Of a stretch of DNA of 64,000 nt, positions 1 through 64,000 are shown in pieces. Each line of letters opens with the position of its first letter. Within the stretch, counting starts at the first letter, position 1. The notes under the pieces are model-generated. The model was not told the origin of the DNA and ran no database searches. It saw only the letters and a program-made list of their open reading frames with translations. The translations under genes and the position numbers were made by a program. This DNA comes from Mesaphorura yosii (taxonomy: Eukaryota; Arthropoda; Collembola; Poduromorpha; Tullbergiidae), in the NCBI GenBank assembly GCA_009869945.1, contig WIXG01000022.1, positions 186,001-250,000 on the forward strand, read 5' to 3'.

Positions 1-1037
1 TTTCGTTCAACAAGCCATTATTATGACAATGGCAAGACTTTAGCGTGTTGCTTTTATTGTGTTACGTCGTCCTCTTTGCTCTTTGCCTGGAGTTTCATAA
101 TTTTGGATTTTAGTTGAGCGGAATTTTTGCAAGAGCGTAAGGACTAGAAACTAGCGCGACTAGAATATGAAAATAATTCCTAGTTCCAATTTGAACCAGA
201 TGAGACTTGCTTATGGCTGAGCCAAGCAACGATTTCGCTGGCTGGGCTGAATGAATCGGCGAGAGAGGTACGCATATGTGCAAAATGAATGTGAGCTGAA
301 AGTAGAAACTAGAAAACTAGAATCCAGTAGAAACTAGAGACGAAATGAACGAGTTTCTGTCTAAATGAGAATTTATAGACTGCAACGCTAGCGTTATAAG
401 ATGCGATAAATCTCTCATTCGGATAACTACATCCTTCGTCCCATCGTTTGGAAACCAGAGCAAGGAAGGCGAGGTATTTCTTCTCTTTCTTTCGAAATTC
501 TAATTCTAATGGCCCGCAAGTATCGAGCGTCCGCTCTCCCGAGATATCCATCTTGATTTCGAAATGTCGATATTTGCCCAGGCAAAGGTGAACATTAGCA
601 TTTAGCCGCAAGCTGGAATAAAATATGAATTCGGAAAATGCCGTTGGTGGCTTAGTAAAATGATGGAATTCTGATTGCATTATTATGCAGTGAGTGAGTT
701 GGTGGCATTAGTTTTAATGCCAGCCCCGCTGAATTGCGTCAGTAAACTCTTAGGCAGACCAACAATAATACTTCTTATTTTTGGAAAATCGATTTCGGAT
801 AAATTCGATGATGAAGTGGGTACGGTAATGCATGGTGTCGTTGTTCACTGCTGCCCGCGCTGGTGCGTTCCTGCCTGCTCCCGTGTGCAGAGTTCTAGAT
901 GAATGTTCTACGGAGATCGCACTGAAAAATGTTAGGCAAGAGAAATCGTTGGAAGTGCTCCACGAAGAAATTACAAACACGTAAAGCCTTCCACATACGC
1001 AGCACACGGCGACTTGCGGCATGGTTCTGTGCTCGCG

Positions 1038-1085
1038 CTCTCGCTCGTATCTCCTGTGAAACCAAGAAGCTCGAGCGAGCGAGAG
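1038..1085. repeat. GAGA-type inverted repeat in the Ubx intron
   Basis: CTCTCGCTCG (1038-1047) and CGAGCGAGAG (1076-1085) are perfect 10-base inverted arms with a 28-base spacer. They contain GAGAG and CGAGCG cores like GAGA-factor and Zeste sites. A regulatory role is possible but unproven. Confidence 0.4.
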
Positions 1086-3757
1086 GAAGTCTTGTGGAGT
1101 TCGACGAGGTTGGTTCCTATTATACATGATGGATTTTTTGCTGGGCTCAGCCATGCCTTGCCATTTGGGATTGTGCGCGCACTGCAGAGCACGAGTGGGC
1201 ACCGAAAGAGTTTTCTTCACTAAAATATTATACAATACATCAAAAAGGAGATCCATAATGCCTCCACATACGTACACGGACTGCGCAGCGCAGCAGTTAA
1301 GCTCGCAAATCCACATTAGATAAGTTGTTCACAATTCCAAGAGGTTATGGAAGCGATAAAGCAATAATCCAACATGGCTGGCAGGCGGCGGGCGACGGAA
1401 CTCTTTCCTGCGTTCATAGCGGGCCCATTGTAATTCGCCTGCCTGGTGTGCTGATGGCTTAAGGCCGGGGCTTAGCTCGAGAAAAATGGAAAAGGGCTGA
1501 AAATTACTCCAAAAAATGGTAGGCTGGCTCTAATGGCGGATATATTCAGGAATATTTTTGATGCCTTATCCAATGACAACTGAGTCATATAATAAATTCC
1601 TCGACTGACCATTAAATGAACTGAAAATCGGCTGTTATTCTGTAAAGCCGCCCTACATGCGTGCTGATCTCAAGACTTTGAATAGATAGACCTGAAAATT
1701 AAAGTAGCCATATTTGCTTTCTCTCCTTGAATTTCAGATGGAAGTTAAATTCGGTTGAATGAAACAAGGGAATTAGCACAAATGTTAATATTCCTGAATT
1801 GTTGTTTCACCCTTATCCTGGAAAGCAATGTTTCTGGAGTCGAGGGCGCATGTGCTCGTGTGCCTCCATTTGAACTGTCACCCACCACGACTAGTGCACG
1901 TTAGTAATTTGACTGAAAACCAATTAGAATGGATTTCAAGAGGCCGCGGCTGGTGTAGAATGATGAGTGGTATTATTTGGGATTTTTAAGAAATAATGAA
2001 ATAAGTTGCCACTTTTAATTAACGAAGGATTAGCAGACGGTGCAGGCAGGCTGGCGGGAGGAAGAGGAGGGAGTTTATCTGGAGTTATGTGCTGCTGCCC
2101 TGAGTCGTGCCTTGTGCGTGTTCCACCCAAGCATGATAAAATACTGCCACATTAACTACCATTTAATATTATATAAGGAATCCAATGAATTCCCCTTTCT
2201 TTTAGCGGGCAGGAGTAGACCCGAATGTCATGGGTCCTGCTCGCCACGCACTTCCTCCGCTTTCTCACAATATTTTCCAAATAAATGATCTTTTCTCCTT
2301 TTTTCGATTCGTTCTTTCCCTTTTCGCGAACAGCAGAGCAGACGGCAGGCTGTAACTGTAAGAAGGAGCAAATCACAGGCTATGTGCTTTGCAGTTCTTC
2401 CTTGAACGTCACGGCTCAAGAACAAGGTGTCATGATTTACAGTCCACCGGGTGCAATAATCAACATACAATAAAACACACAGAAAATGTAATATAGCACT
2501 AAAAACTAAAAAGGGCAGAACTTATTATAGTTTTAAGCCTCCAAGATACCCGATTCCTATTTCACATCAAGAAAAGGGATTTGGTGGCCGTAAGCCATCC
2601 AAAAGCGCTGACGTAGTCCAGAATGCAGGAACGCGAGATCTTATTTTGTATCCTTCCTTTTGCTTTAAGCGCAAAGCTTTGGTACTTATGCATGGTTATT
2701 TGTCACTTAATTGAACTAATTTTTGTTTTTCGTTTGTTGATTTACAGGTGAGACCGTCGTCATTGTCGATGAAGTAGTTTAGTTTGATACCAAGTTTGCG
2801 GTAAAAAATCGTAAAGATTCAATGACCTCTTGGAATTGCTCAGAAATTTCAATGCCTATAGAGATTAAAATTATATTGTGCTTAACTCGTTATTTTGTGA
2901 AACGTTAGGTGAGTTTGGCTTGCATAGATCTTGAAAAATCGATCATCGATTTCGGCTTGCCATGGCATACCAGACTACATTTCTGCGCAGACGAGAATTC
3001 AGATTTCTCTCAGGTCATCTCTTTGGCTTGCCCGCCGAGGAAAAGTAGTCGAGTATTATTATAGTTTCTGAACAAGTTTTTTGAATTATGGAGTGCTGGG
3101 AAATTGTGCAAGTCTCCACTCGGGACCATGTACCCTTCAGCATTCTGCACTCCGGCGCAGGAAAGTTTTAGCAAAGGATTGTCCAGAAAGAGGAAGAAAA
3201 TGAGAGAAAATACATTTCACAAACACAGCTGGTTGTAACGTCTCTCACGCAATACGCGTTCGAATTGCTCTCAGAAAGTTGCGCATTAACTCGCAGTATG
3301 TGTAGCACATTATATCAACAGACCTTTGTCCAAAATGAAAAACCGACTCTAATGCTGAAAAGTGTTCTTTCCGCGCATACATGAGCATAACGCATAACTC
3401 TTGCGCTACGTTGGACGTGGACTGCTTGTGTAAACTCAGTGCAGCATAGCGCAGGAGCGCAGAGAATTATTAAGAGTTGTAGGCGCCGTAAATCATTTTA
3501 TATACTCGCAGAATAGTTTTTTCCCGCATTACGAGTATAAAGAAATAAAATGCATTTCCACATCACTTTTTGGGCCCAAACAAATGAAAATGAGCCAACA
3601 AAATGGGTTTTGCATGTCTGAAACAAAATTCACGCATTTGCATGCATTTCGCCTACCACGCGAGCCAGTGCGCCATGCGCTCGGTGGGAGGATGATGATG
3701 CGGTGCAAACGGCAGTGGTGGTGGAGAAGAGTTTCGGAAATTTTGTGCATTTATTCA

Positions 3758-3801
3758 TTAATTAAATGTTGATTAATGTTGAATGTTAATTACATTCTAA
3801 T
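3758..3801. promoter_or_regulatory. Cluster of homeodomain-type TTAAT sites
   Basis: TTAATTA (3758-3764), GATTAATG (3771-3778), TTAATTA (3786-3792) and TAAT (3798-3801) occur within 44 bases. Antp/Ubx-class homeodomains prefer TTAATKR/TAATTA, so auto-regulation is possible. The sequence is AT-rich, so chance is not excluded. Confidence 0.25.
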
Positions 3802-6706
3802 GCCAACATAAAGGAGCCATAATTATGCAATAGCCGTCTAATAAACCCCGCGCTCTCTCCCGCACTAATTCGGCACGATATTTTCCTTATTTTCTTTTCC
3901 GGTCCCTCTCCAATTTTACACGTGCTTGCTTTGCTCCGAAAAGCCCATTTATTCACATTTGCTTGTGTACAAAAATTTGGGAATGAGCAGTGAACAGAAC
4001 GGTGCAGTGTTATCTGCTCCGTGCAATGCAGGCGGGGGAAAGGAAGACGGGACTGGAATGAGTTGGTCGCATCTTTTCTTAATTTAGAAGGAGAAGCTCC
4101 GAGAATCCATAAATTCCGACGATAGTATTAACTGCTGCTTCTGTTAGAGCAGGAAGGAGAAACAGCATGGCTGTGCATGAGCCGGGCTACTTCACAGGAC
4201 TCGGCTCTTGCGTGCTCTTTCTCCCGGTTTTCTAAAGTTCATTATTTAAAACCAAAGGACCTTCTTTTTTCGCAATTCTTCTTCTAATGTAATTATATCT
4301 CGTACCCAAATGTTCCGTCTTAGCAGAACAAAGCAAGGAATTATTATTCTGCATCTCAACCATCTTGTAAAATATCCAACTCTTGCCCTCATTGGCTTCT
4401 GCCTTGCAGGCAAGCAGCGGAATCTTAACTCCTTTATCAGGGTCTGCTTTGTGTGCATTTTCAAGAAAATCCCACGCTTGGCCAGGAGCATTCCAAAGAT
4501 TCACATTTTTATTAATTTTCCCATTCTACGAAGAATGACTCATGTGAACATAAACTGAACATAAATCTGGTTTGAAATTAATGGCCCTTTTAGTGTCTGG
4601 CTGTGAACAATTAAATTCGCCTCGAATATTGATTCATGTAAACAAAAGATTAGTTAAAAAGTAGGATCGCTGATTTAAGTACTTGCCGCTTGACAGTTAT
4701 GGCCAAGTGGAAGGATAATTATCCTCATGCCTGCCATTTGTACATGTGATGTTAAGTAGTCATGAAGTGTATCTGGTTCTGGAAGACGACATCCCGTTAA
4801 TAAAGCATTGTCTTAATGTCTCCAGACAAAAATGCGCTGCTCATCACGTTTTTCACATTGACACTCACAGCCACGATTGCCATTCGTCAACAACTGCACA
4901 AGGAAATTACATAACGGAAATTAATTGACGTTGTCAAAAAACAAAGCTAAAGATAAATGTGCCTGAATCCAACCATTAACTTAGGATTGTCACCGTTAAT
5001 AAACTCCTGCTTAGGCTAGTGCATATGAAGATAGTCGAGCGATAAAGCTATTGGCCTCGAAACAGTTGTCCTTTTCTTTATTAAAGTCGTCTTTGATGAT
5101 TTTTGATTTTGAGTGATTATAAGACTTGACTGCGGTCAGAGTTCGTCTTTAAATTTTGTATTGCTTTGCATAATTTTATGAAGCACTTCTAACAACACTT
5201 ACTGTTCGCAAACACAGACGACGAGAGGTTAAAATGTCGTCCCCATAAATTAAGAGTCCCAGACAGTCGCCGCCACGCCATGCCGGCCAATGGCAATGCC
5301 GGGATTGAAAAAGTGAAATAATTAGCAAATGTTCTCTCTTCACATTTATGCGTATTTAATGAACACTCTGAAATCGAAATACGAAATTTACTCAAAAATA
5401 ATTTGACTTGCCCTCGCTTTGGCGCTGACCCGAACCCTACAACATGATTTATGTTTGTGCCGTGCACTGTAAAGTACAAGCATGACATGGCGCATGCTAC
5501 GATTTATGCGACTTCATGCCGTATAAAGAGCGACGCGAAGATAATGAACCATCTGATTGAAATAAAGTTAAATTCAAAGTGTAACAAGCGGGACTTAATA
5601 ATAAGACGCTCGACTGTCACTTTGCTGAGATTTATTACTGCTGTTTGCAGCCATTTTCGTGTCTTGTACAAGTGTAAGACGGGCAGGGCGAAAAACGGTT
5701 TGTTGTTGCTGTTAAAACATCAACAGCAAGACGAGCCGTCATATCCTCGCATCGTCATGTGTTTCATCTTAAAATACAAAATCCACATGCTGGATGCTAT
5801 TATGTCTACGGTCTACTTTGTACTGCGCTTGCAGGGTGAAAAGTGATAAGATGCGCAAAGAAGAAGTTTTCATACTCTCAGGACCATCGCTTTAATAACT
5901 AAATCAACTATAGATGACTTGGCGCTTACGGTAGAGCACAGCGCGGCCCAAGTCAACCACACTTAAAAGGAAATGCAGCCAAGCTGAACAAAAGAAGCTC
6001 TGTTTAGTCTGTCTTGTACACTAGCATGGCTATAGCGAAAGGATGCAACATCTCTGTCCTGTCCTGAATTAAGAATTTTGAGACTAAATATTAGAAGAGG
6101 ATAATGGATGCTGTTCAGCTTTGTCTGCTTGTCCGCCGACGCATAGAGATTAAATTCGAGATAAGCATCACGCCATTGCGCTTTGCGCTCGTTGCAGTGA
6201 GTGGCAAGAAGAGATGACAATTTATTACTGGATAAACTAAAAATAAAGATATTATCCTCACCATCATCACGACTTCGTACGTGTTCTTCACTCCATCATA
6301 ATAATGTTTACAAAGAATCTGCGGAATCGTGTGCATGAAGTGATCTCATTAATTACGCCTGGTTTATCAGCAGGTTTTGTTTCTAAAATTCTCAGCGAAT
6401 ACATGAGGAGCTGCAGACTAGGCCCTGGAAGCGTAAGTGTGCTAGTCGCAAGTAGAAATACGAATTATGAAAGTTGGCATGATGGCAGCGTGTTCGATAT
6501 TTTCTCCCACAACAGCTCATAAACAATTTATGCACGGAATGAATTTGTAACTTTGTGATTCATGGCTTCAACGACTCGAGAACGATGATGATAATAATAA
6601 GTATGGCGCAATCGCCTGCTCTATGTTGTAAGTTAATTTTCGGAGACTAGCAAAAAATAACGAATTACACTCAGACATCACATCGTAGCTTAAGCTTGCA
6701 TACTGT

Positions 6707-6721
6707 AATGCAATGCAATGC
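6707..6721. repeat. (AATGC)3 tandem pentamer
   Basis: Three perfect AATGC units. The same pentamer occurs in the opposite sense at 56479-56493. Confidence 0.7.
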
Positions 6722-9700
6722 GGTCTTTTTAAGCAAGATAATATATTGGATTGAATTCCATTCTTGCATCTTGCATGCCACGTTTCTGTTTCAGAAATGA
6801 TCCTCTTGTATTTCATATCCAATAGGCACTGGTGCGGGTATGTCTTATAAGGATGTAATATTAATGCGACTTTTGCCTTGAGTTTTAAATTGGTATATCA
6901 GGGAAGGCAACGCCATTCTTGCATGAACTGAGGCCCACTAGCGCTGTATGCGGACAATGTATGATGGAGGAACATGTTCAACTATTTTTCTGTCTGATTT
7001 ACGACTTTGCCAACATGAATAATGTGCATGCATAAAATACTAGCATGTAACATATCTTGGTTGAATTTGAAATCGAAGTAAATCATGCAAAGTTACGTGC
7101 CGTGTACATGGAATTGAAGCAATAGCCAAATCCATTTTCATGAGGGCTAGTGATGCACTGCCCCAAGAATACGAATACGGCACGGACACCCGGGCAGATG
7201 AGCAATGGAAGTAATTAATTGCGAATCTATTCAAATATCGAAATGCACACATTTGACAGACTGTAATTACAATTACGTCTCATGATTGTTTTGCTCTCTG
7301 CAGCAAATCCAAAGACAAGGGCGGGCTGTGGGTCCAGGCAGAAAGCTGTGAGGTGCTGTGAAGGAGAATCTGCATCACATTTCATGTACTTGTTAGTCAT
7401 GGAAAGTAGCTGCCATAAAAACTCAAGCGGAAAATTGCCATTTGATAATGGTGTTGGTGTGTTCCATTTCTCTATACTTTATACTTTATATTCCCATTCT
7501 TATTAAGATGGAGGACGACACCCTCTTCGCTGCTGCGCTGCGTTCTACTCTGACTCTTAAAAAAACTCAACTTCTTCCACACATACGTACAGTTTGGAAA
7601 TATAAAGTTTTGGTAGAAATCGTTCAAGAGGGAATGAGTGAGAGCAGCCATTCAGAGAGGGGGAAAAGAGTTTACGCAATTGTACGAATCTACACGAGCA
7701 ATCTTTCGATATTTCGTTCCTCAAGAGCAATGTACATGTGCATTATAAAAATTAAATCAGAATGAGCCTCATCAAAAATGAAATGTATTTTTCTGCTTGC
7801 GTAATATTAACGAGCAGTTTCGATAAAGACAAGAAAACTCAAACTGAGCAAATTAAGTATTATTATTAGATTCCCTCAAAGATTAACGATAATGAACAAA
7901 ACGCAGGAAAAATTCTGCGGGGACGACTTTTAACTGCAACAATTCGTTGCGCTCGTTTGTTTCATGAGATAATTTTGTAAGGAAGTCGTTGTATTATAAC
8001 TTACTGCAATCTTCGAAATTGGAAGGATTCGCATGGAAAATTTTTATCGAAATCCCACAGGCCATGCTCAAAATTTCAAAATGCATTCATCTGAATGATT
8101 TTAATTGAATCAACCAGGACTATCGACTGAGTGATCTGAACAGATAAACTAACTGGCGCTAAGCACCGAATATTTTTGAAAAGGACCACCAAATATTCAC
8201 AAGTACAGCTGAGTGTCTTCGACTGAGGCGATGTGCTGAAGTTCCGGCGTCTTTCGTCTTTGATGACTGACTGATCTTGATGTTGATGCAAAACATGTGT
8301 TAATGGCTTGTTTTTCTTTGTTAGTTTATGAATAACATCTTCTCACAGGGGAAGTCGCAGTCACGGTAAAAGTTAAGTTGTTTCACGGAGAAGTATTGGG
8401 GAGGGTTTGCTTTGATGTGGTTTTTAAAGACTCTTTGCCATATATTTATGCGTTCCTAAATTCCTGACTTGACACTGGAGGCAACAAAACTAATGGCTAA
8501 AAGATGTGAATCCGATTCTCCTTTCTTTTTAACGGGATTAACCCGGAGCAGAAATATTTTAACAATATATTAAGTAAACTTTAATGATTTAAAGAAACAT
8601 TGAAACCCCAAAATCTGTGCTTTGTGAAAAATGGATTGCATGTTTGAGAAAGAGTTCATATTTTCTTGTTTGGTTCTCTCCCTCGGTTGGTCAGAGCGTG
8701 GTTTATGATACATTTACACTTCACTAATTAGAAACAAAAACCAGTACTGGCCACGGTGCGCAAAGCGGTTCTGCTGGCGGAGATGATAATGTGTGGAAAC
8801 AAAGATGAGAGCAAGATGTATGGCTTTTTGTTCTCGCTCAGCCCGCCAACTCCAAATTAAGTTCATATTTCTTTCTGCTCATTTCCCTTCTTTCCTACAC
8901 CTCGGCCCCGCTAATGAGTTTGAGAAAGTGTTTCATTTTTCTGGCTGCCATTGCAATTGTGGTTTATGATGGGCAGTGACTTGCTGCGAGTGTGTCTGAG
9001 AACCCAACGCAACCCAAAGCACTTCATGAGCCAAGTTCATTGTTACGCTGCGCCTAATGAATGTATCAATTACTGCATCCTCCTCGAAACACTTTCCGTT
9101 TCAATCATTTTGTTCCCATCCCATTCGCTGTTTAGTCACTAATAAGAAATTTAGCCGAGAATTGTTTTCCTGCCGCGAACATCCCACTTCCTCGTCGAGA
9201 GGTCTGCACGGTAGCAGCAACAGCAGCTGCTCGCGCGCACCAATCGCCTGCCGGCTGCTAATTGGATTGATTGAGTTCGAAATCACGGAAGACATGCACC
9301 AGTAAATAAATACAAAATTGGAAGCCCGAAAACCGAAAAGAAAGCCGCACAAAGCGTGCCGGTGCGGTGCGTAGAGACCGGCAAAGTTTATGATTTTGAA
9401 AATGGACTCAAAATACTGCTCGGCCACGCTCCTCGACTACTGTGCATATGTCGGCCCTTTTAACACATAAATTTATGTAAATGTACAAACATAATCAAAT
9501 CAAATGACAAAACATAATCAATATGTCTCCACTTTATTTTCTCCCCTTTCCCCGTTTCCTATTCAAATCTCCTGTTTCTGAATTCATTCACCGCAACATT
9601 TGAATTCCTGAACTGGTGTCTGTTACGCCTTGTGCATAATGCACATGAACTGATCTCTGCTCACATTCTAAATTTGAACGCCAAGGATCCTGTGGCAGCC

Positions 9701-10790
9701 TTATGGTCCCAACCGTGCCGCTGTATTGCTACATTCGCATAATCAAGAATTGGAGTTGGGTGTGGGACTGAGTACGAAGGCGGAAGAAATCCATCCGTGT
9801 ATGAATATGCCCTTTAACTCTCGGAAAAAATAAAAGCATTAAATCTTTATACATGAGGCGTGAAAAAGAAAGGAAAAAATTCTTGACTTGAAACCCTTTT
9901 TCTTGTTCTGAGCGAAATAACAGCCGAAGCCAAACGAGCAAGGCAGTCGCCAAACGTCAGCTCCTGGGTCTAGAATGACATGGCGACGGGAACAGCCAGC
10001 CAGAAGCGGCAAGAACTCTTGTACTCTTGTTAATAACTCTTATGTCGTGAACCGAACTCAAGTTACATGGAAGGGAGCTGAATCTCGGCTGCAGTCCATC
10101 CTTCCTGCGCCGCGAGAGGATTTCTCTCGGGTCTCTGCGAGATTCATGGTTTGCACCATGGCGGCTGCCGAAATTTATGGTCGTTGTTGTGCCGCTACCA
10201 TTTTGCATGTTACAATCAAGCGTGTAAAATTTTGGCTCTGGAATTCATATCAATAATAGAACAGCAGAACTAAGTACGCACTAGAACGGAAATCTGCCCA
10301 ACTCAGCACTGCCATGAACCATGTGAGTTGGGATTAATTCCTCTTTTGGCTTGCACCGATTCAGAGTCTTTCCTCAAAGATTATAATTCTCATAACATCA
10401 CGTAACAAACACGTACATTATGAATAGGCTGAAACCAGCAGCAGTAGTCGGAATCGAGGGAGGGAGCCCGCACCGTGCACAGTAATGGAATATACAATGT
10501 GAAGAAAACTGGGTTTCGAAATCTGATTAAAATTGCATTACAATTACAAGTCTCTGGTATTTCAGATCCAATTAGGCATGCAATGCTGGGATCCTGTTGT
10601 CTTGTTCGTTTCCACTCTCTGGTCTCCTCGCTTTGCATACACAAACTACAAACGAACGACCAGCTCGTATAAAACTAACGACGAGACAGCCCGAAATGAT
10701 ATAAATTATTGGAACTCTCTTCGCAAGACAAATGAGTTCTTCAGAGGCTCATGCTACGCCAGCCTGGCTGATGCACGCATGTGATGCAGT

Positions 10791-10849
10791 GCCATCATTT
10801 GCCAGTGCCATGCCCATCACAATTCTCCATTCTCATTTGCCATTGCCAT
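10791..10849. repeat. GCCAT-rich direct repeat in the Ubx intron
   Basis: A 16-base unit at 10796-10811 recurs at 10834-10849 with one mismatch (CATTTGCCA then G/T then TGCCAT). GCCAT, the core of the PHO/YY1 site, occurs at 10791, 10807, 10839 and 10845. Only the first continues as the full GCCATHWY consensus. Confidence 0.45.
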
Positions 10850-11306
10850 ACACCTTCAGCTCAGACGCTGGCAATGGTGGTTCATGCCTTTTCCATTTAC
10901 TCAGTGTCTGACAAAAACTCATTCATTATTCGTGTGGCAAAACAAGGCAGGAGAGAAAAGAGACAGAATTTCGTATGAATCTATTACTTTCGGTTCCAAC
11001 ACTGAAACTACATCATCACATCGCATCGCATCACACGCACTTACATTCGGACTTGAATATTTTAACGTTTTAGGCTAGAAAAAAAATATCATTTCGTTGC
11101 ATGTTTCACAAGTTAACAAATATAATACATTATTACTTCTCCGTATTGGCCTCGTCGTCCTGAAAGCAATTCTAGTAATCAAAAGACTGGGTCTTTTGTT
11201 TGTCTGTACAAGAGTACAAGAGTTCAAGCCCAAACGTAATGCGTGTGTGACTATACGAAACCCTGAAACAAATGATGATGATAGTCAAATTGGGAAGGGA
11301 AACAAC

Positions 11307-11346
11307 CACGACGACAACGACGACACTCCTTGTGTGAGTCGTCGTG
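11307..11346. repeat. Inverted repeat with a 9-base perfect stem
   Basis: CACGACGAC (11307-11315) is complementary to GTCGTCGTG (11338-11346), with a 22-base loop that itself contains another ACGACGAC. The GAC/GTC triplet composition makes slippage a likely origin. Confidence 0.5.
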
Positions 11347-14300
11347 TTCAAAGGAGTGAGAGGAAGAAAAAGCAATCCATCTTGTTCTAACCTTCACGAG
11401 CAAGCAACATTATTCATTCGGAATAACAACAATGAACCGTCGCCCGGCCAGAGGCTGACCAATCCACTTTTATCGCCAGCTTCAATCTCCCATGAATCGT
11501 AAACTCATCACATCGTGCATATATTACATCACGGGCGAGTAAAAATCGAAAGAAATTGTGCTTGGCTCGATCAAGCAAGAAGAAGGGTTCTCAGAAAAAT
11601 GGTTTCTGTTATTTCTGAATTTGACCCGAACTCTTGCAGATCAACATTTACACTTTTACACAGTTGCGAGTTGCCTCCCTCCGTTTTTTTTTGCATCTCA
11701 TATTCTCATATGGGCCTGACTTGAGTCTGCAATGGTGCACATGCTTTTTATCAAATTCTGTCCAAGTCGAACCAAAATTATACAATTTCCAGTAAAATTC
11801 CGGTGAGATATGGTGAAACGTTGTGAAATTGAATACGAGATGGAAGATTATTCACGCTCTCGATGTTCGAGTCTCGTTCTTTATGTTATTGACTTGACCT
11901 TCCCCAGTCCAGTCAACGAGTCAGCCCTGCCCAGCCACAGATACCCATGCACTTCGTGAGCGAAGAAGTGTTTTTTAAAGTGGTGAAACCTCCTTCTCTG
12001 TTATCATCACTTTAATTTAATTTTATCACTCAAGTTGGTATACCAAACCCCATACAAATTACAATAATGGAAAAAGGGTTGGATGCAGAGTAATTTGAGA
12101 AAAAGCCCGGCACGAAGAGCTACCATAATAATTCACCATTCACGCGTTGCTCCTATTCGTAAAGGATACAGATAGTCTGACGCACTTGTTTACCGGCGAC
12201 GTAGTCAAAGTCAAACGGGTTCATTAAATGCATTTGAGAACGTAATTTCAGTTTAACGGCTTTTTAATCAATTGTTTACATTCATGAATTGATTTCAGTT
12301 TTAAAGAGTTCATAAGTCGCAAGTCGAACTCATCACTTAATTCCAGACAACTGTGTTCACAAGCTTATGATCTGGCAACTTTTTAAAGGATGGACGTGCT
12401 TTATGCTTTAACTTCTTTATCGACGGCGACACGACTCACACGACCCCTTCCCATTGCTGTCAGCTTGGACTGTCCCTTTCCTCTATCTTAATATGCATCA
12501 AGAAGTCTAGCTTACTCATTCGTTCGTTTGTAATTGAATTTCACTAACGACAAATTATAGACTTGGTAATTTGCAATTTGCTAGCCATTCAAAAAAAGGC
12601 GATTTTGACTGGTGGCTGACCAGGTGACCAATTATGGACACATTGAAGGGTTGGGCGATTGGTCATCACGCATGAATTAGCATACACAATTGTGCACGAT
12701 TAAATTATTTACTTCATTGTTGCGAAATACAAATATTCGTACCTTTCAGTACAAAGTTCAGTTCACCCTAAAATATGTAAAACGGTTTGACCAGCACCCT
12801 ATTGTCCGTCCATTTCGCATTCTCCACAGATAGGGCACCACATTTCCCGGCGATAAATCACACAGAATTACTAATCTCTAGAAAATGGAGTGGAGGGGGA
12901 CACTCTGGTCAATTCGGAGTATTTATTAATCGAATACTTTGATGCAGGGCGAGCGCGAGTCCGAATTCGAGGGAAATATAAATATATTTTTGTGGTTTCT
13001 CAAAATATTTGTGGCCATCGTACATAATCTCGTATTAGATTATTTTCTCCCTCTTCTTCCGCATTGCATTAGATTACCGATTCAGAGTCGCGTTGCATGC
13101 TACACTCATTTCATGGGGTCTTGGCTTACAGGAAGTGTACGGGCAATAATGGTGGTGGTAGATTGTCGGTGCATAGGAAAGGCGTGAGGCTGAACACTGA
13201 ATGATTTTGATAGAGTTGTTTCCTCGCACTCCACGCTGCAGAGAAACTCTCCTCCATAATAAAAGCAAAAGCACGAGTTGTTTCATCCCAATCATTTCAC
13301 TCCGGCGACCGTCGCCTCATCGTGTTTCGTTTCTTATTCAGAAAAGAAACTACAAGGGTGGAATTTATTGATGAACTCCGACTTTTGTAGTAATAACAAA
13401 GGCTTTATTTCCTTCCCCTGCACCGCGCAGTGCAGTGGAGATGATAAAAGTGAGAGTGTCATATGCTCTCGGTGAGGTCTGCATCATTGAGATATATTGC
13501 ACCAGTACATAATAACACAGAGCAGAGCGTGCCGTGGCGTGGCATGCTGCAACGGTGGATTTAATATAAAAATTGGACAATTTTGAACTTGAGTTGATAA
13601 GCACGGCGCTGGGAAAGAAAGTAGCAAAAATTCCTATGCGGGAAAGCAGCATAGCAGTGGAGATAGTTTACTCTTACTTTAATAGGCTTTCGCCTTTCCT
13701 TATACTTTAGTGTATTGAGTAGCGGCATTTATCTTTTAAAGAGAATAAGAAATTCGAAACATCTTCTCCCGGCAAATAGCAAGCACTAAAGAAGAGCCTG
13801 AGGTCTGCTTCTGTACGTACATGTGCACCGAGTACGAGTATGGCAAAGCAAAAGCAAACAAGCAATGCAGTGCAGTATGAGTAGAGGGAGGAGGAGAGAA
13901 TAAATTGAGTTGGAGTTTTCGTACTTTTTTGTGTTCCGAGGTTATATTTTGTAAAATGAACGAAAGAAGAAAGATTTCCACTATTATACAGCCATTGCAT
14001 GCCAGCCCAGGCCCATGCCATGGGCCTAGCTATACTTGATACTTTCGTGGTGTAAAAGGGAGCATTAAATCATGGCGTCGAAACTAAGACCATAAATTCT
14101 GGCGACTTGGGACCTTCCCGTGACAACCTCTTAGAGCAGAACAGAGACGAGACGATGTGATAGCAGCAGAAAGAGTTTTATGCACAAAGATTGTCTCTTC
14201 TCCGTGCCGGGGTTTGGGAACGAATTTCCCGTGGCACGCAATGCAAGGCTTGAGTTTTAGTTTTGGACGAACGCCCTGCACCAACGCTTATATTGCAAAG

Positions 14301-16223
14301 TGATGTAATGCAACGCAATTCATGCCTCTTTCTCTTCGCCTCTCGCTGATACCGGCCCGGGTGTAGAGTTACACGTTACACGACGAAGAGGTTCAATCTT
14401 AAATTAGATAATAGTGTGACTAACATAACCCTTTACTCACATATTCCTATTCAGGGTTCCAAGCTCTATTCTTGCCTAGTCTATTATCTTACGCCGTATT
14501 TCTCTCACTATCTGCGTGGTCGAGCCGAGTTCAGTCGTGGACTTTGACGAAGTGCCTTTGTTAGCCATTCGCATTTGTTGGATAATGAAAGTTTTTAATA
14601 TCATGTCCAACATTTTGTCTTGAGAGAAAAGGAGCAAGAAATCAGCTGAACAAGCAGCCAAGGGAATTCACAAACTCGCATTATATCAACCTGTTCAGTT
14701 TCCTTGTGTAATCAAATTTCAATTGCGTTACGGTTACGGATGTATCGGAATCCAGGCAAAAAAGAAAAGATGGGAAAAGCAGACAGCGCAGCATATGAGC
14801 CCTGGGCCTGAGCCGCATCTGGAGAATTAATCTTTCTCCAAGCCAAGTCCTTGCTCTGCTCCGGAAAAGTTGCATTCGCGCATATTCGGTCTGAAAAAAT
14901 GGAAACGCCTAGGAGAGGCTCAGAGCAGCTATTATGCCAGGCGCTCGATTGCGTTTGCGTTGCTGGCGTCGACTTCTGCCTTTTTGTCTCCAAGTCAATT
15001 TGGTTCTCTGCTGTGGTCGTATCTTTTGTCTCAAAATTGGAGATATATTTTTATAAATTGCCTTGTCGTACACTCAGATGTATCTGAAGACAGAGAAACA
15101 GAGAGAGAGAAGCCTCCGGGCCTTGTAAAAAATGCTGTGGCCAGGAATTATTTTTTTTGCCTCATTCGTCTAAAAGACAACCGCACTTGACTTGCAGTTT
15201 TCGGCAGATCAGGACTTCGAAGCTGTATGGCCAAGAGAAAGCTCGCCGGATGCAGTAAACACAACGGATTTGATGCTACGTATTTATAAAATTTATACGA
15301 GGATAAAAAATAGCTCACGATTGTAAAAACGAAAGTTTTTATTTTTATATTCCAACTGGGACCCGCACTGCCGCGGTGACTTTACTGCACTCCAATAATA
15401 GTTTCCTATCAAGATAATGGGAGTAATGAGAAATTACGTTTCAGCTTTTACGAACCCTGAATGAGCGTTCACCCTTCATACTTGCGGTGTCTGATTTTGT
15501 ACTTTTTGAACTTGAAATTCAACTTTATTTCAATTTCACAGCTCGCGATTTCTAGTGCATTTCCATGCATAAAAGAACATAGCATCATCGCAAAGCGGTC
15601 GAAAACTTTACTAGCTGTGCCCAGCCTTTCTGCTTAATTGAGTTGTCCTCCGAGTTCATGTTTTTCGACCATTTCCACTTGACGGATTAGTCCAGATTGT
15701 GGAAATATTCCGCACGTCCAAGCCTGACATGCAATCTAGCTCCTTTTCTAATTGCACACACAAGGTATAATACGAGAATCGTGGAAAGAACCAACGCAAT
15801 TAAAGGAAGGAATGATTCACGTGCGTATCGTAGACAAAATATAGCGACGTCCGCGTGAAGTCGAGTAAGGAAATTGATACGTTCATTCGTGAATCCATTT
15901 TGGTCTCCGAGGACTCATAATTTCATTTGTGTCAATTTTCAAAACCAATCCATCCTATGCTGCCTACGCGTACCGCCGAAATAGCTTCACTTCGCGCAAT
16001 AGTGGCAGAAAGATTTGAGCGTTAGTCACCCTAATTTATTACGTTCCCCAAAATGTCTGGACACCTCACCCAACGCGAACCGCAATTGGTTTAGAATTTA
16101 GTCATGAAAGGGACGAAAGGTATTTTCGCATTTCATTCGTTCCTGGATGTCATTAATGAAAGAACATTTGTCTTCATCCATAAGCATAAGTGTATAAGTC
16201 CAATATTTTCAGGAAACTCATGA

Positions 16224-16544
<321 letters not shown>

Positions 16545-16841
16545 TTAAGGGACAGGACGTCATCGTCGTCGTCACCAACACCATCGACATCAATGACATC
16601 GATTCGAGAACAACCACCGCATGCTGCGTCGAAACCACAGGATTATTATAATTATTATTACAGTCCGTACATCCAGAACAACCAAGTCAGTGTGTCCAAC
16701 AATCAGAACCCTTTCAACGTGAACAATTCGATACGCCATTTTTCGTACTTTAACTCAACACACACGAACAATCATCATCCGCACACTCAAATCCCGACAT
16801 TTCCCTCAGCCTCTTCCACTTTCCAGAAATTCACGAAATAA
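16545..16841 (+). other. Open frame continuing in phase after the Ubx stop; candidate C-terminal extension or start of 3' UTR
   Basis: The homeodomain frame has no stop for 98 codons after the Ubx TGA and ends at TAA (16839-16841). The translated segment has five consecutive Ser (16560-16574), then PTPSTS, a Tyr-rich patch at 16641-16661, and Asn/His/Gln-rich sequence. This resembles the disordered parts of Hox proteins and differs from the Cys/Leu/Phe-rich chance frames elsewhere in the window. An internal ATG lies at 16593. It could be reached by stop-codon readthrough, by an alternative splice that skips the TGA, or not at all if it is simply 3' UTR. The base after TGA is T, which is not the leakiest context (TGA-C). 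Conservation or protein data would decide. Confidence 0.4.
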
Positions 16842-17092
16842 GAAAGGGCATCCGTGGGCAAGATGGCAAGATTGATGGTTGAGGTTAGTTAAATCGCTTA
16901 AGATCTGCCGAACATTTAACACGGCTTATAAACTATTTGAATAATGATTATAATGATTCGTATTGTGGTAGTTGCCAGTTCAGTGTGTTGCAGCACATAG
17001 ACCTAGTTCTGTTGGTATGAAAAACCAGTATTAACATTATAATATTACTTAAACACTATATCCACTACGATTCCTAGACGCTAAGCTCTGAA

Positions 17093-17100
17093 GTATACGT
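17093..17100 (+). promoter_or_regulatory. miR-iab-4-5p seed match, proximal
   Basis: GTATACGT is complementary to nucleotides 1-8 of Drosophila miR-iab-4-5p as I remember it. It lies about 550 bases after the Ubx stop and upstream of the first poly(A)-like signal, so a short 3' UTR would retain it. Confidence 0.5.
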
Positions 17101-17230
17101 GCATAGTTTTAATTATGACATAAGAATTAATGGACAGCTAGCGTGAGATTGAATGTGAGCGAGTGCGTGATATGGCTGGCCAGAGTTTTTTTGTTTTCCG
17201 TGCCCGCGCCCATGAATGATTGAATATAAA

Positions 17231-17236
17231 ATTAAA
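17231..17236 (+). terminator. Possible proximal poly(A) signal of Ubx (ATTAAA)
   Basis: ATTAAA, the common variant signal, lies about 690 bases after the stop. Use here would give a short 3' UTR lacking the distal microRNA-site cluster. The motif is short and could be chance. Confidence 0.25.
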
Positions 17237-19193
17237 GCTCTCACCATCATTGGCCGGCACCAGCCACAATGAATGAAGGATTCATTTTGCAAGGACACTC
17301 ACTCGCCTCGCCATATTACAGAATGCTTTTGTCTTGTGGCTGCGTTCGCAGTTCGTACAGTAGGAAAATGGTCAGTCAAGTATTCAAGCTTTTTCAACAA
17401 AAGATTCACTCTTTTTTGTCCATTCATAATTGATCGTTTCGCCCTCAAACGTTTCGTTTAGTATACTCATATATTTTGCAGATAACAATCTGATGGTTGC
17501 ATATGAGAAAATTTAACGAACCAACCTAATTATCGCGGCGGGCGAAGTAGTGGTTTTCCTCCTGCCGCTGATTAACTGATGCATGCGTTTAATATTCGGA
17601 AGCCAAATGTTCCAGTTGCGAAATGGTTCGATGCCCATTTTGAGGATGATGCAAAAATGTAATATGCAAAGTACTTGCAGTCAACGCATTCAAATCTTCT
17701 GAGTTTCTCGCTTCTAGTTTTAATGATGCGTGGAGTCCGACTTGCGAAGGCCATGAAAGAATCATTGCAAAATTTGTGGTTTATGTGAGAATTCGGAAAT
17801 AGAAATCGTTTTATCGTTTCGAGAAATGTACCGCTTGCGAAATATTTGTTGCAGTTTAATTGGCAGGAAAATTCGCACAAGAGGCCTGAAGAAAACGGGG
17901 CGCCGATTTGGCAAGGTTAAACAGACAGTAACAGTAACGAGGGTTGCAAGAAAGTGTGGAAGGTTAAGGAGCCGGGAACGAGAAGGAAACCGTTTAAAAT
18001 CTCGTAAAAGTCACTTTATGGAAGTTGTGAAGGGCATAAAACGTAATGTAATGTAGTCGTAAATGACAAGTAAACCGTTTTGAAGATTCTGTTTACTGTA
18101 ATAACTTTTTACGGTTACAGCCAAAGCGAACTTGGGAAACTAGACTTCTAGACGTTCTTTACTCCTTGTGTACTACGTTCATGTGGCGATTCTGAAGACA
18201 CAAACTTTGTTCTTAACTCTTAACTCTTTCTTTCATGACCTTCCTTCTTTAACGTTCCTTTCCTTCGGAAGCCGCAGCCGTAAAGAGATGCAACCTACAA
18301 ACTTGTCACTGCTCCGTCAAAGGATTGAAGCCAATGAATTGAGCTATCATTTTAATCCTCTCACGTCAAAAGAAAGGGTTTGACTTACGATAACCATAAT
18401 CTCAGGCCACTCAGCATGTTTTATGGTACTTTAAATAATGTGCGACGTGCGCATAATTGCGGCCGCGACAATATTCGTAAGTTAATTCATTTCATTTCCA
18501 ATGCACCCAAGCGCAGTGTGCCATCTCATAATCCGATTGTAAACGTTTAGTTTTGTATTCCAATGCAAGGTGGAAGCTAGTTTGCCAGTTTACGAGCTGC
18601 GCGAGTGTTCGGCCGTTACGCTGTATTGTATAATAATAATTTTCATTGCGTACAATAATGGACTCATGCTTTATACGGTTGAAGTGAGAAAGTGCACACC
18701 ATCATGGCATAGTCAGACCCAGCCGTAGCAAAGCCTAAGGTTGGTAGAGAAATGCTCTTGCTTCTTGGAAACACGGTCCCACTGTCCATGAATTCAATAG
18801 GTCGCTCCAGTGTTCGTTTACAGCGTTTATGCACAATATGCGATGTTTTATGGACTTTCGCGTCGGTGGTCGAGGAAAGCAAGCGACGAGCGGAGGACTA
18901 CTTTCTGTTTCGACTCTACGAATGGTCTCGTTTAAAGTTTTATGGCGTCAAATTGTTGTGAACTGAAAAATCGCCTTAATCTTCCTTCAGCTCTCGTGAA
19001 ACTCGGAGACTCAGAGTTAAACTTCTCATTATTTTTGATATCTGATAGATACAAAAAATCATTGCTGAACAGGCAAACCAAATTCAGAGTCAAGTCATTG
19101 ATCAATCAGATCGAGCTGAACAGGTACGCATTATTTCTAACAGAATACAATTTCGCAATTTCTTACTAGGCATATTTTCGCGACAGATGCAGA

Positions 19194-19199
19194 ATTAAA
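19194..19199 (+). terminator. Possible intermediate poly(A) signal (ATTAAA)
   Basis: ATTAAA lies just upstream of the dense iab-4/iab-8 seed-match cluster. If used, it would remove that cluster from the message. This is motif evidence only. Confidence 0.2.
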
Positions 19200-19381
19200 G
19201 AACACAGCAACCTGGACACGTTTTGCGGCTAATTTTATATTTCTTGAATTCACTCAACGACATCCGTCTGTCTTGTGAGGACTTCCAGAGTGTCTCTTTT
19301 GTTGGACTTGTTTGAATGAATGCTTGAAACTTACTAGTTAAATGGTAATGACAAAATTGCTTGCAGTTTTAATTTGTATGT

Positions 19382-19389
19382 TGTAAATA
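19382..19389 (+). promoter_or_regulatory. Pumilio response element in the Ubx 3' UTR
   Basis: TGTAAATA matches the UGUANAUA element bound by Pumilio/PUF proteins, which repress or destabilise mRNAs. It overlaps a TATACG 6-mer (19388-19393) that matches the miR-iab-4-5p seed, so the two factors could compete. It is the only full match I found in the presumed 3' UTR. Confidence 0.35.
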
Positions 19390-19412
19390 TACGCTAATAT
19401 TAATCAAACCAA

Positions 19413-19419
19413 ATACGTA
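19413..19419 (+). promoter_or_regulatory. miR-iab-8-5p seed match
   Basis: ATACGTA is complementary to nucleotides 2-8 of Drosophila miR-iab-8-5p as remembered. It is the first site of the distal cluster. Confidence 0.5.
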
Positions 19420-19453
19420 CTGTAATTAAGGTGGGCTCTACCTAAGTAAACTT

Positions 19454-19461
19454 GTATACGA
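19454..19461 (+). promoter_or_regulatory. miR-iab-4-5p 8mer site
   Basis: GTATACG followed by A is the canonical 8mer form (seed match 2-8 plus A opposite position 1) for miR-iab-4-5p. Confidence 0.55.
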
Positions 19462-19887
19462 TGAAATGTACACGAAACCAAAAGGAGCTAAGCTAAGATA
19501 ACTTCTTCGGAAGAACTAAAATTTTTAAGCGCACCATTACAACTTTATTGCTTTAAGGAAATAACGAAACAAATGTATACTAAAAAGTGGCAAGTGAGTG
19601 AACGCAAGAAGGAACCTTTATTTTATAACTTATTCACTGTTCTATTCTGCTTTTGTGTTCATGATTTCAGAGGTTCATGACAAAGAAAGAAGAGTTTTTA
19701 CGATTTCTTGGATCTGTTCTGTTTTCTTTTCTTGAAGTGATAAGGTTGTGAGCTCGTTCGACTTTATGCACATGTACACAATCCTTCAAACAGCATTAAT
19801 ACTTATTTTTGTAGATCAGACGGGAGAGTGTGAATCTGCACGTCATGTCAAACCAACTCCGAATTGATGAGGGGCAATATTACTATT

Positions 19888-19894
19888 ATACGTA
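19888..19894 (+). promoter_or_regulatory. miR-iab-8-5p seed match
   Basis: ATACGTA overlaps TATACG (19887-19892), a 6-mer seed match for miR-iab-4-5p. Another TATACG follows at 19907-19912. Confidence 0.5.
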
Positions 19895-19962
19895 GCAACT
19901 GTTATTTATACGGTAATTTTAAGTGTACTTGAGTACTAATCATGATACGATTTCAAATCCTA

Positions 19963-19971
19963 GTATACGTA
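19963..19971 (+). promoter_or_regulatory. Composite iab-4-5p and iab-8-5p seed match
   Basis: GTATACGTA contains both GTATACG (iab-4-5p, 19963-19969) and ATACGTA (iab-8-5p, 19965-19971). Either of the two sense/antisense microRNAs could use it. Confidence 0.55.
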
Positions 19972-20187
19972 TTAGTTGTACTGGTATCTGTAGGAGAGTC
20001 TAAGTTTAGCCAACGTCAATCGTGAATGTACTTAATTTATGCTAAGGTCATGTGCAAGTAGTCATCGGAAAAGTACAGTAAAAGTGAGCGAAGGTGGATG
20101 GTGAACGTAGTTCTTGTGGTATTCGTGAGCTCCTAACCGAAAAATTGTAACTTGTAGTGGTCTTAGTGTTTGTACACGGTCAACAAT

Positions 20188-20195
20188 GTATACCG
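20188..20195 (+). promoter_or_regulatory. miR-iab-4-3p seed match
   Basis: GTATACCG is complementary to nucleotides 1-8 of Drosophila miR-iab-4-3p as remembered. It is the only 3p-type site in the cluster. Confidence 0.45.
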
Positions 20196-20209
20196 ACGGT
20201 GAAACTATT

Positions 20210-20216
20210 ATACGTA
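20210..20216 (+). promoter_or_regulatory. miR-iab-8-5p seed match
   Basis: ATACGTA overlaps TATACG (20209-20214), a 6-mer match to the iab-4-5p seed. Confidence 0.5.
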
Positions 20217-20234
20217 CTATTGCATTCTAAAACT

Positions 20235-20241
20235 GTATACG
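20235..20241 (+). promoter_or_regulatory. miR-iab-4-5p seed match
   Basis: GTATACG followed by T gives complementarity to nucleotides 1-8 of miR-iab-4-5p, whose first base is A. Confidence 0.5.
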
Positions 20242-20405
20242 TTAGTTGAGTTGTAGTATTCGCAAGGCAAGATTTACCTTAAAGTCTAAGTATTATTCGT
20301 CACAGCGTAGAGCTGACTTTTAGATCCCAATTTCCAATTTATTTCGTCAGTTGACATCCTTTTTAGCGTCAGAAGTCTCACGTCTGAGTTTATTCAATGT
20401 ATACT

Positions 20406-20420
20406 ATTCAGATATACGTA
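20406..20420 (+). promoter_or_regulatory. Extended iab-4-5p / iab-8-5p target site
   Basis: ATTCAG, one unpaired A (20412) and TATACGTA follow one another. With the A bulged out, bases 20406-20419 can pair with nucleotides 1-13 of Drosophila miR-iab-4-5p. ATACGTA (20414-20420) also matches the iab-8-5p seed. This is the most extensive match in the cluster. Confidence 0.5.
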
Positions 20421-20700
20421 CTAGATTACGAAATGAAGAGTAGCTAGCTGCTAGTGGTTCATGTCTAGCAATGTCGTCGTCAGCTGCCTAGTTTCCCTTA
20501 ACTGTTGTAATAGTTTTCATGATTGAGACTTACATTGCACGATACCATTACTTACTACCGCTGCTACTGTAAGGTGTAACAACTCATTTGTAATTTGTCT
20601 TTATTATTATGCCAGTAAGTTATGACGATGATGTGAAACATTTAAATGCGTATATATATTACAAAATATATTATAATTTGATTGAAAATATACCCAAACC

Positions 20701-20706
20701 ATTAAA
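20701..20706 (+). terminator. Possible distal poly(A) signal of Ubx (ATTAAA)
   Basis: ATTAAA follows an AT-rich stretch and precedes a T/G-rich run (about 20738-20760). It lies just past the microRNA-site cluster. An AATAAA at 20971-20976, followed by T/G-rich sequence, is the alternative. Confidence 0.35.
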
Positions 20707-20970
20707 TTTTGAAAATTTGCAAATGATGGACGGACTTCCGTGTTTTCATTAATTGATTTTGCATGAGACTACACGATTATTTCGCATTCCACACAAAAAT
20801 GATGCGAATAGAAATTTGCCAGCGCCAACTTTCACCGTTGCTGCCAGTAACATTGAGTACATGATATTCACGATGGCTGGAAAGGCAAATCCGCGAATCG
20901 GATGCCGAGTCGACTACGAATGCACAACGCAGAGGACCGAGAGCGAGGAGAAGAGGAAGGAGCGAACGCG

Positions 20971-20976
20971 AATAAA
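20971..20976 (+). terminator. Alternative distal poly(A) signal (AATAAA)
   Basis: This is the first canonical AATAAA on the + strand after the Ubx exon that I found. TTTGTGCTG lies about 17-25 bases downstream. Only RNA 3'-end data can choose between this and 20701. Confidence 0.3.
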
Positions 20977-23900
20977 CCATTCTCGTTTGTGCTGCCATTT
21001 AATATGGTTTACGATCATTTGTAGAGACTTGTCGTTAGGGGACGCCTACCTTTACTCTCCTCAATAACCGGGAGCTGAGAGAGGAATGTATGAATTTCCT
21101 GCATCTGTTCTGGTAGCTTAAAAATGCAACCATTCTTAATATGTAAGTGGTCATGATAAATTTATTTCCCAACAATATCACACTCATAGTAGAGAACGAG
21201 TCAATAATTTCTTTACTCTTAATAATTGTGGATTTCGCTATTTTCTAACGGCATCAACTCCATTCATAAAGAACTTCAGGTAAAATTTTTCGCTGGGCAA
21301 GCCCCACATAATCAGGTTACATTGTGAAAGACTTGTAGCTGAAGGCTCGTCTTTAGGCTTACCTAACATTTTGATAACGTTATTAAAGATGCACCAGAGA
21401 CGCATTGTTTTATAAGAAACAGGGGAATAATTATAAATGCAGTTTGATTGTGCACTGAGATTTTCATTTTCAATGCAAACTGGGCATTGTGCTTCGCTTC
21501 TTGCCGCGGACAATGGACAACTCGTATTTTAATTTTTAATTTCCATCGTACTTGTCCCCACTTGCCAGCGTAAAAAATTTGGGAATTGTAATCACAGAAT
21601 TTGCATACTTTTTTGTCTCCCAGTTTAATTACAAACGTCAAAGTCGGTAATGCTTTATTTTGTGTTCATGTTTCAGGATTGCTCATCATTATTCACGGCT
21701 GCCGCATAAGTCAAGCATCGCCACCCAACGCCAAAAGCAGTAGGCGACAAGTCAGCAGAGTTTAATTACGGACGACCACACGAGACATGCTTTTAATATA
21801 AAAATGAAATATGTGTTTGTTGTATGCGTTTTAATTGTTGTCGAGTCGCATTATTTAATATGAGTCATTGTTGAAAACGGCATGTCAATTCTACTTGACT
21901 GGATTTGGTATTTCAGGAATGTACGCATTGCTCACGCGACTCACGCCTAGCCTCCAGATATTTTCATGCTTCTCCTTCATTCATTCAACTCATCATCATA
22001 GTAATCATAACCTGACCCCTGCCTCTGCCCTGCCCTGCCATGGCTTTGCATTTCATGAGATTGTGTCGACTGCAGCAGAACAAAGCTCAGTTGGCGTGGG
22101 CTAACGCTTCGCAGAGGTGGAAACAAAAGAAAAAATTAAGCGCACAACAAGGACACAAAGGGGAAAGGAGAAAGTGGAAAAGAACGCGTCTTCATTTTCT
22201 TTATTCGACCCTTGATACTCGTAAAAGCATTACTCCGTGACCAACGAAAGCGTGCTTTCTTCAAATTTTATTTTTCCTGTGCTCCAGCTCTTCTTGGAAT
22301 TGTGTACACACACTTAACTACTCGCCCCGCATTGTTTTCGACTTGGAAGTTGCCTTGCCTCATTCACATATGCTTTCCTTTTATTGCGCATAAGCCTCGT
22401 ATAAGTGCAATGTAATACCTTACTAAATATACAATTCCAAGCAGTGGCATAGTAATTTAATGCACTTATACGCACATTCACAAAAACATTGTCAGAAGAT
22501 GAATGGCTCAAGGTGTGATTTTCTTCTCCAAAGCCGTTATTTATTTGGGACGTTACGCGTCGACCGTAAAGCTTGCTGGTGCTGTTTTTATTTCCTCCGC
22601 TTGTATTACAATAGCAAATAACATGAAACAACATCAAACTTCTTAATTGATATTATTTGGTCTCGGATTCCGCTTGCCGAGACCCACACGAAATAGGCAT
22701 TGCTTGGACACTGTGCAGGACGAGAGAGCAGCTTTAGTATATTACTACTTACTACTTCAACTTACACGCAATTAAGATCGCCTCACTTAAGCGAATGTAA
22801 ACACGCTTGGGTCCTGCCCTTCTTTGTCACTAATTTCATTCCCTCAACACGTGCACTCTTAATCAAAAGACTCTGCATTTGCGGTTCAAATCGGCACTTG
22901 ATTTCTGCATCGGGGTCCAAACCATGCTAAGCAATGCCTGCTGCTTGCTGCTCACCATCCAGCGTGGACGCATTACCAGCTTTCTCCAGGATACGAGCTC
23001 GGTTCGCCTTGGTCTCAAAAGAAACTTGAGTGCGCATATTATAATCGTATATCATTGTGGAGAAAGAAATTCCTCCACATAAATCCTTCTGGCTGACTAT
23101 GCTTTATTGCAGCGCACATTGAGCGGAGAAAGGAACAAAATTCGCGGCGCATCGCGAAAGAAATTCGTTTGAGGGAGAGCGAAAGGAAGAATGAACTCTG
23201 GAGAAATTCACATTAAAGGACCTCTCCAAACACCAGACAGGGCGAGATAGTCTCCAGTCGAAGCGTAATAAGATTTCTTCAGCGCTTCCTTCGCGTTCCG
23301 CTTTCGTTCTTATCACTGGATGCAGTCGTGCGATTCGATGTAATGTGAACTTTGTGTTATTTCGCTTTTTATTCGCTCTCGGTTAATGTGTGTATTATAA
23401 TGTCATTGTTGTACGACAACATGGGCACTACGATAGAAAATATTTAGCAAAAGAAATCATCTCGAGAACGGGGCATAAGAGTACGTGTTTCGCGTTCAAT
23501 TTATTTCTCGACTCTTTTGTGACTTCGAACACTACACCGATGCCTTTGCCAGCATGCACCACCGCGCTATGTTTAATGTACACCGCATTTTACAATATCA
23601 TTTCTCCTCATTTATCTCTTCGCCGTAACATATTCATCATTCAAATTGCTGCTGATAGGGATTTTGTATCCACGGTGCATAAATAGAGTCAGAGTTGAGT
23701 GGCTCCGGCGCACGAGAAAGTATGGCCACGAATTTTTATTTCTTTAAGTAGATTTCTTGTTTCATGTCACCGCACCAATGCCAGCCCATATGCAAAGAAG
23801 CAGGCTGCATCCATGCATGCACGAAAAGAGAAGATAATTTTGCAGTTTCTTATTTCATGGCACGTTCCCCCAATTTATTTTATAAGCTTATGTAAAAATT

Positions 23901-26900
23901 CAAATAACTTAAAAATGAGAGATAACATGATTTTACATTTAAATGAGTTTCTGCAACAAATTCCAAACTCATTACAATGGAGTTCCCTGAACGAATTCGT
24001 AATGCGGCTTGGATTTGTGCAATTGTCCTTGCGGGTAGGAATCCCGGACCTCAACCCGTCAGAGACTCATGTTGAAACGCCGTAGATGTGATTGCGATCG
24101 TAATCAATTTAACTCTTACCTCCTCCAAAAGATTCAGCTAATCCAATTGCAGCTGCGATAATCGTCAAACTCACAACTGACTTGCAGCAAAAATCACACG
24201 CAATATGAGTGAAGAGTGTCGTTACAACATAACCACACGAAAGTAACTATCTTTGAAACTTTTATTTGATCAAATGTTTTCTTTTCAACAAAATATCAAC
24301 TTTGAGTGACTTCAGACGCTCTACGCTCACAACTGATCTTCAGGCGAACATCGATCAATTGCTCGACATTGATTTGGAGATGGACTTCCTACTTGCTGCA
24401 CAAATCAAAGTATTACAGCCCTGCTTATTTAAAGAAGTACAATTTTAGGCCTTTTAAGATGCTCAAGCACATTGCCATAAAATGATTGTACAACCTAAAG
24501 TAGGTATTCTATAATCGAAGTAGTTGTACTGAACGAGCTGCTAAAAAACGAGACCTACCATAAATAGCATCATAAAAAAATAAAAGCAGGAAGTATAATT
24601 GGAGCTATAGGATGTTCTTTTTAACGAAATCAGCCGGTAACAATGCTGACCCTCACTGCACAAAAAAGTAAGCATCATGCACTAATTTTAGGCTGGTTCT
24701 TGACTCCTGAGAAGTTTTATGGCTCTGGAAAGGTGAACACGAAGGAAAGAGCAACAATACAAATAACACAACATAAAAAGATGATTTTATTATGCTTCCG
24801 TATTTATTCTTTAACTCTGGTGGCATCTTTGCTCCAGTTGCACTTGTGCTAAATCCCTTCTCGAACTTCCTGGGTTCCTGCAACAGACAGCGAAAGAAAG
24901 AGCACGAAAAAGTTTATGATTTTATTACACTTTTACTTTATTTTATGGTATGGGCTTACCATTCGTTGCATACCACCTCAACTTCTTTTTAGTGATGTTC
25001 TTCGCTGTTCGTAACATTTTATGATTATGTAATACAAGTATTGTTACATTGTTGTTAATGTTGTGCACTCTTGCTCTTGCTGTCGGCTTCAGAAATTAAG
25101 CAGATCTTGTCCTTTTCCAATTCCAGTCCGAGTGCAATAAAAAATTGGGTCCGTCAGTTCATTCACTTTTTCGACCTTGAGCAGCAAAAAAGTTGAGTCC
25201 TTTGCGTCTTGACTCTCAGGTAAATTCGTGAATCTGCATGGTTGTACTTTATTTCTTGACCATTCAGCTGCATCACACTGTGACCTGAAATATTTCACTA
25301 AAGTAAGGTAAAACGTTTGGAATTTATTTTCCACAAAGTAAGCCGTCGGTCGGAGTTAAAATGAAAGGAAAGGAAGACTGGTAAAAAGCAACACAATTAA
25401 CGTCATTTTTATGTTGCAATTGTCAAATTGCAAGAATCCCTTTTACTTTCAGTGTGCTTTCAGAGACTCAGCATGAGAACCAGTGCACCTGGATCGTGTA
25501 ATTTACTGGAGGTTTTACGCGGTGCAGCAAAAATGATTCACAATATTGCATTTTTAAAAATTATGAGTCTGGATAAACCGTGGGGTATTTCCGTTGTCTT
25601 ATTGTGGGCTTTGTTTTATGGTGCCGCTGACTTACTAGACAGATAATCATGATACGAGGAAATTGCTGGAATAATTTCGAGTTCTGGATAGCCTTCAACA
25701 CGCAAGCAAATAGCGCAGCCTGCCTACCATCTTGATTGGAGCTGCCGTGGTCCAGCATCTTCCAAAATCTTTTGAGAGAATCACAGCCTCCTTCAAAATG
25801 CAAATTCCAAACGCATAAATTATGCCCAAACTTAAAATTTCACTCGGCGAAAGCGGAGCGTAAACTTTGCAAGATGAATTTTTTGTAAAAGTTGGTGAAC
25901 ACGAACAAGCAACTGGGAAAGTAAACGGGAAATGATAAATGAGATTAAAATATTTTGAGAAGAAAATGTAGCAAACTTTTAAGCAGCTTGAGAGTCCTTG
26001 AGCCGGCCTGCCTTTGTATATTTTATGGAAACTTCCCAGCCGTCTTAAGTGAAGAATTTTGGCGGCGTCTCTTTCACTCTGCGTCTGCTTCACTGCCCCT
26101 CAATCTCAGCTACGCTCTGCGAAATGGGAACGACGGAAAAGTTGAGAAACAGAATAAAATGGATCAACTCACAAGTAGCCAAACTGCAAAGTAAGTAGAT
26201 AAGCGTATTAGGTAGAAAGTTACCACGTACTTGAACTCAATTTATAAGTTTTGCATCTCATATGCCAAGTACCTGCGAGCCGAGTCGAGTCGAGCTCTAG
26301 TCACAAAATCTACTCGTTCAACACGGACCACCGCATCAGAGCCATGCCTTGGCGCAGTAAACTAATTCCGCATTATTGGTTTTCGGGTCTGAGTAAGAGA
26401 ATCTTGTGTTGGGAGAATGAACGTCTTCGTCTCCCTATTTCTCTTTTATTAATCCAATCAACTATCCCATAAGATTTATTGCCGAGCACGTTTTCTTCCA
26501 TTTTCTCTCGCTTTGGTAAAAGTTTTCTCCGATTTACATTAGTTGTACTGTTGGTAGTATGTGAATGTGAAATGCCGTGATTTATTTCTCATTACATTAA
26601 GAAAGAATCGCACATATTGAGCAAGAATGATTTATCAGGCTTCCGTGAAACTTTCTCCCACACGGTATTGAGCGACTTCTTCCAAGGAAAGGCAAATTTC
26701 ACATTCGGCCGTACGTAAAGTGAGCAAAGCAAAGCGAAAAGGCACTGTCAAAATTGGGAAGATTTATCATCTCCAAAATTTATTACTTACAAACTGGAGA
26801 GTACAATTAATAGAAGCAGGATCACAGGTTTATGTGCTGGAGTTTTAATTAGAAAACTGCTCCTCCTGTCTTAATCGTCATGAATTCAAGCATTGCCTAT

Positions 26901-29580
26901 TCGCTTGGCGGAAGGATTTGGAGAGTCACCAGCATTTCCCCCGGAATGAGACATTTTCCTCTCTCAATCCACGCACTCTTACAGCCAATACTTCCCATTG
27001 GCATAAAATCTTATCAGAATGACTTTCCTTTCCTTGTTGTCCCGTTCCACCGTACCAAGCCATAACAAATCACCTGTGAAGTATGTTGGTAATGGTGTAA
27101 ATTATGTGTGAAACTTTTATAATATTTCCAGCGTGAAAAATACACACACTCGTCGGGTTCGGTAAAACGCAGTGCAGGGCTCCAGGCACGTGCAGTGCGA
27201 ATTGAACCTGAACCAAGACCAAGTCTCACCACGACGCGATGGTGCTGGTTGGCTGTTGTTGTCCATGTTTATGGAAAGATTTATCGCCAATACCAAGAAA
27301 AAAGCATTGCAACTCTTTTTCTTCAAAAAATTATATATGAGAACAAGGAAAGACAACACATTGAGAGAAATAATGTGCTTTTGCAACCGAGCGCATATTT
27401 CACTCTCTTTCTGCCCAAGTCAAAGTAAGAAAAATGTGATCTCACACACAACATGCACATGCACGAATAAAAAATTCGTTTCGTTTTGGTGGTGCACAGT
27501 GCAGGACAGACTCGATTTATAATAATCAGGATTTATGAGATTTTCTTCTACTTTTTGGGTTTCTTTCCTTTCATACATTTGCTGGCTGCGCCGTGCACAC
27601 GCACGGCACTCCGTGAACCCACCCACAGTTCTTGTTATTTGCTTGCACATTGCATTGTATCACAACTCTCGTATATCATCATCATTTTTATTCGCAAAAG
27701 GAAATCCACCATTCGCCAACCAGCAGCGAGATGGTCACGACGGAGCCCAGCACCGGATGCATCGTACTGAACGCACGAAAGCAAGATTTGTGGGTTTGGT
27801 TTCGATATTCGGACAATGGCAGGCACCTGACTTGGTCAAAAAATGCTCATGGTCAGCAGTCAGCATGAAACATGACGGCGCTTTGTTTCCGTCATCGTGT
27901 TTTGTCCCAATCAGCCAAAAGAAGCCAATTCCAAATCTTTTACCCGACAGTCGTAATTGATATGTGTACAACAATAAGCAAGCAACATTTTATTATGTTC
28001 CACGACAAATAAGGAAATGCTGACTAAAGAGATTAAATGTTCAAAGAGAAAATCTCTTCCTCACCTTCACACAAGCAACATGAATGCTTGGAACTTGGAA
28101 TTGCTAATGTTGCTAAGTTGCAGCTTCTCCTTAATTTTATATCTCACATCGACATTGAGTGAAAGTCTGGTGATCGGAATTGAGTGCGATGCAAACTGCT
28201 GCAAATGGAGTGAGAGCGAAACGGAAGCCATGAATTCACATATCTTTTCGATTAAACTTGGCCCATCAATCTCGCCAGAACCTTTTCCGTTCATTCGTTC
28301 ATTTCTTCCTCTCTTCTGGGTTTAGTACCGCTGTCTTCTGTGAATCTATGGCTTTGGTTTGACCTGCACAATGAAACAGAAAATAAAACATCTGTGAATG
28401 CTGCGATGTAGCGAACCAGCATAAAGAGATGAACCAAATCAAGCCTAATTCCTCTGATACGCACGCAGTGTGATCCACAAGAGAATTGAAAATCGAACTC
28501 TACGCTGTGCCGTGCTGTGCTTTACGGAGAAATCAGCTTCGCTAAGCTAAGGACTTTCTTCTAAATCTGTCTTTTCGAACATTGAATTATGCCTTACCAA
28601 GCAACGCATCCATCTAAGGTCTTAAGCCTTACTGCAGGCAACTTGCCTTTGGAGTAGCATCACGTCCGTGCTTCCAGAAACCTGGAAATTGGAAAACGCT
28701 TCTTCGTATTCCAAAAAGAGCCATATTTCTTCCATATTCCATTATTTTTTTCCTCCTTCTAATCCTTCTTCTCCTTGCGCCTTGCTCCGTCTTCCATCTG
28801 GGCTCTCTTTTGATACGTGGAGTCTGCAGTCTTCGGTGCAACTCTTTCCCTCTTGCGCAGTGGTGGGCATCTTGATTCATGGAGCTCATGTTTCTTTTCT
28901 TCTCTCTGTCCAAGATAAATAAGCGCATAACTAAACTTCTTGTTTGCTTCATCTCGTACAATTCTAAACTCTTTTCCGCAATGGCCTCGGGCTTTTAGTC
29001 ATTGCCACCATTGTCGAAATATCAGACCCGGATTTAAATTTAGAATGAGAGACAAGTTAGAACTTTAAACTGCATGTGAAATGCACGTTTTGCAACCCGA
29101 AATGATTAGTATCTTTACAAAATTCCAGGTAGATTGGTTTTCGTAGTGGAGTAAATGCAGCGACATGAGGTCTGAATGAATGAAAGCAGCAACCATGAAT
29201 CTTTAGCATTAATCTTCCACGTAAACTTTGAATATTAACAGGAAGAATGAGATATGAGACTGACAGCAACAACCAAGTCAGTGTACGGGAAGAAAGGAAC
29301 TAACTGAATTTTCATTTACATTATTTTTTATTCAAAAAGCAACATGGCATTAGCATTAGCAAGGTATGAGCAAACTTTTGTGTACTCCTTACGCACGTTT
29401 ATGTGCTCGCTCCTCTCGCCTGCTTTTTTCCTTCCGAGACGAGACTTCTTTCCTATTCTCATTCCAAGTCGTCTGTCCAACATAATTTATGTAGCAAGAC
29501 TGTGATTAATGGAATTACTTTTGGAAGGAGATTTATTTATGAGTCTCGCCTGAACAAACATTGTAGATGCTATGCCGTGC
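20977..29580. other. Non-coding DNA downstream of Ubx, no gene seen
   Basis: I find no family-like protein, RNA gene or mobile element here. Open frames are short and random in composition. A purine-rich stretch at about 23120-23190 contains GAGGGAGAG and related cores. A partial tRNA B-box look-alike near 22882 has no matching A box or stems. The region is probably Ubx-Antp intergenic DNA, judged by conserved Hox order and the + orientation of Ubx. Confidence 0.6.
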
Positions 29581-29612
29581 TTGGCTTGGCTTGGCTTGGC
29601 TCTGACTCTGAC
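29581..29612. repeat. (TTGGC)4 tandem pentamer followed by TCTGAC repeat
   Basis: Four perfect TTGGC units (29581-29600) are followed by TCTGACTCTGAC (29601-29612). TTGGC is the half-site of nuclear factor I. The exact reverse complement of the 20-base array is at 46474-46493. Confidence 0.75.
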
Positions 29613-32600
29613 TCTCGAATTTTGATCCAACTCATTTTCCTCTTGGTATTGTGTTGGAGTTTGAGCCATGACCAGTCAGCAGCTTCTGAGCATGGAGTTA
29701 TCAAGGCAAAAAAAGAGACGCGGTCACGTGAAGAAAAGGCTTGAGAACTGAGAAAGTTCCCTTTACTTTCAGCAGAAGGATCTGATCTTCTCATACTTCA
29801 TTAATAATAATTTGACGAAAGTCAAGGTCATTAATTTGGAAAACGCGAGAGCCCATTCTGGAGAATCGTAAAATATTAAGAATACAATCAAAAGGAAGAG
29901 AGTAAATGAGAAATGTTACACAAAATTGGCAATGGAGCAGGTGAATCTCTTCAAGAATTGTAGGACAACGACGGTTATGAATTCATGAATTTTTCAACAT
30001 TCATTTCAAAGTTACATAAAAGTTATCTAGTCTAATTGTGGGTTTCTTTGTGCAAGCAAACCTCGAAATTATTAAGTGAAGCAAAGTAAGGCGCAGGGCT
30101 TGGGCTACCAAATATCTTCAGTAAGCAATAATTAATTATGGAGAAAGAATGGAGCAGGAGCAACCAAACGAACTTTTTTGTAACAAGCACTAGTCAGGCT
30201 GCATAAACTCGGAGAATTTAAATTTATCGTTTCAGTGTTTTCGTTTTCATGTTCTCTGCTTTCTTGGCCGTAACTCATTGACTGAAATGAAATCAAACAA
30301 AAAGCCGGTTAACTTCGCCTTGATTCTGCGTGCTCAACCGAGTTGCTCATCCTTTTACTTCAAAATTGCTCGTATTGTCTTGAAGCGATTAAATTTTGGG
30401 CTGGGGCACAAGTTCCGCTTGGCACAAAAGGCCGAGCAAAAAGTCTTTTGCTCGTCTCCTGTTTTGCATTGTACTCGTAATTAATTACTTTTAATAATAA
30501 AAATCGGGAGTAAACTTGAGAAAAAGCGAATCGACTGGAAGGGGAGTTTTCAAAATGTATTTTTAAATGCAATATGCAAGAAGTTGCATGACTTCTTTAC
30601 TGAGCCGTGCCCGTACGTGAAAGTGAAGCTCTTTAATAAATTATGGTTTCATTCTGCGCCGCGTCTCGCGCACGTTAATTTAATATCTATTCGAAGTCAT
30701 TAAGTAAGTAATTGGCGTATTGCTTCATTTGATTATCGTTGAATAAAAAAGCAAACAGTTTTGTAGTGCTGTAGAAAGGGTAATGCTAACCTTATGCTCA
30801 GCCCGCGTGATTAATTACTATTACAATTTAATTGGTTAAAAGATGTTCTGCGCTCAGAGTATGGAGAATACGTAAGTAGATTAAATTGCAGCCGATTTCT
30901 TTGTTTTGCACCGTCTGCTCTTTTCCGTAAGTTACTGCAAGCGAAGCAAGACTAGTTCAGGCTGGAGAGGATCCATCGGAGTGAGGGCATACGTTGTCTA
31001 TGTCTGCTCGGCTCAAATCTCAAAGGAGTTGTAAATTATAGGCAGAACTCTGAGAAAACTCCAAGATTAAAGCAGTCTCCCAAAAATTTGAATAAATGAG
31101 TCTGGTGAAAAAGCATCGAATTAATTCGTCCAATCTTTTCGTAAATTCGAACTCAATGCGATACTATTTTTTACTCATGCAATGTAGCACACTGCAATAT
31201 CGAATCATTCTCCTCGAGGATTGAATTTTGCCGAGATATACTACCATTTCCATAAACGCTCGCTACGGTTTTGAAGTGTCATACCGTCACTAACTCGAAA
31301 AAGTCGGAAGTGAACCGGAACATATTTAAACCACATGCATTCACTTCATTTATTCGCTCACGCTTCTGATGGGAGCGAGCATCCTGCGACAGGCGAGCAC
31401 GACACTGCGCATCGAAACCAGAATAGAATTAGAATAGAAATGGAGAAGAGAGAAAGGGTTGAACCCCACTGTAACTGCAGCGCAGTCGAGTTCTAATGAA
31501 CTAGTCAATAATTTGTTCACAGAATTGTAAAAAAGCGTATTATAATGGATTCAAATGGAAGATGGGTGAAAAAAAGACGTCTAAGTCGTAAAGGGGTAGG
31601 TTTCCTAATTTTCACAGTTCATTTCTCCGTGCTGCATCGTTCCGTGAAGCAGTGAAGATGCAGTGTGGTGGATTTTTCTTAACAAGTCAATAGGACCACA
31701 GTCACACTCGCTGGTCACACCAGCTGCCAAGCAGTCTTGCCTATTCCGAGTCATAATAAAAAGTGTATCAATTTAAATATGGTTCAAGATGAATGCGAAT
31801 AGTGGAGTCAGTCAATGAGGTCAGGCAAGACAGCACAAAGAGTTAAATGAAAACAGTTTCAAGACGCGAATAAAAGAATAATAAACTCTAAAAATTAGGG
31901 CTTCGAAAGTGATCCAGAAAAAAAAATTATATTCATGCACAATCACTCCTCCTTTCGATGCAATTGCATGAATTACTTGCGTGAATGCCTTTGTAGAGCG
32001 TAAATTGAAGGAGCATACGAACCGAACTTGATTTCTATTCGCATGTAAATTAAAAAGTTCAACCCATTTTCTCTGCTGAGCTGAATACTCACGACGACCA
32101 CGACTTGTCTTGACTGCGTAAAAAACGCGAGATTTATTTCTTCATTTTGTATAGGTGTGAAATGATAAAATGCGTTTTCCTGTGCATGTGTGCTGCTCAA
32201 CGCAATGCAATGCATCGTGTCTGATTTACATTACAGGAAAATAAGAATTCTCTCGAGTTAATTATTTCACTATGCCTACTATGTCCATGCGTTGCTGTAA
32301 ATGAAGCTCGAGTTCGCATATCACGCTTGCTCGCATGCGTGCAGGGCATGTTCTAATTTATCGGTCCAACTGACAAGAAAGCGAGGCCGGAGAATAATGA
32401 ATAATGATGTACAGCGCGTCGCGTTCCATATTATGAACTTTTCGTGCAAAAGGAAAAGGGAGTAAGTTTGCATTTTACTCATCACATTATTATTGTTTAA
32501 ATAATTAGTTTCTTCTTTTCTTTCCTGGCAATGCCTGGCCTTGCTCGTAACGCGAAATCGCTGATCCTAATTTGATTTCTGAAACTTTATAATTGGACTC

Positions 32601-35600
32601 TTGCGTTGCAGTTCGGGAATTCTGAAAACCTCATTATGCTTGTAATAGAATGGCATGGCATTGCGGTGGCATGCACAGGATGTGAGGCTTGACAAGGCAC
32701 TCCGCCAATATTTTTCCTGTAATCAGATTAAGTTTGAGTGTTTAAATTTATTCGTAGGAAATTTCGTACCTTTGCCTTATCGAATTATGAATAAATCTTG
32801 CCCAGTTAATTAACTTGTTCAGGGTGATTTTGAAGCCCTTAATTTACTTTCTGTCATTTCGCGCCAGTGCCAGAATTGGGAAGAGTGAAGTGAATACTGC
32901 GAGTGAAACAATGGTCGTGCGCCATTGCCATTACAAGTCTCATCGACGCAATAATCTCCCCTTAATTTTTCTTCCATTTAATAAGTGTTATAAAATTATC
33001 AACCGAAAAGGCCGCAAGAGAAAAGAAGTGGTTCGGTGACGAAGATGCCATAAAGTATAATTGAGTGTCATAAAACATCACGGCATAATGTCTATCTCTG
33101 CCCGAAGATGAGACTTGCGACAAAAGATTGTTTGGTTTCGTTTCATTTGAATCATTTTTATTTCTCCGACTGTCGGTCTGTGCTTCGTATCTGCACATAC
33201 TTGAATCGGACTGCACATTTTTAGATAACACAATAGATACAAAATTTTCTTATTACGAAGCCTAAAATGAATAAATTTCCCTTCGCCAGAGCTGGGAGCC
33301 AAGCATCGTACAATAAAGCCCAGTACAACCAACTTCCAATCAGCATAATTCTTTCGTACTTCATCCGATATAAAAATTCATTAAATTTTTCCTGCACTCG
33401 TGTTTTCGCGTTGCATTATTTGAAAATTCCCTGTAGTAATGAAGGAGGAGAGAAAATTTATATTACATTTCCCGTTCAGATTTATCATTCCATATTTTAC
33501 AGCAGCGACGGCAAGGCGAGGCTTGGTGGAGAAGCAGGCGAGTGGAGCTGAGACTCCTTCCACTCTATAAACAATGATGGCTTAATTTTGTTAGTCGAAA
33601 AAGTATTTGAGGGAAGCGCTTCGAGTAATTTATACGAACACATTTTTCTAGCTTAATTTTAAAGACTTATGGATGCCATTCCGAGTCGGGCTGGCAAAGT
33701 ACAACGACTGGGAGTCCATTGTTCGGCTTCGATGCTCCTCGCTCGTCTCCTCGCTCGAAGTTGTTTTCCATTTCAAAATTTACTGCTCCAATTTCAAGAA
33801 CAAAGGCAAAACAAATTATACGCGACACCTTCTAAATACCTGAATGCCAGCGAAGAATAACAACGCAGTAGTCACGTTATAATTTAATGAGGAAGCCTGC
33901 GTGTCTGCAGCATTGGACAACAACGCGAGAAACAGCAAATTCTCCATTAACTAAAAAGGATGTACACGTATTACCAAAATGTCAAGTGGGAACAAATTAA
34001 CTAGCATTTTTAGAAACCCAACATTTTAGAGGAACGAGCGACGTCCCGGTTTAAGTTCTGCCCGGTTGAGTTATGTGATGTTTTCAACGAGTGGAGCATT
34101 ACCATCACCATTAACATTGCTTCGTCGCAAAACACCGTAAGAGTATAATATACTTCATTACGTAAAGTAAATATAAACAAAGCAGCGGATGGAGAATCCT
34201 TGAGTTATGACCGAGTTCGCGCCGTAAGTAAATTCGCCTTGCCCTGCGTCCTGAAATTGCGTCGGTGTGAATTTGTGAAACTGATTTGCCGAAAGTTCTG
34301 GTCTTCGTCAACTCCTTTCTCAAAGGAAATACCGAAAACTTGCGTGGCTGGCATGAAGCCTTCACTTCACGACCTCGTCCATCATAATTCGCAGCCACTA
34401 CGCCACACCACACCATGCTTGCGCAGGCCACCGAGAGAACAGAATGGTGACTAAATTAGAAGCGGATGGATCGGAATCAGAGCCAGAATTTAATTTCGCA
34501 TTCCATCCTCTACACACAATACATAATAATATTCGTCATATTAATGCTCCGACACCATTCGGAATTCTAACCGTGTGTGAGATTTCAGGATTTTCAACCT
34601 CGATGACTTGCCCGTGCCCATATTGAAAGCACCGCGATGAGTTGATCAAGAGGAAAGTGGAAAAATATTTCGTCGTCGAGGGTGATTGGTATTCCAGTCG
34701 TAAGATTCTCAAGATGAGAAGCATCACATTAATATTATTTCCTCCGTTCCATTCCAAACTAAATACGTGCGGCAGTAGCAGCGACTCAGCAGCAGAATAA
34801 ATATGCACTTGCTCATTCTCATTCCATATGCTGTGCTGGCTGCGACTGCAATGCAATATGAGACTCTGGTGGTTTCCTCTTCCATGATTCAACGGAACGC
34901 TGCTGCTGCTCCCGTTGCATTTGATAATATGAAAATGCCGAAAAATAAAAGATAGAGATTACGAAAAAATTCGGCAGCAGCATTTCCACCTACTCCGTCG
35001 TCGCAAATACATAATTCTCGAGACATGCCCACTTTGAATGCACAAATAGTGGGAAGAAATTTTTCGGTGCTGGGCCACGCAGTCAACTTGTACACTATCG
35101 AAGCATTGCCCATTGCGTAATGTGGTGGCATTTGGCGCTGAGAAATTGTCATTTCAAATCACGTCCTCTCGTGCTTTTATTTTCTCCCTATCTCCACGTT
35201 CATTTCACAAAATTTTAGGCCCAAGCCCACGTCCTTCGTTTTGAGTTCTTGGTAGATGAATTATGTGCCATATACATGTTTGGTGATGTCAGGCATCTGG
35301 TTTCGACTTGATCTGTGACCCTTAAACTATATCACTCGACGCCTGCCTCGTTCTCTGGCTTCACTTGGCAAGGAAACCAGGGCTTGGTACCCGGCTCACG
35401 GACGCACGCATCCCGCAACTCACGTGCGCTGACTCCACTCCCATTTCTCGTGCTGTCATATTTTATATTTTCAACAAGAATGAAAATAAATAGAAATGAA
35501 TGGTGAGAACGAATCCAACTGGACTGGACTTTCTCTCTCCCGCCCGTTCGTATTTCTCATTTTCGACCACTTTCTCTCTAACGATAATAAAGTATCGAAT

Positions 35601-38600
35601 TTCGCTCGACGCGCTCGCCACCACCATGACCATAATTTGCGCATCGCTCTTTGCTGCGCACAGCTTCGCGTACCAAACCTGCACTTCTTTATTATGCTGG
35701 TCGAAATTGCGTGCAGAGTTATGAATTCAACGTGGGGGCACTACATAGTAGAATTACGAATGAATGTCCGGGTGCAATAAAACTCAATTAAAAATATTGT
35801 AATTGGAATTTTGAAACGCAGTACGTGGTACGTGCATATGGCTAGTTTTCTGAGTTGGGGAATGGTCAGAGGAGAACGATTTTAATTAATAAATTAAAAT
35901 GAAATTTTTAACGTGCCCTGCAGAGATATGAAATTGCATTGAATCTGGAAGGAAGCGGGATACAAGGCCAAAAGTCCACTACGGAGTTTGTTGGTACTTA
36001 ACCCAAAATACTAGTTAGACGAATGTAGTGAGAAATGTATGACTTACGACTACCTCCGTCTGATCCGAGCTCCGTTTCGCCCTGCATGGCCGGAGTTCGT
36101 GGCCCATGCGAAATGGATAAGGCAATATATATGGTGTCAGCATAGTTCACATCTATCAAGCGCTTTCCGCGTAGAATAAAATTTTTGTCATCTCTCCAAC
36201 GATTAATCATGGAACAAAATTTATTACGTTGGAAATGGAAATGGAAGTGAAAACGCTGCACTCGTAGTCGTATACCATTTCCAAAATATGTGTGGCGTGG
36301 CGGAAGAAAAGTGGCTGAGAGAATCAGCAAGCGCAAGCCACTGCATGCACTGCGTTGTCAGAAACTTGTGCCTGTGCTTATTACGAAGAGAGGATTGGAC
36401 TCAGCGTTTTCTTATTTCCTTCCCTTCCCGGCGTGTCTCCTCCGTGGCACATAAATTTCCCACCTCTTTATACCATGGCGTATTTCATATTAATGCCGAG
36501 AATAAGAATTTCCGGATCTCTAATACCAAGCGAGAGAGCGACCGACCCCAAGTTAGAAGTATTTCATAAGTATTAGATTAGAATACTAGCCTTCTTCATT
36601 GAGCTTGCTTTCTACGAGCATAGAAGACAGTCTCATTGCGAGTTCGACCGTATACCAAAAACAAAGGAAATCGATCACCCAGGACAAATGCTCGATGCAA
36701 TTAAAGCTGGATTACAATTTATCACGGGCAGGAATATGGTTTTCCATTTTTCAATTCAATTAACACTTTCCACAAATAATATCAGAAAAAGGGGAAAACT
36801 TTACAATTACAATTTCAGGTTTCTCATCTTTTCTCAACGCGGCAGCTAGTAGAAAGTTTTCGAGCTGCGCTCGTAATTCTTGTGAAAAAAAGAGGAAACA
36901 ATAATACCACCCATGGCGAGCAGTAATAACCATTTGATTCAAGCATTGAGCACGTGATAATCGAATCAACTACTCTAATCTTTCGAACTCGAGCATCAGT
37001 GAAGATGCCTTTGCAAAAAATGGAGCAGACCTTAGCTTACCTTCTCACCAAGCGCGTGTCAAGTTCCATATGCCGAGTACAAAGTGTATCAGTTCCAGAT
37101 TATGTTTAGTACGTCCATTGCTGGATCCCATCATCAATCAAGCTTCCAAATCATCAGCATGGGGTTCCACGTGTGCAAGCTCTGTGAATTTATAAATGGA
37201 ATTATGGAATAGTCGTCCAATTTTAAAGAAAAGTCAAGTTTAAATCATTTTGAGTCAAATTCTGTCTTGAAGACATCGAGAGTTCATCAGTGTTCAACTC
37301 ATCAGCTCGGGTACGCCGTTTAGCTTTTGAAAAATACGAACAAAAAGGTCGGACTTGAATTTCTAAGTATATTTTTTATTTACGCAATGCAAATACGTTG
37401 CAATGCAATAATTGCATTTTAATTTGTTCAAACCTAAGCCTGTTTGCATTTGTATATTGCACTTCGCTGCAGTATTATGACATAGATCATCTTCATTCTG
37501 TGGAATATTTACTTCATGCGTATATGTGTGAGAGATAAGACCGGGTGGAGGAAAGTCACAATAAGTCTTAAATAATTTTTAGTTTAATAAATACGAACGT
37601 ATTTTTTCGTATTCCTGTATGAAAACTGTCCATCTGACTCGGAGCGAAAACCGGGTCTGCGTTGTTCGCGCATGATAAATGCTATCTCTTCTTATTTACA
37701 AAGCGCAATGAATCTTATTCCTATTCTTGCGTTATTTATTTTTATTTATAACAAGTTTGATTAGAAAAGGGTTTCATTCTTGTCCATTGTGAGCCGCTTT
37801 CACAACACACACTCCTATCTGAGCTACGAGTGTAAATACCTGTGAGACGGTGTCCATTTTCCCTTTGTGACCTCGCAGAGAGCTCAATTGTACACAATTT
37901 TTTAATTCAGTGATAACAAGAAGGATGCGCATTCTTTATGCATTACATTTTTCTTGCCATTGTACATTTTTCTTATAAATATAATTTGAACAATTGTAAA
38001 AGGCTCCCTGCCGTGTCCGGATGGGAATCCAAGTGAAGTACAACCTTTCTTCTGCCGGCGCGAAGGTCCCTTTATCATCCTTCCAGATATTTTACCATCA
38101 TCCTTTACTAATATGACTGCTGCTGCTTGCTAAATGTGAGTTATAGCAGCGTTCTCGCTTGTGGGCCCGTTTTATGGTGTTTTGGAGAAAACTTTGCCTG
38201 GACGGAGGGTAAGTGTTTATGATGGAGCACGAGGAAGGGACCACCTTCAAATGCTTCAAATAGAACTTCCTCTTGAACCCTGCCTGCCTGCTATCATGCC
38301 TTGACTCCCTGCACTGCTGTGCACCACGATCAGCATTATCATTATTTCAGATAAATAGCCTTATTATAAACGAATTACTCTTTCAAGCAGCACCTCCAGC
38401 AGGACAACACTTCTTTACTTGGCACTTGCATTCTGTAAGAAACCAACTACTGGCCAGCCGTATGGATTCTGTCTAATCTTTTTTTTTAATTTTGGAGCGA
38501 TGATTTATGGCCTTCAGGTTGAATCAAAATTTGATTCGAATCCTGAGCCTGGCTGTCACGCTGTACATCCGGCGCAAAAGACGCATCAATGGCCGCAAAA

Positions 38601-40209
38601 ATATTTGCACGAAAAATAGGAGTTTTCATCACACGCTTTAAATTGTAACGAATCTCGCAAATTATATGAATTACAGGAATACTTATTGCGGATCGTACAA
38701 TTACGTGCGCATTGCAATTTTGAAATGCACGCAAAACCACGTCTTCGGTCCATTCACTTTGTTGCATGAGAACCACAACCACAAGGAATCAACAAGCTGC
38801 GGCGAAACGTGTGATTACCATAATTTTATGTCTATATTATCCTCGATACAGCTCAACACAGTCCAGATACAGTGAACAATGTTGTCTGTCTGCCTGCATC
38901 TCTGCGAACCAGTCAAATTATAAAGTACAAAATTGAACACGGTGACGGCGAATGCATGCACGAGTGCGAGTACGAGCCGGTGTTAAAGGTGAATAAAATA
39001 TAATGCACGGGTTGGAATAAAAGGGCTGAAGGTTGAACTTGTTTGTCTTCAATGCACAGATCCGAGATAACATTTTGGCAATCATGCTCGATCGGATGCA
39101 AGAAATGCGAAATGCGCTGCGTTACGTTTTTTGCTCGGTTTCTTTCGTTGGTTCTGACGCTCGCTCGGCACTTGAAAGACGAAATTCCGCCATTATTTTG
39201 ATTGTTATGTTTTCAATTATTATCATGACAGTACACGTATAACAAAATCTGGATTCACGCATACTTATCGACTCGGTTCTTCAAAATGGATAATTGGCTC
39301 TTACGTCGGTGAGTTTCAGATTCCAGTGAGAGTCGTAAGTAATAATGATGAAGGTATTGCAAGTCGAGCATGCCTTCAACAAGCGAAGAATTTGCACGCA
39401 TACTCTGACTCTCAAATTAAGTAACCAGGACCCGACCGTGAGACCGAGAGACTTGTACATAACTGGATGAGATGAGCACATTTGTAGTGCACAGCTGGTT
39501 AGTAACATTATTCATTATGCAGCAGAATCTGAATAATTTGAAAAATGTATTTTGTTCCTGAGCAATCCGCTGCGTGCTACACGGCCAAGACCTCTATGCT
39601 GCCGGTCTCTGTAGACGGTGAGTTGACATGCGATTTGGTCTTTAATTAATATCTTACTGTGAAGCGCGGTAACTCGAAGCCACTGCCGTCAATGCCAACG
39701 CATACTAAAACACAAGTCTTTATTGCATTGCCCTTGCTCTTTCTGTTTATGAAAATTAGCATAACACCGAGCGAGTATGAATTACTTCTCAACAATAATT
39801 GCTAAAGGAAGCAGAGTTAAGCCGAAATAATTGGTGGTTTCCCTCAATTTCCATGCATTTCTGTTACATGAACACTGTGTTCGGGTAAATCTTTGTGAGA
39901 ATTTGTTAGAGTGTTTAAATTCTCGCGTAACTCTAATTTGTAACGATGTTAATCATACATCCACCTTTGAATTTCAAGAGCGCTCCATGGCTTATTTTTG
40001 CTCATAACACCTCTTTTGAAACTTGACAGAGCTACTTGACGGATTAAAAAACTACAAAAAACTACATTATAGCTGAAATCATTATTATTCAATTTATATG
40101 TCGAATTTGATGGATTATTCCTGAGCGTGGACAAGGTGGCAAGTGCATCAATAAGTGCATTAATGAATTCTTGGTTCAAATAGACCTGAATAATGGCTTA
40201 CGAGCAGCA
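29613..40209. other. Non-coding intergenic DNA, no gene seen
   Basis: No supported gene, RNA or mobile element. AT-rich homeodomain-type runs occur (for example near 30120-30140 and 35880-35905). CCTGCCTG is present twice, overlapping, at 38279-38290. Nothing else stands out. Confidence 0.55.
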
Positions 40210-40305
40210 GCCATTACAATTCAGAAAAATATGCCTGAAAACCCAGGCGAGAGAGGCCGGGCCGTAGTGAGCGAGCGAAAAGGGCGAAGGAGATCGTGAG
40301 AGAGA
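40210..40305. promoter_or_regulatory. Candidate Polycomb response element-like motif cluster
   Basis: Within 96 bases are GCCATTAC (40210-40217, a full match to the PHO consensus GCCATHWY), GAGAGAG (40249-40255), overlapping Zeste sites TGAGCG and CGAGCG (40268-40277) and GAGAGAGA (40298-40305). Two more GCCAT cores flank a GCGATCGC palindrome at 40930-40946. In Drosophila, PREs of the bithorax complex combine these motifs. Whether such rules hold in this organism is unknown. Confidence 0.35.
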
Positions 40306-43300
40306 ATTTTAGATAACGTGTGCGCTAATGATTTATTACCAGTCTCCTCAAGTCCTGATTTACGACCACACAGCTAGTGTTACTGAAGAAAGAAGAGGCA
40401 AAGATATAGGCTATTTGCGTGCAGTGTAGATACCGTAAAAGATGAAAAAAAAGAGAGAAACGAAGACCAAATGTATCCAATATATTCTCACTAAGATGAG
40501 AAAATACTCCACCTGTTCCCTCTTTGCGCTGCTTGCTGCTTCTTACCCGGCCGAGTGTTCGGCAAAAGAAACCGAATCGAGAGAATATTATTTGTTTTTT
40601 CACGCACTCGTTCCCAACCCGTGACGCGTTCCCGTACGCGAGTGTTGAGTTATGGCTTAGAAATGGGAACCGAAATGAAAAATGGGTGCGAGAGCGCACG
40701 GTAATGACGAAGAACCAATCCGCGTCCGCGAGCAGCAGCACAGAAGACGCAGCACGCAGGCAGACAGGACCACGCACGCACGCAAGGTTTAAATTGAATT
40801 GAATTATAAATTAGGCGAACGCAATTTTAATTCTTGCTCAAAATTAAAATTCTGTGTCTCGCATCTCGCAATCTTCATACTTCATCTTCTGCCTGTGTAA
40901 TCCGACTCTTTGGTTCCTTGCCCTTTTGTGCCATCGCGATCGCCATCATCATAATGGTAATGATAATGATAACAACAATGCACTGTAAATGAACTGCATC
41001 CAATTGGGCACAGCACGAAGACGAAGAGGATTCCTAATAAACTAAATAGTTTACTTTATACAAGTTATTACCTTGTTTTCATAATTGAAGTATTCATAAA
41101 AATTGAAAATGAAATACGACACTAGTCAGTGAAACGAGATGAGTTGTTGTTGCGTTGTGTGCTGCATTCACGCAGGTACGGATTATTTATTAGTGATATT
41201 TCTCAGCAACTAATTGAATTGAGTGCGCTGGCTGTGGCTCGCATCCCTGCATTGCATCGCAAGGTTGCTTAAAAATTCTGTTTTGAATCTTGGTTCCTAT
41301 AAATTCACGTATGCAGGCGAGCATTACGTGTACCTGCTAATAGAGTCATAAATAATGCTGGGAAAAGACACACTGAGAGATGAATATACTCTCCGCGCAC
41401 ATCACATTGCAAAAGTTCATGCTAATGAAATTATAAATTTAAAAACGAAGAAACGAATGGGTGGAGTATTTTGTATAATATTACAATGCACTGTGCTGTG
41501 GCCGTGGACTATCACAACACAACATCTTCAAGAAGAAGATTATTATAATGCCAGGCCAGGCAGCCAGGCAAGCCCAGAGTTTTGGATTACATTACGAAAG
41601 CTGAGCACGATTTGGTTTTAAGAAAAAGTTGTTCGCCTTCTTTCGGGCGGCCGTAGTTCATGGCATGGAAGGCAAAGGCACGTCGCGTCGTGTTGCATGC
41701 GTGCTAAGCAAACGACGCCATGGAGCATTCAATTGAACGAGTTGAACACAGGTCGAGATTTGGCCGGCCAGAATGCTGAGATAATTTTGAAAAGGTGAGG
41801 AAAATATAGCATGGATGAGATGGCAAGCAGGCAGGAAGAAAAGTGGAACCTGGCACTGCCACTCGAAAGAACAACATGTTGGAAGTTTCAGTTTTCTCAA
41901 TGCAGCAAGAAACGCGACACAGCTCACAGCGTTTACAGTGGACAGGGAATACGTGGACGAATAGCACGCAATTTTCCCGCTGTTGCTTTGCATGTGGGTA
42001 GAAGAAAAGAATCCTCTTCCATTCCAATTGGAATGAATGAAGTTGGATGATTAGTAGGCCGCGATTAGCCTAGCTTGTGGTGGGAGAAAAGTCGTACTGC
42101 TCTTACGAAATAAATCAGCGGTGATCATTCAGTATGCAGAAATCCAATTTGGCGCAGCATTTATGGACATGAACTTCTAAATAAGTTGTGTCGAGTTTGT
42201 GCACGATGCACGAGAACAGTAGGATGTCTTCTTCTTTTTAAGTCAGATAACAATAATAATAATTATAATGAGATGATGTTCTCATGTCCATGTCCAAGTC
42301 GTCATGTCTATTCTGCACGGCCTCATGCATAACGTCATGTATTTTGCACACAATTTTCAGTCTTTAAGTCTGCAAAACTGTGTATTCGTAAACAGTGCGA
42401 CTTGTGACTGTTGTATTTTCCGTTCCTTTTTCGCAGTCTGCATTTCGCACGCAATAACTATAAACCGATAACTGACGCATAAGTCATAAATAATACGAAA
42501 ATTATGGGTAACAAAGAGTCAATAAATGTCAATTGAAATCTGAGAGTCAATTTTAATGTTTTCCTTTCTTTCCTCTAATCTGATCTGAGCCTTACCCAAT
42601 GCGTTTGATCTGAATTCCTCACGCTGGAGTCATGCATCTTAGGTCATAAGCACAGGAAGTGAAACCAGTGCCGTCAGGATTCGTGGCGACTGCGGCTCTG
42701 TCGCAGCTGCACTACGACAATGATCTGACTCAAGAAGAAGATGCATGTTAGACGCTGCGCTGGATGCGAATTTAATTGTTCGTTGAACCAGCAGAGTTTA
42801 CCAGGTCAAATTTGAATGGAGTTTGCACTTATAGATAAGGGTACATTCCATTGTAAGTGTCATCATCAGCGTCCTGTGTCCCTGTGTCATTGTAAACACA
42901 CAAATCGAAATAAAAGCAACAAACTTATTGAGCCTGGTCCAGCGCAGCGACCAGGGAGCTCTGCAGGAATCTTAACTTAGTGAACAATGCCATATCACGT
43001 TTCTTTTCTCGAAAAGTGTTCGGCGGCACAACAAAAAATTGCAAACTTATGAATTCTGTATTCAAGCATGCTGAACAGTCCTTTCCGTAAATGATGCGAC
43101 CGAAAATAGCCATTATTCGTATGCTAGTGAGCAAAAGTGGGTAATAGAATTCTGTATCAAAATTAAGCGTCTTGTCTCATGAGACGCCGCAGCACGGGCG
43201 GCAAAAAAGAAATGTAATAAAGTGCGGATGCTTTAATGAGATCGGGCGAAACAAAAAAGTGGCAAGCAATCAGAATTCTCATTTTCATTTTTGTCAAGCG

Positions 43301-46300
43301 ATTTTTTGTCTCCATGATTCAAGTATCTATCTGTTCGCTGCAAACGCAAGCGAAAGATATATCTCCTCCAAGAGGAAACAAATCGTAGATAAAACTGCAA
43401 CCGCACCGTGACTTGGCCTCGGCCGTGCAGTGCCAGCAGCACGGGGAGATAGAAAATACAAACGGAACGAAGCGAAGTTTCATTCGATACACTGCAGCGA
43501 AGCGATACAGCTAAGTGAAGAGTTCCAAGACAAGACAAGCTTCATGGTAGGGGAAGAGAGACGGAAAAATGTGGAAATCAGGCAAGGCGCAAGGCGTTTG
43601 AGACGCCGAATGCCGACTTGACTTAACTGAGGTGACTGATGTGAGTGCGATAAGAAGCACGACGTGGAATAACCTATTGTTCCAAAAAATATATACTCCG
43701 CTCATTGTATCAGAGATTTATTACACAGCAATGGCACACGGAGCTCCGTCTCCGTGTGCGAATGAAGTGGGAAGATAAGTACTCGGGTCTCACTCCAAGC
43801 TGGAATTAAATGCCGACTGCAGTGAAATGAAATGCACCGATGCGATGCGGTGGATGACTGCGATAGACAAGACAGCATTTGTCTTATGGCCTCCCCAAAT
43901 GAATCGCATCGCATGTATGCATCTACAGAATAATTTCTACTCTGTGGCTGTCTGCTAATTTTCCACGCTAAATTTCTTCGAGAAAATTATCAAGCTATTT
44001 GAAATTTTGTTACAGCTGACGACTGGTGACCGTCAGTGCGATCACTTCAAAAGGTTTAATTTTTAAATGAGAGAAAACATTCGAAGTGATCATCCAATCA
44101 CATTATGATAAGCATTGACAGTTCAACCCTTTCTTTTCTCTTCCTGCCTAAACCTTGCTCAATTTTAAAGTAAAACCATAAACACAATAAATCTCGAGCT
44201 GAGAAGCCTGCCAATGAAAAATCCCTCGAAAAGGTGGAATACAAAGTAGGCGTTTTGTCAATTTAATTGAACCATTTTTATGCTGTCTCCCTTCCAGTGT
44301 GGCGTAGCGTTACATATTTTGGCATTTTTCTATTATTTTGTGCTGCACAATATTATATCTTCAACCCTTTTGAGCATATTGAGTTTCGGCGCTGTTTAGA
44401 GCATGAGCCTTATCCCAATAAAAAGCAATTTTGAATTTTCACAAATCCGCTTCAATTCAAATTCAGTCAAGCTCAGGCAAATTCGGAGAGATTGATTATT
44501 GCACCGAGCTAGTTTCAATCACAATTTGAAAATTTTGCCATATGCGATGCCCCTAATGTCCCATCTAAGTGGTCTAATGTACAAGACAATTTTCCAATCA
44601 CCTTTGAAGGCTCGAAAGGGATTGGAAGGGTTGCTCTGTCCAATCAATCAAGATTTACGGAAAATACAAGCATGGCTGAGTAAACACGCGTGCAACTGGT
44701 CCCTTTTCGCCCTTTTTCATGCACCTCTTACAGGCAGCCAGGCGCAATGCATGCAGTCCATTCGCGTGTATTCTAATTCGTGTCATTCGTCATAAGCCTT
44801 TGTTCAAATGAAGGTTTGTCAAATGGGAGGACTTTCAAAAGCGTAACTATTTGTCACAATTGTCATTCCTTTCAATGCGTCGCAGTGTTGGAAATTATTT
44901 AAATCGTAAATGTTTACCTTCATGCCATAAATATCGAAAATTTGAGCCCTGCAAATTGGGATCCAACAAATTGAAATTACAATTGTTAAAAAACTGGCAG
45001 ACGCTCACTCGCGTGATCATTCTGCTGGCAGGCAAAAGAGGCGATTTAAAATGAGGGTGATGACACTCGTGTTGGAAATTGATACGCTGCGAGATGATGA
45101 GTCTCAGATTCTTCACATGCTCAATTAGGCACGGTATGGTCGTCCTGCAGTGGAAAGCAGATCAGAATCAGATGCATGTGCTCAGAGCATCTTGTTTCTG
45201 GCCACAACCACAACACACGCGCGATGGGTTAAATTTGGACGCGCTTCAGTCAACATACTAATAGCATGCACAAGGCTTGCCGCTTGCAGGATTTTTATGA
45301 ATTTGCGAACTTGTCCCACAAATACGCGTGAAATTTGAGAAACAAAAGAACGTTTACTCCTTTACTCTCGGTGAACCCAACACAACATAATGGCAGAATG
45401 AAGGGGTCACGCTCACGCTAGATAACCTTTACATTATGTGTCAGCTTTGTTTTTGTTTCCGCATGGTTTAAAAGTTTGTGTCCAACAACCAACCAAAAAA
45501 TGTGTCGAATTGTAAAGCACTGGATGAGATCGTGAATTTGAGTTCAGATTTCTGGATTGGCGTAATTCCCACCGCTGATTTACCCTTTATTCGAGCTATG
45601 CGAATTGCTACTGTTTAAATTGGAACATACGTTTAATGATCGCATCCTAAAAGATCAATTCGAATACCAATATAATTCATATTTATGCCATAAATACTTT
45701 CAACCCTTTCTGCAATTCAGTAATTGAGCACGAAAGGTTCGGACGAGTGGATTGAATGAACCGAAGATTGAAACATAAATATGAAAAGGTTTGGCTGCAT
45801 AATCATGCAGAAAACGGACGGACCAGTACACCACACATAAAGTGATGAGCGTATGTGAATACGTGTTATGAGTGCTCACTGGGCAAGGGCAATCCACAAT
45901 GGGTTATATAAAATCATTTTATATGACGTGATGAGATGATGCCATGCAATAAAGTATGCATTGACGAACGAACGATGTGCTTAATAGCGAGTCAAGGCAA
46001 GTTAAATGGGGGAAGGGCTTCTCGCTCACATTTTCCATTTTTTGGGATGCGACAGCTTAGCAACCTTCTAGCTTGAGCGAAGCCAACATTTCTTGAATTA
46101 TTCTCGTGTAGTACTTGTTCGTATCTTCTTTTTCTGGTCTGCATTCACGCTACGATCTGACTCTGACTACTTACATAATATTATTATATTCGACCGTGCA
46201 GTCAGTGTTTAGGTGGGATGGCAAATGAGGAGTGGAACAAGTAAAAAAGAATGGAAAGAAAGGCTTCTCTCGTCTCTGCACTCTGATTATTACACATTGT

Positions 46301-46473
46301 ACGATTACATATTACGTGCACTACGGCTAGCAGAGCATTCTCTCCACACTAATTCAACTCCAGCTTCCCTTGCTTGCATTGTGTTACTTGATCTATAAAG
46401 TGGTTATTTGCAGCCACCACTATCAAATACCTTTTACATTAAACAGTCTTTAAGAACGTGCGTACAGCGAACG
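40306..46473. other. Non-coding intergenic DNA, no gene seen
   Basis: No supported gene. The paired GCCAT cores around GCGATCGC are at 40930-40946. One CAGGCAGG lies at 41828. A TATATAAAA at about 45905 has no convincing initiator at the right distance. Confidence 0.5.
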
Positions 46474-46493
46474 GCCAAGCCAAGCCAAGCCAA
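46474..46493. repeat. (GCCAA)4 tandem pentamer
   Basis: Four perfect units, the exact reverse complement of the (TTGGC)4 array at 29581-29600. This makes a 20-base inverted pair about 16.9 kb apart. Confidence 0.75.
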
Positions 46494-46789
46494 GTGGTAG
46501 CAAGAGGAAAAGCATTGACAAAATATAGAAACGAATTCTAGCATGTGTGGTGCGAAAGAGAGCTACGACTACAGCTCGACTACGGCCAAGCATGCTTTAT
46601 AGAGTCTGGCTTCCTCGTAGCCTTGCACTGCACACGTACGGGGTGAGACTGAGACACGCTATCCAAAGCACAGCAGAGCTCACTGATACTACAGACTTCT
46701 TCACATTTTATAGTTTACGAGATCGTTTTATACTCAGCATGATTTGAGAAAATACTTTTATTCCGTATTTTACGACCATCATCATCACA

Positions 46790-47151
46790 CCTTGCGAGCA
46801 CGAACGCAGCGACTCCGCTTTCACTCCTCGGTTCGACAAATCCGTCAACTTTCACCGCAACCGACAGCGTGGCGTTGCCGCCTGATCTGCTTCAGGCTGC
46901 ACCTGTTCCGGCACCAAGCGAGTAAATCTCGAGAAATCACGAAATCGACACTTTTTTCAACCGTGCTGAGAGTAGCGAACGTTAAGATTGTATTTGTGGG
47001 TGATCATAAAGTGAACTTAACAAACTGATTTAGGATCGAGACGAAATACCAACTTGTCTTCTACCTATTGAATTGTCATTGTATCGTACAAGCAGCGGAA
47101 GTGACAGCCTATCAAAAGTCAACACGCTGAAAAGTCTCACGTTTCCAAGAG
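46790..47151 (+). other. Possible untranslated leader exon ending in a strong splice donor
   Basis: This block is richer in GC than its surroundings, notably 46790-46920. It ends in CCAAGAG followed by GTAAGC at 47152-47157, a near-consensus 5' splice site. Its position between Ubx and the expected Antp coding region would suit a 5' leader exon of Antp or of a Hox-cluster non-coding RNA. No TATA box or clear initiator was found, and no conserved protein is encoded. The call rests on composition and one donor motif, so it is weak. Confidence 0.2.
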
Positions 47152-47157
47152 GTAAGC

Positions 47158-48484
47158 ACTATTTTCACTCGTTGTTTTTTTAGTTCCAAAATCTTCGCTG
47201 ATTGTCGTGAAAAGCACCTCAACCCAAAGCATGTTCAACAGATGCTCGTACAAATCCGACCGTAAACAAGGGCATAATTCAATTAATAAGTGAGATTATT
47301 AAGTAATGAGAACAGAAACACGAGCGAACAAAAATGAACAATAATAATTCAATAACGAATTCGGCGTATTAGCGTTTTCCCATCCATAATTTACCTTTGG
47401 AAATCTGTAAAGAACTCAAACGCACATGGATTCATTTAATTACAGCATTTTTCGGTTTCGGTCGTACCTCATAAGTCATCCGCGCGTTATACGATACAGG
47501 AGAAATTTTATTTCGCTCAAATGCTCTGTAAAGGGGCTATAAAGTTTTGCTTGAGTAACCTTCGCTATAGATGCAATCTGTATTTTTGGTGTTACAAAAG
47601 TTTAAGCATGAGGCCAGCCTGTACTGGAAGTGCTTGTGTGAGTATTATCCTAAAATGTGTAAAGAAATAATATGAAAATGCCACCAACACATGAAGGTAA
47701 CTTCCGTACGTGACATTTATGTTCTGAAACTCAACCAGGGTCCACGAGACCACGCAATGCACAATGCACTTATAACGGGAGCAGCATGCCACGCAATGTA
47801 AGCGCTACTCATTCTTCCATTATTACGTTTATTGCTCTTATTATGATTCTGTTATAATAACACCAACAAACTATTAAACTGCATTTACCATTTTCCACGT
47901 TACCCGTGAAGCATGAGCTTAGGCTTGCGGGTCGGCGGTGCTCAAGCACTAATAATAATAACACCTCGTATTTTTTCAATTTTCTTTCAACTTGTAATTT
48001 ACTTTCTACAACCACGCTCCTCTAGTAATTTAAGCATTTCTCAAGTGCCTTACTGCTAAGAAGTTTTAGTTGCATGGAAGGTGATACGGGAAACGAACTG
48101 AAGCACTTCCGGAATCCCTTTTATGGTTTCGTTAAACGTAATGCAATTCGAGTGCCATCTACTATCCCTCAATTTCGAGTAACTAAATATGCTTGGAAGT
48201 ATTAAGTTGGTAAAGTTGGTAGTTCAGTGTGAAGTATCAAGTTGAAGTGGAATTTTTACTTGAAGCACACGGTAGCCGTTAAGGGATCGAAAATGTGAAG
48301 GGAGTCTTGAGCTCTGACCCCACTTTATCTGGAAGACTGGCGTTTAGGATGTCATTGTCTGGATGAAAATTCGCTTATGATCAAACTGTACTCATTACCT
48401 ATAAGTGAATATAGAAATGACCACTCCTGTGGAAGTCAATCAATTCAGCAACCGACCACGGAATGAGCATACTGGCTCGGGGTC
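47158..48484. other. Non-coding intergenic DNA, no gene seen
   Basis: No open frame resembling a protein family and no RNA gene is visible. The sequence is AT-rich until about 48280, where base composition changes towards the GC-rich hairpin block. Confidence 0.5.
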
Positions 48485-48740
48485 GTGCACCTGCGAGGTA
48501 CAGTGTTGCCAAATAGGGTAAGAGCCAATCTGGGGTATGTATTCGTGCGCTGCAGTCCGTGTGGAGGGGTCACATGTAACGAGTGCTCGTCCAATCTCCG
48601 AACACGCACGAGTTTCTCACTCGTGGACTCCCTCGGGAGGGTCGGTGTGACGGAGTGTGTACTCCTGCGCTTCGGGTGTCGCTTATCCCCTCCAGCTTAC
48701 CCAATCCCATTGAGTCGGGGTATTTTTAATCGCCCGATTA
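48485..48740 (+). other. GC-rich block with consecutive perfect hairpins (candidate structured RNA or element remnant)
   Basis: Five perfect inverted repeats occur: ACCT/AGGT (48489-48499, loop 3), ACGAG/CTCGT (48579-48590, loop 2), CACGAGT/ACTCGTG (48607-48625, loop 5), CTCCC/GGGAG (48628-48639, loop 2) and GGAGT/ACTCC (48652-48665, loop 4). The last four lie within 87 bases. Stems 2 and 3 share an ACGAG/CTCGT theme, and stems 4 and 5 share CTCC/GGAG. The block is clearly richer in GC than its neighbours. It matches no snRNA, SRP, RNase P or tRNA that I recognise. A Cys-rich frame also crosses it (48467-48799), but no family is evident. It could be a non-coding RNA, a structured regulatory DNA or a decayed transposon. 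Confidence 0.4.
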
Positions 48741-49758
48741 CAATTGTGGCCGTATGGGTAATCATTCAGGGTCATTGCTACTACTGTCTTCAAATTTAAG
48801 TCTTTAGGTACAGTTCCAACATTGATTTAAGCATTTGTTTGTAATATTTCCCTAACTTGATTGCGATGTTCCGATTATAATATGGCATTAACCCATTCGA
48901 ATTGGCAATTTGTACCGCTTTTAATTGTCTTGATCGCCAAAGCCGTAAAATGCACTAATCTCCCGTCTTAATCCAATCGACGAAGTATCGTAAATCTGTC
49001 AGGCTCATGTAGCAATTGATTTCTGGTCACCTTTGATCCAGCCACGTACTTAAGCAAATTAGCTATGCGAGTGCTGCAGCAGTTATATGTACATTTACTA
49101 CTTCGAACACATGTTTTCTGAATCGTGTTATTAAATTAGTTTTTATTTGACAGGATTATAACTCTATAAAATCCGTGCCTTTCCACAGAGCGTAACATTC
49201 GCAACTCGCAAGCCGCGTATCCGTACGAGTAAAGCACGTAGTCAAATAGGAGCAGTTGCAGGTCGTAAACGGTGTAATGTGGGAGTTAAGTATTAAAGAG
49301 CTATCTACTTACACATCTACACTCCGCTTAGGCCGAGGCTGTGACGGCAGGCAGGCAACTGGTTGCCACTTCTCCGCTCACTCTCGCATAGCACTGCACC
49401 GGCAAGGAATCTTGTTATATACAAATAATAGTGAACATAAAATAATTTTTACGGCCCCATAAAACTGGTACTTTGCGTAAACGTTTTTTACTCCAAAAGT
49501 GCAGTCTGCTGCATACGTTTAAGGCCAGTGCAATTTCCCTGCTCTGCATTGGTTTGGAACTCCGTGCATAACAGCAACAGGGTTCATTCATGCAATTCTG
49601 TTACGATTATGACTATGGCTCCATTCCCGAACAAACGATGTATCTCAATCCATTGCGATTGCGGTGCGTGTCCAACAAGTGTGATGAGCGAGTAATGACG
49701 GGCAATACAATAATAAAAAATAAGGGTCAATTTGTTCTTTGTAAAGATTACGCGCGCG

Positions 49759-49816
49759 TGTTTTACGAGGTACTTATGATGCAATATTTTATTACACTTG
49801 CACTTGTTTTACGAGG
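49759..49816 (+). repeat. Direct repeat TGTTTTACGAGG
   Basis: The 12-base sequence TGTTTTACGAGG occurs at 49759-49770 and again exactly at 49805-49816, 46 bases apart. Each copy contains the TTTACG core of the surrounding site cluster. Confidence 0.7.
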
Positions 49817-49934
49817 CTATTAAAAAGTTTACACCTTTTTAAGCGTTCGTTGACTCGCGTTGTACGTACGTCGTAAACGCACTGGCGCTGCTCGGACTGG
49901 CCGAATTAAGGCGTCATTGTCAAGGTCATGGTTA

Positions 49935-49980
49935 GCAATAGCAATGGCAATGGCAATAATATCGTAAACGTAAACGTAAA
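49935..49980. repeat. Two adjacent hexamer arrays, (GCAATR)4 and (CGTAAA)3
   Basis: GCAATA, GCAATG, GCAATG and GCAATA occupy 49935-49958. Three perfect CGTAAA units follow at 49963-49980. Confidence 0.75.
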
Positions 49981-52900
49981 AGACATTAAAAATAATATGC
50001 CTTCATTTTGGGCCAAAACTTTCTGAATGAGTCTTTTAATAGCTCTTACGTGTACTACTGCAACGGCAGGCAGGAATATGTGCAGTCGGCATACAGCAGC
50101 GCCTCTGTACAGCGTTTAATAACGACAATATTAAGCAAAATTAATGAGTTTAACTTGACATTAATGTTTCCAGCGAACGGAGAAGGCAGGCGTTAATTTC
50201 ACACAAAAATTGGATCAACTTGCACGAGAAGCATTAATTGTGACATGTTTCTGCTCAATTCACTGCATAAAATCGTGCAATGATCTGAATTCATCGTATT
50301 TGGCAGTGATCACCTCAGGCTTCAATCAAGGCTCAGAGAGCCAGTTCCTACGCCATGTTTACACCATCGTTCTTAAAATAGTACAGACCCAACGCGAAGT
50401 TGGGTGCAGGCGGAAAGGATCGAACATACAAACAACCGACTGACTCCGACTCAATGGCCTTCTAAACGGTCCATTTTATTTTTATACTCTTTCTACTCTG
50501 TTAAACCAAGTCGAGCGTTATCCCATACTTGTATACTGCGAGAGTAAAAGAGTTGTAGCTATAATCATCGCGGACCATTCACATAACACACGACACACGC
50601 TCCTTGGATGCAATTGTGCGCGTAAGTGTCATCATATAGCTATTTGGGGCTAAGTGATAACAATCTAGCATGAGTGCTTACAAATCCCATTATTCGCCCA
50701 TTCATTCACAATATTGAGTCAGGAAAATTTTGGCAGGCGCGGGCAGCTCGTCAACAGGTTTCATTAGATTCAGTTACACTGAAGAATTCTTGCATTGGCT
50801 TGATGGGTACGATGACGATGCTGGACAATGTAAAATGGACATGAAGAGATGAAACAAATCAAAATCTCATTTTAAATCACAAGATGGATTGACAATTTTC
50901 AAACACTGAAGTCGCATTAAAATAGAAAAGCAAAAAAACCAAAATGAAACGAGAAAAAATCAAATTTAGAGTTTTTCTCGAAAAAGCAATAAGAAAGATT
51001 TGAAACGATGCTCAAGCACGAGAGCAGCGAATGCGAGCCGAGAAGGCCAATTCTCTCAAGATTTGAGAATACATGTTCAAAGTTATAATGGAAAAAACGA
51101 AAAAAATATAATATACAAGGAGCAGTGGTGGTACAAAATTGGAATGAAAAAGAGAAAGCGAGAGATCTCGTAGCCGACTTGAGCTCGTGTCTAGCGCCGT
51201 GTTGTTGGCCTAGCATGGAGTGCAGTGGTAAAGGAATCGATGAATGTCTCGCTTGAGGAAATCCCTCAATTGAGAACAGGGATCCTGACGACAATAAATT
51301 ACGCGGATGGGCTTATATCAACCCCTCAGAAAGAAATATGGTGACAACCAGCGCAGAGAGAACGAGAAAAGTCCTGGAACTTGGAACCGAAAAACTTTAT
51401 TCGTGAACTTTCCAAACGTGAGCCTTTGAATTTGTGAGAGTGTAAGCGTCACCTACATTGAGTTCAGCGCACCAACCAACATCAAAGGCGGGCCGAGTAA
51501 AATGAAAAAATCTGTGAGCAAGAGTTCAATTCATTCAAACTTGTGTTGTGCACTGCACCATTGCACTGCTTGGTTTCTAGATTCTATGAATAAAGTCCGG
51601 ATGCAACCCGTGGCGACTTTCCTGGCAAGGCTGCCTGGCTATTTTGAAATTGAAATTATATCAATGTAAATAACGGCACTGGGCAGGCAGGAAACCTGCT
51701 TGTGTGGTATTGTCTCGGCATTCGCGAATCCAACTCACAAATTCTACTTCTGGAGTACGACCCGGCAGGCGGTATTCCTTGAACCGAGCTTCCTTTGTGC
51801 TGGTAAAGTTTAGGCTTGTCAGGAAGAGAGATTCTGGCGGGCCTTATACATTATTCACGTGTTTGGGTCAATATATCAAAATATTGTGCTGCTGCGTCTT
51901 TCGGATCTCGACTACGAACTCTGTCTTGCGGAGAGAGGAGAGGATGAGCAATGAATGATGGATTTTATTCTCTGAATTTCAATTCTCTTTGTGCTGTCTC
52001 CTTTATCTGTCGCTGGAATTGTAAAATCTAGATTCTAGCTGGGGCCATAACTCTTTGTCCGAAGCTAGACTGCTGAATGCGTTGGCGTACACTGCAGCGG
52101 AGGAGAGTAAGTAAGAAAGATTACTTGCGTCAGCCGAGTCACAACTGGGATTCAGCCATTCCACTGAACACTGAACTCTGAACTGAATTTCCATGAGCTT
52201 CTATTCCTACTCTCTGTACCCATGCAATATAAAAGAGATCCAGCGTCATGGAGCTGATTAGATTGCGTTTCGGTATGTTCTACGGATTCTAAATACTTGG
52301 GCACATTTTTCATTTGTTCAGTGAATGGAAAGCAGGGCCAGAGAAAAAGATTCATACAGAATTCAAGACTTTAGTTAAATGTTAAAGCAGTAAAATATAT
52401 CTCTCCGGTACGAATGCTGCGAATTGCGTGGTGTGCACAGATCGCTGGAGAAAGAGTAAGAATTCCGTCAGACTGGCAAAGAAAGATGGTTGGTTCGGTG
52501 AAGTGTGCAGGCAGGAAGACGAAGAAGGTAGTCGGTCGAATGTGGAAGCATCTGTGACTCCGCTGCCGGTAGCGAAAGCGGCAGAAGCCTTCGTCCGTGA
52601 ATAAGCAAGTATTACATTAAAAGTATTAAAGAAAAATACAAAAAAGAAGAGATATGTTCGTTTTGAAACTTTGCAGTGGTATCAACGGCTGGTGGCTGGT
52701 CGTGGTGGTATTTTTGCAATTCCATTGAACACGGAATTGTATGGGCAAGATAGATATGCCTTCATGTGGAAGAAAAAGGAAGAGCCAGGGCCAGGACTCA
52801 GGACTGGCGGAGCAGGCAGGCAGAGGCGAGTGCGGGTGCCGTTCGGGTCCTAAATCTTCAAGTTGAGACAAATTCTTTTATCTGCCTTACTTTTCCCCAA

Positions 52901-55900
52901 CAAAGATAGATTAGCCCATTTTTGCAATTTTCCCTGTCTACATTGCCCCTCGTAAGTCTTCCTGAGTTATTGCTTTTCTGAATCTCCACGGACTTAAGAA
53001 ACAGAGAAGAGCAGGAGCCCAATAAGACCCTACAAGATGGAACGCCAAAAGACCGGCCAAGAGAAAGTCTGGACTCTTGCGCGCCAGGCCTGCGATTCAC
53101 GCTATTTCTATATTATATTTCCAAGTCGAGAATATTTATGTAGGAACAGGAAGGCAGCGCAAGGCACCACAACCTCGCCGCATCGCACCACGGCGGAGAA
53201 AGGCGCCCGAGTAGAAAGAGACAGCGCATATTTTATAGCCACAGAGTGCTGTGCAGATACACGAGAAACGAAATCTTTGCCACTAATGGTATTAAACTAA
53301 GATATAATTTTATTTTTTCATAACATGGAAATTCTGTTATTTAACAAGTATTATCAAATGCGCAGAATTCCCTTTTAAGTCGGGCAGTGCAAGAAATAAT
53401 TCTCTGCTGTCGCAGCAATGCATAGCATTGCCATGTTCTGAAAATGATGTGGGCACGGGCATGGCTGCGAATTCAGCCGATCTTTAAAAATGCGGGTTTC
53501 TGTTTGTGCACAAAACTCGGATGATTTTGCCAAGTTTCTTTGCGAAGAAAAGTAGGAAGTGGAATGCGCAACAAAGGCACGTTGGCGGTGGGAGCAGCCG
53601 CCGCCTTCCCGCACGATTCCAAGGGTGTCATTCATCTTCCTGCATTCTATTTTCTCGGGTGCCGGCTTTGTACCGCTGTTCCTGCGTGCTGCTGGTACGA
53701 AGTTGCAATTTAAGTGTGTACGCAGAACGCAAGAAAAAGATGGTATCCTACTTTGTCGAAGAAAAATTCTACGCACAGCACAGCAGACGAGGAAAAGTCT
53801 TAGTTGGGCTTCTTCTTAAGTCCTGCCTAAGTTATAGCTTTTTCTCTCAGGAGCTGACAATGGGTTTGTTTGAGTTATTTTTCGTTGGCTAAAAAGGCGC
53901 TTCTGCTGCTGCTACTGGGTAAGTGAACCAGTAGTAGTCCCGTACGTGTCTTCTTTTGTTCCTGGCAAAGTAATAAGTCTGCTGGCATCTAATATTTCCT
54001 TCTTGTTAAGCGAGTCGGATGGAGTCAGAGGAGCCGTATTTTATTGTATAATTCCAACAATAATATTTCTGGACACATGAGAAATGGTTTAAATCCTCGA
54101 CAGAGTTAACGTTACAGTTGCTGCTGCTTCGTATACAGCGTCTCATGGTTAAGTACGTAACAGCAATTCTTTACACCAAAGTCATATCGTCATTACACCT
54201 CTTTGCCTGCCTTTGCCTCATTACATTACTGACTTTGCCTCAATTGCATTGAAGTGGAAGCAATCCAAGGTGCAGGCCGTGCAGGTTCATTGTTAGAAGA
54301 TAAAGATGGGCGAACACGACAATTTCATATTAAGAATGAAAAGGATGAAAACAGTGACAATATTTTTCCATTAAAATAAAGTGTTGGATGCAGAAAACGT
54401 CAAGCCGTTGTAATTTAGTCATCATTCAATATGAGTTATTGCTTCAATGCAGACAAGTGAATGCACGCACATAAGCATGACTCCATAAGCACTCAAGCTT
54501 GAGTAATCATATCACTGTTTGCTTTGCCTCAATCTAAATGCTGTCGATTACTCCGTCAAATTATTCCAACATCACCACTCAAATTTAAACTAGAAGTTAG
54601 TTTAGATTGATATATTCGTGGACGCAGAGCTAACGTTCTTAGTTATATAATGCATCGAATTATTTGGAAGGTTAAGGGCGTTTCTTTGCTGTGAGCAAAA
54701 TATTCAAGTAGAGCTTGAAGCTCGGCAAATTTTAATTTTAAATTTGAATCTAAGGCACGAATACGTAATTTTATTTATGCTTACGCGTGCGGAGCGGACG
54801 CGTATGCGCAGCACAGCCTGTGCTTGTATTGATACTGGCATGCCATGCCAAGTGTGGCTTAAATATCGGAGATGATTTATAATATAATCTCTCTTCCGTG
54901 TACACACTGCGAGAAAATAATAGGCTCCTTGCCATATTCGAATAAATTTCCGCCTTGTGCATGGAAATCCAAAAATTTTGCAGCGCGAGCTGTTCGTAAT
55001 GACAAAGTGTAAGCAAATGGAAAACGGCAAAGGGTGCGGGTGCCTGCCTTCACTTGCTTGCATAATGCGGACGTGGATTTATATTTTGTTGTGTGCGTCG
55101 GGCACTGCAAACTACAGCGAAGATTAAAAACGAATCAGAACCGAGAGCGCAATGTTGTGTCGGAAATCGAGTCGAAAGAGAGGAGAATAAGAAAGAGTTA
55201 TTGTGTTGTAACATATCGCGACCCGCATGATTTACGAGTTGAAGACTAATGATCATTTTTAACACAAAATAGAAAGAAGGAGAGAAACTATTGATTTCTC
55301 ATTACAGTACGCGTGCACTCGAGACGACGACGGCTGCAAGAGAATCGCGGCATCGCATGCAAATACTTTATGCAATCTGCGAGTCGCGCATTCTGTAACT
55401 AAACACGAAAATGCAAATCAATAACATTAAGTGCAAGGATCGTTTTCAAGTGCTGCTAGCTAGATGTTAGCAATCGCATTGCTGGAGAAATATTTAAACC
55501 GAGATTATTGAACGAACTAGCGGAAGGCGTTCGTTGTTTTCATTAGTTGTGATACATCATAGAACGTTCAACCGGGTCGAACTCCATTCCGAGGCCGTGC
55601 AAACGCAAACAACGCTTCATTTCAACCAGTCAAAATCTGGAATCTTGGTAGAAATTTACGAACTGCTCAGCAGTCACCAGTGCATTGCTTACACAAAGGA
55701 TGAGACAATTGGCTCACTTTCATTTCATTTAGTTTGGATCGGACCCAAGAGAATTTTTGCACACCATATCTACGCTGCAGCAAGCAGCAGCAGTTGAGAG
55801 TGTCGTACATTTTGCCATGCACGTTTCAAGAGCATTCCGACCACCATACGTACATACGCATATGATTAAAAGACAAAGATAAAACAATCAGAACCTCAGC

Positions 55901-56478
55901 CTGGCTTGAGGCAACGAGCATTGCATAAAGCTGTACCCAAACCATGAGTATACGGTGCATGGTGCCCAATTAAAAGGTTCGGGTTCGTCTTTTCTGCGTA
56001 AATCTGAATTCAGATCCATATCCCTGCATTTCCATATTCATTGGGCTCCGCATGTGTTAAGTAGATTATCATACCATTCACTATTCTTTTAGCGGCAGTG
56101 CCTTTCTGTTTGGCTGTAGGACAATTGAGAATATTAAGAAACCCATTCGATGAATTTATTTGATTGTTTTAACTCATCGCAATTTATCCTGCGTGTAATT
56201 CTGCCCGTACAGGTGGTGATACTTTATTGCTGTCGTATATAAACTTTGTGGATGCACAGTAGGCACTTGCATCTTCATAAGTATTCCTCATTCTCCTTTG
56301 TAACCTAAGGCTGCATGATGGCAGCCGCCGTCGCTACGCTGTACAATGTATTGAAGGATCGAGTCACAAATACCTGCGTAAGAAATTGTGTACTGATGAA
56401 ACCAAATTAACTGGTTTGTCACAGCAGGCTAATCGAATAAAATTTGAAGGCCTTTGCCTGCCTGCATACCTAATTCTC
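49981..56478. other. Non-coding intergenic DNA, no gene seen
   Basis: No supported gene. 50900-51170 is purine-rich on the + strand and produces long but meaningless Phe/Ser frames on the - strand. CAGGCAGG occurs at 50067, 51684, 52508 and 52813, and its complement at 56457. A TATATAAA at about 56236 has no clear initiator. Confidence 0.5.
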
Positions 56479-56493
56479 ATTGCATTGCATTGC
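56479..56493. repeat. (ATTGC)3 tandem pentamer
   Basis: Three perfect units. This is the reverse complement of the AATGC family found at 6707-6721. Confidence 0.7.
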
Positions 56494-58498
56494 GCTTCTT
56501 ACGCTAATTTAATCAGACTGACCGAGCAGCCAAATTCAGAAACAGGCTCGCTCAACTCTCTCGTCTGGCAACTAAACAATGGTCGCCACATTTTCATTCG
56601 AAAAGCAAGACAATTGAAAAAAACTGGAAGTAAGATGTTTGGCTGGTTGCTTGTTTTCGAATTCAGAGTCTGCGCCTACGAAGGACTCGCATCTTAAGCA
56701 AGGCAAGTTGTGTAATGCTAGCGGTTGGCAGTTGGTAGTCTCTGCTATAAATTCAATTGTCTCGAATTTTTCTTACATTTTGCTGGTGCTGGCTCCTGTC
56801 CTGAATCTCGACATCGCGTTAGCGGGTTGACAGTGCCAGTTGTCTTCGGGGCAATAACAGATGAACTCCAACAATGGAAACGCAACAGACTAACTTTTTT
56901 GTTCTAAGATCGTATCAAAGTATTTTCACAAAAAATCAAATGGAGTCGCTTGAAATGCCAAAAAATTTCAACCCAAAACGGTCAAAATAAAAAAACGACA
57001 CACGGTATGCAGTGCACCGAAGCCTAAATACTTTAAAATAATATGTCAATGTCTTGAGCAAGAACAAAAACTGATGCTAAACTGAGATAACGTCTTAGTT
57101 TCGGTTGACAGCAAAGAATTGTGCGAGAAAAATGAAAATGGATCCTTGTAAGTACTCAGTTTCAGTAGCGCAAAGCATTGCTTGCCTTGGTCTGGCACGA
57201 GCTTCATAATATTTCCCTTACTCTTGGTCTTGATTTTGGTCTAGGTCCATGACGCCACAATATGAAGGGTTTTCGCTTTCTGTACCGCAAAACAAGAACC
57301 TAAATACATTATTTATTATTAGCCTTTTTGGTTGCTGGACGAATTTAGGCGAACCGCTCCCGAGGCAGGCTTTGAGCCAGGAGAGAAAGGTGCATCTTGC
57401 ACGCAGAAAGAGGAAGAGGAGAGGACTTAAGGGCAACTATAGTGATCGAGCCAGTAGGATCAAGGAATTAGGATTCAGAATCTTGGCAATGCCGTCGGTT
57501 CAAAATGTAAATCTCAAGTCTAATTATATGAGGAAGGGTTTGACGTGTTTACAGCATTATAATGCGGGAAACGAGATCATTATTTTATTGCTTCGTAAAT
57601 CACTCCTCCGTCTACAAACGGTGATGTTCAAATTCCTCTTAATGCCAAACCTGCGAGGACCACAGCCACAATTCACCTTCACTTTGCATTAGAATGCGTG
57701 GGTAGCAAATAGCGAAATAGTAAAGAATGAATCAAAACTCTACTGCCACTGGCAGGACTCCGTTTAGGATGCCGCTGGATAATTAAGTGCAGAGACTGAG
57801 TTATCTGTAGCGAAGCTGCCTGTTCAGGCCGCGCGAGTACGTGACCATTTTTGCAACGATCTTCCAATCTTGTTTTTTACATCTTCCAATTAACAATCAT
57901 TGAAGCACTCTCTTGCCTGGTGCTCATTCCTCTTGGCAAACGGCAAAATGCTGCGGCCATGCTCTTTCTGCTACCATACAAAGTGATAATGATAAGACTT
58001 AATTAACAAAAGATGTAAACGAGCGATTGCGTTGTAATATATAACTATATTATATTAAATACTTGTTTAACTTGTACATCGTGACGGTTGAGGCTTGCGT
58101 GGTGTTCCGAAAAGAGTTAATAAGTCTTCTGAGTATTCGTTTCGTTCCGTGTTCGGAGACGCAACATGGAATTGGAATGAAAATGAGCAGTGAGCAAGTG
58201 AGAGCATAAATAAGATCAAAGGTAAATGCCAAGAGGCAAGAACAGAGCAGGAATCCTGTTGCAAGTATCGAACCCTGGCACAATGCAGCAGTGAAAAGCT
58301 GGTCTTGGTGATTTCCCGTGTCGTGGAAATTGTAGTTACGGGCAAGAGATGGAAATTTATAACAACGAGTAATATATCAAAGGTAGCAGGAGCAGTATCA
58401 TATTATATAATATATTGTGCAAAGTGGAAATAGAAAAAAGTTATGCAAGAGCTACACAAGTCTGAATCCCAATATACGTGCATTGGTGCTCAAGCAGT

Positions 58499-58524
58499 GG
58501 TCGGGTCGGTTGGTCGGTCGGTCG
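58499..58524. repeat. Imperfect GGTC tetramer repeat
   Basis: GGTCGGGTCGGTTGGTCGGT continues as further GGTC units to 58524. The variants within it suggest an old microsatellite. Confidence 0.6.
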
Positions 58525-59987
58525 TAGTGGTGCTTCCATTCTGTACGTGGAATGCAGCATGGGTTCCCCTTGCGAAGGGAATTCTTTTTCTTTCCAAGCC
58601 GTGACTACGCTGCTCTTCTTGGCTTTCAGCCATTTCGATTTTCTGACAGTGATTAATTGACGACGTAGGGTCGCCATTCCTCTGATGGATTTTCTAAGCT
58701 GAGCGAGCATCCAATCTGCTGCACACAGCACGCAGTGGCTCTCGCATGTGTTGCCTTGCTAAGCAAAATTCAAACTCATATTTTATCCAAAATGTAATGC
58801 GATGCAAAAATTCGCCTTTAATTTAGAATACCTGTGAGGTGAGCCAAGAAAAAATAATAAAATACACTCTCGCATCATAATATTGTGTACAGTGAATGGG
58901 AAATGCCTCCTTCACCTTTGCTATGCACATGGCTCGGCGAAATGTTCAAACGGTCGTGTTGCTGGACTGCTGCATACGAACAGGCGAATTATTCATAATC
59001 CGGCCAACGTGCTGCTCGTAATGACATGCATCATTTGAAATTTATAAAATAAAAAATAGAGACTTCCCGTTGATTCTCATCAAACTCGGTTCGCCTCAAG
59101 ATTAAAGTATGCGTGACCCTTTATGGGATTTCTGTCTGAGAAAAGTGGCTGTCACGAACATTCGGAATTTTTTTAGTATGCGTTCGTGTCCGTGCCACAC
59201 TGCATCTGAGATGTGCGCTTGAATTATGAATGACAGGACCAAGCGCCAAGCATGACTGACAACTCAATATCGGATGAATGAAATGAAGACCATACCATGC
59301 GATGTTGTGAGTTGGGGACAATTTCTTGGCCTATTATGTTTAACTTATTTAGAGGAAGAAATTCGCACGACGGCCCAACGGAGTCTTGCCTTATTGTGAC
59401 AAGTCACGGAAGCGTGACACACGAAAAATGTGGTACGAGCGCAATTGTTTCATTTATGTCTGTGTTTTGTATTTGTATGTACAAATTCAAAATAGCTTGT
59501 CCTTGATTATTGAGTGCATGAAACTAGGAAGAAATCGAATAATTTGCAGGACAGGAGTTCAGAATCCCATAAGGAATCTCATTTCAATGCCAATGCAAAT
59601 ATTATTGACTCCAGTGAATCCTCGCTAGTTCCAGTTTCACTTGGAACTAGAAAACGGTGCTTATAAACATTTTACAGTCGCAATAGGATAAGTCAAGTGG
59701 GCAGTTTAAGGGATAATAATGTCTCTTGCACTCGCCATGTATGTATAATCTAGCGCCTACGCTTTCTATCAACGGAGGCCGATTTACTATGATCGTGTTA
59801 TGAAAGATTTAAAAATATTCTAATGACTTTGGAAGTATTTCTGATTTTGTAGAAGAACCGCCTGGCGAAATACTAATGCTTATTTTAGCAATTCAATTTT
59901 TAATTACTTGCAAGAACAGAGGAGGTTTAGCAAATGTTTACCACGATCAAATCTTCCTTTAATGATTTGTGGCTCAGATTTCTCCAA

Positions 59988-60006
59988 GCAGGCAGGCAGG
60001 CGGGCA
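59988..60006. repeat. (GGCA) short tandem repeat containing CAGGCAGG
   Basis: GCAGGCAGGCAGGCGGGCA contains two overlapping CAGGCAGG octamers (59989 and 59993). It is the longest of many copies of this motif in the window. Confidence 0.6.
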
Positions 60007-63000
60007 CAGTCAAAGTTAAAAAGGATTAAGGTTAAAGAATAAACTCGTTGGGATCGTAAAAATAATTATAATTTCATCAATTCAGTGCTGACCACGTGAG
60101 TATCCTTTTCCCGACTGAACATAGAATTAGCATTGATACTTTATGATTCCTGCGTACATGTGTACAGGCAAGGCCGAAGTGTAGTAGTTTGGTGGTGAGA
60201 TAATGATATGAAGTGCGTACGATGTGTATCAAGCTGAGTTTAGTGGCAGTTGAATCTGTTTTTTGAATCGGGCAGGCGTTTGCAATCCTCCTTAAAGTGT
60301 CAGCAATAATCGTAAAAGTCGACCGTAATGGCATTTTCTATGAAGACTGCATCATTCTTGCTTGCTACTTTACCATACGCGGAGCATTGCATGGCCATGG
60401 CTTGTGGTGTAAAAAACTGCGAACTGAGTTCTGCCTTGTGCCGTATGTTGTCTTTCCTTTCTTTTTTTATAGATCTTCAATTCTTTCAAACAGCTTGCCT
60501 TCGCCATTCGACGGGATCACAGCAGACCAGCGCTGTATAAAATATGTGCAAACATATCTCATTCATTCACTCACCCGACGACTTAAATCTTTTCAACTCG
60601 AGTGCGACTCTTGAGATTGACTCGCGACAGTCGCAAACACCTTTTTATGAACCAAATTTCAAAAGAAAGTAAATTCTTTGAGATTTTCTTACTTTTATGA
60701 CGACGTTAAGAAAAATGGATTTATGATGTCCTTTATGGCTTTCACTCGACCACTTCGGTCTGGTGATGTCTCACAAGCATAATTTCATGCATGGAAGTGA
60801 AAGAACAAAAGTCACGAATGAAATAACGAAAGCTCAAAAGGAAGGGTACTTCTTGAAAAGTCTTTCTAAAAACCAAGAGTTAACTCTGTATCCAAGTTTA
60901 AGCCAGTAATTAATTTTATGCGTACAAATACAAAACACATTCTTAATAATTGTAAAGTTGATTCATACATTGCCGAGAATACAATTCATTTCCCAGCATC
61001 TAGAGTCCCAGAGTGTATGCGGCAGATTCGGCACCTCGAGTCGAACCAAATCACCACGGCCATACCAGCGGCTCTTCCGTGAAAGAGTTCCGCTCCTGAA
61101 CAAAGTATTTTTGTGAAACTGGTTTTACAGATACGATGGAGAGAGAACGCGGCGCGCCCTTCCAGAGATTCGTGAAACCTTCTCGCTGACAACCTCTTCG
61201 ACTGACTTTCTCTGGATGGCGCGCATGGAACCATGAACCAGTTCGTGTTTACTTTGTTTCTTTGTAGTTGTGATCTACAAGCTTCCTTGGCTATTCAGTT
61301 AACATTTGAGTTGATCATGCACTCAATGGCCCGAATTTACGTTGTTGAGACTTAACGGTAAAGTCATAAGCGTGTCGTGTATCATTTAGTTTATTAAGCA
61401 GTCTGCTTAAATTAAATTAAATCCAAGCGAATAGTATCCCGTTCAGCTGCAGGCAACTAATGACGATGCTTGTATTTAATTCAATTTGATCAAGGGTGTC
61501 AGACTGCATTTGCCCGGCATTTACTCCAAAGGATATGTGATAATTGCATCGTATTTGACTTCAACGAAGAAGTCAATTCTTTTAATTCCACAGGGAATTT
61601 CTTCAGATCTTTAACTCTGTTCGCTAACATTTAAGCAGCACCACTGAAGCATATGCACAGCTTAACAATGTTATCACAAATCAGAATAATTTGAAACAAG
61701 AGGATCAACGGATGATGGTCAGCATTTGTTGCCTTACTTGATTTTGAGCAAGTGAAAAAGCAATAATTCTTTTTTGAAAGGAATCAAACCAACCCTAAAA
61801 CACGAGTTACATTCGCGTTCATATTCGAAGAAGGACGCCAATGACCTACGGGGCTACGCGATAAATCAAATTGTTACGTTACGCTGATTCGCTTAAAATT
61901 CTAGTATGCAGGAGAAAAACGTGATGCGTGATGTGAGAATTTCACAAAACTCAAATGAATACACAATCGAGTGCATAAGGCGGATAAGGACTGAAGCAAT
62001 GCTTTGGATTAAAATGCACGAGCAAAATTTTAAAGCGTCAAAATTGTGAATTCAAGTCAAATTTGAATGGGATAAATAATTTTACTTTCAAGCACGCCAT
62101 TAGATTACAGAATCAAGTCTCAAAAGACAGCCCGGCGCAAGGCACGGCAATTCTGACAAGAAAAAGAAAGGCGTGACTATGCACGAAGCATTTCCTTTAA
62201 AATTCCTTATTCAGATTCACCGTTCGTGTGTTTACAAATTACAATTAAAATGAAGAGTAAGGAGTAGACGAAATGCGAACAATTTGAATCATTGTTTGCT
62301 GTTTGCGCAACAATTTGTGAGTTTTTGCTCTGAACCAATAAAAGAAAGGATTCACTTGCGTACCGATTGATTAGCTCCAACAGACTCCAATTCACAAGTG
62401 GCTGTCCTTCACGAATTCTAAAATTAAACTCCAAAGATCCAATCTATTATTCTGCTCCACTTAGAATCGACACTCAGCACTTCACTTGCGTCAGGGCCTT
62501 CTTCACTCAAACAGATTTGTAATCTTGTGTCTCGCGCTTGATAAAATTTACTTCTGCACAGATCAATGCCAAAGTCAACTAACAGTTAAGTCCCAGAGTC
62601 CGTCTCCAGGCAGCACAATTTTGATACTGTTAGGTGAGCAGTCAGTTTGTAACTGTACCTATTGTATCAGGCAACTAAAAAATCCAAGAATTAGCTGTGT
62701 TCGTCCTGAAATCCCAAAGTGTCATAAAGTTTTACAATTTTTGAATTTTATTCCATCATTTAAGCCGTATTTCAGAGGGGATTTTTCATTAGTGACCCAG
62801 TTTTTAGTCAAAACAGGCAGCAATTGCATGGCACATGACGCATTGTAAAAAACCAAGCGATGGCTGAGCATCTATGTACCTGAGCTTGAGCTCTGTTCAA
62901 ATTACGTCTGGTATCCTACACAACATGAAATAGTTGGGGACACTTTTTTACGTTTTTATGATCCCATTGTAAAAAGATTGTAAAAGTTGATTGATACTTT

Positions 63001-64000
63001 AGTGACCTAAATAAGAACAGGATGAAAGTGCGACAAGGTTGAAAAGATCAAGAGCAGTAAAAATAGGACGGATAACAATGGCATTTGGGCAACTGATAAT
63101 CAAACTAAATGCCAAAGGCAAGGCACGAGAAATATTCGTTCAGTTTCCACTTTACTTCTTGGCTCAGAATTTTAACATTTGAAGTCTGGCCTTGGATTCT
63201 TGTTTAGCGTAGGCCGGATCGCTGAGGGTCGGACGAAGAGGGCATTTGATTCGAAATATTTTAGAATGGCAGCCAAAGGTTTATGAGAGATTCAAATTAT
63301 ATTTTCCTTAATATACTTATAAAGTTTGGTTGTAAATCATGATATGACACGGGAATGATTTATACGAAGAAAGAAGGAGACGTAGAAGAAAAGAAGTCGG
63401 GTTGATTCCAACTTAATATAATAACCTTTATGTAATTTCGGTTCTGTTGCTCTGTTGTTCGTCCTCGAGTAAGCAACATTGTGTGAGTAACCTTGAATCC
63501 TTCACGTATTAATAATAAGCTCGGGGTAAGCCTTCTTTTTAGAAATTGAGCAATGCGCTGCCAACGTGGGGCTAATCCCGAAGTCAAAGTCGACGTAACC
63601 TAAAGCAACAATAATAACATTGTAACGTCAAGTAAAAAGCCGTGTTCTGTGTACTCTCGTTCTGCATGAGTCAGTCAGTCGGCGGCTGCATGAAACAACG
63701 AGTATGATGATTGAGATTTAATTGTGGGTTTCACCATTTTTTCGTGTTTTTTACCTCTCAACTTTTGATGAAATTATAGCTTCCAACTGCGCTCCGAACG
63801 CCGGAGAGGAAGCATGGAACAGTCAGACTTGAAATTGGAAGAATGCATGAAATGAGATTAGATTCGGGCCACTTTCAGCACATTTTACTCTGGAAAGGAG
63901 GAGACGAAGTCAGCAAAGGTTAAAATCTTTGAATTCGTTCCAGCAGTCAACGAAACCATTCTCCAGACCAATGAAATATGCTCTTTGCTGTTTTTCGTTC

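Follow-up and report, generated by a model that had tools for sequence, protein, structure and literature searches.

The stretch of DNA analysed here (the window, 64,000 nucleotides) corresponds to C22:186001-250000, where C22 is one of the 1127 contigs of a 93.0 Mb assembly. It contains a homeobox whose best-scoring solved chains were those of Ultrabithorax (4cyc, 4uus, 1b8i, and 8f36), ahead of those of abd-A and Antp (Table 1). C22 carries further homeoboxes, all in the same direction as the Ubx homeobox. Based on homeobox sequence and gene order, we take the homeoboxes of this contig to be those of Abd-B (45.1-45.5 kb, split), abd-A (115.8-116.5 kb), Ubx (202.3 kb), Antp (285.0 kb), ftz (338.0 kb), Scr (354.0 kb), and Dfd (394.9 kb). 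This set of genes identifies the animal as an arthropod.

We considered how far the Ubx message may extend. The array of sites analyzed below lies 2.9-3.9 kb downstream of the Ubx stop codon, and the first AATAAA (20971) is found beyond the last of these sites (20414). In 250 kb of the contig, 57 of 2456 overlapping segments as long as the presumed UTR lack AATAAA. A long Ubx form reaching to about 20.7-21.0 kb and holding the whole array is a plausible reading of the sequence. Use of the ATTAAA hexamers at 17231 and 19194 as poly(A) signals could give shorter forms and, because these hexamers precede the array, a short Ubx mRNA would miss nearly all sites; a form ending after 19194 would keep only the site at 17093. 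No Pfam match indicative of a further gene inside the UTR was obtained in the frames 16545-16838 (+), 20753-21064 (+), and 17575-17880 (-). The first of these is the Ubx frame itself, which stays open for 98 codons past the TGA and is rich in S, T, N, H, and Y. An open run of at least 94 codons follows 1.2% of the 2261 stop triplets in the window, and this 98-codon extension, which has no Pfam match, may reflect chance, readthrough, or an alternative C-terminus. In the fly, according to PMC4005941 citing Thomsen et al. 2010, nervous tissue has longer 3' UTRs for several Hox genes, and these extensions often bring in microRNA sites.

Table 1. Features of the Ubx locus, in coordinates of the window.
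Feature	Position	Strand	Remarks
Ubx homeobox	16269-16439	+	Pfam PF00046, 3.2e-22
Ubx stop codon TGA	16542-16544	+	
Presumed long Ubx 3' UTR	16545-20995	+	From the stop codon to just beyond the first AATAAA; none between
GTATACG, putative iab-4-5p site	17093-17099	+	7mer-m8; proximal and isolated
ATTAAA, possible proximal poly(A) signals upstream of the array	17231; 19194-19199	+	Hexamer match only
ATACGTA, putative iab-8-5p site	19413-19419	+	7mer-m8
GTATACG followed by A, putative iab-4-5p site	19454-19460	+	8mer; the sole 8mer among the ten sites
ATACGTA, putative iab-8-5p site	19888-19894	+	7mer-m8
Composite GTATACGTA	19963-19971	+	Readable by iab-4-5p (19963) and iab-8-5p (19965)
GTATACC, putative iab-4-3p site	20188-20194	+	7mer-m8
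ATACGTA, putative iab-8-5p site	20210-20216	+	7mer-m8
GTATACG, putative iab-4-5p site	20235-20241	+	7mer-m8
ATACGTA, putative iab-8-5p site	20414-20420	+	7mer-m8
ATTAAA, possible distal poly(A) signal just past the array	20701-20706	+	Hexamer match only
First AATAAA after the Ubx stop codon	20971-20976	+	

Three heptamers define the array. The 64-kb window contains 5 copies of GTATACG (at 17093, 19454, 19963, and 20235, +, and at 55948), 10 of ATACGTA (including those at 19413, 19888, 19965, 20210, and 20414, +), and 4 of GTATACC (one at 20188, +). The initial annotation had placed 9 of these heptamers within about 1 kb, where it expected well under one. Each coordinate proved right by motif search. 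Dinucleotide shuffles of positions 19401-20420 (1,020 bp) gave a mean of 0.29 and a maximum of 4 heptamers and reached 9 in 0 of 3000 cases. Because the GTATACG at 19963 and the ATACGTA at 19965 overlap in GTATACGTA, the 9 heptamers occupy 8 non-overlapping places. The tenth Ubx heptamer, the GTATACG at 17093, is located outside the 1-kb stretch, and the antisense strand of 19401-20420 holds one heptamer. A third-order Markov model of the 1,020 bp, which was trained on this very sequence and hence has learned the sites, gave a mean of 2.2 and reached 9 heptamers in 2 of 1000 cases. The sites themselves determined where the 1-kb stretch begins and stops, so a fair assessment has to come from the tests on the whole UTR and on the contig. 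In the presumed UTR (16545-20700), 10 sites were present against a shuffle mean of 0.68, none of 1000 shuffles had as many, and the strand split in the presumed Ubx UTR was 10 sense to 1 antisense. Across the 250 kb of contig examined, the array was the top 1-kb cluster of both strands, and the next ones, with 5 antisense and 4 sense heptamers, were both in the abd-A 3' region. Strand against strand, the 3 heptamers were otherwise mildly uneven over these 250 kb (13/10, 24/20, and 9/5). GTATACG and ATACGTA have 5 letters in common and are therefore not fully independent of each other. We rejected an origin of the array in a repeat or mobile element because no second copy of the 1-kb stretch was found in the 93 Mb assembly, no tandem array was found in 16500-21500, and the only exact longer repeat holding 2 of the sites was a single shared 13-mer (ACTATTATACGTA, 13 nt, at 19882 and 20204). 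Just ahead of the array, at 19382-19389 of the window, there is one copy of TGTANATA, a Pumilio-type site.

The same motifs emerged when 7-mers were ranked without chosen seeds. We pooled the presumed UTRs of Ubx, abd-A, and Antp, each running from the stop codon to the first AATAAA (8,748 bp in total), and used a second-order Markov model of the 250-kb sequence to derive the expectation for each 7-mer present. The end of the Ubx UTR was off by one base in this ranking, which left the counts unchanged. By over-representation, TATACGT was first (11 seen, 0.50 expected), ATACGTA second (11 seen, 0.58 expected), and GTATACG fourth (6 seen, 0.37 expected). In the Ubx UTR alone, TATACGT, TGTATAC, ATACGTA, and GTATACG were the top 4 7-mers. 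In the abd-A UTR alone, TACGTAT was second and ATACGTA only eighth, and in the Antp UTR alone ATACGTA was only fourth, after unrelated words. When compared with permutations of its own letters in the Ubx UTR, ATACGTA ranked above all the others of its 420 (5 copies versus at most 3), and GTATACG (4 copies) was tied with one other of its 630.

We then looked for the source of microRNAs with the corresponding seeds. Rfam searches at gathering cut-offs returned no family in the window or at 14 loci (C22 40-180 kb). When an E-value setting was applied to 7 of those 14 loci (C22 40-110 kb, a 70-kb search), the family RF00725 (mir-iab-4) matched C22:72516-72587 over its full length (1-71/71; 65.3 bits, E 2.1e-12), and the reverse strand of this hairpin also matched RF00725 (28.3 bits). 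The 65.3 bits lie below the curated gathering score of 73, a shortfall that weakens the formal assignment to RF00725 but not the likeness. A stable fold was predicted from either strand (-35.7 and -33.6 kcal/mol, 93 nt). TTACGTATACAGAAGGTATACC, found on the strand co-directional with the Hox genes, differs only at position 11 from the Rfam consensus UUACGUAUACUGAAGGUAUACC; we take the latter to be the iab-8-5p arm of the consensus and TTACGTATACAGAAGGTATACC to be a form of iab-8-5p with its change outside the seed. The other arm of this strand, AGGATACATTCAGTATACGT, is identical to the consensus. The opposite strand contains ACGTATACTGAATGTATCCTGA, which we take to be the Drosophila iab-4-5p, unchanged, and the hairpin also contains GGTATACC (iab-4-3p). 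The mature 5' ends, which set the seeds, were assumed to be those of Drosophila (ACGTATAC for iab-4-5p and TTACGTAT for iab-8-5p). With these ends, the seeds are those presupposed in the initial annotation, and the hairpin is found where that annotation had suggested looking for it, between Abd-B and abd-A, about 130 kb upstream of the array. In the fly, the iab-8 RNA likewise has the same orientation as abd-A and Abd-B (PMC4005941).

The distribution of sites among genes was analyzed by counting GTATACG/ATACGTA/GTATACC/TGTATCC (in this order) on the sense strand up to the first AATAAA. Ubx scored 4/5/1/0 in 4,432 bp (antisense 0/1/0/0), abd-A 0/3/1/0 in 2,042 bp (antisense 0/4/1/0), and Antp 2/3/0/0 in 2,275 bp (antisense 1/1/0/0), with both Antp GTATACG being 8mers. 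Scr scored 1/0/0/0 in 1,485 bp (antisense 2/0/0/0), Abd-B 0/0/0/0 in 2,170 bp (antisense none), and both ftz (90 bp) and hth (176 bp) had none of the 4 motifs on either strand. All 7mer-m8 sites of Ubx, abd-A, and Antp are upstream of the first AATAAA of the respective gene. When a fixed length of 4.4 kb was used, Abd-B had no 7mer-m8 site, one TGTATCC was present in ftz (antisense 2/1/0/0) and one in hth, and Scr had 2/2/0/0 sense and 3/1/0/0 antisense. The iab-8-5p 7mer-A1 (TACGTAA), a weaker match, occurred once each in Abd-B, abd-A, and Scr, the Abd-B copy being upstream of the first AATAAA, and the 8mer GTATACGA had two copies in Antp and one each in Ubx and Scr. Downstream of Scr there are 2 copies of CGTATACGA (C22:355322-355330 and 356076-356084), iab-4-5p sense 8mers within a palindrome, one upstream and the other downstream of the first AATAAA. 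Dfd has one GTATACG within 1.5 kb downstream of its homeobox. The 7,925 bp following the hth stop codon (C355:54675-62599) contain no iab-4-5p, iab-8-5p, or iab-4-3p site and a single iab-8-3p match (C355:57385), and hth was therefore rejected as an iab-4-5p/iab-8-5p target. As a further control we used 10 of the 12 homeobox loci obtained in two family searches, leaving out Dfd and Scr as Hox genes; in a total of 15.1 kb following the homeoboxes of these 10 loci, 3 sites were sense and 5 antisense. Altogether, these counts show that the excess falls chiefly on abd-A, Ubx, and Antp, the 3 nearest genes anterior of the hairpin. In the abd-A 3' region, 3 ATACGTA and 4 TACGTAT are packed within 300 bp (C22:117981-118277) with no strand bias. 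The abd-A array as counted above is also unbiased (4 sense, 5 antisense) because its core, TACGTA, is palindromic. A strong strand bias is present in Ubx alone, an observation that speaks against taking the abd-A cluster simply as a set of RNA-level sites.

The best reading of these data is that the array consists of putative iab-4/iab-8 target sites in a long Ubx 3' UTR. Transcription of one hairpin strand would yield iab-8-5p and that of the other iab-4-5p and iab-4-3p, and we infer that products of both strands act on the Ubx UTR. Once loaded into Argonaute, these microRNAs would pair through their seeds with the Ubx mRNA, resulting in less Ubx output in posterior cells, the place and timing of this repression being presumed along with the repression itself. 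We consider it most probable that the long Ubx mRNA is bound by iab-8-5p and iab-4-5p, and at a single site by iab-4-3p, and that its output in posterior cells is reduced as a result. Further targets of the iab-4/iab-8 microRNAs would be abd-A and Antp, likewise anterior of the hairpin, whereas Abd-B would be affected little or not at all. The initial annotation had proposed from the seed-match array that the fly circuit operates here as well, and the hairpin, its seeds, the enrichment of sites, and the abd-A and Antp arrays, which serve in part as a substitute for a comparison between relatives, all support that proposal.

Two other explanations were weighed against this one. The heptamers could be binding sites for proteins at the DNA level. 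They would then belong to an enhancer or a boundary element that follows a shorter Ubx transcription unit, and their seed likeness would be a by-product of palindromes. GTATAC and TACGTA, the 2 cores, are indeed both palindromes, the abd-A cluster does not favor either strand, and the ATTAAA hexamers at 17231 and 19194 allow a shorter Ubx mRNA. However, protein-binding sites of this kind fit poorly with Ubx heptamers that are 10 sense to 1 antisense, with clusters that lie downstream of 3 Hox stop codons and in each case before the first AATAAA, and with motifs complementary to the seeds of a microRNA hairpin that belongs to this Hox cluster, and we regard this explanation as improbable. Alternatively, the sites may be part of the mRNA yet mostly inert, drift or local composition having left seed matches of which few matter. 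Their numbers exceed those in dinucleotide shuffles, their motifs are top-ranked among the 7-mers of the 3 pooled UTRs, and no repeat unit accounts for them, all of which argues against such inertness, even though site quality is ordinary, with an 8mer in only 1 of the 10 Ubx sites and in 0 of the 5 iab-8-5p sites. The predicted accessibility of the sites is likewise unexceptional, not exceeding the value for control 7-mers of similar G+C (median 0.048 versus 0.062, P 0.41), and PMC3290615 describes fly Hox microRNAs as being without major embryonic effect on conserved Hox targets. Weighing both sides, we find mostly inert sites very improbable. Within the preferred reading of functional iab-4/iab-8 target sites, a lineage circuit can be envisaged that is focused on abd-A, Ubx, and Antp, is densest in a distal Ubx 3' UTR switchable by alternative polyadenylation, and is devoid of an hth branch. 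We view this extension as rather unlikely; if it were true, the Hox block would be old, and the hth branch would be a later addition or would have undergone local loss.

The insect target sites of two Hox-cluster microRNAs were reportedly analyzed by Miura, Nozawa and Nei in 2011, for Antp, Ubx, and abd-A and with Daphnia included. The fly Ubx 3' UTR has 7 potential iab-4/iab-8 sites, the fly microRNAs target Hox genes located anterior of them, and Hox microRNAs adjoin, and are 5' of, their targets, as stated in PMC3394115, and Antp sites for Hox microRNAs are predicted in insects (PMC3290615). As described there, the Drosophila system resembles the locus analyzed here in having multiple seed matches in the Ubx 3' UTR, targets anterior of the hairpin, and Antp sites. 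It differs in hth, which is presented in PMC8904962 as a major fly target via its neural 3' UTR extension, whereas hth here is free of iab-4-5p, iab-8-5p, and iab-4-3p sites in 7,925 bp. In Tribolium, a bidirectional iab-4/iab-8 locus acts on Hox 3' UTRs through sites common to both products (text in PMC7523956 that is apparently taken from Hui et al. 2013), and the millipede miR-iab-8 represses posterior Hox genes in luciferase reporters (PMC7523956). By these accounts the Tribolium and millipede systems are reporter-tested, whereas the evidence for the array described here comes from sequence. For H. holstii, PMC7523956 names at least abd-A and abd-B, whereas Abd-B here has only one 7mer-A1 before its first AATAAA. 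In Tetranychus, which is without abd-A, iab-4/iab-8 could not be found (PMC4862073), and in a crab the microRNAs and the posterior Hox genes are expressed oppositely (PMC8062507). Because the circuit is known from flies and other arthropods, our finding extends it to another animal and does not define a new circuit. What is distinctive here is that the putative circuit, an old one, can be read nearly in full from one contig, together with 7.9 kb of hth sequence without iab-4-5p/iab-8-5p sites. A single contig displays the hairpin as the source, a number of putative target UTRs, and genes in which sites are few or absent, and this compact arthropod genome provides a point of comparison for determining which of the targets Antp, Ubx, abd-A, and hth are ancestral.
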